The position numbers and the translations under genes are program-made. The notes beneath the pieces are model-generated. The model saw only the letters and a program-made list of their open reading frames with translations. It ran no database searches and was not told the DNA's origin. 64,000 bases of DNA from Archangium violaceum. GTDB taxonomy: Bacteria; Myxococcota; Myxococcia; Myxococcales; Myxococcaceae. The stretch lies in contig NZ_CP069338.1 of the NCBI RefSeq assembly GCF_016859125.1, positions 9,241,501 through 9,305,500 of the forward strand. Reading direction: 5' to 3'. This document shows, in pieces, positions 1 to 64,000 of the stretch; within the stretch, counting starts at the first letter, position 1, and each line of letters begins with the position of its first letter.

Positions 1-3000
1 GGCGGGTGGGGTAAGCGGGTTGCTGCTGCTGGGGCGCCGGTGCGGAAGGCTCGGAGGGGAGAGGGCCGACAGGGGAGAGCGGGGCGGCGAACGCCTCACC
101 TTGGAGGGAAGCAGACACACGTTGGGGTGTGGCGGCACCGGGCAGTGTAACTGCCCCCGGGGCGGCAGTGAGGAGGGGCGAGGGCGTGGTGCCGCGCTCC
201 ACGGCAGGCCCTGCAAGTTGCTGAGCCCCCTGCACGCTCGCCGGGAGTTCGGGTGTGTCTATCGCCTCCGGACGCTGAGGAGGTGCCATGGTGCCCTGCG
301 CCGGAGCAAGCAGGGGCAGGGAAGAAGCGCTGGGCTCGGCAGTGGGCGCAGCGGGCACGGGCCTGGAGGGTACGAATGGCTCTCTCGGCTGAGTGCCAGG
401 CAGCTGCGAAGGGGCCGTGGCGGTGGGCTGGGCTGGAGCGAGCAGCGGCAGGGACGCGGTGCTGGCCTCGATGGCGGGCACGGCGGGCATGGCCACAGGC
501 GCGGTGCCGCTCTCGATGGCAGGTCCGGCAGGTTTGAGCTGAAGCGGGGCCGTGCTGGGCTCGAGTGCGGGTGCGACGGGCACGTGTGGCACGGGCGCCG
601 GAGGGGCTGCCGGAAGGAGCGGTGTGGCGGAGTCCCCGAGGCGAGCGGGAGTCAACGACGGGCCTGTGTCCTGGAGAGGAACAGTCCGCTGGCGGGTGGG
701 GTAAGTGGGTTGCTGCTGCTGGGGCGCCGGTGCGGAAGGCTCGGAGGGGAGAGGGCCGGCAGGGGAGAGCGGGGCGGCGAGCGCCTCACCTTGGAGGGAA
801 GCAGACACACGTTGGGGTGTGGCGGCACCGGGCGGTGTAACTGCCTGCGGGGCGGCAGTGAGGAGGGGCGGGGGCGTGGTGCCGCGCTCCACGGCAGACC
901 CTGCAAGTTGCTGAGCCCTCTGCATGCTCGCCGGGAGTTCGGGTGTGTCTATCGCCTCCGGACGCTGAGGAGGTGCCATGGTGCCCTGCGCCGGAGCAAG
1001 CAGGGGCAGGGAAGAAGCGCTGGGCTCGGCAGTGGGCGCAGCGGGCACGGGCCTGGAGGGTACGAATGGCTCTCTCGGCTGAGTGCCAGGCAGCTGCGAA
1101 GGGGCCGTGGCGGTGGGCTGGGCTGGAGCGAGCAGCGGCAGGGACGCGGTGCTGGCCTCGGCGGTGCTCACGGTGGGCACGAATGCGGGTGCGGTGCTGT
1201 GCTCGGCGGCAGGCACGGAGAGAGCGCGTTGCACGGGTGCGGCGCTGGGCTCGGTGGAGGAGGCGATGGGCGCGGCCGGCGTGGCGGAGTCCACTTCGCG
1301 CGCCGGAGTCGAAGACGGCTCCTCGTGCTGGAGCGAGGCAGAGGCAGGTGTGACGGAGCTTGGTGCCGGACCGAGGAGAGGCAGGGGCGCGGTGCTGCTC
1401 TCGATGGCAGGTCCGGCAGGTTTGAGCTGAGGTGGGGCCGTGCTGGGCTCGAGTGCGGGTGCCAAGGGCACGTGTGGCACGGGCGCCGGAGGGGCCACCG
1501 GAAGGAGCGGTGTGGCGGAGTCCCCGAGGCGAGCGGGAGTCAACGACGGGCCTGTGTCCTGGAGAGGAACAGTCCGCTGGCGGGTGGGGTAAGCGGGTTG
1601 CTGCTGCTGGGGCGCCGGTGCGGAAGGCTCGGAGGGGAGAGGGCCGGCAGGGGAGAGCGGGGCGGCGAGCGCCTCACCTTGGAGGGAAGCAGACACACGT
1701 TGGGGTGTGGCGGCACCGGGCGGTGTGGCTGCGCTGGGAGTGGGAGTGAGGAGGGGCGGGGGCGTGGTGCCGCGCTCCACGGCAGACCCTGCAAGTTGCT
1801 GAGCCCTCTGCATGCTCGCCGGGAGTTCGGGTGTGTCTATCGCCTCCGGACGCTGAGGAGGTGCCATGGTGCCCTGCGCCGGAGCAAGCAGGGGCAGGGA
1901 AGAAGCGCTGGGCTCGGCAGTGGGCGCAGCGGGCACGGGCCTGGAGGGTACGAATGGCTCTCTCGGCTGAGTGCCAGGCAGCTGCGAAGGGGCCGTGGCG
2001 GTGGGCTGGGCTGGAGCGAGCAGCGGCAGGGACGCGGTGCTGGCCTCGGCGGTGCTCACGGTGGGCACGAATGCGGGTGCGGTGCTGTGCTCGGCGGCAG
2101 GCACGGAGAGAGCGCGTTGCACGGGTGCGGCGCTGGGCTCGGTGGAGGAGGCGATGGGCGCGGCCGGCGTGGCGGAGTCCACTTCGCGCGCCGGAGTCGA
2201 AGACGGCTCCTCGTGCTGGAGCGAGGCAGAGGCAGGTGTGACGGAGCTTGGTGCCGGACCGAGGAGAGGCAGGGGCGCGGTGCTGCTCTCGATGGCGGAC
2301 ACGGCAGGTTTGAGCTGAGGTGGGGCCGTGCTGGGCTCGAGTGCGGGTGCCACGGGCACGTGTGGCACGGGCGCCGGAGGGGCTACCGGAAGGGGCGGTG
2401 TGGCGGAGTCCCCAAGGCGAGCGGGAGTCAACGACGGGCCTGCGTCCTGGGGAGGCACAGTCCGCTGGCGAGTGGGGTGAGCGGGTTGCTGCTGCTGGGG
2501 CGCCGGTGCGGAAGGCTCGGAGGGGAGAGGGCCGGCAGGGGAGAGCGGGGCGGCGAGCGCCTCACCTTGGAGGGAAGCAGACACACGTTGGGGTGTGGCG
2601 GCACCGGGCGGTGTGGCTGCGCTGGGAGTGGGAGTGAGGAGGGGCAGAGGCGCGGAGTCCGCCGCAGGGAATGGCTCCTGGGCGGCGCTGCGCTCGGAAG
2701 GCAGGGAGAGAGCGCGTTGCACGGGCGCGGCGCTGGGCTCGGCGGAGGAGGCGATGGGCGCGGCCGGCGTGGCGGAGTCCACTTCGCGCGCCGGAGTCGA
2801 AGACGGCTCCTCGTGCTGGAGCGAGGCAGAGGCAGGTGTGACGGAGCTTGGTGCCGGACCGAGGAGAGGCAGGGGCGCGGTGCTGCTCTCGATGGCAGGT
2901 CCGGCAGGTTTGAGCAGAAGCGGGGCCGTGCTGGGCTCGAGTGCGGGTGCGACGGGCACGTGCGGCACGGGCGCCGGAGGGGCCACCGGAAGGGGCGGTG

Positions 3001-3283
3001 TGGCGGAGTCCCCAAGGCGAGCGGGAGTCAACGACGGGCCTGTGTCCTGGGGAGGAACAGTCCGCTGGCGGGTGGGGTAAGCGGGTTGCTGCTGCTGGGG
3101 CGCCGGTGCGGAAGGCTCGGAGGGGAGAGGGCCGACAGGGGAGAGCGGGGCGGCGAACGCCTCACCTTGGAGGGAAGCAGACACACGTTGGGGTGTGGCG
3201 GCACCGGGCGGTGTGACTGCCCCCGGGGCGGCAGTGAGGAGGGGCGGGGGCGTGGTGCCGCGCTCCACGGCAGGCCCTGCAAG
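1..3283. repeat. Tandem long near-identical repeats with modular in-frame deletions
   Basis: The same landmark (GGCGGGTGGGGTAAG, or a one- to two-base variant) occurs at 1, 691, 1579, 2467 and 3067. The units are therefore 690, 888, 888 and 600 bases, all multiples of three. The two 888-base units are almost identical. The 690-base unit lacks a 198-base module and the 600-base unit lacks 288 bases relative to the full unit. All lie within the Pro/Ala-rich minus-strand gene and keep its frame. The high DNA identity points to recent duplication or homogenisation. Confidence 0.9.
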
Positions 3284-3853
3284 TGTGGACGTGGCGGCGT
3301 CTTCTCGAGGCTCCGGGGGACTGAAGACCTGAGGAGGCGTGAGGGTAGGAGGAGCCGAAGGCGGGGCCTCCTGCACGGGCGCTGGAGGCGCGATGTCTTC
3401 GCGGGGGGAGGGAGCCAGCGCGGCCCCAGAGCCCTGGGCATCCGGGCTGGGAACAGGTGGTGCATCACCTGGCGCGGCGGAGCGTGCCTGCACGGGAGCA
3501 GGGGCTTCCCCCCGCGGAGTGCCCGTCTGCTGCGCAATCTCCTCCAGCCCCTCGGAATCAGCGCCAAACTCCAGAGGCACGGAGGGCGGGCCGACCTGCT
3601 CCAGCGGCCCGGCTCGCAGCACATTGCCGAGCAGGGCCCCCCAGGCGGCATCGCGTCCGGACGGCAGGGGCACCAGCAGGGGAAAGTCTTCGAGCGCGCC
3701 GCGCGGAGGCGCATCGGGCGGAGGCGCGAGCGGATCCTCGATGTACTCGGTGGCGAGCGAGCGGGTGCCGGCGAAGAGGGGGCGCAGCAGGGGGCGTGCG
3801 AGCGACGCGGTACCGGAGGCCCTCTGCGCCAGCCGCGTGAGGAAGTCATCCAC
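1..3853 (-). CDS. eCIS-associated Pro/Ala-rich repeat protein (partial at left edge)
   Basis: Seen: an open minus-strand frame of at least 1284 codons starts with GTG at 3853 and leaves the window with no stop. The GTG overlaps the stop of the upstream baseplate-like gene by 8 bases (GTGGATGA), so translation is probably coupled. Residues 1 to about 115 form a folded-looking N-terminal part (MDDFLTRLAQRASG..., many Leu/Arg). From about residue 190 the protein is Pro/Ala/Ser/Thr-rich with runs such as QQQQPA and PLPVAPPAPVP. It consists of near-identical blocks of about 200-296 residues. Known: eCIS loci often encode a Pro-rich protein beside the tube and chaperone genes. Inferred: a structural or scaffold part of the injection system; exact role unknown. 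The equally long plus-strand frame here is antisense. Confidence 0.7.
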   Translation of the reverse strand, partial: MDDFLTRLAQRASGTASLARPLLRPLFAGTRSLATEYIEDPLAPPPDAPPRGALEDFPLLVPLPSGRDAAWGALLGNVLRAGPLEQVGPPSVPLEFGADSEGLEEIAQQTGTPRGEAPAPVQARSAAPGDAPPVPSPDAQGSGAALAPSPREDIAPPAPVQEAPPSAPPTLTPPQVFSPPEPREDAATSTLAGPAVERGTTPPPLLTAAPGAVTPPGAATPQRVSASLQGEAFAAPLSPVGPLPSEPSAPAPQQQQPAYPTRQRTVPPQDTGPSLTPARLGDSATPPLPVAPPAPVPHVPVAPALEPSTAPLLLKPAGPAIESSTAPLPLLGPAPSSVTPASASLQHEEPSSTPAREVDSATPAAPIASSAEPSAAPVQRALSLPSERSAAQEPFPAADSAPLPLLTPTPSAATPPGAATPQRVSASLQGEALAAPLSPAGPLPSEPSAPAPQQQQPAHPTRQRTVPPQDAGPSLTPARLGDSATPPLPVAPPAPVPHVPVAPALEPSTAPPQLKPAVSAIESSTAPLPLLGPAPSSVTPASASLQHEEPSSTPAREVDSATPAAPIASSTEPSAAPVQRALSVPAAEHSTAPAFVPTVSTAEASTASLPLLAPAQPTATAPSQLPGTQPREPFVPSRPVPAAPTAEPSASSLPLLAPAQGTMAPPQRPEAIDTPELPASMQRAQQLAGSAVERGTTPPPLLTPTPSAATPPGAATPQRVSASLQGEALAAPLSPAGPLPSEPSAPAPQQQQPAYPTRQRTVPLQDTGPSLTPARLGDSATPLLPVAPPAPVPHVPLAPALEPSTAPPQLKPAGPAIESSTAPLPLLGPAPSSVTPASASLQHEEPSSTPAREVDSATPAAPIASSTEPSAAPVQRALSVPAAEHSTAPAFVPTVSTAEASTASLPLLAPAQPTATAPSQLPGTQPREPFVPSRPVPAAPTAEPSASSLPLLAPAQGTMAPPQRPEAIDTPELPASMQRAQQLAGSAVERGTTPPPLLTAAPQAVTPPGAATPQRVSASLQGEALAAPLSPAGPLPSEPSAPAPQQQQPTYPTRQRTVPLQDTGPSLTPARLGDSATPLLPAAPPAPVPHVPVAPALEPSTAPLQLKPAGPAIESGTAPVAMPAVPAIEASTASLPLLAPAQPTATAPSQLPGTQPREPFVPSRPVPAAPTAEPSASSLPLLAPAQGTMAPPQRPEAIDTPELPASVQGAQQLAGPAVERGTTPSPLLTAAPGAVTLPGAATPQRVSASLQGEAFAAPLSPVGPLPSEPSAPAPQQQQPAYPTR

Positions 3854-4577
3854 TGCTGATCAGCTCCATGTAGCGGCGGCGGGCGGGGGCGCTGAGCGAG
3901 AGGATGATGGACTCGGTCCAGCCGTAGCTCCTGGCAATCTCATGCACTTCGCGCTGGAGCTGTCGCGCATACGCCTCCAGCTCGGTCCAGAAGAAGGACA
4001 GGATGTCGAAGGCGGCCCGCCAGGAGTGTCCGCAGCCGGGGCAGTCGAGCCGGAAGGTGATGTCGGCCTGGGGGTCGTCCTCGGCGAGCCGGGCCGTGAG
4101 GGCCTCCAGGACGCTGCCGGGCACGGCGGAGAGCGGGACGGGCGCCCCCTGGAAGCGGGCCTCGCTCATGCATCGCTGCAAGAGCCGGGCACGGGCCTCG
4201 CGTGCATCCTTCAGGTGGGCGAGCGCGGCCAGGTCGAGGCTGTCGGGCAGGCGGTAGTCGAGCGCATACCCCTGCACCTCGAGCGGGCTGCGAGGTGTCT
4301 CGGGGGCGGGGACACGCAGCTCGTCGGCGGTGAACTCCAGCTCCAGGCGCTCGCGGCACTTGGGACAGGGCACGAGCACCTCGAGCTTCTGTCCGAAGGC
4401 CTGCGCGCGCAGTTCCAGCAGGAGCGCATCGCGCCGGCCAATGGACAGGCGGGCGAGCGCCGCCGGGTCCACCCCGGGCGAGGCCGCGCGCAGCAACACC
4501 AGGGCCCGGTCCAAGGCATGCTTGTCCCGGCCCCACTCGCAGATGCGCACGATGTCATGCGCGCTGAGCTGCCGCAT
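3846..4577 (-). CDS. T4-type baseplate/hub-chaperone-like protein with zinc ribbon (eCIS)
   Basis: A 243-residue protein encoded between the tube gene (25 bases upstream) and the repeat protein (8-base overlap downstream). It has two Cys pairs, CPKC at residues 71-74 and CPGC at 179-182, that would form a split zinc ribbon. The sequence between them is mainly helical and acidic, with a C-terminal helix of tail-baseplate type. Known: proteins of this layout sit directly after tube genes in contractile tail-like clusters and resemble the T4 baseplate hub assembly chaperone family. Inferred: it assists baseplate or hub assembly of the injection system. The family call rests on the Cys motifs and position, not on a search. 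Confidence 0.65.
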   Translation of the reverse strand: MRQLSAHDIVRICEWGRDKHALDRALVLLRAASPGVDPAALARLSIGRRDALLLELRAQAFGQKLEVLVPCPKCRERLELEFTADELRVPAPETPRSPLEVQGYALDYRLPDSLDLAALAHLKDAREARARLLQRCMSEARFQGAPVPLSAVPGSVLEALTARLAEDDPQADITFRLDCPGCGHSWRAAFDILSFFWTELEAYARQLQREVHEIARSYGWTESIILSLSAPARRRYMELISSG

Positions 4578-4602
4578 GGCTCAAGCCCGGGGCCCCGAGG
4601 CC

Positions 4603-5136
4603 TTAGGAGGTTGGGTCGTTGAAGGTGGGCTCCTGCGGCTCCTGGACGCTCTGGTCGCGCTCCCAGCCCTCGGTCTGCAGCACGAGCGACTGGATGGCCA
4701 CCGCGTTTCCCGAGCCATCCAGCTCCGGCATGGCGGTGAACTCCGAGGGCCAGCACCGGTAGCACTTGTAGGAGATGACCTTCTGGCCGGCCTCGTTGAA
4801 CAGGTCGATGGTGAGGTCCTTGCGGAAGTCCGCCAGCGACACCTCCTGGCCCATTTTCGAGGAGTTGGCGTAGTCCCAGACCTTGTTGGCCCACTGCTCG
4901 AACGCGGTGTCATGGGTGACGCCGCGCTCCAGGGTGATGGCTTCCCAGTCCGTCTGGCCCAGGGACTTGCGGGTGGTGCTCGGGTCGCTGCCGGCCCGGT
5001 GCTTGACCACCTCGGTGGTGCGCTTGAGGGCGCTCACCTTGCTCACGCCGGCGACGGGCTTGCCGTCCCAGCTCACGACGAACTTGAAGTTCTTGTACGG
5101 GTCGACGCGCTTTGCGTTCTTGGTGAACTCAGGCAT
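4603..5136 (-). CDS. Contractile injection system inner tube protein
   Basis: A 177-residue protein of the phage tail-tube/eCIS tube family. It starts MPEFTKNAKRVDPYKNFKF and contains the conserved pattern FVVSWDGKPVAGVSKVSALK, then LERGVTHDTAFEQWANKV and a late beta segment (VIQ-type, LVLQTEGWERD). Length and fold pattern match tube monomers that stack as hexamers inside the sheath. It lies 18 bases after the sheath gene, the usual sheath-tube order. Role (family knowledge): forms the rigid inner tube that is driven into the target on sheath contraction and carries cargo. Only one tube gene is visible here. Confidence 0.88.
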   Translation of the reverse strand: MPEFTKNAKRVDPYKNFKFVVSWDGKPVAGVSKVSALKRTTEVVKHRAGSDPSTTRKSLGQTDWEAITLERGVTHDTAFEQWANKVWDYANSSKMGQEVSLADFRKDLTIDLFNEAGQKVISYKCYRCWPSEFTAMPELDGSGNAVAIQSLVLQTEGWERDQSVQEPQEPTFNDPTS

Positions 5137-5154
5137 GGGGAAGCTCCAGGGGCA

Positions 5155-6792
5155 CTAGGCGGTCTGACCGGCCGACTGCTCGATGTAGATGACGACGAAC
5201 TCGGCGGGCTTGAGCGGGGCGAAGCCCACCTCGATGTTGACGATGCCCTTGTCGATGTCGTCCTGGGTGGTGGTGGTGGCGTCGCACTTGACGAAGAAGG
5301 CCTTGTCGCGCGAGCTGCCCTGGAAGGCACCCTGGCGGAACAGGTCGTTCATGAAGGCGCCAATGGCCAGCCGCAGCTGGGACCAGAGCGGCTCGTCATT
5401 GGGCTCGAAGACGGCGAAGCGCGTCTGCCGCAACAGGGTCTGCTCGATGAAGTCGGTGAGCCGGCGCACGGGCAGGTACTTGAAGTCACTGCTGAGCACG
5501 TCGGCGCCCGCCAGGGTGCGCGCACCCCAGACGACGGGGCCTACCACGGGGAAGGAGCGCAGGCAGTTGACGCCCACCTGGTTGAGGTTGCCGTTCTCCG
5601 TGTCGGTGAGCTTGTAGTTCAGGCCGGTGATGCCGTTGAGGCCCGTCTCCTGGCCCGCGGGCGCCTTCCACACGCCGCGGGTGGCGTCGGTGCGGGCCAT
5701 GATGCCGGCGATGATGCCGCACGCGGGGCGGGTGATGATGGCATCCGAGTTGAGGGGGTCCTCGGACTGCACGCGCGGGAAGTAGAGCGCGCTGTAGGGC
5801 GCCAGGTCCGAGGCGGGGCCGTACCCGAAGACCGTGCCGAATGAATCCGGGTGGATGTCCCTCGTCGGGTCCGTCCAGTTGGACGGCGGGTCGAGCACCA
5901 GGGTGGCCTTCTCGTCGCGGCACTTGCCGGCAGCCGCCGCGTAGACGTTCGGAGTGATGTCGTGCGAGCCGAGGAAGCTGTCGGACGGGATGCAGACGAT
6001 GTTGTAGATGTCGAGCCTGTCCAGCTGGTCCAGGGCCGCCAGGTAGGTGCCCTCCGAGAGCTTGCCCGAGTCCTGGACGTCCCCGTTGTGCGTGTCCACG
6101 GGGGGGGAGTTGATGGGCGAGCTGCCGGTGTCGACCAGCCGGGCGTAGCTGGACGTCTGCTCCAGAACCATCTTCAGGTAGCGCGGACCGGACCGGGGGT
6201 CGGTGGACACGGCCGCGAAGGACTCGAGGTCCTTGGTTCCGTCAGGCCGGGCGTAGCTGATGGTCAGGTTGAAGAGGTCGCTGGCATCCCAGCCACCCTT
6301 GCCATCCTTCTTGAAACGGTCCCGGGCCGTCTGGGTGATGTTCTTCGTATCGGTGAAGTAGGTGAGGCTCTTGCCCCAGGCACCGGGGCTGGAGGCGAGC
6401 AGGGACAGCGCCGGGACCGGCGGGCTGCTCGGGACATTGGCCGGATCGGGGCTGATGAGCGCCGTGTCCTCGTCGAAGGTGCCGGAGAACGGCGGGCTCA
6501 GGGGACTGGAGAGGCGGTTCTCGAACAGCCGGATGATGATGGCCTGGCCTCCACCATTGAGGAAGAAGTCCTGGACGGAGTACGGCATGGGCGAGTCATC
6601 GAGCAGTCCGCCAAAGGTGTGCTGGTACTCGGAGAAGGAGGAGACCTCGATGGGCTGTCCCACGGGGCCGCGTTCCGCGCGTCCGAAGAAGACCGTGAGG
6701 GAAGTAGAGACGCCGACAATGGTGCGGACGCCGCTGGGGACTTCCTGGACGTAGATGCCAGGAGCCGACAGCGGCGGGCGGACGAGAGCCAT
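5155..6792 (-). CDS. Contractile sheath protein (phage tail sheath family, eCIS)
   Basis: A 545-residue tail sheath protein. The N-terminus (PGIYVQEVPSG, then RTIVGVSTSLTVFFGRAERG) is the hallmark start of sheath subunits. The C-terminus (GIVNIEVGFAPLKPAEFVVI) is the conserved beta handshake arm that links neighbouring subunits. A good ribosome site (AGGTGA) lies about 4 bases before the ATG at 6792. Role: polymerises around the tube and contracts to fire it. It is the first gene of the visible eCIS operon, followed by tube, baseplate-like and repeat proteins on the same strand. The rest of the system (spike, ATPase, tape measure) must lie beyond the left edge if present. Confidence 0.9.
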   Translation of the reverse strand: MALVRPPLSAPGIYVQEVPSGVRTIVGVSTSLTVFFGRAERGPVGQPIEVSSFSEYQHTFGGLLDDSPMPYSVQDFFLNGGGQAIIIRLFENRLSSPLSPPFSGTFDEDTALISPDPANVPSSPPVPALSLLASSPGAWGKSLTYFTDTKNITQTARDRFKKDGKGGWDASDLFNLTISYARPDGTKDLESFAAVSTDPRSGPRYLKMVLEQTSSYARLVDTGSSPINSPPVDTHNGDVQDSGKLSEGTYLAALDQLDRLDIYNIVCIPSDSFLGSHDITPNVYAAAAGKCRDEKATLVLDPPSNWTDPTRDIHPDSFGTVFGYGPASDLAPYSALYFPRVQSEDPLNSDAIITRPACGIIAGIMARTDATRGVWKAPAGQETGLNGITGLNYKLTDTENGNLNQVGVNCLRSFPVVGPVVWGARTLAGADVLSSDFKYLPVRRLTDFIEQTLLRQTRFAVFEPNDEPLWSQLRLAIGAFMNDLFRQGAFQGSSRDKAFFVKCDATTTTQDDIDKGIVNIEVGFAPLKPAEFVVIYIEQSAGQTA

Positions 6793-7181
6793 GGATCACC
6801 TGCTGGGAAGGGACTTCGCGGGAGCGAAGGTGCGACAGTCGGATTCTTAACACACAGTGAGTGGTACGAGGTAACGACCCAGACGAACCGCTGGTGGGAT
6901 GCGACCAATGCCACGCTCCCCAACTTCCGCCGGGCTTTCCGGTGGTCCAAGGCGCTCTCGGAACGGCTCGGCCTGCCCAACCTGTGGGGCAGAGGAGGTG
7001 AGCCCCGGCGCAATCCAGAGGAGTTCTCAAGTCCTACGCCTCACCTGAAACCCGGCTGATCGGTCAGTAGACGGTTGGACGTGTTGATAACCCACGCGAC
7101 GAGGAATTATGGTATTACCTGGATTGATGGTCTTTGCGACTTGGTCCAGAGATCGCATGACAACCCACCGTGGGAGGGCTC
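6793..7181. other. Region between eCIS operon and toxin candidate, with a protein-like remnant
   Basis: No complete gene was found in these 389 bases. The first part should hold the promoter of the minus-strand eCIS operon. On the plus strand, about 6848-7059 reads as protein-like sequence with a plausible amphipathic C-terminus (NFRRAFRWSKALSERLGLP) ending in a stop at 7057-7059. It has no start codon or ribosome site of its own. It may be the 3' end of a deleted gene; the family was not recognised. Confidence 0.35.
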
Positions 7182-7674
7182 ATGCGCTTCTTGGGGCCTG
7201 GTAGGGAGGGCAACTTGCCCCACTCCGTTCGTGGCGGTCGTCTTCGCCGTGGTGTTGGCCTCGGGGTGTGCCTCTACAGAGGCTTACAGGTACGGCTCGG
7301 GTTCATTCGCCTTGAACAGTGCGGAGTGCAACCAGACGGACAGCACCGTCACCTGTTGCCTCAAGCAGCATCCCGGCCAGTACGAACTGTGCGGTGCGAC
7401 GCCCCCAGCACGGTCGGAACCCATCAACGAGGGCCCACCCGGGCTCCGCTCCCTGGAAGACGGAGAGAAGGAAGAGGCTCGGGATGACAACGAAGAGAGT
7501 CAAGAGGACAGGGAGAAGAGGTGTGCCGATTACTACGCCCGCTGCATCGAGGAGATCGGAAAGAAGCCAGGTAGCTTGTATGGCACCACCCAGTGTCGGG
7601 ACTGCTTCGTCTACTGCGCGCGACACGGCTTCTGGCCCGAGCGCATGAACAAGAAGAAGTGTCCGGGAGCCTGA
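7182..7674 (+). CDS. Cys-rich lipoprotein, Sit-like polymorphic toxin candidate (frame break at start)
   Basis: The readable frame (ending 7674) encodes a hydrophobic stretch and lipobox (VVLASGC). A short conserved-looking block follows (VTCCLKQHPGQYELCG), then an acidic linker and a Cys-rich C-terminal domain (CADYYARCIEE ... TQCRDCFVYC ... KKCPGA). Known: myxobacterial Sit proteins are lipoprotein toxins exchanged through outer-membrane exchange, followed by immunity genes. Odd: the natural start (ATG at 7182 after GGGAGGG) is one frame off. Reading GGG instead of GGGG at 7193-7196 restores MRFLGLVGRAT leading into the signal peptide. A partner gene starts 4 bases after the stop. Toxin activity is inference; other myxobacterial lipoproteins share this tail. 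Confidence 0.5.
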
Positions 7675-7677
7675 GCC

Positions 7678-8220
7678 ATGAAACCCTCCCGCGAGTTCTT
7701 CTGGCGGCGAGTCGCCATGGAGTTCGACAAGCTCAGCGTGGCCCTACTCCAGAATGTGTCGGCCTCTTTCGCGGAGGGGAACCGGGAGTATCTGGCTCTC
7801 CAGAAGAGGCTGCTGCGCGAGGCAGGGACGGAGTGGGAGCGTCGGCACATCAGACGGTTGGTTGCTCATCACATCTTGAGCTTCGCTCACTTCCGGGCGC
7901 GCACCTGGGTGGAGTATCGGGGGGCGCTGCTCCGCGTGCGGCGGCTCGGGTATCCGAGTTTGGAATACCGGATGCACGCTGCCTGCGAAACCTTGGAGTG
8001 GGCGGCCGACCGTGACCCCACCAAGGCCCCGTTGGGCTGGGCGATGGTGGAGGATGCTGAACGTCGGCTCCGACGCATGCGCCGGGGGAACCAGGTGCGG
8101 AAGCAGGCCCTGGCCGCCATCGCCAGCGTCAAGCAGCGTGTCACCCGGAAGGGGCTCACGCCCTCTGCGTCTCCCGGCACGTCTAGGGGAATGTCGCGCC
8201 GTCGAGGGTCACGCTCGTAG
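7678..8220 (+). CDS. Putative immunity/partner protein of the Cys-rich lipoprotein
   Basis: A 180-residue, Arg-rich, mainly helical protein without signal peptide or membrane segment. The ATG comes 4 bases after the stop of the Cys-rich lipoprotein gene, so the pair is almost certainly co-translated, as expected for a toxin and its antidote. No family motif was recognised. The last 20 or so residues (rich in Ser/Arg/Gly) overlap the 3' end of a DUF2381 remnant on the opposite strand (8183-8220). The original C-terminus has therefore probably been replaced by readthrough into that fragment. Immunity function is inferred from position only. Confidence 0.5.
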   Translation: MKPSREFFWRRVAMEFDKLSVALLQNVSASFAEGNREYLALQKRLLREAGTEWERRHIRRLVAHHILSFAHFRARTWVEYRGALLRVRRLGYPSLEYRMHAACETLEWAADRDPTKAPLGWAMVEDAERRLRRMRRGNQVRKQALAAIASVKQRVTRKGLTPSASPGTSRGMSRRRGSRS

Positions 8221-8566
8221 CTCCGCCTTGTTCGCCCCACAGCTTGAGCGTGTAGGTGCCTCGGGCCTCGATCTCCGCCGCGTTCATCTCCACGGTGATG
8301 CTCTGGAACCTCCCCGGCGGGATGGGTTCCAGGGGCCACACCGTCAGCCCCGTCAGCGCCTCGCGCTTGGAGCCCACCAGGGCCGCCCCCGTAGGCGTCC
8401 AGGGCACCGTTCCCGTGTTGCGCAACTCCACCTTCACGGCCACTCGTCCTCGCCCCTTGGGTCCGACGGCCCGGTAGCTGATGACCTTCCGCGCGACGAG
8501 GGCGTCTCCCGGATGCTGGGTGACGTTGAGGGTAATCCGTCTGAGGGACGTGCTTCCAGCCGGTGA
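8183..8566 (-). pseudogene. Truncated DUF2381 family gene (C-terminal fragment)
   Basis: The minus strand encodes the end of a DUF2381 protein, a myxobacterial paralogous family. Recognisable pieces are RRITLNVTQHPGDALVARK, then VAVKVELRNTGTVPWTPTG, EALTGLTVWPLEPIPPG and the final GTYTLKLWGEQGG...LDGATFP before TAG at 8183. Full-length members are roughly 300 residues with a signal peptide. Only about the last 125 residues remain, and no start or ribosome site precedes them. The break lies near 8566. DUF2381 genes commonly neighbour serine/threonine kinase or toxin loci in these genomes; the function is unknown. Confidence 0.65.
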
Positions 8567-8655
8567 AGATCACCACCAGCAACTGGGCCTACCTCGCGGC
8601 CCGTGCGCTGCCAGCCGGAAAGGAGCAGCGGGATACCTAATGAGCTTCAGGGAGT

Positions 8656-8674
8656 GAGCCCACCATATTCGCGA
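8656..8674 (+). repeat. Left terminal inverted repeat of the IS1380 element
   Basis: The core AGCCCACCATATTCGCGA matches the right end at 15 of 18 positions when that end is reverse-complemented. It lies about 165 bases beyond the transposase stop. Confidence 0.65.
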
Positions 8675-8839
8675 CGACTGGCTCAAGACATGCATGAGGG
8701 CTGAGGTCGAGCGCGTTGGGTTGAGTTATCGGGCACAAGGCAGAGGAAGCCCGCCCCGTGGCAGCGGGTAGCAAGCAGGAGGAGATGGAGAGGGGAGTGG
8801 GGAGGGTGCGACACGTGAGCTGCAATTGACTCCAGGCAG

Positions 8840-10253
8840 CTACGTGATGTGCGCTGTGCTCAGCGAGCCCAGCTTCGTCCACAGCTTCTGCCAGAGGCTG
8901 GCCGACTCCCGGCCAATGACCAGCACCACTCTTCTGGCGTGTAACAGCACCCGCGCGGCTACTTTGAGCACCCGCTCGCGCACACGGCGCAGCCCCCAGC
9001 CCTCGCCCGTGGCCTGCTCCATCAGCACGCGCGCGGCGTGCACCAGGTTGTAGGCCAGGGCATTGAGCAACAGGCGTACCTCGTTGTTGGCGAAGGCGTC
9101 GATGGACACCGAGCGCTGGACGGGCGGCTGCCCCCGGTACTTGGACTTGGGCCGTCTGGCCGAGGAGAGCGCCGGGGCCAGCACGTCCATGAACTCTGCG
9201 AAGTGGCCCTCCGCCGTGCCGCGTTGGCGGTAGTGCTCCAGCAGCGCCTGCGCCGGCATCTCAGAAGGCGTGCGGGAAGAGCTCGTCCTTCCTCTCCAGC
9301 ACTACCAACACCACGCGCCGCGCACGGCTCCAGCCCTGCGCCTGGTACTCCCATTCGTACAGGTGGGTGCCCGGCTCCCCCAGCGGCACTCCCGAATTCA
9401 TGAAGCGCGGCAGCGCCGCCTCCCGCTGCAACACGCTGGTGTTGCGCACGCGCGCCACGTAGGGCGTGCCTCGCTCCTCCAGCTTCGCCAGCAGCTTCTC
9501 CTCGGGAAAGCCCGCGTCGAAGCGCACCGCTGCCACTTCGCATACCTCCTTCTCCACTCGCCCCAGCAACTCGTCGATGAATTCCAGCGCTCCATTGGCG
9601 CTGTGCACGTTTCCCTCGCGCAACCTCACGTCCAGCAGGTCTCCCGTCTCGGCGAGACTGGCGACAATCGGGTGGTACATGCGTACTCCGTAGTGCCCGT
9701 TGTACGCGCTGCCCTCCTGGTGCCCAGGCACCTCCACCGGCAACCCGTCCACGTCCACCGTCACCTGCTTGAGCTTCTGGCCCTTGGGCTGTTGCGCCCT
9801 CAGCCTTCGCCCCGTCTGCCACACCAGCGCCTCGTGCAGCACCTTCCGGTTTTCCTCTCGCGCCAACATGGCCGTCAGCCGCGACAAGGTGGGCTGTGAG
9901 GCCAACCCCTCCGCTCCCCCCTCTTCCCCCCTCAGCGGCACGCTGCTCTTGCTGTCCGACACCGCCAACCTCAACACCGCGTCCCTCCTGAGCGCGTCCG
10001 CGTCGTCGTGGTCTCTCCACCCTTGCCCCAACAGCAGAAGGTCCGTGCGCACCAACTCCCTCAGCGAGTGGGTTATCCGCTTCTCGTCTCGCGTGTCCGT
10101 CAACATCTCCCCCAGCCAGCGCGTCAGCCCCAACCGCTCGTCCACCTCCCTCAGCAGCACCGCCCCTGCCTCCGACGTCAACCGCTCCGCCCTCGCCTCC
10201 AGCTTCACGGAGCCGTTGAACTCCAGCCCGAAGTCGTTGAGGATTTCACCCAT
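8840..10253 (-). pseudogene. IS1380-family transposase, frameshifted
   Basis: The 5' part (10253-9261, 330 residues) starts at ATG after AGGAGG and carries the first DDE aspartates (QVTVDVDGLPVEV and VRFDAGFPEEKL) and the family pattern LRDVRLREGN-like before LDVRLREGNVHS. It stops at TGA 9263-9261. The 3' part (9259-8840, 139 residues) continues in another frame with LLEHYRQRGTAEGHFAEF, which holds the catalytic Glu, and NALAYNLVHAARVLM. Together they give about 470 residues, near normal family length, but a short stretch around the HAF motif is missing. Most likely a decayed, non-autonomous copy; programmed frameshifting is less likely because sequence is lost at the joint. Confidence 0.75.
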
Positions 10254-10357
10254 GACGCGCCTCCTGCCTTGTGGTGGTGGATGTCTGAACAACACCCCTC
10301 TACCACTCGGGAGGTCAGGCGCGTCACCCTCCTTTTCCGGTCATCCTCCTGCACCTC

Positions 10358-10376
10358 TCGTGAATAAGGCGGGCTG
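10358..10376 (-). repeat. Right terminal inverted repeat of the IS1380 element
   Basis: Read inward it is AGCCCGCCTTATTCACGA, pairing with the left end with three mismatches. It lies about 105 bases upstream of the transposase start, where the transposase promoter would sit. Confidence 0.65.
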
Positions 10377-10397
10377 AGTACCAGTACGAGGATTGAG

Positions 10398-10616
10398 ATG
10401 CAGGGCTCCCGCATCGAAGGGGAGTGGAATCGGTACCGACGCTGGTTGGAGATGCACTACCCATCACTGCTCGGCGATCTGAGACCCCCGGCTTCGCCTG
10501 ACGTTCTGCATGCCCTGGAGGAAGCCCTCGGGCAGAAGTTGCCGCAGGATGTGGTCGCCGTGCTTCTCGAGGATGCAAGAGAGCGGCTGTTTCATGGTGG
10601 TCGCGGCGGCGCATGA
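10398..10616 (+). pseudogene. Truncated SMI1/KNR4 (SUKH) family gene, N-terminal fragment
   Basis: A 72-codon reading frame begins with a typical SMI1/KNR4 N-terminus: WNRYRRWLEMHYP, then PDVLHALEEALGQKLPQDV. Family members continue for another 100 or more residues with a conserved HDG motif. Here the frame diverges after VVAVL and stops, so only the first helical part is left. Known: SUKH proteins are frequent immunity proteins of polymorphic toxins. It starts just 20 bases outside the right end of the IS element, so insertion and deletion around the IS probably destroyed a toxin-immunity locus. Confidence 0.6.
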
Positions 10617-10932
10617 GGGTGCAAAGGGGCCGAGGAGGGCCGCTGACGGGAGCCGCCGAACTGCGCGCCCGGCCGGTGCAGAGGCTGTGCAGTCCCCTTT
10701 GGGCACACGCCTGCTCAGGCGCAGCTCCGTGCCGGAGCCGCGCCGGGTTGTCCGGATGAGCCAGGACGATGTCAACCATGAGGCACCGCCATCTTTGACG
10801 ACGCCGTCTACACCGCAGTTGAATCCGGGGCGGCGGTTTCCTAAACCGCAGGCCGCTGGTTCGTTCCAGGGGGCGAGAGCTTCTTCGCGCGGAGCGCGGC
10901 TCGAGAGGTGGAAGGCCGGCGGAGGGCTCATC
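10617..10932. other. Non-coding stretch with tRNA-like remnant
   Basis: No convincing gene in these 316 bases. Reading frames here have no recognisable protein content. The only structured element seen is the tRNA-Arg(CCT)-like 3' half at 10833-10877. The last bases hold the ribosome site (GGAGGG) of the following gene. Confidence 0.5.
10833..10877 (+). other. Degenerate tRNA-Arg(CCT) 3' half, candidate attachment-site remnant
   Basis: Positions 10833-10849 form a perfect anticodon arm: stem GCGGT/ACCGC, loop TTCCTAA with U33 and anticodon CCT. A variable segment AGGCC follows. Then comes a T-arm-like GCTGGTTCG-TTCCAG that looks like a normal arm lacking A58 and one stem base, and a GGGGGCGA stretch where an acceptor strand would lie. 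No matching 5' acceptor or D-arm is present upstream. The anticodon arm is clear; the rest is decayed. tRNA 3' halves are common integration sites, so this may mark one end of an old mobile element. Confidence 0.5.
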
Positions 10933-11745
10933 ATGTCGAACAACGCGTCTCAGTGGCGAGTGGGGAGGGGGGTCCGCCCCGTTCCGTTCTGTCTCCTCTT
11001 CAGCCTGTTGGCCCTGACGGGCGCCCAGGCCCATCCGGCGGAGGCACAGAGGGAAGAGGCCTCGCGCCAGCCCACGGATGAAGGCGCGGGTGCCGGCATG
11101 AGTCCGAAGATGGCCCCGATCGGGCTCTATCCGCTCTGGGAGAACACCGGGCACGTGCTCGGCCATGAGCGCCTGTATGTCGGCACCCAGGCGGTGGAGA
11201 TCGGGCTCCTCGACAGGGTCCAACTGGGGGGGCGTCCCATGTCCTTCGTCTTCCGGACCCCCAACGTCCACGCCAAGGTGAGTCTGCTGCGCAACGAGCG
11301 GCTGTCCATTGCCGCGCACGCCGAGGCGCTCGTCTTCCTGCCGGGCGCGAGCGAGGCCTTCACCTCGAGCAACTATGTCTCCCGGGTGGACACCCGGGAC
11401 GTCGCGCTCACCGTGGTGCCAGTAGGGGCCACGGCCAGCTTCTCGCCCGTTTCCTGGTTCCAACTGCACGGCACCGCGACGGTGATGGGGACGTTCGGCA
11501 ACGAGGTGTACGAGGGTCGTGCGACGTTGGGGGCCAGCGTGGTGGCCCAGCTGCTCGTCGGCAAGCACCATGCGTTCTCCACGCACGTGGGCGAGATGGG
11601 CTTCTGGAACCACGACTTCACCCTGCTCGGTGCGTCCTACCGCGTCCGGGTGCGGTGGTTCGAGGCGCAGCTCGGCTACTTCTACCGCTTCACCCCGGAC
11701 GGAAGGCAGAGCAGCCCGCTGCTCAGCCTGGGGGCCTACCTGTGA
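10933..11745 (+). CDS. Secreted/outer-membrane beta-barrel-like protein
   Basis: A 270-residue protein started at ATG 10933 behind GGAGGG. Residues 1-38 form a Sec signal peptide (basic MSNNASQWRVGRGVR, then FCLLFSLLALTGAQA, cleavage after AQA). The rest alternates polar and hydrophobic residues in many short beta strands (FVFRTPNVHAKVSLL, ALTVVPVGATASFSP, RVRVRWFEAQLGYFY) and ends in an aromatic strand, which suggests an outer-membrane barrel. No named family was recognised. The stop overlaps the start of the next gene (GTGA), so the two products probably work together. Role unknown. Confidence 0.7.
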   Translation: MSNNASQWRVGRGVRPVPFCLLFSLLALTGAQAHPAEAQREEASRQPTDEGAGAGMSPKMAPIGLYPLWENTGHVLGHERLYVGTQAVEIGLLDRVQLGGRPMSFVFRTPNVHAKVSLLRNERLSIAAHAEALVFLPGASEAFTSSNYVSRVDTRDVALTVVPVGATASFSPVSWFQLHGTATVMGTFGNEVYEGRATLGASVVAQLLVGKHHAFSTHVGEMGFWNHDFTLLGASYRVRVRWFEAQLGYFYRFTPDGRQSSPLLSLGAYL

Positions 11746-13256
11746 GACGCCTCGCGCTCGCGCTCGCGCTGTTGACGCTCGCTGGTCCCGCCTGCGACTG
11801 GGAGCACGCCGCGCTGATGAACAGCATCCCCATCAAGGGCAAGCCGTCCGTCAATCCCACGGTGCACGTGTACCTCGGGCTCGACGGGCTGTCGCACCGC
11901 GCGGTGACCAAGGCGCGTGCGAGGGGGGCCTTCGCGGGGTGGGACGTGGCTCGCTTCATCCCCATGTTCCCGGCCACCAGTGACGCCAGCTGGACGCGCA
12001 TCCTGCACACCGGGCGATTCGCGGGTTACGAGTACGGCCACTACGATCCCAGGCACGACAAGCTCTACAACACGTCGGTGGAGGGCGTGCTCGTGCATGC
12101 CATTCCACCGCTGGACTCGCTCGCGCACCTGCTGCCGGAGACAGTGCGGGCCCCCGTCTACTACGAGGCCTTCGATCACCACGCGACCGACTACATCAGC
12201 TCCGTCTGGAGCTACGAGCGGCCCGTCTTCGGCTGGTATCGCGCGCTCGATCACCTCTTCGTGGCGCTCGCCGGGAGGAGCGAGAAGCAGCACACCTTCA
12301 GCGCCTATATGCTGGAGGGCGACGTCATCGGGCATATTCGCAGCGAGGAGGACTTCGTGGACGTGCTCGTGACCCTGAGCGAGCGCATCCAGGACTTCAA
12401 GCGCAGGCACCCCGAGCGCTCGTTCGTCTTCACCCTCTTCGGTGACCATGGAATGGACAGCGTGCGCAAGCCGCCGCAGTACGTGGTGGACTTCCGGGAC
12501 CAGATGCGCGCCGTGGGTATCACTCCCGTGGACACGCTCGAGCGGGCGGACAAGGTGGCTGGCCCCGCGGCGGTGGCCGTGCTCCACACCCGTGTCACCT
12601 ACGTGGCCCTCCATACCCGGCCGGCTCGGGTGGCGGAGGTGGCGCGTCTGGCGTCCACGGCTCCCGCGGCCGACCTGGTGATCGCGCGTGGTTCCTCACC
12701 GGGGAGCGGCTATCCCGAGGACCTCGAGTGGGTGGACGCCTGGCGGGAAGGCGCGCTCGCGGCCCGCTTCGGTTACCAGCGCTCCACGGACACCTACTGG
12801 CTGCCGGCGGACGTGGACTGGGCCGCGCTCGATCTCCCGGTCGCCTTCACGCCCGGGGCGGAGTCCGGCGTCTTCACCGACGAGACGCTCTTCGCCGCGA
12901 GCGCCGAGCGGACCTATCCCGACTTCTTCTTCCGTGCACGCACGGCGCTGGAGCCCATCAGCGTGGAGTTCCCGGCGGAGGCCGTGGTGTCCCTGCGCGA
13001 CCCGTACATGTCGGTGGGCTTCCTCGTGCCCATCGTGGGCGGCCTCGACCTGGCCTCCGCGGCCAGTCACGGCGCCATGAGCGGGCAGGGCAGTGTGAGC
13101 GCGCTCCTCACCGAGGAGCGGAGCCTGCCCGCGACGGTGCGTTCGGACACACTGCTCGAGTTGTTCCCCGCGCTGTCCGAGCACCTGCTCCAGCGGGGCC
13201 TGACGCTTCTGCCTGGCGCCGACGGAGCCTCGCTCGACTACGCGGGGCTCCCCTGA
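11742..13256 (+). CDS. Exported alkaline-phosphatase-superfamily (type I phosphodiesterase-like) protein
   Basis: A 504-residue protein from GTG 11742, overlapping the previous stop by 4 bases. The N-terminus is a signal sequence (VRRLALALALLTLAGPAC) with a weak lipobox-like end. Superfamily features are visible: an early metal-binding Asp in VYLGLDGLSHRAV, a probable nucleophile region FPATSDASWTRILHTG, and the metal site FTLFGDHGMDS. Known: this fold hydrolyses phosphomono- or diesters using two metals. Inferred: a periplasmic or surface phosphodiesterase or phosphatase of unknown substrate, acting with the upstream barrel-like protein. Substrate-determining residues were not identified. 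Confidence 0.7.
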   Translation: MRRLALALALLTLAGPACDWEHAALMNSIPIKGKPSVNPTVHVYLGLDGLSHRAVTKARARGAFAGWDVARFIPMFPATSDASWTRILHTGRFAGYEYGHYDPRHDKLYNTSVEGVLVHAIPPLDSLAHLLPETVRAPVYYEAFDHHATDYISSVWSYERPVFGWYRALDHLFVALAGRSEKQHTFSAYMLEGDVIGHIRSEEDFVDVLVTLSERIQDFKRRHPERSFVFTLFGDHGMDSVRKPPQYVVDFRDQMRAVGITPVDTLERADKVAGPAAVAVLHTRVTYVALHTRPARVAEVARLASTAPAADLVIARGSSPGSGYPEDLEWVDAWREGALAARFGYQRSTDTYWLPADVDWAALDLPVAFTPGAESGVFTDETLFAASAERTYPDFFFRARTALEPISVEFPAEAVVSLRDPYMSVGFLVPIVGGLDLASAASHGAMSGQGSVSALLTEERSLPATVRSDTLLELFPALSEHLLQRGLTLLPGADGASLDYAGLP

Positions 13257-13278
13257 GCGCTTGGGCGCCGCCGCTCAC

Positions 13279-14190
13279 TCACGCGGTGGCATCCTTCAAC
13301 TGGGAGTCGGCCGGAGCGTGGCTATCGGACGCTCGCGCGGAGACCGGCTGGGCGAGCGACTCCACCTGATCCGTACTCAGCACCACCTTCTCCTCCGAAC
13401 CGGACCACACGAAGGGAATGCCCGGCTGGCGGTAGAGCGTGGGGGGGATGTCCCGTGCCATCTGCGCGTGCAGCTCCGGCAGCTTGGACCAGTGCAGCCC
13501 GTGCTTGGTGTGGTGCGCGGTGTGGTAGCCGAGGTTGCCGGTCATCAGGTTATAGCCGCGGTGCAGGATGTTGTAGGAGGCCTCGGCGTGCTCCTTCGTG
13601 ACGAGCCCCGAGTGATGGAAGTAGGTGGCCCACGCGGTCACGTAGAGCGACACGCACATGGGCAGCAGGAAGACGAAGAGGGCGTTGTACCAGTTGTGCC
13701 AGAAGAGCAGGCCGAGCAGTGCTACCTGCAGCGCGCCCATGCCCAGGAAGACGCGCAGCGCCTTGGGGTGCTTGAGCCCCACCTTGAAGGCCCGCGGGTA
13801 GGCCGTGAGCGCGGTCGACAGCGAGTACTCCAGCTCGCCCATGGCGGTGCCGTCGGGGCGCATCCAGCGCGACTCGTCCTTCTCCTGGTCCAGGTAGTTG
13901 CGGTGGTGGCCGAGCACGTGATGCAGGAACCACGCATGGGAGGTGATCCCCGTCTGGAACCCGAACATGATCTCCAGCAGGCGGTTGGGCAGCGCGTGGC
14001 GGAACATCGTGACGTGCTGGTGGTGGTGGTTCCACGCGCTGATCCACCCCTTGGGAATGATGCCCAGGCCGAGCCACAGGATGGGGAACCACCAGCTGTG
14101 CGCCGTGAAGTAGACCGTCAGGTCGAGCGCGAACACGCACGAGAACAGCAGGACGGGGATGCGATCTTCGGGATGCCGGAACAGGGTCAT
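13279..14190 (-). CDS. Membrane fatty acid desaturase family protein
   Basis: A 303-residue integral membrane protein. The start is ATG 14190 because GGAAGG lies about 6 bases upstream; a longer frame to 14244 lacks such a site. It has the three His clusters of di-iron desaturases: HHHQH in AWNHHHQHVTMFRH, HHVLGHH, and HTAHHTKH near the C-terminus, with several hydrophobic segments between. Role (family): introduces a double bond or hydroxyl into an acyl chain using O2. Substrate is not evident; carotenoid or lipid modification is possible. It faces the phosphodiesterase gene with only 22 bases between the two stops. Confidence 0.82.
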   Translation of the reverse strand: MTLFRHPEDRIPVLLFSCVFALDLTVYFTAHSWWFPILWLGLGIIPKGWISAWNHHHQHVTMFRHALPNRLLEIMFGFQTGITSHAWFLHHVLGHHRNYLDQEKDESRWMRPDGTAMGELEYSLSTALTAYPRAFKVGLKHPKALRVFLGMGALQVALLGLLFWHNWYNALFVFLLPMCVSLYVTAWATYFHHSGLVTKEHAEASYNILHRGYNLMTGNLGYHTAHHTKHGLHWSKLPELHAQMARDIPPTLYRQPGIPFVWSGSEEKVVLSTDQVESLAQPVSARASDSHAPADSQLKDATA

Positions 14191-14344
14191 GCGCCTTCCG
14201 CGAGGGGGCCGGCGGGTGCCCACGAGAGGTGGACGCCCCGTCACCGGCGAAAGTGTCGCTCAGCATACAGTACGCGGCGCCCCTCCGGGGTGGCGGAATG
14301 TACGCCCTTCGTGGGAGGCAGGCAGGTTGCCCACCAACCCGACT

Positions 14345-15943
14345 TCAGAAGGAGCGCTTGAGTGTGGCTCTGATGCGCTCCACCAGGGCGGGACCATTTC
14401 GTGACTCGGTGGAGCAGATGCTGCCTCCCTTCAGGGGGCTGCTCAGGTTGCCCTGACTCTCCGTGAAGGCATCGAACACCTCGGCGTTGAAATTGAGAGA
14501 CGCGAAGGCCGGCAGGCTCGGGTTGGCCAGGTGCCTGGCGTTGAAGCACATCGTCGCGAACAGCGCGGGCTCCGGAGTCGCCCCCTGCGCGGGCCGCTCG
14601 TACTTGGAGATCCACTCCCAGAACAGGTCGTCTTCCCGGGAGATGGGGCCATAGCCATGCCCGTAGCCATGGGAGAAGCTGTACAGGTCGCCCTCGAACC
14701 GGCCGTCCTTCACCGGGAGTGTCACGGGTGGGCCTACCCGGGTGAAGGCCACCCGGCGCCCCTTGTCGGACCTACGCCAGAGGCTGACGTCGACCGAGAC
14801 GTTGGAGGAGCCGTCGAGGCCCCGTATCGCTCCCCGGGTCACGAGCCGTGGAGGAGTGTCCTCGTTCGCGGGTTCGAGTGAGAGCAAGAAGGTCTCGAGC
14901 GAGGGCCGCGGAAGAACCAGGAGCTCCCTGGGCTTGAGGACCTGCACGGGCTTCGGCTGTTGAGGATGCTTCTTGGAGCCGGGCTTGGGCTGGACCTTCG
15001 GGTAGTCGACGAGAACGCTGTAATGGAACTCGTGTGAGCCCTCCTCATTGGCTTCGGGGTATTCGAACTTGAGGGAGTCCGTGGTGCTATCCACGCTGCA
15101 ACCGATGAACCAGGGCAGCGTCTTGTCCTGGTTGTCCTGGTTCCAGACCAACTCGGCGCGCAGGTCGCTCTTGCTCCTGTTGGGTTTCTTCTCCTGGTCG
15201 TCCTGCTCCTCGATGACGAGCCGCACCCCGTGACCTTTCTGGAGGAGCTTCCGGACGAGCGTCCCCGCGACAAGCGTGAACTGGAGGCCCTTGCCCATGA
15301 CGAGGTTGCTTCGGGGCTCGAAGTCCACGTCCAGCGGGTTGTCGAACTTGATGACACGCTCGGGATCCCAGTCCCACATGGCGCTCGGCGATTGCTGAAC
15401 GAGCTTCGCCGCATTCTCCTGGAGGCACTCGGAGAGCACGGCGGTCGGAGCGTGCGGGTACTGCGGCGTGAGGCGGTAGTCGATCCATCCCTTACCGAAC
15501 ACCCGGTGCTGCAGCACCCTGAGCTTCGGGTAGTCTTCCTTCCGGCCCACGACCTCCTTGAACTCGAAGGCTCCGTTATTGAGGTACAGCGTGCCGGTGA
15601 TCACGGACTCGCGGGTTTCCTTGGTTCCCTCGTCATGAACGAGCCAGGTGAGGGTGGCGGGGACTCTCTTTTCCGTGAAGCCCGTGTACTGGCCCGTCAC
15701 CTTGAATGAGGTTTCGAGCTTTCGGATGTAGAGGGTGCCTGGATCGAGGAAATCCACTCCCAGCGAGTCATCGTCCTCATCGGGCTCCTCGCCCTGAGCG
15801 CTCGCGCTCGCGGGGGCAAGCGCGGGCGCGTCGAGCTTGAGCGTCGTGATGGGCGAGGCAACGAGGTTGATGACTCCCACGAAGCCCAGCTCCACCCGGA
15901 GGGTGGGAGCCTGTGGCTGGCCGTCCTTGTTCGTATCCGCCAT
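14345..15943 (-). CDS. Unknown 532-residue protein, last gene of peptidase operon
   Basis: Starts MADTNKDGQPQAPTLRVELG with no signal peptide or membrane segment. The body is mixed alpha/beta with an acidic segment near residues 50-60 (GEEPDEDDDSLG), and a Gly/His/Tyr-rich turn (SHGYGHGYGP) near residue 440. No catalytic motif or named family was recognised. It begins 15 bases after the stop of the large two-part gene upstream and shares its style (long, soluble, Lys-rich linkers), so it is almost certainly co-transcribed. The function may depend on the neighbouring C39/M23-like protein. Confidence 0.6.
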   Translation of the reverse strand: MADTNKDGQPQAPTLRVELGFVGVINLVASPITTLKLDAPALAPASASAQGEEPDEDDDSLGVDFLDPGTLYIRKLETSFKVTGQYTGFTEKRVPATLTWLVHDEGTKETRESVITGTLYLNNGAFEFKEVVGRKEDYPKLRVLQHRVFGKGWIDYRLTPQYPHAPTAVLSECLQENAAKLVQQSPSAMWDWDPERVIKFDNPLDVDFEPRSNLVMGKGLQFTLVAGTLVRKLLQKGHGVRLVIEEQDDQEKKPNRSKSDLRAELVWNQDNQDKTLPWFIGCSVDSTTDSLKFEYPEANEEGSHEFHYSVLVDYPKVQPKPGSKKHPQQPKPVQVLKPRELLVLPRPSLETFLLSLEPANEDTPPRLVTRGAIRGLDGSSNVSVDVSLWRRSDKGRRVAFTRVGPPVTLPVKDGRFEGDLYSFSHGYGHGYGPISREDDLFWEWISKYERPAQGATPEPALFATMCFNARHLANPSLPAFASLNFNAEVFDAFTESQGNLSSPLKGGSICSTESRNGPALVERIRATLKRSF

Positions 15944-15958
15944 GCGTGCGCTCCAGCC

Positions 15959-18061
15959 TCAGGGCTCCAGGGTCGGAACCGTGTAATCCAGATGGAGGGG
16001 TCCTGCTCTTCCACCCGAGAACTTCCCATCGGGCGTGCCAGGAACGAGCTCGAACCGGTAGACCCCGCCGGGCTCGAGGGTTCGGATGTCGATTTCCGCC
16101 TCGAACTCTCCGTTGAGGTCGGGCTTTTCGTACGTGACGCGTGCGTTGCGCGCGAAGAACTCGACGGGGAACTTCTTCTTTTTCTGCTTCCGCTTCTTCT
16201 TGGGATCCACCGGCGGATCGTCCGGGGACGGACTGCTCACCAGCGTGCAGCGCAGTTTCAGGGGAGGGGATTTGGTCGGGAAGCAGAGTGCCCTGGCTCG
16301 GAACGTGAGCTTTCCTGGCTGCTCGTCCTCTCGTCTCAGGGGACCAACGACGGGGATGGTGCTGCCGCTCCAGCGTACCGGAGCAATGGCGATGCGCTCT
16401 CCGTCGAACAGGGCATCGGGGTTGGTGATGTTCGCCTCGACTTCCACCCGGTCCCGGATCTGTTCCGCGAGCGGGATCAGGAGCTCCAGCCCGGTGGAGC
16501 TTGGCTTCACCGGATGGGGCTTCTTGTCGACGAGGATGACCGGCTTCGCGTTGATCCAATCCGCCTTGCTGCCCCGGAGTGGGATCCGGATGGCGAGGTT
16601 CTGGCCCACGACGGTCACGCGGATGGGCTCGAAGCCCGGATGCGCGAGCGTCTTGAAGACACCTTCGACTTCGGCCCGCAGGCCGTCAGTGGAGGCCGGA
16701 GCCCGTGGTACCTGGACCAGCGAGCGGTTGGGGCCTTCGTAGAACTCGATTCCTCGGCCGTTGGGAACCACGAGGGACATCTTGAGCCAGACCCGCTCAT
16801 CTGGAGTGGGAGCGGCCTGGCGCAGGAGCGCCGCGAAGATGTCGCGGGGATCGAAGTCGAGTCGGAGCCATCCGGAGGTATTGAGCTCGGGTGGCTCCAC
16901 CGTGAGCATCAGCACCTCTCGCTTCTTGCCCTGCGGGTACTTCTTCGCTCCCTTCGCCGGCTGCTTGGGCTTGCTCTTCTTCGCGGGTGCGCTGAGCTCC
17001 GCGAAGCCGAGCTTCTGCGGGATGAAGGACGGCACATCCGCTCCATGCTTCTGGTACCTGAGTGCCTCTGCCAACGCCTCGAGTGCTTGCTTGTTCTTCT
17101 CCCAATCGTAGCAACGCACGCCCACCGAGAGCCCGTCCTCGCTCACCATTTCGATGCTCAGGGGCTTGCCGAACCTGCTGCGCAGCGCTTCCACCTGATC
17201 CACGAGGTGTTTGCTCAGCTTGAAGCTCTTGGAACTCGCGACCTTGCGGTAGCCGCTCCACCAGAAGCTGGCCGAGACCTTCGCATCCTTCTTCTTGGGC
17301 TGGAGTCCGATCAGGAAACCATCCTGCTCCACCAAGGGCCCGTCATTCTTCGTGAGCCGGGTGGCATACACATGGTTGCCATGGAGTGCATCCTGCCACT
17401 GAAGCGGCTGGGGCGTCCTCATGGCCGTGATGTCGACGCGGATGACTCTCTTCGTCTTCTTCCTGGGCCCCTCGACCTCCTCCTCTCGGACCGTGATGCG
17501 GGTGGCCTGGGGGTTGGGCTGCTGGCTGGCGGCACACGCGAGGAGGGTGTCGAGCTTCGCGCCGGAGGGGGCCTCCAGTGTCACGGTGCGGCCGTCATCC
17601 GAGAGGTCGATCACCCGAAGACGGACCCTGCTGGCCTTCCGGAAGAGTTCGGCGGACTTGCACAGGTCCGTGCTCACGCGCTGGGCGGAGTCGGACGCGT
17701 TGAGATAGTCGCTCAAGGTGAAGTGCGCGGTGACGTTCTTGGCGCCCTTCTTGAGGCCGACGATGTAACCGCCGGTCTCGTCATCCAGTTGCCAGTGCTC
17801 CGCTTCCAGGAACTCCTTGTTGGCGGTGATGGCGACCTTGGTGAATTGGTAGACGAGGTAGCCGGCGAGCGACTCTGGGCAGTTCTCGAGGAAGTTGAGT
17901 TCCGTGCCGTAGAGACCGCTCTTGGGGTCCTTCAAGGGCACGAAGGTCCCCACGAGCCTGGGCTCGGGGACGCTGAGGGTGACTGGCGCCTCGACGCCTC
18001 CTTGTGTCAGGGGGAGCGCATCCTCGTGGCCCTTGATCGCGAGCTTCCATTGCCCCCAGAA
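15959..18061 (-). CDS. 3' part of large peptidase-like gene after frame break
   Basis: This frame (open from 18118) carries sensible protein from FWGQWKLAIKGHEDA onward for 700 residues to the stop at 15959. It contains repeated beta-rich segments, a Lys-rich linker (PAKKSKPKQPAKGAKK), another basic run (PKKKRKQKKKKF) and ends in PLHLDYTVPTLEP. No enzyme motif was recognised. The upstream gene's frame becomes nonsense at the same point, so this is very probably the C-terminal 40 percent of one protein of about 1757 residues. No ribosome site or convincing start precedes it. The repeated beta-rich segments could be binding or structural modules. Confidence 0.65.
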   Translation of the reverse strand, partial: FWGQWKLAIKGHEDALPLTQGGVEAPVTLSVPEPRLVGTFVPLKDPKSGLYGTELNFLENCPESLAGYLVYQFTKVAITANKEFLEAEHWQLDDETGGYIVGLKKGAKNVTAHFTLSDYLNASDSAQRVSTDLCKSAELFRKASRVRLRVIDLSDDGRTVTLEAPSGAKLDTLLACAASQQPNPQATRITVREEEVEGPRKKTKRVIRVDITAMRTPQPLQWQDALHGNHVYATRLTKNDGPLVEQDGFLIGLQPKKKDAKVSASFWWSGYRKVASSKSFKLSKHLVDQVEALRSRFGKPLSIEMVSEDGLSVGVRCYDWEKNKQALEALAEALRYQKHGADVPSFIPQKLGFAELSAPAKKSKPKQPAKGAKKYPQGKKREVLMLTVEPPELNTSGWLRLDFDPRDIFAALLRQAAPTPDERVWLKMSLVVPNGRGIEFYEGPNRSLVQVPRAPASTDGLRAEVEGVFKTLAHPGFEPIRVTVVGQNLAIRIPLRGSKADWINAKPVILVDKKPHPVKPSSTGLELLIPLAEQIRDRVEVEANITNPDALFDGERIAIAPVRWSGSTIPVVGPLRREDEQPGKLTFRARALCFPTKSPPLKLRCTLVSSPSPDDPPVDPKKKRKQKKKKFPVEFFARNARVTYEKPDLNGEFEAEIDIRTLEPGGVYRFELVPGTPDGKFSGGRAGPLHLDYTVPTLEP

Positions 18062-18062
18062 G

Positions 18063-21000
18063 GACAGTGGCGGCGAAGATTCCATCCTTGTACTTGCCCT
18101 GGACGAGCTCGATCTCACGAGGTGCTCCGTCGGAGCTTCCGCCGCTCCGCACGGCCACCAACGTCACCGGCCCGTGGCCCCAATCCTTCCGGATGGCGAC
18201 CACGGAGAGGGGCTTGCCCACCACGGTGGGCTTCGTGTCGTGAGGGAACCAACCCCAGAACTGGGGCCTGGCGCCATCCTGGACATCGCCGCTGCCGCCG
18301 GTCGGGTCCGGATCGAACTCCGTGACGAGGTTGAAGGCATTCTTCTCCTGTAGCAGCTTGAGGAGCCACAGGAAGGTGACGGGGTGGACGTTGAGGACCT
18401 CCCCGCTCTTGGGCAGCATGCCCGAGCTCTCGTCGAAGAGGGACACCTCCTGACCGTCGCGGCCCAGGACAGGGACTTCGACCACGGGGTGGGGTTTGGG
18501 TTCGGTGGAGGCCTGATTCGGATTCTCCTCTGGCGGGTCCTCGACCCTTCCTCGCTCGAGCCCGTACCACGCGGTGGGCTTGAGCTGCTCGAAGGCCTTG
18601 TCGGATTCCCCGGGTGGAGTCTCCAGCAGGTCCTCCTCGCAGAGCTTGTGGACGAGCTTCTTCAGCCCATCAAGGCTCCACTCGGTGGTGTGTTTCAGCA
18701 CGACTCCACGCCAGCGCGCCGCGAGGAGCTCCTGTGCCAGACTGATGTCGACCTCGTTCTGTTTGCCGACCGCGACGTCGAGATGGAAGTGGGGGCTGAC
18801 GATGTCGATCGCGTCCGTATCCGCTGGCACCTTGAGATGAAGTGCGATCTCCTCTTGTTTGAGCGTCGCCTCATCCAGGGTGATGTTCGTCTTGGCGATG
18901 GTCCTGTCTTGTTCACCCTTGCCGCCACGAACGAGGTATTTGATGGTCAGTGGGTAGGGAGGCCGTCTATCCTTGGTTGGCACAACACGGTAGGATGCAT
19001 TGTCGATGTTGATCGTGACGGCGTAGAACTTCATGGCCGCACGCTGCTGTGCGGTCAGATCGGCGGCGAGCGTAATCTCCTTGTATTGCTGGTCGGCCGG
19101 CAGTTCCGCGAAGCTCGATGTGCTGCCCATGAACCGGCTCATTGCATTCTTGAAACCGGTGTAATGCTTGCTCTTGATCGCCGCCAGGATGTGTTTGAGC
19201 TCCTCCTTGTCCCTGTCGGTGGGCAGCTTTTCCAGCAGCAATTCCTTGAGTTCCTCTTCCTCGAGGAGGTTGTCCTTGCCGTCACCCGCTTCGGCCACCT
19301 CGGGGAACTCCAGTGAGAGCTCCTTGTCGGCCAGCTTCCACGCCTTCTCGAGCGCGTTCTCCCTGGACGTGGGGGCGAGGATTTCCCAATGGAGGCCGCC
19401 CTTCGTCTCGAGCGTAGCGTCCGGGCGGATGGAACCCAGCACATCGCCATGGTTCACGTTGAGGAAGGGGCCCGAAAAGGTCACGACGGCGCCGGCCTGG
19501 AGGGCATTGAAGCCTTGTTTCAAGTCTCCGGGTGAGCTCTTGGCATAACCCAGGTAGCGATTGTCGCTGCGGAGCATCAACTTCTGGGTCTGGTCGAGAT
19601 CCTTCAGTGATGCGTGAACGTCGCACTCATTGGCGTTCCCATCGGAGGGAAGGTCGGTCGCGGCCCAGAAGATCTGACCGATCTGGCCGCGCTCGGCGGA
19701 GAGGTTCACCACCGCGCCGTGGCGGGCCAGGTAGAATCGACGGAGCCATGGAGGCTCGGAGGACGTGTCGGCCGACTGCTCGGGCTGCTCCTTGGATTGT
19801 TCCTTCGCGGGCCTCTTGACTTGTTCTTTCGTCTCCTTCTTCGGTGGCCTTTTCGGCCAATCCGTCGGAGGCATGTGCATGTACAGGCTGTAGAAAGGCA
19901 GTGGTTTCGGGGTGGGTTTTTGCGTGCCCCCCTCGCTCACGTTCTTGCCGGGCTGAGGGACCTCCACGGCCTCATGCCGTACGAGAACGAAACCATTGTG
20001 GCTCGAGAGGAAGTCGAGGACCGGTGTGGTGGCGGGATTCTTCGAGAGCCGAGCTGCCACGATGTAGCCGGGAGCGATGTTCCGGACCGGGTGGTCAGTG
20101 GATACCGAAGTGGGTGGGAGGTGGACTCCTCCGTGCAAGGCTTGATTCGAACCGAGAGGGAAGAATCCCGAACCCGCGGTCTCCGCCTGGGAGTAGTACC
20201 GGATGGGGCTCGACAAGACGTATGGGTTTTCCTGGAGAGGAAAGCAGATGCTGCTGACGACGTTCTTGGTGAGGACCAGCCGGGGATTGAGCGGAGTTGG
20301 CGTGGGCTTGTGGATGATGTATCCACCCGGCTTCTTGTTCAAGAAGTCGTCCATCCACAGCGTCCTGTCGCCCGCGAAGGTATTTCTTTCGAAGAACTTG
20401 CTCGCGCGCACCAGGTAGAGGAAGCCGCGACTCTTCAGCCAGTCTCCTTTGATGATCGAGACGAGCGCGTTGCGTCCTTCCTGTAGATTCGGCAGGTACT
20501 TGCAGTCCTCCTCATCCCCCTTGTTGACCGGGGTGCACATGGGGCCCTTGTTGAGCTTGGGCGGAGAAGGATCCGCGATGAGCAACCAGAGCTTGAGGCT
20601 CCCGTCGCTGTCGGGCATCTCGCAAAAGCCGCAAATGAGGATGATGTGTCCACCGTACGAGGTGGACATTCCCGTATAGATGAGGGTTGGGTTGTTGTCC
20701 GCGAGGGATTGGAGGATCTTGCCGAAGTGCTTGCGCTGTTCATCCAGGGAGGCGCGGATCCTCTCCGCGTCCTGGAGGCGTTGGGTACGATCCGCCCTAT
20801 CTGGCAGGATGGTGGACTCCACCAGGGCCGCCGTGAAGGCTTTTTCGAGCTGCCCCAGGAGGGCGTACTCTCCGTTGGGTTGGACGAAGGCGATATCCCC
20901 CGTGGGGAAGCGGAGGTTCATCTGCCCCTTGCCGTCGGGGCCGCGCCAGTGGCTGATGTAATCGTCCCGAGTCTTCACCTTGCCAGCGACGAGTTGGTGG

Positions 21001-21233
21001 TAGTTCCACAGCATCGTGGCGGAGGTTCGTCCACACCAATTGTTGATGGCCGCGAGCGGATTGTACTGGCCGATCAGCGGGACCTTGATGAAGTGGTATC
21101 TCGTGGCGTGAGCAAGGATTTCGGACGGTATCGTGTAGTCGTCGATAGGGTAGATACGGGTCATGGGACCCGTGTTTTCAGGCGGATGCTGCTGTTCGCC
21201 TGATTTGACGAAGGGATACTCGTTGCCAGCCAT
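18063..21233 (-). CDS. 5' part of large protein with C39-like and M23-like peptidase domains
   Basis: ATG 21233; about 1057 sensible residues before the frame break (the raw frame runs on to 17781). Residues about 45-230 resemble a papain-fold/C39-like peptidase: NNWCGRTSATML with Cys67, GGHIILICGF with His196, ADPSPP with Asp221. Residues about 340-620 resemble an M23 (LasA-type) domain: LHGGVHLPP (His367, His371), YSLYMHM (His453), KGGLHWEIL (His615). The rest is soluble and unassigned. There is no signal peptide, so export would need another route. Inferred: a murein- or peptide-cleaving effector. It is preceded 16 bases upstream by an exported protein gene. Confidence 0.65.
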
Positions 21234-21249
21234 GGTGCTCCCCCCCCGG

Positions 21250-22533
21250 TCAGGGCAACCGGTAGATCTTGTCGAGCGTCGTCTTGGTGGTCGCCGAACC
21301 TATCCTGTAATGGAGGAGTCCTTTGTACGCTTCAATGGTTCCAGCCTGCTCGCCGGAGTTCCATGCCGCATTGGGCGCATACCGGCGCCTCACCAGCAGT
21401 TTGATTCTGGATGCGAAGAACTCAGGGGCATCCTCGTCTCGGTAGAGCGCTCTGAGTTTGCCGAGATGCAAGACCTCGGGGTAGGGTGCATGCACGGGGA
21501 GCTCGGTCGCATCCGTTTCCAGTTGGAGCAATCGGAGGAAGTCGAAGACGTAGACGGGGGCCTGGTAACGCTTGTCCGGGTCGCTGGAAACGTCGTCGCC
21601 AGTGCGTCCTTCCGGATTCCACCAGACGCCGTGCACGAAGGCCGCCGCACCACTCGTGTAGGCGAATTTTGATTCTTCGGCGTCCTCGGCCCACTTCTCC
21701 TCGAAGAAGGCCGCCTGGTCCATGTCGAGCCAGCCCAGGGGAACGTCCTTGTCGTCGACGAGCAGGAAGTGCCCATTGTTCGTCAGCTCGGTGTACTCCT
21801 GGACCCTGAAGAGCAATCTCTTCTTCCAGGGCTGGCCATGGGTCCCGACCTTCTGTTCGTAGGTGTGAGCCAGCCGCACCTTCCAGGGGCCCTGGCGCGG
21901 GTCCAGCACCCTCAAGGCGGAGTCGGCCCGGCCGGGCCAGGCGGTGAGCACCTGGGGCCGGAGGATATACACCAGCCCCGGGTTGTGGCGGGTCGGCTTG
22001 AGTTGCTCGGCGCCATCGGTCGTCTTCCCCCAGAGCAGCCCGCCCACGAGTACGCCCCGAGCGTCCAGCTTCACCAGGGTCGCGTTCAAGCAGTCGAGGA
22101 CTTCCTTGGGCTGCCCCTCGGCGGCCTTTTGCAGCTTGCGGAGGGCGGAGTCCTGTTGCGCTGTCTCCGACGCCTGGAGATACGCCTCCACCTGGGGTTT
22201 CAGTTCTTCGGGCAGCTTGTCGGCGCAGGCGAGCGCCTTGGCCTTGCACTTCGCGAAGAAGGCGCCATAGGCGCTGGTATCGAGCTTCCGCAGGTCGCTG
22301 GCGAGCGCCTTGTTGTCCTTGCGGATTTCGTCCGCGTACCAGGCCTTGAGCAGGTCGACGACGGTGGGTTTCTCAGGGACGGCGGGTGCCACCTCGGGTA
22401 CATCCGGCACCTGCTCCGGGCCTGCGTAGTTCGCGCTGTGATTCTTCTCGATGAGAGTTATTATCGAAGCGCTCGCCGCACCGGAGGACACCACGGTGGT
22501 GAGCACGGCGACCCTGGCTAGCAGACGCCACAT
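21250..22533 (-). CDS. Exported protein of unknown function, first gene of peptidase operon
   Basis: A 427-residue protein with a clear Sec signal peptide (MWRLLARVAVLTTVVSSGAASA). A Pro/Val-rich linker (residues about 40-58) and a helical region of about 120 residues with four Cys follow (AKCKAKALACADK, VLDCLNATL). A beta-rich part has SH3-like character (RLLFRVQEYTELTNNGHFLL). No named family was recognised. It is the first gene of a minus-strand operon followed by the split C39/M23-like gene and the 532-residue protein. Inferred: a periplasmic partner, adaptor or regulator of the large peptidase-like protein. Confidence 0.6.
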   Translation of the reverse strand: MWRLLARVAVLTTVVSSGAASASIITLIEKNHSANYAGPEQVPDVPEVAPAVPEKPTVVDLLKAWYADEIRKDNKALASDLRKLDTSAYGAFFAKCKAKALACADKLPEELKPQVEAYLQASETAQQDSALRKLQKAAEGQPKEVLDCLNATLVKLDARGVLVGGLLWGKTTDGAEQLKPTRHNPGLVYILRPQVLTAWPGRADSALRVLDPRQGPWKVRLAHTYEQKVGTHGQPWKKRLLFRVQEYTELTNNGHFLLVDDKDVPLGWLDMDQAAFFEEKWAEDAEESKFAYTSGAAAFVHGVWWNPEGRTGDDVSSDPDKRYQAPVYVFDFLRLLQLETDATELPVHAPYPEVLHLGKLRALYRDEDAPEFFASRIKLLVRRRYAPNAAWNSGEQAGTIEAYKGLLHYRIGSATTKTTLDKIYRLP

Positions 22534-22716
22534 GGCACTCTTCCTCCAAATCAGTGAGAAGTGCCTGGGCGGCCGAGATGGTGCACGCTGCTCGTCCCCC
22601 CTCGGACTTCTTCCGTCTCGTGTTCAGAGCGTAACAAGCAGGCAGCGGACCTGTCGAGCCGCCTGAATGGTGGACGCGGGGTCTCCGCGCATGCGATCTC
22701 CTCCTCGTCCTTGGCC

Positions 22717-23460
22717 ATGAAATACGCCGTCACCCTCTGGTTCTGGCTCGTCTTCCTCATCACCGCTCCGGTGCTCTTCGCCCTGGGGCTGGTGCTGTTC
22801 CTCGTGGCCTACCCGGTGGATCCGGATCGGCGGTGGCTGCACGCGCTGGTGTGCCGTTGGTGTCACGGGTTGTGGCTGCACCTGTCACCGGGCTGGCGCA
22901 CCCGGATCGAGGGGCGGGAGCTGTTGCCTCGGGGGCCCTGTGTATTGGTGGCCAACCACCAGTCCGCCGCGGACATCCTGGCCGTCATGGGCCTGTTCCG
23001 GCCCTACAAGTTCGTGGCCAAGTCCTCTCTGTTCTCCATCCCCATCGTGGGGTGGATGATGAGCCTGCTGGGCTACGTGCGTGTCACACGCGGCCGGTTC
23101 TCCTCCATGCTCCAGATGCTCGAGCCATGCCGCTACTGGCTGCGCCGGGGCATGCCGGTGCTCATCTTCCCCGAGGGCACCTATTCGCAGGGGGAGCTGC
23201 TGCGCTTCAAGCGCGGGGCCTTCCAGCTCGCGCTCGAGGAGCACGTGCCAGTGGTGCCGGTGGTCATCGAAGGCACCGCGCAGCTCGTGGAGGGTGATGG
23301 TCCCTGGATGAATCCGCGTGCCTCCATCCGCGTGCGCGTGCTGCCCCCGCTGCCGCCCGAGTCGTTCGCTCGGGAACCCGCGGCGCTCGCGGACCAGGTG
23401 CGGGCGTTGTACGTGGATGCGCTCGCGCGTCCCGCTGATCCGAAAGCGGCGTTGGGTTAG
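22717..23460 (+). CDS. plsC: 1-acyl-sn-glycerol-3-phosphate acyltransferase family (PlsC-like)
   Basis: A 247-residue membrane protein with an N-terminal hydrophobic helix (residues 4-30). It carries the acyltransferase motifs NHQSAAD (block I, NHx4D) and FPEGTYS (block III), plus VPVVPVVIEGT (block IV). Role (family): transfers an acyl chain to lysophosphatidic acid at the inner membrane, giving phosphatidic acid. The start is ATG 22717; the ribosome site is weak and longer frames contain no family sequence. The stop is 11 bases before the CCA-adding enzyme gene, with which it is probably co-transcribed. The precise acceptor lipid cannot be read from the sequence. Confidence 0.8.
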   Translation: MKYAVTLWFWLVFLITAPVLFALGLVLFLVAYPVDPDRRWLHALVCRWCHGLWLHLSPGWRTRIEGRELLPRGPCVLVANHQSAADILAVMGLFRPYKFVAKSSLFSIPIVGWMMSLLGYVRVTRGRFSSMLQMLEPCRYWLRRGMPVLIFPEGTYSQGELLRFKRGAFQLALEEHVPVVPVVIEGTAQLVEGDGPWMNPRASIRVRVLPPLPPESFAREPAALADQVRALYVDALARPADPKAALG

Positions 23461-23471
23461 CCTCGCCTCCG

Positions 23472-24746
23472 ATGACGACGCCCGCCCCGCTGCTCGACGC
23501 CGACGTTCCCCGCCCCGTCCTGGACGTCATCGCCCGCCTTCGTGAGCTGGGCCACGCCGTGTTCCTCGTCGGCGGCTGTGTCCGCGACACGCTCCGGGGC
23601 GTCCACCCCAAGGACTTCGATGTCGCCACCAGCGCGCTCCCCGAGGAGGTCCAGCGCGCCTTCCGCAAGGTCATCCCCACCGGCATCCAGCACGGGACCG
23701 TCACCGTGGTCGTGGGGGGGACCCATGTCGAGGTCACCACCTTCCGCAGCGAGAGCGAGTACCACGATGGCCGCCGCCCCAGCGCCGTCACCTTCGAGCG
23801 GGATATCGTCAAGGATCTCTCGCGCCGCGACTTCACCATCAACGCCATGGCCTGGAATCCCCTCAGCCATGAGCTCGTCGATCCCTTCGGCGGTCAGGAG
23901 GATCTGAAGGCCCGGGTCGTCCGCTGCGTGGGCTCGGCCACCGAGCGTTTCTCCGAGGATGGTCTGCGCCCGCTGCGCGCGGTGCGCTTCGCCGCGGTGC
24001 TCGACTTCAGGCTCGATCCCGGCACCCAGGCCGCCATCCCCGCCACGCTCCCCGTCTTCCGCAAGGTGGCCCACGAGCGCGTCCGCGAGGAGTTCGTCAA
24101 GCTGCTCCTCTCCAAGCGCGCCGAGTTCGGGCTCGAGCTGCTCGCCGAGACGGGGTTGCTCGACGTGTTCCTGCCCGAGCTCGCCCGTGCGGATGCCGAG
24201 GCGGCCCGGTTGGCCCGTGCCGCCGCCGCCGCCGAGCCCGTCGATGTGGAGATCCGTCTCGCCGCCCTGCTGGCCGACCTCGTGGACCCCGAGCGCGCCG
24301 AGGAGATTGGTGTCCGTCTCAAGTTCTCCACCAAGACGATCGAGCGTGTGCGCCTGCTGATCTCCCACGCCGCGCTCGAGCGGCATGTCGGAGATCCGGA
24401 TCCCGCGCTCCGCCGCCTGCTGGCCAGGGTGGGGCTCGCCAACGTCGAGGCGCTCGCCTCGGTGGCCCGGGCCCGGATCCAGGCGAGGGAGCCGGCCCGG
24501 CTTCCCGAGGTGGAGGCCCTCATCGGCCGGCTCCAGGCCCTGGCGGCCTCGAAGCCTCCGCTGAGTGGGAAGGACCTCGCGCTCAACGGCGGCGCCATCA
24601 TGGCCACGCTCGGGGTGGGCCCCTCTCCCATCGTGGGGGAGGCCACCCGGTTCCTCCTCGAGCAGGTGCTCGACGAGCCCTCGCGCAACGAGCCGGAGAC
24701 GCTGAAGGAGCTGTTGCGGCGTTGGCAGCAGGCTCGGGGCTCCTGA
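23472..24746 (+). CDS. cca: tRNA nucleotidyltransferase (CCA-adding)/poly(A) polymerase family
   Basis: A 424-residue class II nucleotidyltransferase. The head domain shows LVGGCVRDTLRG (GG motif), HPKDFDVATSA (DxD metal site), RRDFTINAMAWN, and EDGLRPLRAVRFA (ERxxR-like template site). The C-terminal half is helical, as in CCA enzymes. Role: adds or repairs the 3' CCA of tRNAs using CTP and ATP; poly(A) polymerase activity is an alternative in this superfamily. It follows the acyltransferase gene by 11 bases and is followed by a REP-like palindrome that may act as a transcript end. Confidence 0.82.
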   Translation: MTTPAPLLDADVPRPVLDVIARLRELGHAVFLVGGCVRDTLRGVHPKDFDVATSALPEEVQRAFRKVIPTGIQHGTVTVVVGGTHVEVTTFRSESEYHDGRRPSAVTFERDIVKDLSRRDFTINAMAWNPLSHELVDPFGGQEDLKARVVRCVGSATERFSEDGLRPLRAVRFAAVLDFRLDPGTQAAIPATLPVFRKVAHERVREEFVKLLLSKRAEFGLELLAETGLLDVFLPELARADAEAARLARAAAAAEPVDVEIRLAALLADLVDPERAEEIGVRLKFSTKTIERVRLLISHAALERHVGDPDPALRRLLARVGLANVEALASVARARIQAREPARLPEVEALIGRLQALAASKPPLSGKDLALNGGAIMATLGVGPSPIVGEATRFLLEQVLDEPSRNEPETLKELLRRWQQARGS

Positions 24747-24766
24747 GCCGGGCGGGTAGGGCGGTA

Positions 24767-24804
24767 GACCCTCACCCCGACCCTCTCCCAGAGGGAGAGG
24801 GAGC
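24767..24804. repeat. REP-like palindromic element, copy 1 (intergenic)
   Basis: Core CCCTCTCCC-AGA-GGGAGAGGG at 24781-24801 is a perfect palindrome preceded by ACCCTCACCCCGA. The same element occurs at 47426, 52853 and 60189. Here it lies between cca and mnmA and could form a 9-bp hairpin at the end of the cca transcript. Confidence 0.85.
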
Positions 24805-24887
24805 ACGGTGGGGGAATTGTCCGGGCGTGTTGTCCTCTAGCGTCGGTTGTGTCGCACCCGGGCTGGCCGGCGTGTAGAAGGGGCGTC

Positions 24888-25934
24888 ATGCGAGTCGTCG
24901 TTGCCATGAGTGGTGGGGTGGACTCTTCCGCCGCCGCCGCCCTGCTCAAGGAGCAGGGTCACGAGGTCATCGGTATCACCCTCCGCGTCTGGTCCTACGA
25001 GGGCAAGGCCCAGTGCGGCAGCTGTTGCAGTCCCGATGACATCGACGATGCCCGCGCCGTCGCCCAGAAGCTCGACATCCCGTTCTACGTCGCCAACGCC
25101 GAGGATCTCTTCAAGGACCGGGTCGTCAGCCCCTTCGTCCAGTCGTACCTCGGCGGCCGCACGCCCATCCCCTGTGTGGCCTGCAACCGCGACGTGAAGT
25201 TCAACTTCCTCCTCAAGCGCGCGCGGGCGCTCGGGGCCCGGCTCGCCACCGGTCACTACGCCCAGGTCGAGCAGCGGGACGGCAAGTACGTCCTGCGTCG
25301 CGCCGTCGACTCCGCCAAGGATCAGAGCTACTTCCTCTTCACCCTCGGGCAGTCGGAGCTCGCCGACATCCTCTTCCCCGTGGGTGGCATGACCAAGCCC
25401 GAGGTCCGCGCCATCGCCGAGCGTCACGCCCTCCCCACCAGCCAGAAGCCGGAGAGCATGGAGATCTGCTTCGTGCCCGATGGCGATTACGCCGGCTTCG
25501 TGGAGAAGGTCGCCGGTCCCCAGCCCGCCGGGGAGATCGTCGACACCGAGGGCCATGTGCTCGGCACGCATGCCGGTGTGCACCGTTTCACCGTGGGTCA
25601 GCGCCGGGGGCTCAACCTCGGGGGAGGGGAGGCCCGCTACGTCCAGCGCATCGAGCCCGAGTCCCGCCGTGTCGTCGTGGGCCCCGCGGACGAGAGCGCG
25701 CGTGACTCCTTCGGGCTCCTCCAGCCCCACTGGGTGGATGGGCCGCCGCCCTCCGACAAGTCCGTGCTGGTGCGCATCCGCCACCGTCACCCGGGTGCCG
25801 CCGGCCGCGTGGAGGTGTCGCCTCATGGGCTCGTGTCCATCCGGCTCGATGCCCCCGCCCGGGCCGTGACGCCGGGCCAGGCCGCTGTCGTCTACGACGG
25901 AGATCGCGTGCTCGGCGGTGGGTGGATTGTTTGA
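24888..25934 (+). CDS. mnmA: tRNA-specific 2-thiouridylase MnmA
   Basis: A 348-residue PP-loop enzyme. Seen: nucleotide loop AMSGGVDSS at residues 6-14, a CxxC-type pair near GSCCSPDD, the catalytic Cys in CVACN, ATGHYAQV, KDQSYFL, and the second catalytic Cys in MEICFVPDGDY. Role: thiolates U34 of tRNA Lys, Glu and Gln at position 2, using ATP and sulfur relayed from a cysteine desulfurase. The start is ATG 24888, behind AAGGGG and directly before the conserved MRVVVAMSGG; the longer frame from 24849 has no homologous sequence. Typical length for the family. Confidence 0.95.
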   Translation: MRVVVAMSGGVDSSAAAALLKEQGHEVIGITLRVWSYEGKAQCGSCCSPDDIDDARAVAQKLDIPFYVANAEDLFKDRVVSPFVQSYLGGRTPIPCVACNRDVKFNFLLKRARALGARLATGHYAQVEQRDGKYVLRRAVDSAKDQSYFLFTLGQSELADILFPVGGMTKPEVRAIAERHALPTSQKPESMEICFVPDGDYAGFVEKVAGPQPAGEIVDTEGHVLGTHAGVHRFTVGQRRGLNLGGGEARYVQRIEPESRRVVVGPADESARDSFGLLQPHWVDGPPPSDKSVLVRIRHRHPGAAGRVEVSPHGLVSIRLDAPARAVTPGQAAVVYDGDRVLGGGWIV

Positions 25935-26086
25935 GTCTCGTGGCAACACCCAGGGCGTAACGCTGTGCGCGCCCTGAATTTGACCGGCCTGTAGGGGGGG
26001 CGTACCTTCCGACGCACCTCGACGCTACAGGCCGCGACACTCGTGTGGCCGCGCCGGGGCGCCGTACACACGAGGAACGTCACGTC

Positions 26087-26965
26087 ATGCGCGATGCCCA
26101 CCGGATGAAGGAGAAGTTCGATGTTTCGCTCGACAACAGGCAGATCGTCAGCCTGCTGATCGCGGGGATCATCGTGATGGGGGCCGTGTTCGTGCTCGGC
26201 GTGGTGGTGGGCAAGAAGCTCGCCGGAAACGCCCAGGCCGCCGCCGCGCCGGATCTCCTGTCCGCGCTCGACGCCAACGCCCAGGCGCTCCAGCAGGCCC
26301 GTGAGGCCGAGCAGCCGCTCACCTTCCAGGACGAGCTCACCAAGAGGACCACCCCGGAGACCGCGCCCTCCAAGCCCGGCACCGTCACGGTCGCCATTCC
26401 TCCGCCGGCTCCCAAGCCGAAGCCGGCCGAGCCGCCCGCGCCCACCGAGACCCAGGCCGCCGAGCCCTCCGCGCCCGCGGATGTGCCCGAGCGGAACGAG
26501 GTCATCGCCTCGCCCACGGATGACGACTACGCCCCCGCGCCGAAGGCCGCCGAGCCCAAGCCGGCCGCGTCCAAGCCCGCGGAGACGAAGGTCGCCGAGA
26601 GCAGGCCCGCTCCCTCTCCGGGCAAGGTGGAGCCCGCTCCCGTACCTACCCGCACCACCACCCCGCCGGGGGGCGGCATGAAGGAGGCCATCGCCCGGGC
26701 CACCCAGCGGCCCACCGAGGCGGCTCCCGGCGGCGCCTTCACCCTGCAGATCTCCGCCTTCCAGAACCGTCCGGAGGCCGAGCGTTTCGCGGCGAAGCTG
26801 CGTGATCGGGGCTACGCGCCGTACATCATCTCCGCCGAGGTCCCCCAGAAGGGCACCTGGTACCGGGTCCGGATGGGGAGCTTCCCCTCCAAGGACGCCG
26901 CTTCCCGGTATCTGTCCGACTTCAAACGCGAGACCCAGATCCAGGCCTTCGTCGCCTCCAACTAG
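26087..26965 (+). CDS. SPOR-domain membrane protein
   Basis: A 292-residue single-pass protein from ATG 26087 (GAGGAA upstream). A short cytoplasmic basic segment is followed by one membrane helix (residues about 20-42, VSLLIAGIIVMGAVFVLGVV). A long Ala/Pro/Lys-rich periplasmic linker (residues 70-205) leads to a C-terminal SPOR domain (FTLQISAFQNRPEAERFAAK ... WYRVRMGSFPSKDAASRY). Known: SPOR domains bind denuded glycan strands and bring proteins to the division septum. Inferred: a division- or cell-wall-associated protein. It sits alone between mnmA and manA. The linker is base-biased but in frame throughout. Confidence 0.85.
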   Translation: MRDAHRMKEKFDVSLDNRQIVSLLIAGIIVMGAVFVLGVVVGKKLAGNAQAAAAPDLLSALDANAQALQQAREAEQPLTFQDELTKRTTPETAPSKPGTVTVAIPPPAPKPKPAEPPAPTETQAAEPSAPADVPERNEVIASPTDDDYAPAPKAAEPKPAASKPAETKVAESRPAPSPGKVEPAPVPTRTTTPPGGGMKEAIARATQRPTEAAPGGAFTLQISAFQNRPEAERFAAKLRDRGYAPYIISAEVPQKGTWYRVRMGSFPSKDAASRYLSDFKRETQIQAFVASN

Positions 26966-27069
26966 GTCGGACGCGGGCCAGGCGGGAGGAGGGGACGCTC
27001 CTCCTGCCGGCCGGCGTGAGACAGTCGTGGATGGTCGGACGGCACCCGGAGTGGTATGGGCGCCTCGGC

Positions 27070-28269
27070 ATGGATCTCCTCGACAACGTCATTCAGCCGT
27101 ACGCCTGGGGCTCTCGGACCGCCATCGCCGAGCTGCTCGGACAGCCTTCGCCTTCCTCCTCCAACCAGGCGGAGCTGTGGCTGGGGGCCCATCCCGGAGG
27201 CCCGTCCCGGGTGCGTCGGGGCACGGGCGTGCAGACGCTGCTGGAGGCCATCCGCTCCGCGCCGGAGCGGGAGCTCGGTGCGGGGGTGACGCGCCGGTTC
27301 GGGGCGGAGCTGCCGTTCCTGCTCAAGGTGCTCGCGGCGGAGACTCCGCTGTCGCTGCAGACCCACCCGAGTCTCGCCCAGGCGCGTGAGGGCTACGCGC
27401 GGGAGAACGGGCTCGGTGTGCCGCTCACCGCCCCGAACCGCAACTACAAGGACGCGAACCACAAGCCCGAGCTGATCTGCGCGCTGACGCCGTTCGACGC
27501 GTTGTGCGGCTTCCGCCGCGCGGACGAGACGCTCGCGCTCTTCGACGAGCTTGGCCTGAGCGCCCTGGAGTCGTTGCTCGCCCCTCTGCGTGCGTCGCCC
27601 GATGCCCGGGGGGTCGCGCGCCTGTTCGAGGCGCTGATGACGTGCCCCCGCGAGCAGCGCGGGCCCCTGGTGGACGCGGTGGTCTCGGCCTGCGCGGCAC
27701 GGGTGGGGCAGGGGGGCCGCTTCGTCGAGGAGCTGCGTTGGGCCGTGCGGCTCGGGGAACTCTACCCGGGTGATCCCGGCGTCATCGGCGCGCTGCTGCT
27801 CAACCTCGTGCGGCTGCGGCCGGGCGAGGCCATCTACCTGTCCGCGGGGAACCTCCATGCGTACCTGCGGGGGGTCGGCGTGGAGATCATGGCCAACTCG
27901 GACAACGTGCTGCGGGGCGGGTGCACGCCCAAGCACGTGGATGTGCCGGAGTTGCTCCGTGTGCTGGACTTCCGCTGCGGTCCCATCGGCCTGGTGCAGG
28001 CGACGTCCACGGATGGGGTGGAGCACGTCTACACCACGCCGACGGAGGAGTTCCGCCTGTCCCGCTTCCAGCTCCGTCCCGGAGTCTCCGCGCGGCCCGA
28101 GCGTCGGGGGCCGGAGATCCTCCTGTGCACCAGCGGCGCCGCGCGGCTGTCGGTGGGCGGCGAGGCGATCGCGCTGCCCCGGGGCGCCTCGGTGTTCGTG
28201 AGCGCGGCGGATGGGGCCTACTCGCTCGAGGGCGACGGAGTCGTTTTCCGCGCTACCTCCGGCCTGTGA
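27070..28269 (+). CDS. manA: Mannose-6-phosphate isomerase, class I
   Basis: A 399-residue type I phosphomannose isomerase. Zinc ligands and substrate motifs are visible: LSLQTHPSLAQA (Gln and His), YKDANHKPELICALTPF (His/Glu pair), and LSAGNLHAYLRGVGVEIM with DNVLRGGCTPKHVD. Role: interconverts fructose-6-phosphate and mannose-6-phosphate, feeding GDP-mannose and polysaccharide synthesis. The start at ATG 27070 (MDLLDNVIQPYAWGS) matches the family N-terminus; the frame is open further upstream but without homologous sequence or a better ribosome site. It is convergent with the repeat lipoprotein gene, 16 bases between the stops. Confidence 0.92.
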   Translation: MDLLDNVIQPYAWGSRTAIAELLGQPSPSSSNQAELWLGAHPGGPSRVRRGTGVQTLLEAIRSAPERELGAGVTRRFGAELPFLLKVLAAETPLSLQTHPSLAQAREGYARENGLGVPLTAPNRNYKDANHKPELICALTPFDALCGFRRADETLALFDELGLSALESLLAPLRASPDARGVARLFEALMTCPREQRGPLVDAVVSACAARVGQGGRFVEELRWAVRLGELYPGDPGVIGALLLNLVRLRPGEAIYLSAGNLHAYLRGVGVEIMANSDNVLRGGCTPKHVDVPELLRVLDFRCGPIGLVQATSTDGVEHVYTTPTEEFRLSRFQLRPGVSARPERRGPEILLCTSGAARLSVGGEAIALPRGASVFVSAADGAYSLEGDGVVFRATSGL

Positions 28270-28285
28270 GGCTCGGCCCCGGTCC

Positions 28286-28897
28286 TCACTCGGCCGGGGT
28301 GCTGCGGCTCCACTTGTCGACGTTGCCGTCACCGTCCAGGTCCTCGCCGATGCGATCCACCTGGTCGTTCTCCCAGTATTCCCAGTAGTCCACGCGGCCG
28401 TCGCCGTTGGAGTCCCGTTCCTTGCGCGCCAGCTTGCCCTTCTCGTAGTACGCCCACACGTCCGGCCGGCCGTCCCCGTTGAGGTCCCGCTCGCGCCGGA
28501 TGTTGATGCTCTTCTCGTAGAAGTAGACGGAGTCCACCTTCCCGTCGAAGTCCAGGTCCATCGTCTCGCGCTCGCGCTCCCCGCGGGCGTCGTAGTACGT
28601 GGTGATGTCCACCCGGCCGTCCCAGTTGATGTCCATCTCCTTGCGGACCATCCGCTCGCGGCCCTGGCCGTCCGCCCCCTGCTCGTCCACCGTGTACACC
28701 CACACGTCCGGCTTCTCGTCGGCGTTGGTGTCCTTCTTCGTCACCTTCTCGTTGGCGGCGGGTGGCGGCTGGATGGGCTCGGGCGACGCCTGCTCCCTCG
28801 CCTGACCCTCCTCCGACTTCTGTGCTGCTTTGTCGGACGCGCACCCACAGAGACCCACCAGCGCGAGCCCCACCATCCACTTGCTCATCGAGGGCAT
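28286..28897 (-). CDS. Lipoprotein with six DxDGxxD calcium-type repeats
   Basis: A 203-residue lipoprotein. ATG 28897 is chosen because AGGAG lies 5 bases before it; a longer frame runs to 29020 but crosses the promoter. Signal peptide MPSMSKWMVGLALVGLCGC ends in a lipobox Cys. A short linker is followed by six repeats of about 25 residues built on D-x-N/D-x-D-G-x-x-D (DTNADEKPD, DINWDGRVD, DLDFDGKVD, DLNGDGRPD, DSNGDGRVD, DLDGDGNVD). Each resembles an EF-hand-like or thrombospondin type 3 loop that binds Ca2+. Inferred: a calcium-stabilised surface or periplasmic lipoprotein. It is divergent from a small RHH regulator. Confidence 0.8.
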   Translation of the reverse strand: MPSMSKWMVGLALVGLCGCASDKAAQKSEEGQAREQASPEPIQPPPAANEKVTKKDTNADEKPDVWVYTVDEQGADGQGRERMVRKEMDINWDGRVDITTYYDARGERERETMDLDFDGKVDSVYFYEKSINIRRERDLNGDGRPDVWAYYEKGKLARKERDSNGDGRVDYWEYWENDQVDRIGEDLDGDGNVDKWSRSTPAE

Positions 28898-28954
28898 CAC
28901 CACTCCTGGCACTGTTCCTGATGACCGATTCACGGGTCTCGAAAACAGGGCTTC

Positions 28955-28991
28955 AAGGGCCATGTAACTCCATATATTTTCACATATCGCC
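28955..28991. promoter_or_regulatory. AT-rich divergent promoter/operator candidate
   Basis: In a very GC-rich background the stretch at 28962-28987 is strikingly AT-rich and imperfectly palindromic (ATGT ... CCATATATTTTCACAT). TATATT at 28973-28978 is a plausible -10 box for the RHH gene and would give a leader of only about 7 bases. That gene has no Shine-Dalgarno sequence. The short regulator beside it could bind here; this is inference. Confidence 0.4.
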
Positions 28992-29180
28992 ATGGCCCGA
29001 AAGAAGATCAGCACGACCATCTACATCACGCCCGAGCAGAACGACTTGCTCAAGGCGTTGAACCAGAAGACGAAGGTTCCCGTGGCCGAGTACATCCGGC
29101 AGGGGATCGATCTCGTGCTGGAGAAGTACAAGGCGCAGTTGCCGGGCCAGGCGTCCTTCGACGAGCTGAGCTCCAGGTAG
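28992..29180 (+). CDS. Small ribbon-helix-helix (CopG/Arc-type) DNA-binding protein
   Basis: A 62-residue protein. The N-terminal strand KKISTTIYITPEQ is followed by two helices (QNDLLKALNQKTK, then VPVAEYIRQGIDLVLEKY), the pattern of ribbon-helix-helix regulators that dimerise to read DNA through the paired strands. There is no ribosome site before the ATG; a TATATT box 14 bases upstream suggests a near-leaderless mRNA. It lies 3 bases before the UDP-sugar decarboxylase gene, so the two are coupled, and divergent from the repeat lipoprotein. No toxin partner of antitoxin type is adjacent, so a transcription regulator is likelier. Confidence 0.8.
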   Translation: MARKKISTTIYITPEQNDLLKALNQKTKVPVAEYIRQGIDLVLEKYKAQLPGQASFDELSSR

Positions 29181-29183
29181 GTC

Positions 29184-30161
<978 letters not shown>

Positions 30162-30222
30162 CTTCGCCGCACGTTTCGACGCTTCTTCTAGTGGCCGCCC
30201 TGGGGGTGGCAGGAGCTGCACG

Positions 30223-31149
30223 TTGAAAGTCCTGGTGACGGGTGGGGCGGGCTTCATCGGTTCGCACGTGTGCGATGTGTTCGTGCGAGCGGGGCACGAG
30301 GTCATCGCCCTCGACAATCTGTCGAGTGGGAGGAAGGAGAACCTGGACCCGAGGGTGCGTCTGGAGGTCATGGACATCCGCGCCCCCGAGGCGGCGCAGC
30401 TCATTCGCGCCGAGCGTCCCCAGGTGATGTGTCACCTGGCCGCGCAGATGGACGTGCGCCGCAGCGTGGAGGATCCGCGCTTCGACGCGGAGGCCAACAT
30501 CCTCGGCTTCCTCAACCTGCTGGAGGCGGCGCGCGCCTCGGGTGTCCAGAAGGTGGTGTTCAGCTCGACCGGTGGGGCCATCTACGGGGAGCAGGACGTC
30601 TACCCGGCGCCCGAGACCCACGCGACGCGACCGGTGTCGCCCTATGGCGTCTCCAAGGCCTCGGGTGAGCTGTACCTCGGCTACTACAAGGCCCAGTACG
30701 GCCTGAAGTACGTGGCCCTGCGGTACGCCAATGTGTACGGGCCGAGGCAGAACCCGCACGGCGAGGCCGGCGTGGTGTCCATCTTCTGCCAGCGCCTGCT
30801 GGCCGGCCGCGAGTGCACCATCTACGGCGAGGGCAAGCAGACGCGCGACTTCGTCTACGTGGAGGACGTGGCGCGCGCCAACCTGCTCGCCGTGGAGAAG
30901 GACTACTCGGGGGCCATCAACATCGGGACGGGCACGGAGACGGACATCAACCGGCTCTACAGCCTGCTGGCCCAGTCGGCCGGGGTGGACAAGCCGGCCG
31001 TGCGTGCCCCCGGCAGGCCGGGCGAGCAGCTGCGGTCCTGTGTGGACAACACCCTGGCGCGCCAGGTGCTCGGCTGGCAGCCCACCGTGGAGCTCCCCGA
31101 GGGACTGCGCCGCACGGTGTCGTTCTTCCGGGAGCACACGGGCCGTTAG
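30223..31149 (+). CDS. NAD-dependent nucleotide-sugar epimerase (GalE-like)
   Basis: A 308-residue extended SDR. It starts at TTG 30223 with AGGAG 8 bases upstream, immediately before the conserved LKVLVTGGAGFIGSHV; no ATG or GTG fits. Motifs: TGGAGFIGS, DNLSSGRKEN, LAAQMDVRRS, FSSTGGAIYG, YGVSKASGE (YxxxK), NVYGPRQ, GEGKQTRDFVYV. Role: probably interconverts UDP-glucose/UDP-galactose or their derivatives. It lies 61 bases after the UDP-glucuronate decarboxylase-like gene, giving a small nucleotide-sugar unit for capsule or lipopolysaccharide. The exact substrate is not determinable from sequence alone. Confidence 0.8.
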   Translation: MKVLVTGGAGFIGSHVCDVFVRAGHEVIALDNLSSGRKENLDPRVRLEVMDIRAPEAAQLIRAERPQVMCHLAAQMDVRRSVEDPRFDAEANILGFLNLLEAARASGVQKVVFSSTGGAIYGEQDVYPAPETHATRPVSPYGVSKASGELYLGYYKAQYGLKYVALRYANVYGPRQNPHGEAGVVSIFCQRLLAGRECTIYGEGKQTRDFVYVEDVARANLLAVEKDYSGAINIGTGTETDINRLYSLLAQSAGVDKPAVRAPGRPGEQLRSCVDNTLARQVLGWQPTVELPEGLRRTVSFFREHTGR

Positions 31150-31284
31150 CCGTCCGCCCACCCTCCGGGGTGGGTGACGCGTTCCGTCGGCCGCCCGGTT
31201 GCGCGCCGGGTGCGCGGATGCATGGATTTTGGTGGGCTTCGGTGTTAGTCAAGCCGGCTTCGACGTAGCCCGAGGCCCCCTACC

Positions 31285-33096
31285 ATGCCGGCCGAAAACG
31301 CTCACATCCGTAACTTCTCGATCATCGCGCACATCGACCATGGGAAGTCGACCCTGGCTGATCGCCTGCTCGACGCCACCGGAACGGTGACGAAGCGCGA
31401 GGCGCAGGACCAGTTCCTCGACAACATGGAGCTGGAGCGCGAGCGCGGCATCACCATCAAGGCCCAGTCCGTGCGGATGAACTACACCGCCACCGACGGC
31501 CAGAAGTACATCCTCAACCTCATCGACACCCCGGGACACGTCGACTTCGCCTACGAGGTGAGCCGCTCGCTCGCCGCGTGCGAGGGGGCCCTCCTGGTGG
31601 TGGACGCGTCGCAGGGCGTCGAGGCCCAGACGCTCGCCAACGTCTACATGGCGTTGGACCACAACCTGGAGATCATCCCGGTCATCAACAAGATCGACCT
31701 GCCGAGCGCCGACGTGGAGCGCACGCGCACGGAGATCGAGGACGTGATCGGCATCGACGGCTCCGGCGCCGTGCCGGCCTCCGCCAAGGAGGGCATCGGC
31801 ATCAAGGACATCCTCGAGGCCGTGGTGAAGAACGTGCCGCCGCCCTCGGGCGATCCGGCGGCCCCGCTCAAGGCCCTGATCTTCGACAGCTGGTACGACA
31901 ACTACCGCGGCGTCGTGACGCTGGTGCGCGTGCTCGAGGGCACGCTCAAGCTCAAGCAGAAGATCAAGCTGTGGAGCAACAACAAGGCCTTCGAGGTGCA
32001 GGAGCTGGGGGTGTTCAACCCGTTCTCCCGCCCGGTGCAGCAGCTGATCGCCGGTGAAGTGGGCGTGCTGGTGGCCAACATCAAGGAGCTCCAGGACGCG
32101 AAGGTGGGTGACACCGTGACGGAGGAGCTGCGTCCCACGGACGCGCCCTTCCCGGGCTTCAAGGAAGTGAAGCCCATGGTGTTCTCCGGCATCTTCCCGG
32201 TGGACTCCGAGCAGTACGAGGGCCTGCGCGACGCGCTCGCCAAGCTCAAGCTCAACGACGCGGCCTTCACCTACGAGCCCGAATCCTCCACGGCGCTCGG
32301 CTTCGGCTTCCGCTGCGGCTACCTGGGCCTGTTGCACATGGAGATCGTCCAGGAGCGCCTGGAGCGCGAGTACAACCTGTCGCTCATCACCACGGCGCCC
32401 TCGGTGGTCTACCGCATCACCGACTCGCAGGGCGCGGTGCTGCACGTGGACAACCCGGCCAAGCTGCCGCCGGTGCAGAAGATCGCCAGGTTCGAGGAGC
32501 CCGTCCTCACCTGTCACATCCACGTGCCCAACGATTACCTGGGCGCGGTGCTCAAGCTGTGCCAGGACCGGCGCGGCGTGCAGAAGGACATGAAGTACCT
32601 GGGCACCAGCGGCACGCGCGTGCAGGTGACGTACGAGATGCCCCTGGCCGAGGTCGTCTTCGACTTCTTCGACAAGCTCAAGAGCGTCACGCGTGGCTAC
32701 GCCAGCCTCGACTACGAGCTGGCCGGGTACGTGGAGGCGGACCTGGTGCGCCTGGACATCCTCATCAACGGGGACCCGGTGGACGCGCTCAGCGTCATCG
32801 TCCACAAGGAGCGCGCCTACCAGCGCGGCCGCGAGGTGTGCCAGAAGCTCAAGGAGGTCATCCCGAAGCAGATGTACGAGGTGGCCATCCAGGGAGCCAT
32901 CGGCGCGAAGATCATCTCGCGCGAGACGATCTCCGCCATCCGCAAGAACGTGCTCGCCAAGTGCTACGGCGGCGACATCAGCCGCAAGCGCAAGCTCCTG
33001 GAGAAGCAGAAGGAGGGCAAGAAGCGGATGAAGCAGGTGGGCTCGGTGGAGATCCCACAGGAGGCCTTCCTCGCGGTGCTGAAGACGGAGGAATAG
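31285..33096 (+). CDS. lepA: Elongation factor 4 (LepA)
   Basis: A 603-residue translational GTPase. G motifs: AHIDHGKST (G1), RGITIKAQ (G2), DTPGHVDF (G3), NKIDLPSA (G4), and SAKEG-type ASAKEGIG (G5). The LepA-specific C-terminal domain is present ([20 protein letters not shown]). Role: ribosome-associated GTPase that back-translocates or remodels stalled ribosomes. It is followed 3 bases later by lepB, the classical lepA-lepB arrangement. Length is normal; the start [20 protein letters not shown] matches the family. Confidence 0.97.
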
Positions 33097-33099
33097 GTC

Positions 33100-34356
33100 A
33101 TGTCCACCTCCACCGCGACGACCCCGACTCCTCCGCCGTCCGCGGGCCTCGAGGCCAGCATGGCCGCTCGCCGTACGCCGGAGCAGATCAAGGCCAGCCG
33201 CGCGCTGTTGTGGCGCGAGCTGCTCACCAGCCTGTGGGCGCCCCTGGTCATCCTGGGCCTGGCCTTCATCCCCTACCTCGTCCTGATCGAGTTCGCCCCG
33301 TCCTCCGCCGGGTGGGCCCAGCCGCTCATGCAGTACCTGGCGCTGGCGATGCTCATCTATTTCGTGGGGCTGCTCGTCTGGCGCACCGCGTTCCCCAAGC
33401 AGCAGCGCCTGCGCCACCTGCGGCACGAGGCGCGCGAGCTGATCTCGGAGATCGAGCGCATCCACAAGCGCGTGCCGGGGAAGATCTCCGCCGAGGTGTC
33501 CACGAAGCTCGCCGAGCAGGCGCTGCGGGTGGAGACCGCCTCGCTGGCCGGGGACGCCGCGCGGCTGGAGCAGGAGACGAAGACGCTCGACACGCAGGCC
33601 ACCCAGCTGCTCGGGGCCTTCCGCAAACAGAGCGCCTGGGACTTCGTCTCCGGCTTCGCCAAGGCGCTGGCCATCGCGGTCGTCATCCGCGTCTTCATCA
33701 TCGAGCCGTACCGCATCCCCTCCGGCTCCATGCTGCCGACGCTGGAGATCGGCGATCAGGTCTTCATCAACAAGTTCATCTACGGGGTGCGGCTGCCCTA
33801 CACGAACTATGTGCCGTTCGTGATCGTCCGCCCGCCGGCGCGCGGCGACGTCATCGTCTTCAACAACCCGGTGCAGCCGGAACTGGACTTCATCAAGCGC
33901 GTGGTCGGCATTCCCGGGGACTCGGTGGAGCTGATCGACGGCGAGGTCCACATCAACGGCGTGCCCCAGTCGCGCACACTCGTGAACGACGATCTGATCG
34001 TCTACAACAAGCACGAGAACATGCCCTGGTTCCCCGAGCACATGCGGCTGTACGAGGAGAACCTGGACGGCAAGGCGCACGCCGTGCTCCAGGAGACCCC
34101 GCGCGCCCGCGTCCAGCACGAGGGGCCCTTCGTCGTTCCCCCGGGGCAGGTCTTCGTCATGGGTGACAACCGGGAGAACAGCCTCGACAGCCGCTACGGC
34201 CTGGGGGCGGGCAGGGGCGTGGCGTTCGTGCCCTATGGCCACATCAAGGGCAAGGCCATGGTGGTCTGGATGGCGCTCGGGTACGGGGGGTGGTTCAGCA
34301 ACCTCTTCGAGGGGACCGGGCTGCGCACCGACCGCCTCTTCGAGCCCGTGCGTTGA
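33100..34356 (+). CDS. lepB: Signal peptidase I with long N-terminal extension
   Basis: A 418-residue type I signal peptidase. The catalytic part begins near residue 185 with a membrane helix, then box B PYRIPSGSM (Ser210), box D DFIKRVVGIPGD (Lys266) and box E GDNRENSLDSR. Unusual: residues 1-185 contain two extra hydrophobic segments (about 45-65 and 75-95) and a charged coiled-coil-like stretch (100-170), so the protein is longer than most bacterial LepB proteins (about 250-320). Role: cleaves signal peptides at the outer face of the inner membrane. Coupled to lepA, 3 bases apart. Confidence 0.94.
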   Translation: MSTSTATTPTPPPSAGLEASMAARRTPEQIKASRALLWRELLTSLWAPLVILGLAFIPYLVLIEFAPSSAGWAQPLMQYLALAMLIYFVGLLVWRTAFPKQQRLRHLRHEARELISEIERIHKRVPGKISAEVSTKLAEQALRVETASLAGDAARLEQETKTLDTQATQLLGAFRKQSAWDFVSGFAKALAIAVVIRVFIIEPYRIPSGSMLPTLEIGDQVFINKFIYGVRLPYTNYVPFVIVRPPARGDVIVFNNPVQPELDFIKRVVGIPGDSVELIDGEVHINGVPQSRTLVNDDLIVYNKHENMPWFPEHMRLYEENLDGKAHAVLQETPRARVQHEGPFVVPPGQVFVMGDNRENSLDSRYGLGAGRGVAFVPYGHIKGKAMVVWMALGYGGWFSNLFEGTGLRTDRLFEPVR

Positions 34357-34409
34357 AAACCCTCCGGAAGCTTGACGCCCCGCGTATGCCGCTGCTACGC
34401 GGGGGCCTC

Positions 34410-34829
34410 ATGCGTCATCCTTCCGGGAAGGTCAGCTTTGGTGGCCTGCTGTTACTGGCTCTCCTCGTGGGGGGCGTGTACCTGGGGGTGATCTTCACCC
34501 CCGTCTACATCGACAACATGGACGTCAAGGAAGCCGTCGCGGCGGCCCACAACCGGGCCGCGCAGCGCGCCACGGACTCCATGCTGCGCAACACCATCAT
34601 CGAGCGCACCAGCCAGATGGGCAGCCACTGGGAGGTCGACCAGTTCGACAACGATGTGCTCAAGCCCGGGCTCGGTCTGACGGATGAGCAGATCCTCATC
34701 GAGCGCAGCGACGTCACCGGGAGCGTTCGTATCGAGGTGGACTACGAGCGGCAGGTGCGCCTCGTACCGACGGATCGTGTCCACACGGTGCGTTTCCACG
34801 TTGTGAAGGACGGCATTCCCGGGCAGTAG
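34410..34829 (+). CDS. Small membrane-anchored protein (DUF4845-like organisation)
   Basis: A 139-residue protein from ATG 34410 (GGGGGC upstream; ATG 34386 is possible). One N-terminal membrane helix (residues 9-30, FGGLLLLALLVGGVYLGVIF) is followed by TPVYIDNMDVKEAV and an alpha/beta periplasmic domain. The arrangement, right after lepB, resembles DUF4845-type proteins, which are often next to lepB. No catalytic motif. Function unknown; the gene lies 53 bases after lepB and 14 bases before pyrB, so it bridges the two transcription units. Confidence 0.65.
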   Translation: MRHPSGKVSFGGLLLLALLVGGVYLGVIFTPVYIDNMDVKEAVAAAHNRAAQRATDSMLRNTIIERTSQMGSHWEVDQFDNDVLKPGLGLTDEQILIERSDVTGSVRIEVDYERQVRLVPTDRVHTVRFHVVKDGIPGQ

Positions 34830-34843
34830 GGGCCAGGGCACGT

Positions 34844-35737
34844 ATGAGACACTTGTTGGGAATCGAGGGTCTGCGGCGCGCTGACATCGAGGCGCTGCTC
34901 GACCGGGCCGAGGCACACCTGCACGGTGGGCCGGACGCCTCGCATGTGCTGCGAGGCAAGGTGGTGGCCAACCTCTTCTTCGAGGACTCCACCCGCACCC
35001 GCACCTCCTTCGAGATGGCGGCGCACGCCCTCGGAGCCGAGGTGCTCAACTGGACGACGGCGGGCTCCTCCGTGTCCAAGGGCGAGACGCTGCTGGACAC
35101 CGTCCGCAACATCGAGGCCACGGGCCCGGTGGCGCTCGTCATCCGGCACCGCTCCTCGGGGGCCCCGCACCTGGCGGCCAGGCACGTGCGCTGCGCCGTC
35201 ATCAACGCCGGGGACGGCACGCACGAGCACCCCTCGCAGGCCCTGCTGGACGCCTTCACCCTGCGCCGCCGTTGGGGCAGCCTGGATGGGCGCACGGTGC
35301 TCATCGTCGGCGACATCCGCCACAGCCGCGTGGCCCGCTCCAACCTTCACTGCCTCACCACGTTGGGCGCGAAGGTGGTGCTGTGCGGCCCTCCCACGCT
35401 GCTGCCTCCCGGTCTGGAGTCCCTGGGCGCCGAGGTCACCTCCAACCTGGACTCCGTCCTCCCCCGCGCGGACGCCGTCATGTGCCTGCGCGTGCAGACG
35501 GAGCGGCAGAGCGAGAACTTCTTCCCCTCGGCGCGTGAGTTCTCCCGCATGTTCGGTCTCAACGCCGCCCGCGCCGAGCGGCTCAAGCCGGAGGCGCTCG
35601 TGCTGCACCCCGGCCCCATGAACCGGGGCGTGGAGATCGCCCCCGCCGTGGCCGATGGACCCCGCAGTGTCATCCTGGAGCAGGTGGCGCACGGGGTGGC
35701 CGTCCGCCGCGCCATCCTGGAGGAGGTGTGCCGATGA
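34844..35737 (+). CDS. pyrB: Aspartate carbamoyltransferase catalytic chain
   Basis: A 297-residue enzyme. It has the carbamoyl phosphate motif FFEDSTRTRTSFE, the HPSQALLDAF motif, VGDIRHSRVARSN, and the C-terminal LHPGPMNRGVEI. Role: condenses carbamoyl phosphate with aspartate, the committed step of pyrimidine synthesis. Its stop overlaps the start of pyrC (ATGA), and pyrC overlaps carA, so pyrB-pyrC-carA form one operon. No pyrI regulatory chain is next to it. Confidence 0.95.
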   Translation: MRHLLGIEGLRRADIEALLDRAEAHLHGGPDASHVLRGKVVANLFFEDSTRTRTSFEMAAHALGAEVLNWTTAGSSVSKGETLLDTVRNIEATGPVALVIRHRSSGAPHLAARHVRCAVINAGDGTHEHPSQALLDAFTLRRRWGSLDGRTVLIVGDIRHSRVARSNLHCLTTLGAKVVLCGPPTLLPPGLESLGAEVTSNLDSVLPRADAVMCLRVQTERQSENFFPSAREFSRMFGLNAARAERLKPEALVLHPGPMNRGVEIAPAVADGPRSVILEQVAHGVAVRRAILEEVCR

Positions 35738-37034
35738 GCTCGACGATCCTCTTCCGCCGCGGGCGGGTCATCGATCCGCGCAACGGCGTGGACGGTGTGA
35801 GGGATGTGCTGGTGCGTGACGGCCGCGTCGCCGAGGTGTCCGAGGCGCCGCTGCAGGTGCAGGACGCGCGGGTGGTGGAGGCCTCGGGCAGGCTGGTGCT
35901 GCCGGGCTTCATCGACCTGCACGTGCACCTGCGCGAGCCGGGCGAGGAGGGCAAGGAGACGATCCTCACCGGGTGCATGGCGGCGGTGGCGGGTGGCTTC
36001 ACCGCGGTGGTGGCCATGCCCAACACGAAGCCCGTCAACGACAGCGTGCTCGTCTCCGAGTACGTGAAGGCGAAGGCCCGCGAGGCGCGGCTGTGCCACG
36101 TGTACCTGGCGGGCGCCATCACCAAGGGGCTGCAGGGCGAGGAGATGGCGGAGATGGGCGCGCTCGTCTCGGCCGGCTGCGTCTGCATCACCGACGACGG
36201 CCGCCCGGTGATGAACGCCGGCCTCATGCGCCGCGCCCTCCAGTACGCCCAGCTCTTCGATCTCCCCGTCATGGTGCACGAGGAGGATCTGACGCTCTCG
36301 GGCAAGGGCGTGATGAACGAGGGCCGCACCTCCACGCGCCTGGGCCTCACCGGCATCCCTCCGTCCGCCGAGGTGGCCATGGTGGCGCGCGACATGGTGC
36401 TCCTGGAGGAGACGAAGGGCCGGCTACACGTCGCCCACGTCTCCTGCGAGGGCAGCGTGCGCCTCATCCGCGAGGCGAAGCGCCGGGGCCTGCGCGTCAC
36501 CGCCGAGGCCACCCCGCACCACTTCACCCTGGATGACGAGGCCGTGGGCGCCTACGACACCCACGCCCGCATGAATCCGCCCCTGCGCACCCGCCGCGAC
36601 ATCGAGGCCGTGCGCGAGGGCCTCGCCGACGGCACCATCGACGCCATCGCCACGGACCACGCGCCCCACGGCGTGCTGGAGAAGCAGGTGGAGTTCGACA
36701 AGGCCTGGAATGGCGTGGTGGGCCTGGAGACGGCCCTGGGCCTCACGCTCGCCGTGGTACGCGAGGGTGCCCTGAGCCTGCAGCGGGCGGTGGCCCTGCT
36801 GACGGACGGGCCGGCGAAAGCATTCGGGCTGCCGGGCGGCCATCTGGCCCCTGGAGCCCCAGCGGACATCACGGTCGTGGAGCCGGACGTGGAGTGGACG
36901 GTGGACTCGGCGCGGTTCTTCTCCCGCAGCCGGAATACCCCCTTCCATGGCCGGCGCTTACCGGGCCGGGTCGCCCAGACTTGGGTCGACGGACGGCTCG
37001 TCTTCGAGGACGGTCACATCAAGGAGTCCAGGTG

Positions 37035-37035
<1 letters not shown>
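35734..37035 (+). CDS. pyrC: Dihydroorotase (class I/AllB-like type)
   Basis: A 433-residue amidohydrolase from ATG 35734, overlapping the pyrB stop by 4 bases; a GTG two codons upstream is an alternative. Metal and substrate motifs: [19 protein letters not shown], the [10 protein letters not shown] region, [22 protein letters not shown], and ATDHAPHG (catalytic Asp). Role: cyclises carbamoyl aspartate to dihydroorotate. The C-terminal beta part ends [15 protein letters not shown]. It overlaps carA by one base. Confidence 0.94.
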
Positions 37036-38153
<1,118 letters not shown>

Positions 38154-38167
38154 GATCTCGCAGCCCC

Positions 38168-38851
38168 ATGGAATCCCCTCTTTCGCCGCTGTCGTACCAA
38201 CCCTATCTCGATCAGCTCATCGCCTTCGGGAGCCAGGAGTCGCGCAAGCCGGATCTGCTCGACGCCAAGGCCGAGTACTTCCGCCTCACCGGCGAGGTCT
38301 TCGAGGACGACAAGCTCTTCGAGCTCCGGATGGCGTCCTTCCTGGACTACTACCTGTATGACCGCGTCTCGCCGATCTCCAAGCTGACGCCCGCGGCGGA
38401 GCTGTACCAGTTGCGGCTGCAGAGCGCCCCGCCCGAGGAGGCCAACGCCTTCCGTTGCTTCACGGAGACGGTCCATGGCCTCTTCGAGGTGCGCAAGCTG
38501 GGCAAGGGGCTGGTGCGTCTGCGCGAGCTCTTCTCGGGCAAGGATTTCGACGTCACCGAGCGCCGCCACATGGTGGGGCTCGAGACGGGCGACGTGCTGG
38601 AAGCCCGGCTGATCCCCTTCGCCGGCCACCTGCTGTTCTCCTCGGCCTTCTGCTTCCACCCTCGCATCGCCCTGAAGTCCATCAAGGCCGAGGTGAAGCG
38701 CCGCAAGAAGAAGGAGCCGGACCGTCCGCCCGTGGAGCTCGTCTGGGAGTGCGCCCGGCGCGCCGTGAAGGTCGAGCGCTACAAGCAGATCGCCATCGAG
38801 CGCATCTACGACTTCTCGCAGACGACGCCCTGGCTCGCCTCCGCGAGCTAG
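38168..38851 (+). CDS. Unknown conserved-looking soluble protein
   Basis: A 227-residue protein without signal peptide or membrane segment. It is rich in charged helices (DKLFELRMASFLDYYLYDR, LRELFSGKDFDVTERRH) with a basic segment near the end (KAEVKRRKKKEPDRPP). No family motif was recognised. It begins 14 bases after carA and may be co-transcribed, and ends before a strong hairpin. Nothing in the sequence indicates a link to pyrimidine synthesis. Confidence 0.6.
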   Translation: MESPLSPLSYQPYLDQLIAFGSQESRKPDLLDAKAEYFRLTGEVFEDDKLFELRMASFLDYYLYDRVSPISKLTPAAELYQLRLQSAPPEEANAFRCFTETVHGLFEVRKLGKGLVRLRELFSGKDFDVTERRHMVGLETGDVLEARLIPFAGHLLFSSAFCFHPRIALKSIKAEVKRRKKKEPDRPPVELVWECARRAVKVERYKQIAIERIYDFSQTTPWLASAS

Positions 38852-38860
38852 CGCGGGGAA

Positions 38861-38885
38861 GGGGGCAACACTCCTGGTTGCCCCC
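38861..38885. terminator. Hairpin between convergent genes
   Basis: GGGGGCAAC-loop-GTTGCCCCC at 38861-38885 is a 9-bp perfect stem between the stop of the 227-residue protein gene and the stop of the di-haem lipoprotein gene. Being symmetrical, it could end transcription from both sides; no long T-run follows. Confidence 0.65.
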
Positions 38886-38912
38886 CCCTCTCTCGCCGCT
38901 CGGAGGCAACGG

Positions 38913-40325
38913 CTACAGCACGCGCAGGAACTCGACGAGGTCGGCCTTCTCCTGCTGGCTCATGCGCGACTGGAGCACGAGGTTGAAGAACTCCACCGTA
39001 TCCTCGAGCGTGAGCAGCCGACCGTCGTGCAGGTAGGGCGGCGAGTCCTTGATGCCGCGCAGGGTGAACGTCTTGATGGGGCCCTCGGCGCGGCCCTTGG
39101 CACCCATGGGCGTGGAGCCCACGTGGTTGTAGAAGCGCTCGACCCGTAGATCATGCGCGAGGTTGTCCGTGTAGAACGGGGCCGGGTGGCAGCTGGCGCA
39201 GTGCTTGTTGAAGACGGCCTCGCCGCGGACCTCGGACTCGGTGGCCTTGGTGCGATCCAGCTTCCCCTGGATGTCGAGCTTGGGCGCGGGCGGGAAGTCG
39301 ATGATGTTCTGCATGTGGCCCATCGCCATCTGCTCGCGGTCGGTGAAGTGACGCGCTCCCTTGCGCTCGGCCAGTGAGATGTCGCCGTCGAAGTAGGCGG
39401 AGTTCTCCTCCGTCTGGACGAACTGCTCGAGCGAGCGCAGCGTGCGCTTGGAGCCGAAGCGCGTCTGCGCGAAGACGCCTCGCAGCGAGGTGGTGTCCAG
39501 GCGGAAGCGCTCGCTCTGGGGCCGTACGTCCGGCGTGAGGTGGAACTGGCCGGTGGTGTGGCCGTTCACGTGGCAATCCAGGCAGGAGACGCCCTCCACC
39601 GGCTTCGCCGTGGAGCGATCCAGGGTGAGGTTGTGGCGCTGGGCGGTCGTCTTCTGCAGCAGCAGCCGCATGCCCTCCATCTGGAAGGGCGTCAGCACGT
39701 CCTGGAAGAGCGTCTCGAAGTTCTGCAGCGTGATGAGCTGGCCCTTGCTCACGTCACCCAGGTCGGGGCGGTTGGTGACGAAGAGGGCGGGGGGGAACTC
39801 GGGCAGGTAGGCATCCGGAAGATCGAAGCCCACGTCCACGCGCTCCAGGCCGTCCACGACCTTCGTCTGCACGGGCGGGAACACCATGCCGCCCACCTCC
39901 TGCAGCGGGTGCCACAGGGGCGTGTAGGGGAAGATCTTCTTCTGGCGGATCTCCTCCGGCGACATCTGGCCGAGCGACTCCCACGTCACCCCCTGGGGCA
40001 GACGCGCCGTGGGGCCCACGGGGATGGGCTTGCGCCCGCCGGACATGCGGATGGTGGGGTGCGTGCGGCCGGAGAGATCGTAGCGCTGCTCGAGGTACTG
40101 GCGCTGCTTGCGCATCACCTCGTCCCGGTTTGGCAGCGGCTTGCCCTCGGCGGTGGGGCGGGGCTCGGAGGTGTTGGTGGGCGCGGACTCGAGGATGTCC
40201 GGACCGCTCGCGGGCTGCTTGTTCCTGGGTTTGGCCGTCTCCTGGGCCAGGGCGGCACAGCCAGCAATCCAGAGGAGCGCTACGACAACGGGCGTGGTTG
40301 GGATGAGGTGTCTGAGATGTTTCAC
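38913..40325 (-). CDS. Di-haem c-type lipoprotein, cytochrome c peroxidase-like
   Basis: A 470-residue protein from GTG 40325 (GGGAGG about 8 bases upstream). The signal peptide ends in a lipobox (LLWIAGC, Cys23). Two haem c motifs are seen: CLDCH at residues 248-252 and CASCH at 376-380. The C-terminal part with GAKGRAEGPIKTFTLRGIKDSPPYLHDGRL-type sequence resembles the conserved end of di-haem peroxidase/MauG-family proteins. Role (family): periplasmic electron transfer or H2O2 reduction. The spacing between haems and the long N-terminal domain differ from standard CcpA, so peroxidase activity is not assured. Confidence 0.8.
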   Translation of the reverse strand: MKHLRHLIPTTPVVVALLWIAGCAALAQETAKPRNKQPASGPDILESAPTNTSEPRPTAEGKPLPNRDEVMRKQRQYLEQRYDLSGRTHPTIRMSGGRKPIPVGPTARLPQGVTWESLGQMSPEEIRQKKIFPYTPLWHPLQEVGGMVFPPVQTKVVDGLERVDVGFDLPDAYLPEFPPALFVTNRPDLGDVSKGQLITLQNFETLFQDVLTPFQMEGMRLLLQKTTAQRHNLTLDRSTAKPVEGVSCLDCHVNGHTTGQFHLTPDVRPQSERFRLDTTSLRGVFAQTRFGSKRTLRSLEQFVQTEENSAYFDGDISLAERKGARHFTDREQMAMGHMQNIIDFPPAPKLDIQGKLDRTKATESEVRGEAVFNKHCASCHPAPFYTDNLAHDLRVERFYNHVGSTPMGAKGRAEGPIKTFTLRGIKDSPPYLHDGRLLTLEDTVEFFNLVLQSRMSQQEKADLVEFLRVL

Positions 40326-40497
40326 GTCGGGGCCTCCCAGTCCGGTAGGGGTAGAAGGGCGCCAACGGTAGGGATTGGATTCCGGGTGCGGAGTGCTCTC
40401 CGGAGACGGCGATTCTCGACTGTTGAGCGCTGGGCGCCATGGGTGTGGCGCGGTCTCCCAGCGTCGACTTGTGGATGGATCCCGTGGACGCGGTGGC

Positions 40498-42618
40498 TCA
40501 GGGCCCGTTGTATGCGCAGGCCCGGTGCGCCGCGGGGTAGGGGACCGACTCTCCGGCGGCGGTTTCGAGCCGGGAGTGCGCCTCCTCGTCCAGGACGATT
40601 CCGTCGCATGCGCTCCAGCAGTCCTTCGACTCCTCCCCCAGGCGGCTGCAGTAGTCCTCCAACGGCTGGGGTGGCGGCGGAGGCTTGGGCTGCTCCAGGG
40701 CCGGCACCGGGTCGGCGCCGCAGCCGATAAGCGGAAAGATCCGCTTGCCGGGAGGAGGCGATCCCAGTCGCTCCGCGATGCGCTGGATGCAGAGGAACCG
40801 TGGGCGGATTTCCTCGAGGTAGGCCCGCGCCGCGTCGCGTGGGATCCCGTCCACCTTCGTTTCCGCCAGACCAGCGGCCGCCGCGGCACGAACACACACG
40901 TCCGGAGAGCGCAGCACGCCCGCCAGTAACGTCTTCTTCTCTTCCGGCGGAATTCGACGCGAGGCCAGATCGCGTACGAGCTCAGGTGAAGGTGTTCCCT
41001 GGAGCGCTTCCTTGTAGAGGAGACGCCAGGCGTCCGCCTCGATCGGTCCATACTTGCCGCTGTAGCCTCGGAGCAGGGATTCGAGCACTTTGACGCGACC
41101 GCCCTGCCGGTCCACGTTTCGAGGGGAGAGCAGCCGCTGCGCGACGGGGACCGTGATGCGGAGGGCCTCGAGCAGCTTCGGCTGCCGGTCCACCACCCAG
41201 TCCACCAGCGCCTCGGCCCGCTTTGGATCATCCAACCCCAGATGAGCGCGCATCCAGACGAGGTGCTCAGCCGGTAGTGGCTCCAGCAGCTTCATCAAGT
41301 CCCGGGGCGGCAGCGTCGCGGTGTAGCGCTCGAGGATGCCCACCGGGCTTCCCTGGCAGCGCGTCTGGGTCTCCACGATGAAGCGCATCCGGGGGAGCGT
41401 GAGGTTCAGCTCCCGGGCGTCACCCAACTCCCCACAGGTGGCGGAGACGGTCCAGGCGCGGAAGGTCGCGTCGCTCGCGGTTTCCCGGCCCCACAGCTCG
41501 TGCAGCAGCGCCACCCGCGGGGCGAGCTCCGGGTGCACCCGCCGCGCCCGTTCGAGCAGCGCGAGTACCAGGGGCTCGCGCTTGAGCTGTCCCACCTGCC
41601 GCAGCCCTTCCCACTTCCCCTCCAGTGCCTGGTCGAGCGGCGAGAGGTCCACGTACGACAATCCCGTCACGCGGTGGAGGTATTCCAGGCGGGTGTCCGA
41701 CGGATGCTGGAGGACGGCGTCCGCCACCTGGGACGTGTGGGTTCGGAGGAGCTCCGCCTGCCCGGGTAGCTGTGCGTCGCGGGCCAGGGCCAGTAGCTCC
41801 AGGCAGTGCTCCCCGGGACACACCGCGCCGAAGCGGCGGAGGATTCGGGGGAGGGCCACGCGCAGGCCCTCGGTATGGCAACGGGGCGCGAGCACCGTGG
41901 TCAGGAGTTGCCCGCCGCGCTCCAAGGTGTCGGCGGCGTGGGCCCTCCGCTCGGGCGAGGCCAGCAACCCGCAGAGGCTCATGGCCGGAGTAGGGGGCTC
42001 GATTGGAACCAGCTCGCGCGCGGTGGGGTGCTCGGCGTACTCCTTCCGCGCCACCCCCACGCCCGCACGAGCCAGCGCCGCCAGGTCTTCGAATCCCTGC
42101 GTGCACGGGTGGCTGGGATCATAGGGCCCACCCGTGCAGTCGTGCTCGGAGACGGCGTCGTGATAGCGCCAGAGCGGGTCGGCCTCGCGGCGCCAGGCCT
42201 CGCAGTCGGGCTCCGGAATGGGTGTCCCCGTGTGCGCTCGGGAGATGCGGCCCTGGCCGTCCAACACCAGACGCAGGCCTTTCACCCCGAGGCCCACACC
42301 GACGGCCTCGGCCCGGAGCGCCTCGGGGGCATTGATCGACTCGAGATCCTGGCCTACCGCGAGGATCGTGAAGACGAACCGGCAGCCCCCGAGCGAGTTG
42401 TCTCCAGAGGTGGGCGGGCGCGTCGCATCCGGGCAGGGGAGGGGCAGGAATCCGAGCTTCTCGGTCGACAGCTCGTACCGATCCTTCTCCTGCAGGTGTG
42501 AGCGCTCCAGGGTGAACAGCGCCTTCAGCCCGCATACCGCCTCGTGCGTGACGTCCGTCGGCTGTGCTCCGGACGCGGCCGTCGCCGCGAGCAGCACCCA
42601 CCCCGCAATCGTTGCCAT
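40498..42618 (-). CDS. Large exported protein with pilin-like N-terminal segment
   Basis: A 706-residue protein from ATG 42618 behind a near-perfect GGAGGAG site. Signal peptide MATIAGWVLLAATAASGA. Residues about 25-60 (VCGLKALFTLERSHLQEKD RY-type, then LGFLPLPCP) resemble the globular start of myxobacterial type IV pilin-like proteins, but the N-methylation site and long helix are absent. The remainder is helical and repeat-like (HEAT-like appearance), rich in Arg/Leu, with several Cys. A Pro-rich stretch (PKPPPPPQP) precedes a Cys-containing C-terminus. No enzyme motif; function unknown. It stands alone, 58 bases from pyk. Confidence 0.6.
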   Translation of the reverse strand: MATIAGWVLLAATAASGAQPTDVTHEAVCGLKALFTLERSHLQEKDRYELSTEKLGFLPLPCPDATRPPTSGDNSLGGCRFVFTILAVGQDLESINAPEALRAEAVGVGLGVKGLRLVLDGQGRISRAHTGTPIPEPDCEAWRREADPLWRYHDAVSEHDCTGGPYDPSHPCTQGFEDLAALARAGVGVARKEYAEHPTARELVPIEPPTPAMSLCGLLASPERRAHAADTLERGGQLLTTVLAPRCHTEGLRVALPRILRRFGAVCPGEHCLELLALARDAQLPGQAELLRTHTSQVADAVLQHPSDTRLEYLHRVTGLSYVDLSPLDQALEGKWEGLRQVGQLKREPLVLALLERARRVHPELAPRVALLHELWGRETASDATFRAWTVSATCGELGDARELNLTLPRMRFIVETQTRCQGSPVGILERYTATLPPRDLMKLLEPLPAEHLVWMRAHLGLDDPKRAEALVDWVVDRQPKLLEALRITVPVAQRLLSPRNVDRQGGRVKVLESLLRGYSGKYGPIEADAWRLLYKEALQGTPSPELVRDLASRRIPPEEKKTLLAGVLRSPDVCVRAAAAAGLAETKVDGIPRDAARAYLEEIRPRFLCIQRIAERLGSPPPGKRIFPLIGCGADPVPALEQPKPPPPPQPLEDYCSRLGEESKDCWSACDGIVLDEEAHSRLETAAGESVPYPAAHRACAYNGP

Positions 42619-42676
42619 CGCTCCTCCGGTGCTCCTGCTCGCGAGAGCGTGAAGCACCGGGGACCGTCCCGGCAAG

Positions 42677-44080
42677 TCAGATGCGGTGCACGGAGATCAT
42701 GTTGGTGCGGCCCGGCTCGTTGAGCGGCACGCCCGCCACGATGACCACGGGCGAGCCTTTCGTGCAGACGCCCTGCTCATGGCACAGCCGCCGCACCTGC
42801 CGCAGCATCGCGTCCGTCGACTGGCAGCGGCCCACCTGCATCGCCTTCACGCCCCAGTAGAGCGCCATGCGGTTCACCGTGTCCGGGTTCGGCGTCAGGG
42901 CGATGATCTGCGCCCTCGGGCGGAACTCGGAGATGAGCCGCGCCGTCAGGCCGCGCTCCGTGTACGCCACGATGGTGTTGATGCCCATCTGCTCGGCCGC
43001 CGCCACCGCCGCCGCCGCCACGCCGGTGGAGATGTCGTCCTTGGCGTCCGGGAAGGGCGAGTGCTTCAGCTCCCTCACCACCCCCGACTCCGTCTCCTCG
43101 ACGATCCGCGCCATGGTGGCCGCCGCCTGCACCGGGTGCTTGCCCGCCGCCGTCTCGCCCGAGAGCATCACCGCGTCCGCCCCGTCCAGGATGGCGTTGG
43201 CCACGTCCGACACCTCGGCGCGCGTGGGCCTCGCGTTGTTCACCATGCTCTCCAGCATCTCCGTGGCCACGATGACCAGGCCCCCCATCCGGTTCACCGT
43301 GCGCACCATGTGCTTCTGGATGGCCGGCAGCTTCTCCAGGGGCATCTCCACGCCCAGGTCCCCGCGCGCCACCATGATGCCGTCGGCCTCGCGGGCGATC
43401 GCCTCCAGGTCCTCCACCGCCTGCGGCTTCTCGATCTTCGCGATGAGCGGGGTGCCTCGCTGGGCCACCAGCTTGCGCGCCTGCCGGATGTCCTCCGCCT
43501 TGCGCACGAAGGAGAGCGCCACGTAGTCCACGCCCACCTCCTGTCCGAACGCGAGGTCCTCCATGTCCTTCTCGGTGATGGTGGGCACCGACACATGAGC
43601 CCCTGGCAGGTTGAGCCCCTTGTGATCCTTCAACAGGCCCCCCAACTCCACGCGACAGGTGACGTCCCGGCCCTCCACCTTCTCCACGAGCAGCCTCACC
43701 CGCCCGTCGTCCAGCAGGATGGGGTGGCCCGGCTCCACGTCCTTGGGCAGCGAGCGGATGGGCGTGGGGATGATGTTCCCGTGGCCCATCAGCTCCCGCG
43801 TGGTCACCACCACCGTCTGGCCCGTCTTCACCTCCAGGCACCCACCCTGGAACCGGCCCAGACGGATCTTCGGCCCTTGGATGTCCTGGAGGATGGCCAC
43901 GGGCACTCCCAGCTTCTTCGCGGCGCGGCGGAGCAGCTTCACCCGCTGGCGGTGCTGGTCGTGCGTCCCGTGAGAGAAGTTGAGCCGGGCCACGTTCATA
44001 CCGGCGCGGATGAGTCCCTCGATGACCTCGGCGGAGTCCGAGGACGGCCCCAGCGTGCAGATGATCTTCGCCTTGCGCAT
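42677..44080 (-). CDS. pyk: Pyruvate kinase
   Basis: A 467-residue enzyme. Motifs: KIICTLGPSSDS, GMNVARLNFSHGTHD, QDIQGPKIRLG, LDDGRVRLLVEK, IAKIEKPQAVEDL (active Lys), VARGDLGVEMP, ATEMLESMVN and the C-terminal phosphotransfer-like domain. Role: converts phosphoenolpyruvate and ADP to pyruvate and ATP. No other gene is tightly linked; a plus-strand terminator lies in the 205-base gap upstream. Confidence 0.96.
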   Translation of the reverse strand: MRKAKIICTLGPSSDSAEVIEGLIRAGMNVARLNFSHGTHDQHRQRVKLLRRAAKKLGVPVAILQDIQGPKIRLGRFQGGCLEVKTGQTVVVTTRELMGHGNIIPTPIRSLPKDVEPGHPILLDDGRVRLLVEKVEGRDVTCRVELGGLLKDHKGLNLPGAHVSVPTITEKDMEDLAFGQEVGVDYVALSFVRKAEDIRQARKLVAQRGTPLIAKIEKPQAVEDLEAIAREADGIMVARGDLGVEMPLEKLPAIQKHMVRTVNRMGGLVIVATEMLESMVNNARPTRAEVSDVANAILDGADAVMLSGETAAGKHPVQAAATMARIVEETESGVVRELKHSPFPDAKDDISTGVAAAAVAAAEQMGINTIVAYTERGLTARLISEFRPRAQIIALTPNPDTVNRMALYWGVKAMQVGRCQSTDAMLRQVRRLCHEQGVCTKGSPVVIVAGVPLNEPGRTNMISVHRI

Positions 44081-44094
44081 GGGCGCGCATCCTA

Positions 44095-44264
44095 GGCGTC
44101 TGGCGGCACCTTGACAGCTTTACGTACTCGGGAATACTTGGCGCCGTGCGCGGGCGAGTGCGACGGCGTCGGCGCGGCGGTCTTCTCATCCACGGGTTTT
44201 TTCTCCCTACGTTGCGAGAAAGCCCGGCTTCCCTGGGAGGGGGGGCCGGGCTTTCGCCTTTTTT
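44095..44264 (+). ncRNA. Candidate small RNA transcript ending in an orphan terminator
   Basis: Upstream of pyk and divergent from it, the plus strand has no protein gene but ends in a strong intrinsic terminator at 44218-44264. A transcript of roughly 150 bases starting near the pyk promoter would end exactly there. No tRNA fold and no recognised RNA family was found. The evidence is the terminator orientation only. Confidence 0.3.
44218..44264 (+). terminator. Strong intrinsic terminator (plus-strand orientation)
   Basis: An 11-bp perfect stem GAAAGCCCGGC / GCCGGGCTTTC at 44218-44228 and 44245-44255 is followed by GCC and six T residues (44259-44264). The T-run is on the plus strand, so it ends rightward transcription, although both neighbouring genes run leftward. 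Confidence 0.8.
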
Positions 44265-44285
44265 CGTCCGCGAGTCGCGCGGTCG

Positions 44286-45014
44286 TCAGAGGCTGATCTC
44301 GTCCATCCTGTCGGGCACCAGCTTCGGGGCGAGGCCCGGAGGCGGCATGCCGTGGTGCGGATCCATCGGCTCCATCATGTCCGGCGGGCCGCTGCCACCC
44401 ACGCCGGGGCCGCCCTCCTTCAGCGAGTCGATCTCGTCGCGGCTGATGCCGGCCTCGTCCAGCACCTTGCGCGTCACCATGATGCGCGCCTGTCCATCCA
44501 GCGCCATGGCGATGGAGTCCGAGGGCCGGGCATCCAGGGTCACCTTGCGCTTGCCCTGCTCGAGGAAGATGCGGCCCGTGTAGATGTCGTCGCGTAGATC
44601 ATCGATGCGCACCTCGGTGACCCTGGCGCCCAGCTCCGTCACCATCGAGCCGAGCAGATCCTGCGAGAGCGGCTGGGGCGGGCGCAGGTGCGCGAGCCGG
44701 AAAGCGATGGCCACTGCGGCCGACTCGTCCACGAAGATGGGGAGCACCATGGCCCCATCGGACGTGGTGAGCACCACGGCGTGCGTCTGCGCCTCGGCGA
44801 GTGGGATGACGTCCCGAACCTCGAGCTCCACCAGCTCCTTGCAGGCAGCGGGGTTTCCACCCTGCTTGGGCACGCAGGCCTTGCTGTCATCGACAGCTGC
44901 GGCGACCCGGGGGGCGGGTGGGGCGCCGAAACCCGGGAGTAGGAGCGCTCCCAGGGCGAGCAGCGCGGCGGACAGCGGAGCAAGGACGAAGCCGGCAGGG
45001 ATGTGCGTTTTCAC
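44286..45014 (-). CDS. Exported bifunctional nuclease (BFN/DUF151) family protein
   Basis: A 242-residue protein with an N-terminal signal or anchor segment (residues 7-32, AGFVLAPLSAALLALGALLL). A short Cys-containing linker (ACVPKQGGNPAACKE) is followed by a BFN domain: LVELEVRDVIPL, VVLTTSDGAMVLPIFVDESAA, VRIDDLRDDIYTGRIFL and LDARPSDSIAMAL. The C-terminus is Gly/Pro/Met-rich. Known: BFN domain proteins were described as nucleases, usually cytoplasmic. Odd: export to the cell envelope is predicted here, so nuclease function in the cytoplasm is doubtful. The gene stands alone. Confidence 0.78.
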   Translation of the reverse strand: MKTHIPAGFVLAPLSAALLALGALLLPGFGAPPAPRVAAAVDDSKACVPKQGGNPAACKELVELEVRDVIPLAEAQTHAVVLTTSDGAMVLPIFVDESAAVAIAFRLAHLRPPQPLSQDLLGSMVTELGARVTEVRIDDLRDDIYTGRIFLEQGKRKVTLDARPSDSIAMALDGQARIMVTRKVLDEAGISRDEIDSLKEGGPGVGGSGPPDMMEPMDPHHGMPPPGLAPKLVPDRMDEISL

Positions 45015-45134
45015 CCTGCAAACGTGTGCATGTACCCCGGGGGCGGGAGGGCACTCGAATGTGCTCGCCTGCTCCCCAGCCGCCCACTGCCTACGTCCTG
45101 CACGAGACGAAAGACAAGAGTAGACAGGCGCGCC

Positions 45135-45485
45135 TCAGCGCTCGTCCTCGTCCTCGTCGTAGTCCTCTTCGTCCTCGACGTCCTCGTCCTCGTCGAAGTC
45201 GAGCTCCTCGTCGTCGGACTCCTCGTCCTCGTCGGACTCCTCATCCTCGTCGAGCTCGTCCTCGAGCTCCTCCGTCTCCAGGGACATGGAGACGGCGAAA
45301 CGCTTGCCCAGTGCGGCCACCTGGGTCCTCATCTCGGTGAGCGCCGAGACGAAGTCCTCTTGGATGTTGGTGGGGGCCTTCTGACCGCAATGAGGGCAGA
45401 CGAGTTTCTCCGTCCCCTCGATGATGTCCTGAGCGTCCAGCTCGAAGGTGCCCTCGCACTTCTGGCAGGTGAGATCGATCGTCAT
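45135..45485 (-). CDS. Zinc-ribbon protein with long acidic tail
   Basis: A 116-residue protein from ATG 45485. Residues 7-34 hold two Cys pairs (CQKC, CPHC) forming a zinc ribbon of the myxobacterial MJ0042/DUF-type seen in regulator-like proteins. Residues 35-70 are helical. The last 45 residues are almost only Glu, Asp and Ser. Role unknown; the acidic tail suggests binding of basic partners such as RNA polymerase, histone-like or ribosomal proteins. It is divergent from fadD with 87 bases between the starts, so they share a promoter region. Confidence 0.7.
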   Translation of the reverse strand: MTIDLTCQKCEGTFELDAQDIIEGTEKLVCPHCGQKAPTNIQEDFVSALTEMRTQVAALGKRFAVSMSLETEELEDELDEDEESDEDEESDDEELDFDEDEDVEDEEDYDEDEDER

Positions 45486-45572
45486 GTGAGTCGCGCGGAA
45501 TACATAGGGCTCCGGTTGCCTGTCAACGTCCGTGGCGAGCGTGCTCCCCGTTTCAGTAGCCTCGAAATCCCT

Positions 45573-47393
45573 ATGGACACTCCCCGGACGATGGTGCACG
45601 CGCTCCAGGATCAGGCCAGCCGGCGGCAGCACCGCCCCGCGCTCTGGACGCGGAAGGGCCGTACCTATGTGCCCACCTCGTGGCACGACTATGCCGTCCG
45701 GGTGAAGCGCTTCGCCCTCGGGCTGCACGCCCTGGGCTTCCAGCGGGGAGGCGCCTTGCCCATCCTCTCCTTCAACCGCGAGGAGTGGCTCGTGGCGGAC
45801 CTGGCCGCCATGGCCCTGGGAGGCGTGCCGGTGGGCATCTACATCACCAGCAGCCCGGAGCAGCTCCAGTACATCGTGGACCACTGCGAGGCGCGGCACC
45901 TCGTGGTGGAGAACGAGAAGCACCTGGCCACCGCGCTCGCCGTACGCGAGCGGGTCCCCCGGTTGCGGCACATCCTCCTCCTGGATGCCCCCTCGGCCCC
46001 CTTGCCCGAGGGGGTGCTGCACTACGCGGACGTGCTGGCGCGCGGCACCCACGTCGACGAGGGGCCCTACTGGGGCGCGGTCAACGCGCTCCAGCCCGAC
46101 GGGCTCGCCTCTCTCATCTACACCTCCGGCACCACCGGCAACCCCAAGGGCGTCATGCTCAGCCATCACAACCTGGTGTGGACGGCTGAACGGTTGATGC
46201 GCATCACGGGGATGTCGGAGGAGGACGAGGTGGTGCTCTCGTACCTGCCACTGGCGCACATCGCCGAGCAGATGGTCAGCCTCCACGGGCCGTTGATGGT
46301 CGGCGCCGAGGTCTACTTCGCCCAGTCCCTGGAGTCGCTGCCCCAGGATCTGCGCGACGCCCGGCCCACGCTCTTCTTCGCCGTGCCGCGCGTCTGGGAG
46401 AAGTTCAAGGCCCGCCTCGAGGAGGCCCTCCGCGAGCAGCCGGCGGCCCGCCAGAAGGTGGTGGGCTGGGCGCGCCGGGTGGCCAGCGAGCGCCACGCCC
46501 GCGCGCTGCGTCAGGAGCGTGTGCCCGTGCACCTGGAGGGGCAGTACCAGCTCGCCCGGCGCACCGTCTTCCCCGCGCTGCTGGCGAAGCTGGGTTTCGA
46601 GCGCACCCACTTCTTCTCCAGTGGCGCGGCCCCCATCGGCCGGGACGTGCTCGAGTTCTTCACCTCGCTCGACATCGTCATCCGCGAGGTCTACGGCCAG
46701 TCCGAGGTGAGCGGGCCCACCACCTTCAACGTCCACGGGGCCACGCGCCTGGGCTCGCTCGGCCGTCCCATCCTGGGCGTGGAGGTCCGCATCGCCGAGG
46801 ATGGGGAGATCCTCGTGCGCGGAGGGGGCGTCTGCCAGGGCTACTTCAAGGACGCCGCCGCCACCGCGGAGCTGCTCGAGGGGGGCTGGCTGCACTCGGG
46901 TGATGTGGGCGAGCTCGACCCCGAGGGCTACCTCCACATCACCGGTCGCAAGAAGGAACTCATCGTCACCTCCGGTGGGAAGAAGACCGCCCCCGCCCAC
47001 ATCGAGATGCTCCTCAAGGCCGTGCCACCCGTGGGTCACGCGGTCGTCATCGGCGAGCGCCGCAGGTTCCTCGTGGCCCTCCTCACCCTGGAGCCCGAGC
47101 GCGCCCGTGCTCTCGCGCGTCAGTACGGTTGGCCCGAGGACCTTCCCACGCTCGCCGCGGATCCCCGCCTGCGCCAGCACCTGCACGAGGCCATCGAGCG
47201 CGAAGTGAATCCGCGCCTGGCCCGTTTCGAGACGATCAAGCGCTTCGCCATCCTCCCCGAGGACTTCACCATCGCCAGTGGAGAGCTCACCCCCAGCATG
47301 AAGATGCGCCGCCAGGTCATCGAGGCGCGCCACGAGGCGCTCATCGCGTCCCTGTATGCCGAGGCGGAGGACTCCGAGGCCCGGGCGTCCTGA
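45573..47393 (+). CDS. Long-chain acyl-CoA synthetase (AMP-forming)
   Basis: A 606-residue adenylate-forming enzyme from ATG 45573. Motifs: LIYTSGTTGNPKGVMLSHHN (P-loop A3), LPLAHIAEQM, VYGQSEVSGPTTFN (A5), GWLHSGDVGEL (A7), ITGRKKELIVTSGGKK (A8), and a C-terminal Lys in SMKMRRQ. The pattern is that of the long-chain (FadD15-like) branch. Role: activates fatty acids to acyl-CoA for beta-oxidation or lipid synthesis. Convergent with gltA; a REP-like palindrome lies between the two stops. Confidence 0.9.
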   Translation: MDTPRTMVHALQDQASRRQHRPALWTRKGRTYVPTSWHDYAVRVKRFALGLHALGFQRGGALPILSFNREEWLVADLAAMALGGVPVGIYITSSPEQLQYIVDHCEARHLVVENEKHLATALAVRERVPRLRHILLLDAPSAPLPEGVLHYADVLARGTHVDEGPYWGAVNALQPDGLASLIYTSGTTGNPKGVMLSHHNLVWTAERLMRITGMSEEDEVVLSYLPLAHIAEQMVSLHGPLMVGAEVYFAQSLESLPQDLRDARPTLFFAVPRVWEKFKARLEEALREQPAARQKVVGWARRVASERHARALRQERVPVHLEGQYQLARRTVFPALLAKLGFERTHFFSSGAAPIGRDVLEFFTSLDIVIREVYGQSEVSGPTTFNVHGATRLGSLGRPILGVEVRIAEDGEILVRGGGVCQGYFKDAAATAELLEGGWLHSGDVGELDPEGYLHITGRKKELIVTSGGKKTAPAHIEMLLKAVPPVGHAVVIGERRRFLVALLTLEPERARALARQYGWPEDLPTLAADPRLRQHLHEAIEREVNPRLARFETIKRFAILPEDFTIASGELTPSMKMRRQVIEARHEALIASLYAEAEDSEARAS

Positions 47394-47425
47394 AACGTCG
47401 AAAGGGCCAGGGCGTGGATCCGTAG

Positions 47426-47460
47426 ACCCTCACCCCGGCCCTCTCCCAGAGGGGGAGGGT
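47426..47460. repeat. REP-like palindromic element, copy 2 (intergenic)
   Basis: ACCCTCACCCCGGCCCTCTCCC followed by AGA and GGGGGAGGG, with a one-base difference from copy 1 in the right arm. It lies between the convergent fadD-like gene and gltA and may serve as a hairpin for both transcripts. Confidence 0.82.
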
Positions 47461-47496
47461 GCTCGGAACCCGAACACCCTCTTGCCCTGCTGAGTC

Positions 47497-48792
<1,296 letters not shown>

Positions 48793-48829
48793 GGGCGGGA
48801 CTTTTCACAGGCGGCAGAGTGCTTTCAAC

Positions 48830-48865
48830 AAAAAAGAACCACACCCGGGGAGGCCGCGTTTCCCC
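48830..48865 (-). terminator. Possible terminator after aroA
   Basis: On the minus strand, GGGGA-loop-TCCCC (48865-48847) is followed about 11 bases later by TTTTTT (48835-48830). The stem is short and the distance to the T-run is long, so it is only a moderate candidate. It lies in the 89-base gap after aroA and before gltA. Confidence 0.35.
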
Positions 48866-48881
48866 CTGGGCAACACCCGTT

Positions 48882-50144
48882 TCACGACGTGAGTCGGACC
48901 CCAGTGCGTTCCAATTGTCGCCAGAAGCCAGGGAAGCTCTTCTCTACGCATTCAGGTCCGGTGAGGGTCAGGGGAACACCTGACACAACAGAGAGAGTAG
49001 CCGCGACCATCGCTTGACGGTGATCTCCTTTACTGTCCATGGAGAAGCGCGGCGGATGGGAGGTAGGAGGGTGGATTGTCAACGTCTCGCCATCCAGGAC
49101 GGTCTTCCCGCCGAATGCGTCCACCAGTGTGCGGATGCCCTCCAGCCGGTCGCTCTCCTTGAGACGCAGGATGCCCACGTCGGTGAGGGTGGAGGGGCGG
49201 GGAAGCACGCACGCGAGCGCGGCCAGGGTGGGTAGCAGGTCCGGGCACTCCTTGCCCGAGGCCACCAGCCCGTCCCGGGCCGTCCCCGTCATGCGCAGGG
49301 TGTCCCGGGGGCCGGGGACCGCCTCGAGGCCCGCTCGCTCCACCAACTGCACCAGGGCCTGGTCCGGGTGGGCACTGGAGAGGTCCGCCCGCTCCACGCT
49401 TCCCCCGGTGCGCCAGGAGATGAGCAACAGGTAACCCAGGGAAGACCAGTCACCCGGCATCGCCGGGGGGCGCTCGGGGGCACGGTAGTCCGTCACCTCG
49501 AAGCGGCCGTCGTGTTCCAGGACGGTGAAGCCGAAGCGGCGCAGCCAGGAGACGGTGAGCTCCAGGTAGCCCGCGCTCGTCAACTCGCCGATGATCTCCA
49601 CGCTCCAGGGGCGGCGCTCGCGCAGGTACAGGGCCGCGCAGCCCAGCAGCAGGCTGGAGGCGTACTGGCTGCTTTGCGCCCCGGGGACCCGGAAGACGGG
49701 CTTGCCGGTGGCCGTCGGCGCGCGGATCTCCACGGGCCAGGGGTGGCCCTCGGTGAGCACCAGTCCGGAGGGACCGAGCGCCTCGCGCAGGGAGTCGAAG
49801 AGGGGGCCATGGGGCCGCTCGCCGAGCCGGGGCGTGCCCGTGAGGCGCATGTGCGCACCGGGCGTGACCGCGGACTGGGTGACGAGGATGCGGAAGGGGG
49901 CGCCGCCATCCGCGCAGTCCACGTCGCGCACGGGACCCGGAGGCTGGCGCAGGGCCTCGATGCCGCGGCGCAGCACGCGCACGTCCGCGGGCAGGTAGTG
50001 CTCGGGCTCCTCCTGGAGGACGGGCAGGGGCCACCCTCCCGTCAGGTGCGCCAGCACCAGCGCCCGCTGCGCGTCCGACTTGGAGATGGGGGGCGTGAGG
50101 ACCTCGGGGACGAGGTGGCTCGGATCGACATGGATCTGACTCAT
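48882..50144 (-). CDS. aroA: 3-phosphoshikimate 1-carboxyvinyltransferase (EPSP synthase)
   Basis: A 420-residue enzyme from ATG 50144, overlapping aroB by ATGA. Motifs: PPISKSDAQRAL (Lys/Ser/Arg of the active site), DCADGGAPFRILVTQSA in place of the usual NSGTT-type block, FRVPGAQSSQYASSLLLG, GDWSSLGYLL, CPDLLPTLAAL and LRLKESDRLEGIRT. Role: transfers enolpyruvate from PEP to shikimate-3-phosphate. It is the last gene of the aro operon. The altered NSGT-like block puts it in a divergent EPSPS branch; glyphosate response cannot be predicted. Confidence 0.9.
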   Translation of the reverse strand: MSQIHVDPSHLVPEVLTPPISKSDAQRALVLAHLTGGWPLPVLQEEPEHYLPADVRVLRRGIEALRQPPGPVRDVDCADGGAPFRILVTQSAVTPGAHMRLTGTPRLGERPHGPLFDSLREALGPSGLVLTEGHPWPVEIRAPTATGKPVFRVPGAQSSQYASSLLLGCAALYLRERRPWSVEIIGELTSAGYLELTVSWLRRFGFTVLEHDGRFEVTDYRAPERPPAMPGDWSSLGYLLLISWRTGGSVERADLSSAHPDQALVQLVERAGLEAVPGPRDTLRMTGTARDGLVASGKECPDLLPTLAALACVLPRPSTLTDVGILRLKESDRLEGIRTLVDAFGGKTVLDGETLTIHPPTSHPPRFSMDSKGDHRQAMVAATLSVVSGVPLTLTGPECVEKSFPGFWRQLERTGVRLTS

Positions 50145-51211
50145 GGGCGCACTCCCTGGGTCCAGGCCGGCCACAGCGCGCGCCACACATCCTCGGAGAC
50201 GTCGCGCACCACGGCCTTACCCACGTCGGTGATCAATATCATGCGCAGCTCCCCGGCGCTGCCGGCCTTCTTGTCCGCGGAGAGCAGGGACGACACGTCC
50301 TTCAACTTCGCGCGCGAGAACAGGTCCGCCGTCCGCTCACGGCCGAGCACTCCGGGCCCTTGATGGAGCGCGTCCTCCACCTGCCAGGCCACCTCGTCGG
50401 GGGTGATGCCCATGGCGCGGCCCACGTCGAGCGCGCACAGCATCCCGAGTCCCACCGCGTCCCCGTGCGACAGCTGGAAGCGCGAGACGCTCTCCAGCAC
50501 GTGGCCGAAGGTGTGTCCGAAGTTGAGGATCCGCCGCAGGCCCTGCAGCTCGTAGGGATCCTGCGCGCAGACGGCCTCCTTGAGGCGGCGCGCGTCCTTC
50601 ACCATCCGCTCCAGCGCGGGCGCCCGGCGCGAGTAGGCGTGGAAGAGCTCCTCGTCGAGGCAGGCCACCATCTTCCAGGCCTCGAGCGCGCCTTCACGGC
50701 GCTGCGTGTCCGACAGGCTGGCGAAGAACTCGGGGCAGAGCCACGCCTCCTCGGCGTAGTGGAAGACGCCCACCGGGTTCTTCACCACGCGCCCGCGCAC
50801 GGTGATGTCCACCGCGCCCTTGCCACCCAGGCTGCTGTCCACCGCCGCCAGCAGCGTGGTGGGCACCTGCACGAGCCGCACGCCCCGCTTGAGCAGGTGC
50901 GCCGCCACCGTGGACACGTCGCCGATGGTGCCTCCGCCGATGGCGATCAGCGTGCCCGAGCGCGGCATCGAGAGGCCCGCGACGAGCACCTGCTCCAGGG
51001 CCTTGAAGCTCTTCGCGCTCTCGCCACCGGTGAGCTGGATGATGGCGCGTGGCTTGCGCGCCTGGAGGGCCTTGAGCACGTGGGGATGCAGGCGCGCCAC
51101 GGTGCGATCCACGACGGCGAGGCTGCCCTCGGGGAGGGTCGTGCACTGACGCTTGAAGGAGCCCCACCGATCGGTGGCGTGACGGTAGGTGCCAGGAGGA
51201 AATTGGATCAT
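50141..51211 (-). CDS. aroB: 3-dehydroquinate synthase
   Basis: A 356-residue NAD-dependent enzyme. Motifs: IAIGGGTIGDVSTVAAHLLKRG, VQVPTTLLAAVDSSLGGK, NPVGVFHYAEEAW, LNFGHTFGHVLE (zinc His) and SHGDAVGLGM. Role: converts DAHP to 3-dehydroquinate. The ATG overlaps the aroC stop and its own stop overlaps the aroA start, both as ATGA, so the three genes are translated as a chain. Confidence 0.95.
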   Translation of the reverse strand: MIQFPPGTYRHATDRWGSFKRQCTTLPEGSLAVVDRTVARLHPHVLKALQARKPRAIIQLTGGESAKSFKALEQVLVAGLSMPRSGTLIAIGGGTIGDVSTVAAHLLKRGVRLVQVPTTLLAAVDSSLGGKGAVDITVRGRVVKNPVGVFHYAEEAWLCPEFFASLSDTQRREGALEAWKMVACLDEELFHAYSRRAPALERMVKDARRLKEAVCAQDPYELQGLRRILNFGHTFGHVLESVSRFQLSHGDAVGLGMLCALDVGRAMGITPDEVAWQVEDALHQGPGVLGRERTADLFSRAKLKDVSSLLSADKKAGSAGELRMILITDVGKAVVRDVSEDVWRALWPAWTQGVRP

Positions 51212-52227
51212 ACGGAGTGGGGCCGGGCGTTCAGTTGCAGGATGAGGTCTGCCAGGACGAGCGAGACCATGGCCTCGAGCACGGGGACCGCGCGGGGCAT
51301 GATGCAGGGATCATGTCGCCCGGACTTCGCGTGGTCCGCGAGCGTGGCGGGGGGCTTGAAGTAGACGCGCAGGGACACGGGCTCGCCATTGGCCAGGCCG
51401 CCCTGGATGCCACCGTAGGTGTCCTTCTGGGAGTGGAAGACGCTGCCGGGCTGCTCGATGCGCGAGAGCAGATCCGGCGGACCCCAGACGACTCCGGTCA
51501 CGGCGCCCACGCTGCCGAGCGCGTGCGCGAACAGCGCCTTCATCTTTCCGAAGATGGGCTCGCCGAGGCCCACGGGCAGGCCGTCCACGCGGACATCGAT
51601 GGAGCCGCCCAGGCTGTCACCGGCCTCCTTGGCGGCGAGGATACGTTTGGACATCTCCTCGCGGGCCACCGGATCCGGGCAGCGGGTCGGGTGGGCATCC
51701 ACCATGGCGCGGGTGAGGCCCGCGTCGGGCACGGCGGACACGAGGTTGCCCACCTGGGACACCCAGGCGACGGTGCGCACCTGGGGGAATGCCTGGGAGA
51801 GGTAGGCCTCGGCGACGGCACCGCCGATGACGCGGCAGAGCGTCTCGCGGCCACTGGTGCGCCCGCCACCCCGGTGGTCCCGGTGCTTGAAGCGCTCGCG
51901 CCAGACGGCGTCGGCGTGACCGGGGCGATCCTCGCTCTTGAGCTTCTCGTAGTCCCCGGAGCGCTGGTTGGTGTTGCGGACGATGGCCGCGATGGGCGTG
52001 CCGAGCGTCTTGCCCTCGAAGACACCCGAGAGGATCTCCACCTGATCGGGCTCGGCGCGAGCGGTGGTGAGGGAGGACTGGCCGGGCCGGCGGCGATCGA
52101 GCGCGACCTGGATGTGCTCGCGCTCGAGGGGGACGCCGGCGGGGCACCCATCGATGATGGAGCCGAGGGCCGGGCCGTGGCTCTCGCCGAAGGTGGTGAG
52201 GCGGAAGAGGGTACCGAAGGTATTCAT
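51208..52227 (-). CDS. aroC: Chorismate synthase
   Basis: A 339-residue enzyme from ATG 52227, overlapping the aroDE stop (ATGA). Motifs: FGESHGPALGSIIDGCPAG, RRRPGQSSLTTAR, EDRPGHADAVW, GGGRTSGRETL (FMN/substrate site) and FHSQKDTYGGIQGGL. Role: makes chorismate from EPSP using reduced FMN. Chorismate is the branch point to the menaquinone genes on the other side of the window. Confidence 0.95.
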   Translation of the reverse strand: MNTFGTLFRLTTFGESHGPALGSIIDGCPAGVPLEREHIQVALDRRRPGQSSLTTARAEPDQVEILSGVFEGKTLGTPIAAIVRNTNQRSGDYEKLKSEDRPGHADAVWRERFKHRDHRGGGRTSGRETLCRVIGGAVAEAYLSQAFPQVRTVAWVSQVGNLVSAVPDAGLTRAMVDAHPTRCPDPVAREEMSKRILAAKEAGDSLGGSIDVRVDGLPVGLGEPIFGKMKALFAHALGSVGAVTGVVWGPPDLLSRIEQPGSVFHSQKDTYGGIQGGLANGEPVSLRVYFKPPATLADHAKSGRHDPCIMPRAVPVLEAMVSLVLADLILQLNARPHSV

Positions 52228-53501
52228 GAGGCGGTCTCCCAGAGGGCACGCTGCCGACGGGCCTGGGCAATGAACCAGGCCGCGCCGAGCATCAGCGGGG
52301 TCCCCCCGCGGCGGGTGATTTCGGCGGCGATGCGGCGTGCCGGGGCTCCGTAGGCGATGACGGCGACGCGGGCTCCCTCGAAGCGGAGGGCGTCCGGTGG
52401 GGTGATGCGATCGGGCCAGGTCCAGATACCGCAACCGCCCAGGGGTGAGGAGATTTCCGAGCGCTTCAGGAAGCGCAGCTGGCACCCGGCTTCGGGGGCC
52501 ACGGAGCGGATGGCCGCGCTGGCACCGCCGTCTCCGAGGACGAAGACGTCACGGGCCTCGAGCCGTTCGAGGACGGTGCGAGCGCCCTCGGTGTCGGTGT
52601 TGAAGGACTCCCAGCGGTCGCGGCGGCGGACGAGGGTGTTGATGGCGTCGAGGGGCGAGCCGGTGTGCCGGGCGAGGCGGATCTTGAAGGGGCTGGTGAC
52701 GGCGAAGCCGCGATAGTGGGGCAGCAGCGCATCCACGAGGGCCTCGACGGGAGCATCCTCGGGGATGTCGATGCGATCGAAGGGCTGGCGGTGGATGCGA
52801 GGCGAGCGCGAATGAGCGATCGAGGTCCCCAGAATCCCCAACCGAGTCACCACTCCCTCTCCCTCCGGGAGAGGGACGGGGTGAGGGTATCTCGCCTCCC
52901 GGACCGCATCCGCGAGCAACCGCTGTCCCGGAGCCGCCTTCCAATCACCGCCCAGGGCGACGTAGTCGAGCACATTACGCCGGGCGAGCACGGCGCGAAT
53001 GGGGAGCGCCACGGGCCCCATGGCGAGCAGGGTCACCCGGCCTTCACCAAACCGGGCCCGCAGCCGCGACTGGGTCTCCAGCAGCATCGCGACCCGGGCC
53101 TGGGACAACTCCCCGACCGGCTCGACGTGCTTCACCAGGGCCCCGGTGGGAATCGCCACGTCCCACAGGCGCAGGGCCTCCTCGGTGGACAGGGGCCGTT
53201 CGGCGTGGTGGGAGGCCAGCAGCTTCCCTGCGGGCGCATCCAACGCTCCCGCGTGGACGACATCCCGATCCACCCACCGGGCGGCGGCCACCCAGGCCGG
53301 GGGCAGGGGCGTGCCGCGCTCGGAGACAAGTAGATCCAAGATGCCCGCGAGCGCCGCCGCGTCCACCACCTCCGCGGGATGTAGATCCGTCCGGACCTCC
53401 AGGACATCGGCCCCCCGGCTCCGCACATCGGTGGCGAAGCTCAGGGCCTCGGTGCCTCGCAGGGTCGGGGGGAGGGTGACGACGCGGCGGGCCGACGTCA
53501 T
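52224..53501 (-). CDS. aroDE: Fused type I 3-dehydroquinate dehydratase / shikimate dehydrogenase
   Basis: A 425-residue fusion from ATG 53501 (ATGA overlap with aroK). Residues 1-205 are a type I dehydroquinase: VLEVRTDLHPAEV, LLASHHAERPL (catalytic His) and LVKHVEPVGELS (Schiff-base Lys). Residues about 220-425 are shikimate dehydrogenase: SIAHSRSPRIHRQ, VTSPFKIRLARH (catalytic Lys), AINTLV, FNTDTEGA (Asp) and a nucleotide loop LGDGGASAA. The linker (PHPVPLPEGEG) is translated REP element. Role: two consecutive shikimate steps. The C-terminal domain is short and partly degenerate; such fusions are known in plants and some bacteria. Confidence 0.85.
   Translation of the reverse strand: MTSARRVVTLPPTLRGTEALSFATDVRSRGADVLEVRTDLHPAEVVDAAALAGILDLLVSERGTPLPPAWVAAARWVDRDVVHAGALDAPAGKLLASHHAERPLSTEEALRLWDVAIPTGALVKHVEPVGELSQARVAMLLETQSRLRARFGEGRVTLLAMGPVALPIRAVLARRNVLDYVALGGDWKAAPGQRLLADAVREARYPHPVPLPEGEGVVTRLGILGTSIAHSRSPRIHRQPFDRIDIPEDAPVEALVDALLPHYRGFAVTSPFKIRLARHTGSPLDAINTLVRRRDRWESFNTDTEGARTVLERLEARDVFVLGDGGASAAIRSVAPEAGCQLRFLKRSEISSPLGGCGIWTWPDRITPPDALRFEGARVAVIAYGAPARRIAAEITRRGGTPLMLGAAWFIAQARRQRALWETAS
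52853..52889. repeat. REP-like palindromic element, copy 3, inside aroDE
   Basis: CTCCCTCTCCCTCCGGGAGAGGGACGGGGTGAGGGTA is the reverse orientation of copies 1 and 2. It sits in the linker of the aroD-aroE fusion and is read in frame as YPHPVPLPEGEG. Confidence 0.85.
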
Positions 53502-54100
53502 GGCTGGCTCCCAAGGGAGGTGAGGGCGCGCAGGAACTCGGCGAGGCTCACGGTGGGCACGCGAGCGTGGAGCACCTGGCGCTGCTCGTAGAGGGTGCTG
53601 ATCTCCTCCTCCAGCGACATGCCGGGCCGCAGCCGGGGGCGGGTGGTGTCGGCGAGGAGTCGCTCGCGGTAGGTCTCGAAGGAGACGGGCACGAGCAGTG
53701 TGTAACAAGGATGGAGGGCGTCCGGGTGGTTCGAAAGGAACCCGCCGCCCACGGAGACGACGGAGCCGCGAGGCAGCTCCAGGAGAAGGCTGCGCTCGGC
53801 CGAGCGGAATCCGTCGGTGTCCTCGACGACCCAATCCCGGAGGGAGCGGCCCGAGCGGCGCGCGAGCTCGGCATCCAGGTCCACTCCTGGTCTGCCGAGC
53901 ACCTCGCTCACCAGGGGCAGCAGCCGCGTCTTGCCCGCGGCGCGGTGCCCGGCGATGACGACGGTCTGCCCCTCGGAGGGCAGGAGGGAAGGGCCGGGCT
54001 GGGCGATCTCCTGCCGCAGCCCGGGCGCGAGCCGTGGATCCACGGCCGCGAGGATTCTCTCGATGAGCTGACGCCTCTGCTCAGCGGACGGTCCCGACAT
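53498..54100 (-). CDS. aroK: Shikimate kinase
   Basis: A 200-residue P-loop kinase. It has a 45-residue N-terminal extension, then VVIAGHRAAGKTRLLPLV (Walker A), GVDLDAEL (Asp pair), GFRSAERSLL (Arg), VVSVGGGFL and RPRLRPG in the lid. Role: phosphorylates shikimate at the 3-hydroxyl. Its start lies inside the last 20 bases of menG and its stop overlaps the aroDE start, so it is coupled on both sides. Confidence 0.88.
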   Translation of the reverse strand: MSGPSAEQRRQLIERILAAVDPRLAPGLRQEIAQPGPSLLPSEGQTVVIAGHRAAGKTRLLPLVSEVLGRPGVDLDAELARRSGRSLRDWVVEDTDGFRSAERSLLLELPRGSVVSVGGGFLSNHPDALHPCYTLLVPVSFETYRERLLADTTRPRLRPGMSLEEEISTLYEQRQVLHARVPTVSLAEFLRALTSLGSQP

Positions 54101-54770
54101 AGACGTAGGATGTCCCGAACATCATCGGGTGGGCCACCCTTTCCTGATAGGCGCCAGCCTGATCCATCAAGGAGAGGAACTTGTCCCCGGCGGGGAATGC
54201 GGCCGAGGTGCGGGGCAGGTACTCGTATGCCGCCCGGTTGCCGGTGAGCAGGCCCCCGATGGTGGGCATGACGACCTTGCTGTAGACGCGGAACAGGGCG
54301 CCGAAGAATCCGGTGGGCTGACCGAACTCGAGCACCACCACGCGGCCGCCGGGGCGGACCACGCGGGCCATCTCCTTGAGGCACTTCACCGGGTCATCCA
54401 CGTTGCGGATGCCGAAGGCGATGGAGGCCACGTCGAAGGAGTCGCTCGCGAAGGGCAGATCCATGGCATCGGCCACCTGGAACTCCACCTGGAGTCCCTC
54501 GCGGGCGGCCTTGGCCGGAGCGCTGTCCAGCATCTCCTTGCAGAAGTCGGTGCCGACCACCCGGCCCGAGGCGCCGACCTTGCGCTTGAAGGCCAGCGCC
54601 AGATCGCCGGTACCCGTGGCGCAGTCGAGGATGGCGTTGCCCTCCCGGGCTCCGCTCAGACGCACGGCCGCGCGCCGCCACAGACGATGGACGCCGAACG
54701 ACAAAACCTCGTTCGTCACGTCGTACCGCGTGGCGATGGAGGAGAACATCTGACGAACTTCGGTGCTCAT
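54081..54770 (-). CDS. menG: Demethylmenaquinone methyltransferase (UbiE/MenG family)
   Basis: A 229-residue class I SAM methyltransferase from ATG 54770 (GGGGGC upstream). Motifs: MFSSIATRYDVTNEVLSFG, ILDCATGTGDLALAFK (SAM site), VVGTDFCKEML, ADAMDLPFA, FGIRNVDDP and the UbiE signature RVVVLEFGQPT. Role: methylates demethylmenaquinone, the last step of menaquinone synthesis. It lies at the front of the aro operon rather than with the men genes. The start overlaps the stop of a small upstream frame (ATGA). It is called menG because no ubiquinone genes are visible and the men operon is adjacent. Confidence 0.9.
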   Translation of the reverse strand: MSTEVRQMFSSIATRYDVTNEVLSFGVHRLWRRAAVRLSGAREGNAILDCATGTGDLALAFKRKVGASGRVVGTDFCKEMLDSAPAKAAREGLQVEFQVADAMDLPFASDSFDVASIAFGIRNVDDPVKCLKEMARVVRPGGRVVVLEFGQPTGFFGALFRVYSKVVMPTIGGLLTGNRAAYEYLPRTSAAFPAGDKFLSLMDQAGAYQERVAHPMMFGTSYVYVGTVR

Positions 54771-55012
54771 CGAGCCCCCGCGACATGGGCCGGGATCTCC
54801 GGCCTCCAAAGGTGACGGTCCACGGCGTCTAGCACACCCGGCAGCCGCCGCATCAATTGTTGGAAGCACTCCGGCGTGAGGACCTGCTGTCCATCACATA
54901 AGGCCTGCTCGGGCCGGGGGTGCACTTCGATGAGCACCCGGGGCGGGCCTTCTCGGGACGTCCCTCCGCCCGCCTCACCTGGTTTGCCACTCACGGGCGC
55001 CTCCCGTCCCAT
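54767..55012 (-). CDS. Small ORF matching the C-terminal tail of DAHP synthase
   Basis: An 81-codon frame from ATG 55012 to TGA 54767. Its stop overlaps the menG ATG as ATGA, like the other junctions of this operon. Residues about 28-62 (VLIEVHPRPEQALCDGQQVL and LTPECFQQLMRRLPG) match the end of AroF-type DAHP/KDO8P synthases (EVHPxPxxALSDxxQ). The catalytic barrel is missing. The preceding part is Gly/Arg-rich and unrelated. Either a remnant of a lost aroF that kept its coupling, or a small functional protein. No ribosome site is clear. Confidence in the homology is moderate. Confidence 0.5.
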   Translation of the reverse strand: MGREAPVSGKPGEAGGGTSREGPPRVLIEVHPRPEQALCDGQQVLTPECFQQLMRRLPGVLDAVDRHLWRPEIPAHVAGAR

Positions 55013-55024
55013 GTGGAGTTCACG

Positions 55025-55052
55025 TTGTTTTGAACCCCGTGATGCTTGTATA
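55025..55052 (+). promoter_or_regulatory. Possible sigma-70-type promoter for the men operon
   Basis: TTGTTT (55025-55030), a 16-base spacer, then TGTATA (55047-55052) lie about 71 bases before menF. On the opposite strand TTGTTC and CTATAC in the same stretch could serve the aro operon, so the two arms may share an overlapping divergent promoter. Read from sequence only. Confidence 0.35.
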
Positions 55053-55122
55053 GCCAAACCGGCGTACAGAACAACAAGAGGTTGCTGCCCTGGTTGGTGG
55101 TGGAGCCTCGTGAGGACCGGTG

Positions 55123-56424
55123 ATGACGACGCTCGTGCCCGCTGACGGAGGCCACTGGGTGGCGGGGATGATCTCCCTGGCCGCGGTGGATCCGCTCGCG
55201 GGGGCGGAGGTGTTGGGCGAGCCATCCATCTATTGGGAGCGGCCGCTCGCGGGTGAGGCGATGGCCGGGTGGGGTGAGGCGGCATCGGTGGAGGCCGATA
55301 GCGCCGCGCGGGTGCTGACGGTGCTCGAGGCGTTGTCGGCGCCGGACTCGGTGCGGTGGTTGGGTGGGTCTCCCAGCGCGCTGCCGGGTCCCTGGTTCGG
55401 AGGCATGCGCTTCTCCCAGGCGGGCGGAGATGGAGGCTGGGGGCCGTTCGGCTTCGGGCGGTGGACGCTGCCGGAGGTGGTGGTGTGGCGCGAGGGGACG
55501 GCTCTGGCGGTGGCGGCCTTCGCGCCCGAGGGCCCGGGGGCCGAGGACGTGGTGCGCTCGTTGCTGGCCCGGGTGGGCTCGGCCTTTCCGGCCGGTTACC
55601 GCCACCCCAGGAGTGGAACCCAGGCGTTGAGGCTGTCCTCGTCCCGACCGGATTTCGAGGGGCGCGTGACGCGCGCGGTGGAGACGATCAGCTCCGGCGG
55701 ACTCCAGAAGGTGGTGCTGGCGCGGGCGGTGGAGGTGGAGGGCGAGCGCGCCTTCGATCGGGTGGACGTGCTGGCCCGGCTGCGCGAGCAGAACCCGCGC
55801 TGTGCCACCTTCCTCTTCCGTGCGCCGGACGGGACGGCCTTCCTGGGCGCCACTCCGGAGACGCTGTGCCGGCTGGAGGGGCGCCGGCTGGAGACGGAGG
55901 CACTCGCCGGGTCCGCGTCGCCCACCCAGGCCGGAGAACTGGGCGGGAGCGAGAAGGATCGCCGTGAGCACGAGGCGGTGGTGCGCTACATCCTCAAGGC
56001 GCTCAAGCCGCTGGCCGAGCACCTCGAGTCGGACGCCGAGCCGGCGCTGCTCACCCTGAAGAACGTGGTGCACCTACGAACTGGCATTCGCGCCGAGCTT
56101 CGCGAGGGAGTGGGCGTGGCCGAACTGGTGGCGGCGCTGCACCCCACACCCGCGGTGGGAGGCACGCCTCGGGAGCGTGCGCTGGAGTTCCTCGTCGAGC
56201 ACGAGGAGCTGGACCGGGGCTGGTACGCGGGACCGGTTGGCTGGATAGGACCCGGGCGGGCGCATCAGATGGTGGCGCTGCGTTCGGCACGCATCAAAGG
56301 ATCCCAGGCCCGACTCTTCGTGGGTGCTGGTATCGTGGCGGGCTCCAGCGCCGAAGCGGAGTGGCGCGAGACGGAGATGAAGAGTCTGGCCATGCTGCGG
56401 GCCCTCGGAGGAGGACATGTCTGA
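55123..56424 (+). CDS. menF: Isochorismate synthase
   Basis: A 433-residue chorismate-binding enzyme. ATG 55123 is preferred because AGGA lies 6 bases before it; GTG 55120 is in frame. Motifs: GGLQKVVLARAVEVE, FLGATPETL, ETEALAGSASPTQ, KNVVHLRTGI, LHPTPAVGGTPRERAL, GWYAGPVGWI and FVGAGIVAGS. Role: converts chorismate to isochorismate, first committed menaquinone step. It is the head of the plus-strand men operon, facing the aro operon that makes its substrate. Its stop overlaps menD by 8 bases. Confidence 0.93.
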   Translation: MTTLVPADGGHWVAGMISLAAVDPLAGAEVLGEPSIYWERPLAGEAMAGWGEAASVEADSAARVLTVLEALSAPDSVRWLGGSPSALPGPWFGGMRFSQAGGDGGWGPFGFGRWTLPEVVVWREGTALAVAAFAPEGPGAEDVVRSLLARVGSAFPAGYRHPRSGTQALRLSSSRPDFEGRVTRAVETISSGGLQKVVLARAVEVEGERAFDRVDVLARLREQNPRCATFLFRAPDGTAFLGATPETLCRLEGRRLETEALAGSASPTQAGELGGSEKDRREHEAVVRYILKALKPLAEHLESDAEPALLTLKNVVHLRTGIRAELREGVGVAELVAALHPTPAVGGTPRERALEFLVEHEELDRGWYAGPVGWIGPGRAHQMVALRSARIKGSQARLFVGAGIVAGSSAEAEWRETEMKSLAMLRALGGGHV

Positions 56425-58186
56425 CGCCAACCTGAATCAGCTCTGGGCGCGGGCATTGTTGGAGGAGCTGGTTCGCGGGGGTGTGCGGCACGCGGTGGTG
56501 TGTCCGGGCTCGCGCTCCTCTCCACTGGCGTTGGCGAGTGCTCGCACCGAGGGGGTGCGCACCTGGTCCATCATCGACGAGCGCTGCGCCGGCTTCTTCG
56601 CGTTGGGATTGGCGAAGCAGTCGCGCGCGCCGGTGGTGCTGGTGGCCACGAGCGGGACCGCGGGGGCGCACTTCTACCCGGCGGTCATCGAGGCGGCCAT
56701 GTCGCAGGTGCCGCTGGTGGTCCTCACCGCGGACCGGCCCCTGGAGTCGCAGGGGTGGGGCGCGCCGCAGACGGTGCCCCAGGCGCGGTTCTTCGGGGAG
56801 TACGCGCGGCTGTTCGCGGACGTGGGTCTGCCGGAGGCGGATGACGCGGCGCTGGTTCACCTGCGTGCCACCGTGGCCCGGGCCGTGGCCATGGCCTGCC
56901 GTGCGCCCAGGGGCGCGGTGCACCTCAACGTGCCGTTCCGGGAGCCGCTCGCGCCCACGCCGGGGAGCTTCGACGCGAAGCACCTGTCCTCGCGGGCCCG
57001 GGAGGGCAGGCCGGGCGTGCCGCTCACGCGCATCCACCCTCCCTCGCGTCTGCCGGATGCCCAGGCCCTGGAGGCGGTGCGTGCGCGGGTGGCCGCCACC
57101 GAGCGCGGTGTCATCGTCTGCGGCCCTCGGGACGAGAACGACGGCTTCGCGGAGGCCATCGCCTCGCTCGCAGAGGCCACCGGCTATCCGGTGCTGGCCG
57201 AGGCCGCCTCCCAGGCGCGCTACGGCGGCGGTCCGGCCACGGTGTCGCTCTACGACGCGATGCTGCGACACGAGCCCTTCGCCCGGGCACACCGGCCGGA
57301 GCTGGTGCTGCGCTTCGGTGGAGGTCTGACGCCCAAGGGATCGCAGGCGTGGATCGACGGCTCGGGTGCGGAGGTGGTGCTCTTCAGTGACGAGGGCGCG
57401 CTCTTCGATCCAGCGCACGCCGCGGCGCGGGTGGTGGAGGGCTCGGCGGTGGCGGCCTGCGAGGCGCTGTCCCAGGGGCTCTCCCGGGGCCTGGGTCCGT
57501 GGGCGCGGAGCTTCCTCTGGGCCGAGCAGTGGACGCGGGCGGCGTTGGAGTCGGCCTTCTCGGAGGACCCGTCGCTCACGGAGATGCGCGTGGCCCACGA
57601 GGTGGTGACGGCGCTGCCGGACGGGGCGAACCTCTTCGTGTCCAGCAGCATGCCCATCCGTGACGTGGATGCCTTCGCGCCCTCGACGGGCCGGAGGCTG
57701 CGGGTGCTGGCCAACCGGGGCACCAACGGCATCGACGGCATCGTGTCGAGCGCACTCGGGGTGGCGGCGGCCTCGGGGCGTCCCACCGTGTTGCTCACGG
57801 GAGACCTGGCCTTCCTGCACGACGTGGGCGGGCTGCTCACGGCGCGCCGAAGCGGGGTGCCCTTGACGGTGGTGGTGGTGAACAACGACGGTGGAGGCAT
57901 CTTCTCCTTCCTTCCCATCGCGCAGGCCGAGCAGGCGCGCTCGCAGTACGAGACCCTGTGGGGCACGCCGCATGGCGTGGACCTGTCGCACGCCGCCGCG
58001 CTCTACCAGGCCCGCTTCCGGCGCCCGGACTCGCCCGCTTCGCTGCGCTCGGCCGTGGCCGAGGGACTCAAGGGCGGTCTCCACCTGGTCGAGGTCCAGG
58101 TGGCGGAGCGCGCGAGGAACGTGGATCTGCACCGGCAACTCTTCGCGAGGATGGCCACCGCACTGGGAGAAGGCCCATGGCTCTGA
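56417..58186 (+). CDS. menD: SEPHCHC synthase (thiamine-diphosphate-dependent)
   Basis: A 589-residue ThDP enzyme from ATG 56417 behind GGAGGAGG, within the end of menF. Motifs: HAVVCPGSRSSPLALAS, the catalytic Glu region IDERCAGFFALGLA, VATSGTAGAHFYPA, LTADRPLE, and the ThDP/Mg site (GDLAFLHD ... VVVNNDGGGIFSFLP). Role: joins isochorismate and 2-oxoglutarate with CO2 release. It overlaps menH by 10 bases. Confidence 0.95.
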   Translation: MSDANLNQLWARALLEELVRGGVRHAVVCPGSRSSPLALASARTEGVRTWSIIDERCAGFFALGLAKQSRAPVVLVATSGTAGAHFYPAVIEAAMSQVPLVVLTADRPLESQGWGAPQTVPQARFFGEYARLFADVGLPEADDAALVHLRATVARAVAMACRAPRGAVHLNVPFREPLAPTPGSFDAKHLSSRAREGRPGVPLTRIHPPSRLPDAQALEAVRARVAATERGVIVCGPRDENDGFAEAIASLAEATGYPVLAEAASQARYGGGPATVSLYDAMLRHEPFARAHRPELVLRFGGGLTPKGSQAWIDGSGAEVVLFSDEGALFDPAHAAARVVEGSAVAACEALSQGLSRGLGPWARSFLWAEQWTRAALESAFSEDPSLTEMRVAHEVVTALPDGANLFVSSSMPIRDVDAFAPSTGRRLRVLANRGTNGIDGIVSSALGVAAASGRPTVLLTGDLAFLHDVGGLLTARRSGVPLTVVVVNNDGGGIFSFLPIAQAEQARSQYETLWGTPHGVDLSHAAALYQARFRRPDSPASLRSAVAEGLKGGLHLVEVQVAERARNVDLHRQLFARMATALGEGPWL

Positions 58187-59037
58187 AGATGGCGTACGAG
58201 ACGTGGGGAGAGGGTCCGCACCCGCTCCTCCTCCTGCATGGATTCACGGGCAACCGCTCCTCGTTCGAGCACCTGCGCCCGCTGATGAGCGACAAGGTGC
58301 GGGTCATCTCGGTGGACCTGCCGGGCCACGGCCAGACGCCGCTGCCCACGCGCACCGGCCGCGATGGCTTCCTCGAGACGATCGAGGCGCTGTTCGGGGT
58401 GATGGACGAGGTGGGCGTGGCCAGGACGAACCTGCTGGGCTATTCGCAGGGCGCGCGTTTCGCGTTGGCCGCGGCGCTGACCCGGCCCGAGCGCTTCGGG
58501 CGGCTCATCATGGAGAGCGGCTCGCCGGGATTGCACCGCCGCCAGCACCGCACGGAGCGGCGCGTGAGTGACGCGCAGCTGGCGGCCATGATCCGGCAGA
58601 AGGGCGTGCCGGCCTTCGTGGCGTATTGGGAGTCGCTGCCGCTCTTCGCGGGCGTGCGCAAGTTGCCCGCCGAGCAGCAGGAATCCGTCCGGGCCCGGCG
58701 CCTCGAGTGCACGGCGGATGGATTGGTGGGGGCACTGGAGTGCCTGGGCCTGGCGGTGCAGCCGGACTATTGGCCGGAGCTGCAGCGCCAGCGGCTGCCC
58801 ACGCTGTTGCTGACGGGAGCGCTGGACGAGAAGTTCACGCAGATCGCCCGTCGGATGGCGGAGGATCTGCCGGTGGTGTGGCGGCGCACGTTCGAGGACT
58901 GCACCCATGCCCCGCATCTGGAAGCGCCGGAGGAGTACGCCCGCGAGGTGCTCTCCTTCCTGCAGACCCCCTGGTACGAAGCGCCCGAATTCGAGAGCTC
59001 CACGCCCGACAAGAGCGCGGCCGGGGGCCACGGCTAG
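58177..59037 (+). CDS. menH: SHCHC synthase-like alpha/beta hydrolase (MenH)
   Basis: A 286-residue alpha/beta hydrolase from ATG 58177 with GGGAGAAGG upstream, overlapping the menD stop by 10 bases. Motifs: LLLLHGFTGNRSSFEHL (oxyanion hole), VDLPGHGQT, the nucleophile elbow LLGYSQGARFAL (Ser), the Asp in LLTGALDEKFT and THAPHLEAPEEY (His). Role: eliminates pyruvate from SEPHCHC to give SHCHC. In most MenH proteins the elbow reads GYSMGG, so this is a slight variant. The C-terminal tail (residues 265-286) is low complexity. Confidence 0.88.
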   Translation: MALKMAYETWGEGPHPLLLLHGFTGNRSSFEHLRPLMSDKVRVISVDLPGHGQTPLPTRTGRDGFLETIEALFGVMDEVGVARTNLLGYSQGARFALAAALTRPERFGRLIMESGSPGLHRRQHRTERRVSDAQLAAMIRQKGVPAFVAYWESLPLFAGVRKLPAEQQESVRARRLECTADGLVGALECLGLAVQPDYWPELQRQRLPTLLLTGALDEKFTQIARRMAEDLPVVWRRTFEDCTHAPHLEAPEEYAREVLSFLQTPWYEAPEFESSTPDKSAAGGHG

Positions 59038-59058
59038 TTGCCGAAAGTGATTCATCCC

Positions 59059-59970
59059 ATGAACGCGATAGCTCCCGCGGTGGAGGCACCTCGCCCCACC
59101 TTGAAGACGTGGTTGATGGCCGCGAGGCCGAAGACGCTGACGGCGGCGCTGGTGCCGGTGATGGTGGGCACTGCGCTCGCCTACGGGCTGGGCGTGGGCC
59201 GGTGGTTGCCGGCGTTGGCGGCGCTGGTGGGCGCGATGCTCATCCAGATCGGCACGAACCTGACGAACGACTACTACGACTTCAAGAAGGGCGCGGACAC
59301 GGCGGAGCGGCTGGGGCCGACGCGGGTGACGCAGAGCGGGCTGATCGCGCCGGGGACGGTGCTGGCGAGCGCGCTCTTGTGCTTCGGGCTGGCGGTGGTG
59401 ACGGGCATCTACCTGGTGGTGGAGGGAGGGTGGCCGATCGTGGCGATCGGGCTGGCGTCGGTGCTGGCGGGCTACGCGTACACGGGAGGCCCGTTTCCGT
59501 TGGGGTACAACGGGCTGGGGGACGTGTTCGTCTTCATCTTCTTCGGGCTGGTGGCGGTGCCGGGGACGTTCTACGTGCAGGCGCTGACGGTGGGCCCGGC
59601 GGCGTGGTGGGCGGCGATCCCGGTGGGGGCGATCGGCACGGCGCTGCTGGTGGTGAACAACCTGCGTGACGCGTCGACGGACGTGAAGGCGGGCAAGAGG
59701 ACGCTGGTGGTGCGCTTCGGCACGATGATGGGCAAGGTCGAGTACGTGCTGCTGCTCGTGGCGGCCTTCGCGACGCCGCTGGCGATGTGGGGCCTGGGGC
59801 TGGCGAGCCCGTGGGTGCTGCTGGCGCTGTTGAGCGTGCCGGTGGCGGTGCCGCCGCTGAAGCGGGTGTTGGGGGCGGAGGGAGCGGCGCTGAACCCGGC
59901 GCTGGGCGGGACGGCGAGACTGCAACTGGTGTTCGGGGTGTTGTTCTCGGCGGGGCTGCTGCTGAGGTAG
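59059..59970 (+). CDS. menA: 1,4-dihydroxy-2-naphthoate polyprenyltransferase
   Basis: A 303-residue integral membrane prenyltransferase with about eight hydrophobic segments. ATG 59059 is chosen; a TTG at 59038 right after menH is an alternative. The two Asp-rich motifs are NLTNDYYDFKKGAD and NNLRDASTDVKAGKR. Role: attaches the polyprenyl tail to DHNA, giving demethylmenaquinone, the substrate of MenG. It begins 21 bases after menH and is followed 5 bases later by menC. Confidence 0.92.
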   Translation: MNAIAPAVEAPRPTLKTWLMAARPKTLTAALVPVMVGTALAYGLGVGRWLPALAALVGAMLIQIGTNLTNDYYDFKKGADTAERLGPTRVTQSGLIAPGTVLASALLCFGLAVVTGIYLVVEGGWPIVAIGLASVLAGYAYTGGPFPLGYNGLGDVFVFIFFGLVAVPGTFYVQALTVGPAAWWAAIPVGAIGTALLVVNNLRDASTDVKAGKRTLVVRFGTMMGKVEYVLLLVAAFATPLAMWGLGLASPWVLLALLSVPVAVPPLKRVLGAEGAALNPALGGTARLQLVFGVLFSAGLLLR

Positions 59971-59975
59971 GCCAA

Positions 59976-61040
59976 ATGCGCATCACGGAGGTGACCCTCG
60001 AGCCTTTGCGGCTGGAGATGGTGAACCCCTTGAAGACGGCGAGGGGCACCTACGCGGCACGAGAGGGCTTCGTGGTGCGCTTGCGGGACGAGGAGGGGCG
60101 GGTTGGACAGGGCGAGGCGATGCCGCTACGGGAGTTCGGAACGGAATCACCGAGCGACTGCGAACGAGCCCTGAAGTCGATCAATCAACTCCCTCTCCCT
60201 CTGGGAGAGGGTCGGGGTGAGGGTATGTGCCACCCCCTGGGCCTGACCCTGAGGACCCCGGCGGCCAGACACGCGGTGGAACAAGCCCTGCTGGATCTCC
60301 TCGCCCAGCGCCAGGGCGTTCCACTGTGCCGACTCCTCTCGGCCGAAGCCCGAGAAGAAGTGCGGGTCAACGCGCTGCTGGGAGCCTCATCGCCGGAGGC
60401 GCTCGCGGAGGAATCAAGGCGAGCGGTCGCGGAGGGCTACGAGACGCTGAAGCTCAAGGTCGCGGGCCGGCCGCTGGCGGAGGACGTAGCGAGACTCTCG
60501 GCGGTGAGGGATGCGGTGGGCCGGGACATCCGCCTGCGAGTGGACGCGAACGGAGGGTGGACGGAGTCGGAGGCGGGACCGGCGCTGTTTCGGCTGGGCG
60601 AATACCACCTCGAGCTGTGCGAGCAGCCCGTGGCGGCCGAGGATCACGAAGCCCTCGCGCGCCTGAGTGAACACGCACCGTGCCCTCTCGCGGCGGACGA
60701 GTCCCTGGCGCTGCCGGAGGTGCTCCGAGCGCTCCTGGACTACCCGCGTACGGTGGGCATCCTGGTCCTCAAACCCATGGTGCTGGGAGGCCTGTTGCCG
60801 GCGCTGTCACTGGCGCGCGAGGCGGCGAAGAAGGGCCTGGAGGCGTACGTGACGAGTTCGTTGGACGGGGTGATCGCGCGAGCGGGAGCGGCGCACCTGG
60901 CGGCGGCGTTGCCGTCGGGGAGGTACGCGTCGGGGCTGGGGGTGGGACACCTCTTCAAGGATGAGCCCGGGAGCCATCCATTCCGCCCGGTGCGGGGCCG
61001 CATCGAGCTGCCGCGGACGCCGGGCCAGGGAGTGAACTGA
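59976..61040 (+). CDS. menC: o-Succinylbenzoate synthase with embedded REP peptide
   Basis: A 354-residue enolase-superfamily enzyme from ATG 59976. Motifs: YETLKLKVAG (catalytic Lys), RLRVDANGGWTESEA (metal Asp), LELCEQPV (Glu), ADESLALPE (Asp/Glu), LVLKPMVLGG (second Lys) and VTSSLDGVIARAGAAH. Role: dehydrates SHCHC to o-succinylbenzoate. Odd: residues about 71-83 (LPLPLGEGRGEGM) are the translation of a REP-like palindrome in the capping domain. It overlaps menE by one base (TGATG). Confidence 0.9.
   Translation: MRITEVTLEPLRLEMVNPLKTARGTYAAREGFVVRLRDEEGRVGQGEAMPLREFGTESPSDCERALKSINQLPLPLGEGRGEGMCHPLGLTLRTPAARHAVEQALLDLLAQRQGVPLCRLLSAEAREEVRVNALLGASSPEALAEESRRAVAEGYETLKLKVAGRPLAEDVARLSAVRDAVGRDIRLRVDANGGWTESEAGPALFRLGEYHLELCEQPVAAEDHEALARLSEHAPCPLAADESLALPEVLRALLDYPRTVGILVLKPMVLGGLLPALSLAREAAKKGLEAYVTSSLDGVIARAGAAHLAAALPSGRYASGLGVGHLFKDEPGSHPFRPVRGRIELPRTPGQGVN
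60189..60225. repeat. REP-like palindromic element, copy 4, inside menC
   Basis: CTCCCTCTCCCTCTGGGAGAGGGTCGGGGTGAGGGTA, same orientation as copy 3. It lies within the N-terminal third of menC and is translated in frame as LPLPLGEGRGEG. Confidence 0.85.
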
Positions 61041-62482
61041 TGCAGTGGACATGCCCCATCCGAGCCGGCTCGGAGACGCGACCGGACGCACCGGCGCTCA
61101 CGTTCGCGGGGCGGAGGTGGACGTACCGGGCGCTGGACCTCGAGGTGGGCCGGTGGGTGGGGGCGCTCAGGTCCCGAGGTGTCGCGGCGGGAGAGCGGGT
61201 GGCGCTGCTGGCGACGAACCACGCGGCGGGAGTGCACCTCTTCCTGGCGCTCGGGAGACTGGGAGCGGTGCTGGCCCCACTCAACGCGCGGCTCACGCGT
61301 GCGGAGCTCCAGCCCCTGGCCGAGGACGTGTCCCCGCGGCTCACCCTGGCACTCACGAGCCTTGCCGAGCGCCTTCCCGGCGCCGAGCCACTGGAGTCCT
61401 TCGCGGACGCCCTGGGTGCTCCCGATGCCCACTGCGAGCCCCTGGAGACGAAGACGCCACGGGTGATCCTCTTCACCTCGGGGACGACGGGCCGGCCGAA
61501 GGGCGCGGTGCTGACGGAGGGGAACTTCCGGGCGTCGGCGCGCTTCTCCGAGGCGAACCTGGGCCCACACCCCGCGCCGCGCTGGCTGGGAACGCTCCCG
61601 CTCTTCCACGTGGGGGGCCTGGCGATGCTCACGCGCACCGCGTACGACGGAGGCTGCCTCGTCCTGAGGGAGCGCTTCGAGGAGAACGACACCAACCGGG
61701 CCATCGACGAGGAGGGGGTCACCCACGCGAGCTTCGTGGCCACGACGCTGGAGCGGGTGCTGGACGCACGGAAGGACCGCCCCGTGCCATCCACGTTCCG
61801 GTTGGCGCTGATCGGCGGAGGGCCCGTGCCCGCGCCGCTGCTGGAGCGAGCGAGGGCGGCGGGCATCCTGTCGCTGCAGACCTACGGACTGACGGAGGCG
61901 TGTTCGCAGGTGACCACGGAGCACCCGGACGAGGCGGATGGACGAACGGCGGGCCGCCCGCTGCCGGGCCTGGAGCTTCGCATCGTGGGGCCCGGGGGCG
62001 AGGCGTTGGGCCCGGGAAGGGAAGGGGACATCGAGGTGCGAGGCCCCACGGTGATGGCCGGTTACTGGAACCGGCCGGAGGCCACGAGCGAGACCCTGCG
62101 GGACGGCTGGCTGCGGACGAAGGACATGGGGGTGTTGGACGAGCGGGGGCGGCTCACGGTGCTCTCCAGGCGGACGGACCTGATCATCCGGGGAGGGGAG
62201 AACATCTACCCGGCGGAACTGGAGGCGGTGCTGGCCTCGCACCCGGTGGTGCGGGAGGCCGCGGTGGTGGGAGTGCCGGACGGACGCTGGGGCGAGGTGC
62301 CGGTGGCCTTCGTGGCGACACGGGACGGAGCCCCCCTGCCGGAGGATCTGGGGGCGTGGTGTCGCGAGTCCCTGGCGGGCTTCAAGGTGCCCGCGCGCTT
62401 CCTGAACATCGAGGCGCTGCCGCGCAACGCCATGGGCAAGGTGGAGCGCACGGTGCTGCGCCAGCGGGCTCGAGCGGCCTGA
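61040..62482 (+). CDS. menE: o-Succinylbenzoate-CoA ligase
   Basis: A 480-residue adenylate-forming ligase from ATG 61040, sharing one base with the menC stop. Motifs: VILFTSGTTGRPKGAVLTEG (A3), LPLFHVGGLAMLTRT, LQTYGLTEACSQVTT (A5), GWLRTKDMGVLD (A7), VLSRRTDLIIRGGENIYP (A8) and NAMGKVER (A10 Lys). Role: activates OSB to OSB-CoA for ring closure by MenB, which is not in this window. The product order menF-D-H-A-C-E lacks menB here. Confidence 0.9.
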   Translation: MQWTCPIRAGSETRPDAPALTFAGRRWTYRALDLEVGRWVGALRSRGVAAGERVALLATNHAAGVHLFLALGRLGAVLAPLNARLTRAELQPLAEDVSPRLTLALTSLAERLPGAEPLESFADALGAPDAHCEPLETKTPRVILFTSGTTGRPKGAVLTEGNFRASARFSEANLGPHPAPRWLGTLPLFHVGGLAMLTRTAYDGGCLVLRERFEENDTNRAIDEEGVTHASFVATTLERVLDARKDRPVPSTFRLALIGGGPVPAPLLERARAAGILSLQTYGLTEACSQVTTEHPDEADGRTAGRPLPGLELRIVGPGGEALGPGREGDIEVRGPTVMAGYWNRPEATSETLRDGWLRTKDMGVLDERGRLTVLSRRTDLIIRGGENIYPAELEAVLASHPVVREAAVVGVPDGRWGEVPVAFVATRDGAPLPEDLGAWCRESLAGFKVPARFLNIEALPRNAMGKVERTVLRQRARAA

Positions 62483-62483
62483 G

Positions 62484-62843
62484 TCAGGCCGCGTCGAGCT
62501 CGTCGCGGGCCTCGAGGAGCCAGTGCCGGGCCTCCTCCTCGTCCTGGAAGCGGCGGAGGATGCTGTCCATGCCGCTGGCGCGCGCGATGCGGTTGAGCTG
62601 GAGCGTGGTGAGCTCACTGTTGACGAGCTCGGCGATGCGCCTCATGCCCGCCTTCATCGCGGCCTCCTGGCCCTGGCGGAGGAGCTCCGCGGCCTCGGGA
62701 GAGGTGGTCCGGAGGTGGCGCAGGTCGGCCAGGGCGACGACGACGCGCCCCTGTTGGGCGAGCGAGCGCACCGCGTTCAGGGACTGCTCGACGAACTGCT
62801 GCATCTCATCGGCGCGAACGGTGCCTTCCAGGGTGACTTCCAC
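62484..62843 (-). CDS. STAS/SpoIIAA-like domain protein
   Basis: A 119-residue protein read from GTG 62843. It resembles SpoIIAA/STAS-like folds: EVTLEGTVRADEMQQFVEQS, the strand VVVALADLRHLRTTSPEA, and C-terminal helices ending EEARHWLLEA. The frame is open upstream for 12 sensible codons (LFQVKIDQSKSI) beginning with CTG at 62879 behind AGAGG, so translation may start there with a non-standard codon. Role: such proteins act as switch or anti-anti-sigma-like modules or lipid-binding proteins; the partner is unknown. Its stop lies one base after the menE stop, convergent. Confidence 0.65.
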   Translation of the reverse strand: MEVTLEGTVRADEMQQFVEQSLNAVRSLAQQGRVVVALADLRHLRTTSPEAAELLRQGQEAAMKAGMRRIAELVNSELTTLQLNRIARASGMDSILRRFQDEEEARHWLLEARDELDAA

Positions 62844-63058
62844 GATTGATTTCGACTGATCGATCTTGACCTGGAACAGGGGAACCTCTGCGGAGCGGGG
62901 CGCGGGCAGCGGAGTTTTCTACCTGGATTTCATACCTCATGCCAGAGGCCCCCGCTGTGACGGCGCGGTGAAACCCGAGAGGGGGAATCCGGTCAGGTTC
63001 CTGGCTGGCCCGGGGGGCTTTCGCCTAGAATCCCCGCGCGACGAGAGAGGTACTCCCC

Positions 63059-64000
63059 CTGGATCAGGCAACACTCAACAAGCTGCTCACGGTCGGCGTC
63101 CAGAATGGCGCTTCGGACATCCACTTCCGGCCTGGCGATCCGCCCATCTACCGGGTCAATGGCGTGCTGCGGCCGCTGAAGATGGAGAAGCTGCATCCGG
63201 ATCACACCAAGCAGGTAGCGCTTCACATCATCCAGGATCCGCTGACGAAGACCCAGGTGGACAACCTGCAGGAGTACGACACCTCCTACGGCTTGCCGGG
63301 GGTGGCGCGGTTCCGGGTGAACATCTACCGGCAGAGGGGCACGCTGGCGTGCATCCTGCGCATCATCCCGGACGAGATCCCCACCATCGACGGGCTGGGG
63401 CTGCCACAGGTGCTCAAGACGATCGCCGGCAATGATCGCGGACTGGTGCTGGTGACGGGAGCGACGGGCTCGGGCAAGAGCTCGACACTCGCGGCGATGA
63501 TCGATCACATCAACCGCACCGAGAACCTGCACATCCTCACCATCGAGGATCCGGTCGAGTTCATCTACAAGAACCACAAGTCCTCCATCTCGCAGCGGGA
63601 GATCGGCCCGGACACGGAGAACTTCGCCATCGCGCTGCGCGCCGCGCTGCGCCAGGACCCGGACGTCATCCTGGTGGGCGAGATGCGCGACACGGAGACG
63701 ATCGACATCGCGCTCAAGGCCTCGGAGACGGGCCACCTGGTGCTCTCGACGGTGCACACGACGGACGCCTCGCGCACCATCAACCGCCTCGTGTCGGTGT
63801 TCCCCGCCGAGGAGCAGGCGATGGTGCGCATGCGCCTGGCCGACAGCCTCAAGGCGACCATCTCGCAGCGGCTGCTGCCGAAGGCGGACGGCAAGGGTCG
63901 CACGGTGGCGCTGGAGATCATGGTCCAGACCAAGTCGGTGGAGCAGTACATCCGCGAGGATCGGACCAGTGAGCTCAAGGACGTAATCGAGAAGGGCCGG
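63059..64000 (+). CDS. pilT: PilT-family twitching motility ATPase (partial at right edge)
   Basis: At least 314 residues of a type IV pilus retraction-type ATPase. Seen: QNGASDIHFRPGDPPIYRVNG (N-terminal domain), LVTGATGSGKSST (Walker A), HILTIEDPVEFIYKNHKSS (Asp box), RQDPDVILVGEMRDTET (Walker B) and ASETGHLVLSTVHTTDASRT (His box). The frame has no ATG, GTG or TTG between the upstream stop (63026) and the conserved start. The likely initiator is CTG 63059, with GAGAGAGG 8 bases upstream. Role: hexameric motor that depolymerises pili, driving twitching/S-motility. Whether it is the main PilT or a paralogue cannot be decided here. Confidence 0.85.
   Translation, partial: MDQATLNKLLTVGVQNGASDIHFRPGDPPIYRVNGVLRPLKMEKLHPDHTKQVALHIIQDPLTKTQVDNLQEYDTSYGLPGVARFRVNIYRQRGTLACILRIIPDEIPTIDGLGLPQVLKTIAGNDRGLVLVTGATGSGKSSTLAAMIDHINRTENLHILTIEDPVEFIYKNHKSSISQREIGPDTENFAIALRAALRQDPDVILVGEMRDTETIDIALKASETGHLVLSTVHTTDASRTINRLVSVFPAEEQAMVRMRLADSLKATISQRLLPKADGKGRTVALEIMVQTKSVEQYIREDRTSELKDVIEKGR

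Follow-up and report, generated by a model that had tools for sequence, protein, structure and literature searches.

Tailed phages encode their tape measure after the tube and the tail assembly chaperone. The particles of Streptomyces contractile injection systems (CIS) are uniform in length and a tape measure gene has not been found for them (PMC10066040, PMC12237407); those of S. coelicolor, for instance, are equal in length, yet no tape measure gene has been recognised (PMC12237407). In the H. borinquense cluster, likewise, neither a plug gene nor a tape measure gene can be recognised (PMC11566945). The locus described here lies partly in a 64,000-nucleotide stretch of Archangium violaceum DNA, referred to as the window (contig NZ_CP069338.1, positions 9,241,501 to 9,305,500), and includes a long Pro/Ala-rich gene belonging to a family that occurs in almost every locus of one CIS type and has no name in Pfam, NCBIfam or PHROGs.

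The gene order on the minus strand is sheath, tube, PF12322 gene, Pro/Ala-rich gene, Pvc16 cap and AAA ATPase. It includes the contractile sheath protein (5155..6792; PF04984 and PF17482), the gp19-like inner tube protein (4603..5136; PF06841 with E 5.5e-41, and CIS tube chains in the PDB) and the PF12322 'T4_baseplate' gene (3846..4577; Pfam E 9.5e-15, PHROG 150), a putative tail-assembly-chaperone equivalent, which shares an 8-base overlap with the start of the Pro/Ala-rich gene. Beyond an insert lie genes for a CIS_tube-like protein, the A. lansinium ortholog of which matches PF19266, a spike, gp25, two baseplate J proteins and a DUF6519 protein. Sheath, tube, spike, gp25, baseplate J, cap and AAA ATPase genes occur together, the combination used to define a CIS locus, and the sheath, tube, cap and AAA ATPase neighbours bear out the assignment of the Pro/Ala-rich gene to such a system in an earlier note on this DNA. 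The insert (L002:6437-11800), a stretch of 5-7 kb between the ATPase gene and the remaining CIS operon, contains insertion-sequence-like remnants by eye and is absent from A. lansinium, and upstream of the sheath gene there is a transposase-like gene split into two frames (window 8840-10295, minus strand). In the DUF6519 protein at the operon end (L003:8443-12612, minus strand), Kelch repeats occur together with a glycosyl hydrolase 25 domain and a TonB-C domain. No tape measure match was found among the operon proteins in Pfam or PHROGs, nor in NCBIfam for the first ten proteins.

The PF12322 protein is a candidate chaperone equivalent, for which the profile evidence is suggestive rather than proof. 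Comparison with the chaperone of other CIS types gave a weak hhalign match in the zinc-ribbon region (probability 61%, E 8e-5), and the PF12322 protein of one relative ends in a DUF6760-like stretch (E 0.006), DUF6760 being a small protein that comes after the chaperone in other CIS types.

The Pro/Ala-rich gene encodes 1883 aa (23% proline, 17% alanine) at genome positions 9239702-9245353 on the minus strand, equivalent to window -1798..3853 with the frame read past the window edge, and its open frame is intact across 5.65 kb. The edge truncates the gene, so that the in-window part occupies 1..3853, with a GTG start at 3853 and the stop outside at -1798. The N-terminal conserved segment, VDDFLTRLAQRASG...RPLFAG (3740..3853, minus strand), was delimited by ortholog alignment (consensus MSDFLxxLxxRxLG...PRLPSxFEP). 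An open plus-strand frame at 20-3859 overlies the same DNA; since both the operon and the conserved ends belong to the minus strand, it was taken for an artefact of high GC.

An anchor sequence is present at window 50, 740, 1628, 2516 and 3116, giving spacings of exactly 690, 888, 888 and 600, which, like the size steps of 198 and 288, are divisible by 3 and therefore in frame. This matches the near-identical repeats with in-frame size differences that had been reported at 1-3283; the repeats are real, and those coordinates cover only part of the gene. A core of 91-92 aa occurs six times in the whole gene, at spacings of 600, 888, 888, 690 and 546. All are on the minus strand, with copy 1 at 2921..3193 (aa 221-311), copy 2 at 2321..2593 (aa 421-511), copy 3 at 1433..1705 (aa 717-807), copy 4 at 545..817 (aa 1013-1103), copy 5, truncated by the window, at 1..127 (aa 1243-1333), and copy 6 outside the window. 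The size steps of 198 and 288 derive from two optional modules on the same strand: M2 (2114..2275) is present in copies 1, 2 and 3 and missing from copy 4, reducing 888 to 690, and M3 (1760..2095) is present in copies 2, 3 and partly 4 and missing from copy 1, reducing 888 to 600. The repeats have no further occurrence in the 12.68 Mb single-contig genome.

The six cores differ from each other by a dS of 0.02-0.08, and between units 2 and 3, both 888 bases long, 22 sites are different (dS 0.037), compared with a dS of 0.5-0.7 between this genome and Archangium lansinium in the orthologous sheath, tube, PF12322 and end segments. The array therefore appears young, its units being, by this comparison, far younger than the species split or homogenised since. 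The four-gamete test was failed by 33 of the 153 pairs of variable sites in the six core copies, as expected if copies exchange sequence, with recurrent mutation as another possible cause. Both results agree with the active recombination that had been proposed from the repeats, in the sense of units lately amplified or homogenised; an equal number of repeats with divergent synonymous sites in relatives, which would speak against it, is not what is seen. The dN/dS among units is slightly under 1. Among other genomes of the genus, only that of A. lansinium has a close ortholog of the PF12322 gene next door, and the A. lansinium ortholog of the Pro/Ala-rich protein, at 1579 aa, carries different internal repeats with 77-91% identity. 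Length thus differs between the species, and the pair provides natural long versions differing by whole units.

A profile of the C-terminus finds the family after tube and PF12322 genes in loci of many phyla, including archaea. Of 80 loci of this CIS type, 71 have sufficient downstream sequence, and 70 of these contain it (65 by profile and five, as divergent versions, by eye). Median length is 284 aa, with the middle half at 257-334 and a range of 213-1883, in the 61 members with assignable starts, of which the two Archangium proteins are the longest. Two Shewanella members (L035:11252-14851 and L038:11252-14752) measure ~1170-1200 aa by open frame, are not Pro/Ala-rich and possibly have a folded middle. 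The N-terminus (MSDFLxxLxxRxLG) and the C-terminus (VxVTIGRIEVRA, a Pro-rich loop and SLDDYLxxR) are conserved, at 34% and 42% mean pairwise identity, against 16% in the middle, where 80% of residues are of disorder-promoting kinds. An AlphaFold2 model of a 242-aa member, built from 33 sequences, contains helices at 2-13 and 230-239 only, with low confidence elsewhere and a mean pLDDT of 57. Pfam and NCBIfam models gave zero matches among 33 members, PHROGs gave none for the three members scanned, and a text search of papers for the C-terminal motif returned nothing. In-frame internal repeats arose separately in several lineages: besides the Archangium pair, an ANME-2 archaeon, a gammaproteobacterium and a cyanobacterium have them. 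Repeats are not the defining trait of the family, which the earlier note missed; most members of this widespread family lack them and have about 284 aa. Those of Archangium are a local exaggeration, and the gene matters more than its repeats.

The explanation we favour, at somewhat short of even confidence, is that the protein is a disordered, tape-measure-like CIS component that occupies the lumen of the tube and has grown longer through duplication of blocks. While the particle assembles, its short conserved ends would attach to parts of the tube, baseplate or cap, and its low-complexity middle would thread the lumen, with chain length limiting the number of tube rings added. The Archangium middle would have reached ~1800 residues as blocks of ~200-296 residues were recently duplicated and deleted in frame. 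This proposal builds on the gene family and its position, the conserved ends, the predicted disorder, the recent amplification of repeats and the lack of a recognised tape measure in the operon. The gene lies directly after the tube gene and the PF12322 gene, a putative chaperone equivalent. The helical or coiled-coil character of a tape measure is not seen, with two short predicted helices in the 242-aa member and 23% proline in the Archangium protein. On the scale of about 0.2-0.24 nm per residue given by the three comparisons in other CIS types described below, the span of a typical 284-aa member would be only 57-68 nm. Known CIS tubes are longer than this, and the chain of such members would have to be more extended; this counts against a simple transfer of the scale to this family, and we know of no measured particle of this CIS type. 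For the 1883-aa version, 0.2-0.3 nm per residue would predict a length of roughly 375-565 nm.

Conserved ends joined by a middle that varies freely would also suit an assembly tether or adaptor that connects two parts, such as tube or baseplate with cap or ATPase, in which length is irrelevant and the repeats are a near-neutral expansion of a spacer. The linker composition, the wide variation in length (213-1883 aa) and a unit dN/dS just modestly under 1 are consistent with this, but it leaves unexplained both the recurrence of a long low-complexity gene beside a putative chaperone in other CIS types and how length is set in these systems, and we consider it rather unlikely. A carrier of cargo or effectors, lodged in the tube and ejected at firing instead of acting as a ruler, has a precedent in the tape-measure-related cargo of Streptomyces, namely Tme of S. 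davawensis and Sle1 of S. lividans (PMC11126660, PMC13277306), and the Roseiflexus counterpart contains an eCIS_core domain. The Pro/Ala-rich family, however, has no effector or eCIS_core (DUF4157) domain in Pfam and NCBIfam scans, eCIS_core-like genes sit elsewhere in related loci by eye, and a family found in nearly all loci of the type is unlike swappable cargo, making such a role improbable.

A plug-like protein, with its C-terminus in the spike cavity and the remainder as a passive tail, is suggested by the strand, loop and helix of the family C-terminus, which repeat the element order of Alg6 (an N-terminal strand, a flexible loop and a C-terminal helix; PMC8894135), but this C-terminus matches neither solved chains nor Pfam, and a better candidate exists in another family, of 85 aa with a strand and a helix, encoded after the ATPase gene; this reading has little probability. 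Identification of the C-terminus as the spike plug (Cis6, DUF5908) was rejected in view of this better candidate and the absence of a profile match; the DUF5908 search was empty in this genome and also in the control genomes. The unnamed 85-aa family (an IHIERLVLDG strand, then a helix) lies directly after the ATPase gene in most loci, including L002:11804-12343 (minus strand) and L092:15600-15857, has three copies in the ANME-2 locus L068 and is a candidate spike plug. Pro-rich repeats are also known from the stalks of other surface proteins, in line with a surface stalk or tail fibre, the earlier note having suggested a stalk; no fibre (Afp13) or receptor-binding domain was detected in Pfam, NCBIfam or PHROGs, though, and the gene lies in the tube-cap block away from the fibre position, so that a stalk or fibre is very improbable. 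Of the stalk or ruler envisaged there, the surface stalk finds no support at this locus, while a ruler is plausible. It is hardly credible that an assembly error accounts for the number of repeats: the whole gene has an intact frame, relatives have independent repeats, and short-read collapse, which had been raised as a possible objection, is unlikely because the genome is a single contig and no collapse to identical units is seen, 22 sites distinguishing unit 2 from unit 3.

A disordered tape measure would also bear on CIS with other gene orders. Types without Afp14 carry long Pro/Ala-rich genes at the chaperone-adjacent position, most though not all of the long genes there being of this composition. 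The chaperone-adjacent long low-complexity gene encodes 975 aa in a Roseiflexus relative, presumably Roseiflexus sp. RS-1, 1506 aa in Deinococcus taeanensis and 524 aa in Nostoc, where it is not Pro/Ala-rich. It encodes 1300-1378 aa in genomes with a tube 99-100% identical to the Streptomyces PDB chain, which we take to be that of S. coelicolor. Set against published extended particle lengths, gene sizes rise with particle length over three points (975 aa in the Roseiflexus relative against 217 nm in R. castenholzii, 1300-1378 aa in the S. coelicolor group against 268 nm in S. coelicolor, 1506 aa in D. taeanensis against 365 nm in D. aquatilis), with proxy species in at least two of the three, relatives standing in for R. 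castenholzii and D. aquatilis. This order agrees with a ruler, as far as three proxy points from a gene type without shown homology can indicate. In Deinococcus grandis (L025:13986-17765, plus strand), the long Pro/Ala-rich stretch directly adjoins a tube protein in one fused product and has a DUF4157-like end. The chaperone-adjacent Pro/Ala-rich gene of Streptomyces ranges from ~626 to 1378 aa, about twofold (L173-L183, L196-L199); were it a ruler, particles within the genus would be predicted to vary in length by about the same factor. We regard it as possible, although on balance doubtful, that CIS supposedly without a tape measure rely on disordered low-complexity rulers of a class so far unrecognised, encoded beside the chaperone gene and growing by in-frame block duplication and causing stepwise jumps in machine length between close relatives. 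The unnamed, near-universal gene, together with the analogous gene in other types, offers a testable candidate for the missing determinant of CIS length.

Several known systems can be compared with the Archangium protein. The secretion rulers YscP and FliK, in which protein length sets structure length, are likewise Pro-rich and low in structure and belong to a different machine. The Alg6/Afp6 spike plug shares the strand, flexible loop and helix seen at the family C-terminus, in contrast to which the present protein has a long N-terminal chain, no profile match and a separate plug-like gene in its operon. The chaperone-adjacent genes of Streptomyces, Roseiflexus, Deinococcus and Nostoc resemble it in neighbourhood, low-complexity middle and conserved end, but have a C-terminal motif of the LDxLARxVYxxLxRRL type and no homology shown; those of Roseiflexus and Deinococcus differ further in having their own eCIS_core (DUF4157) domain or stretch, and that of Nostoc is long yet not Pro/Ala-rich. 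Afp14/Pvc14 and the tape measures of phages have no detectable homology to the family, the Pfam, NCBIfam and PHROG profiles giving no match, and the Archangium protein is disordered and Pro/Ala-rich instead of helical; as a long, candidate internal ruler, it shares with them a gene position after the tube and putative chaperone genes and a length that varies by internal duplication or deletion.
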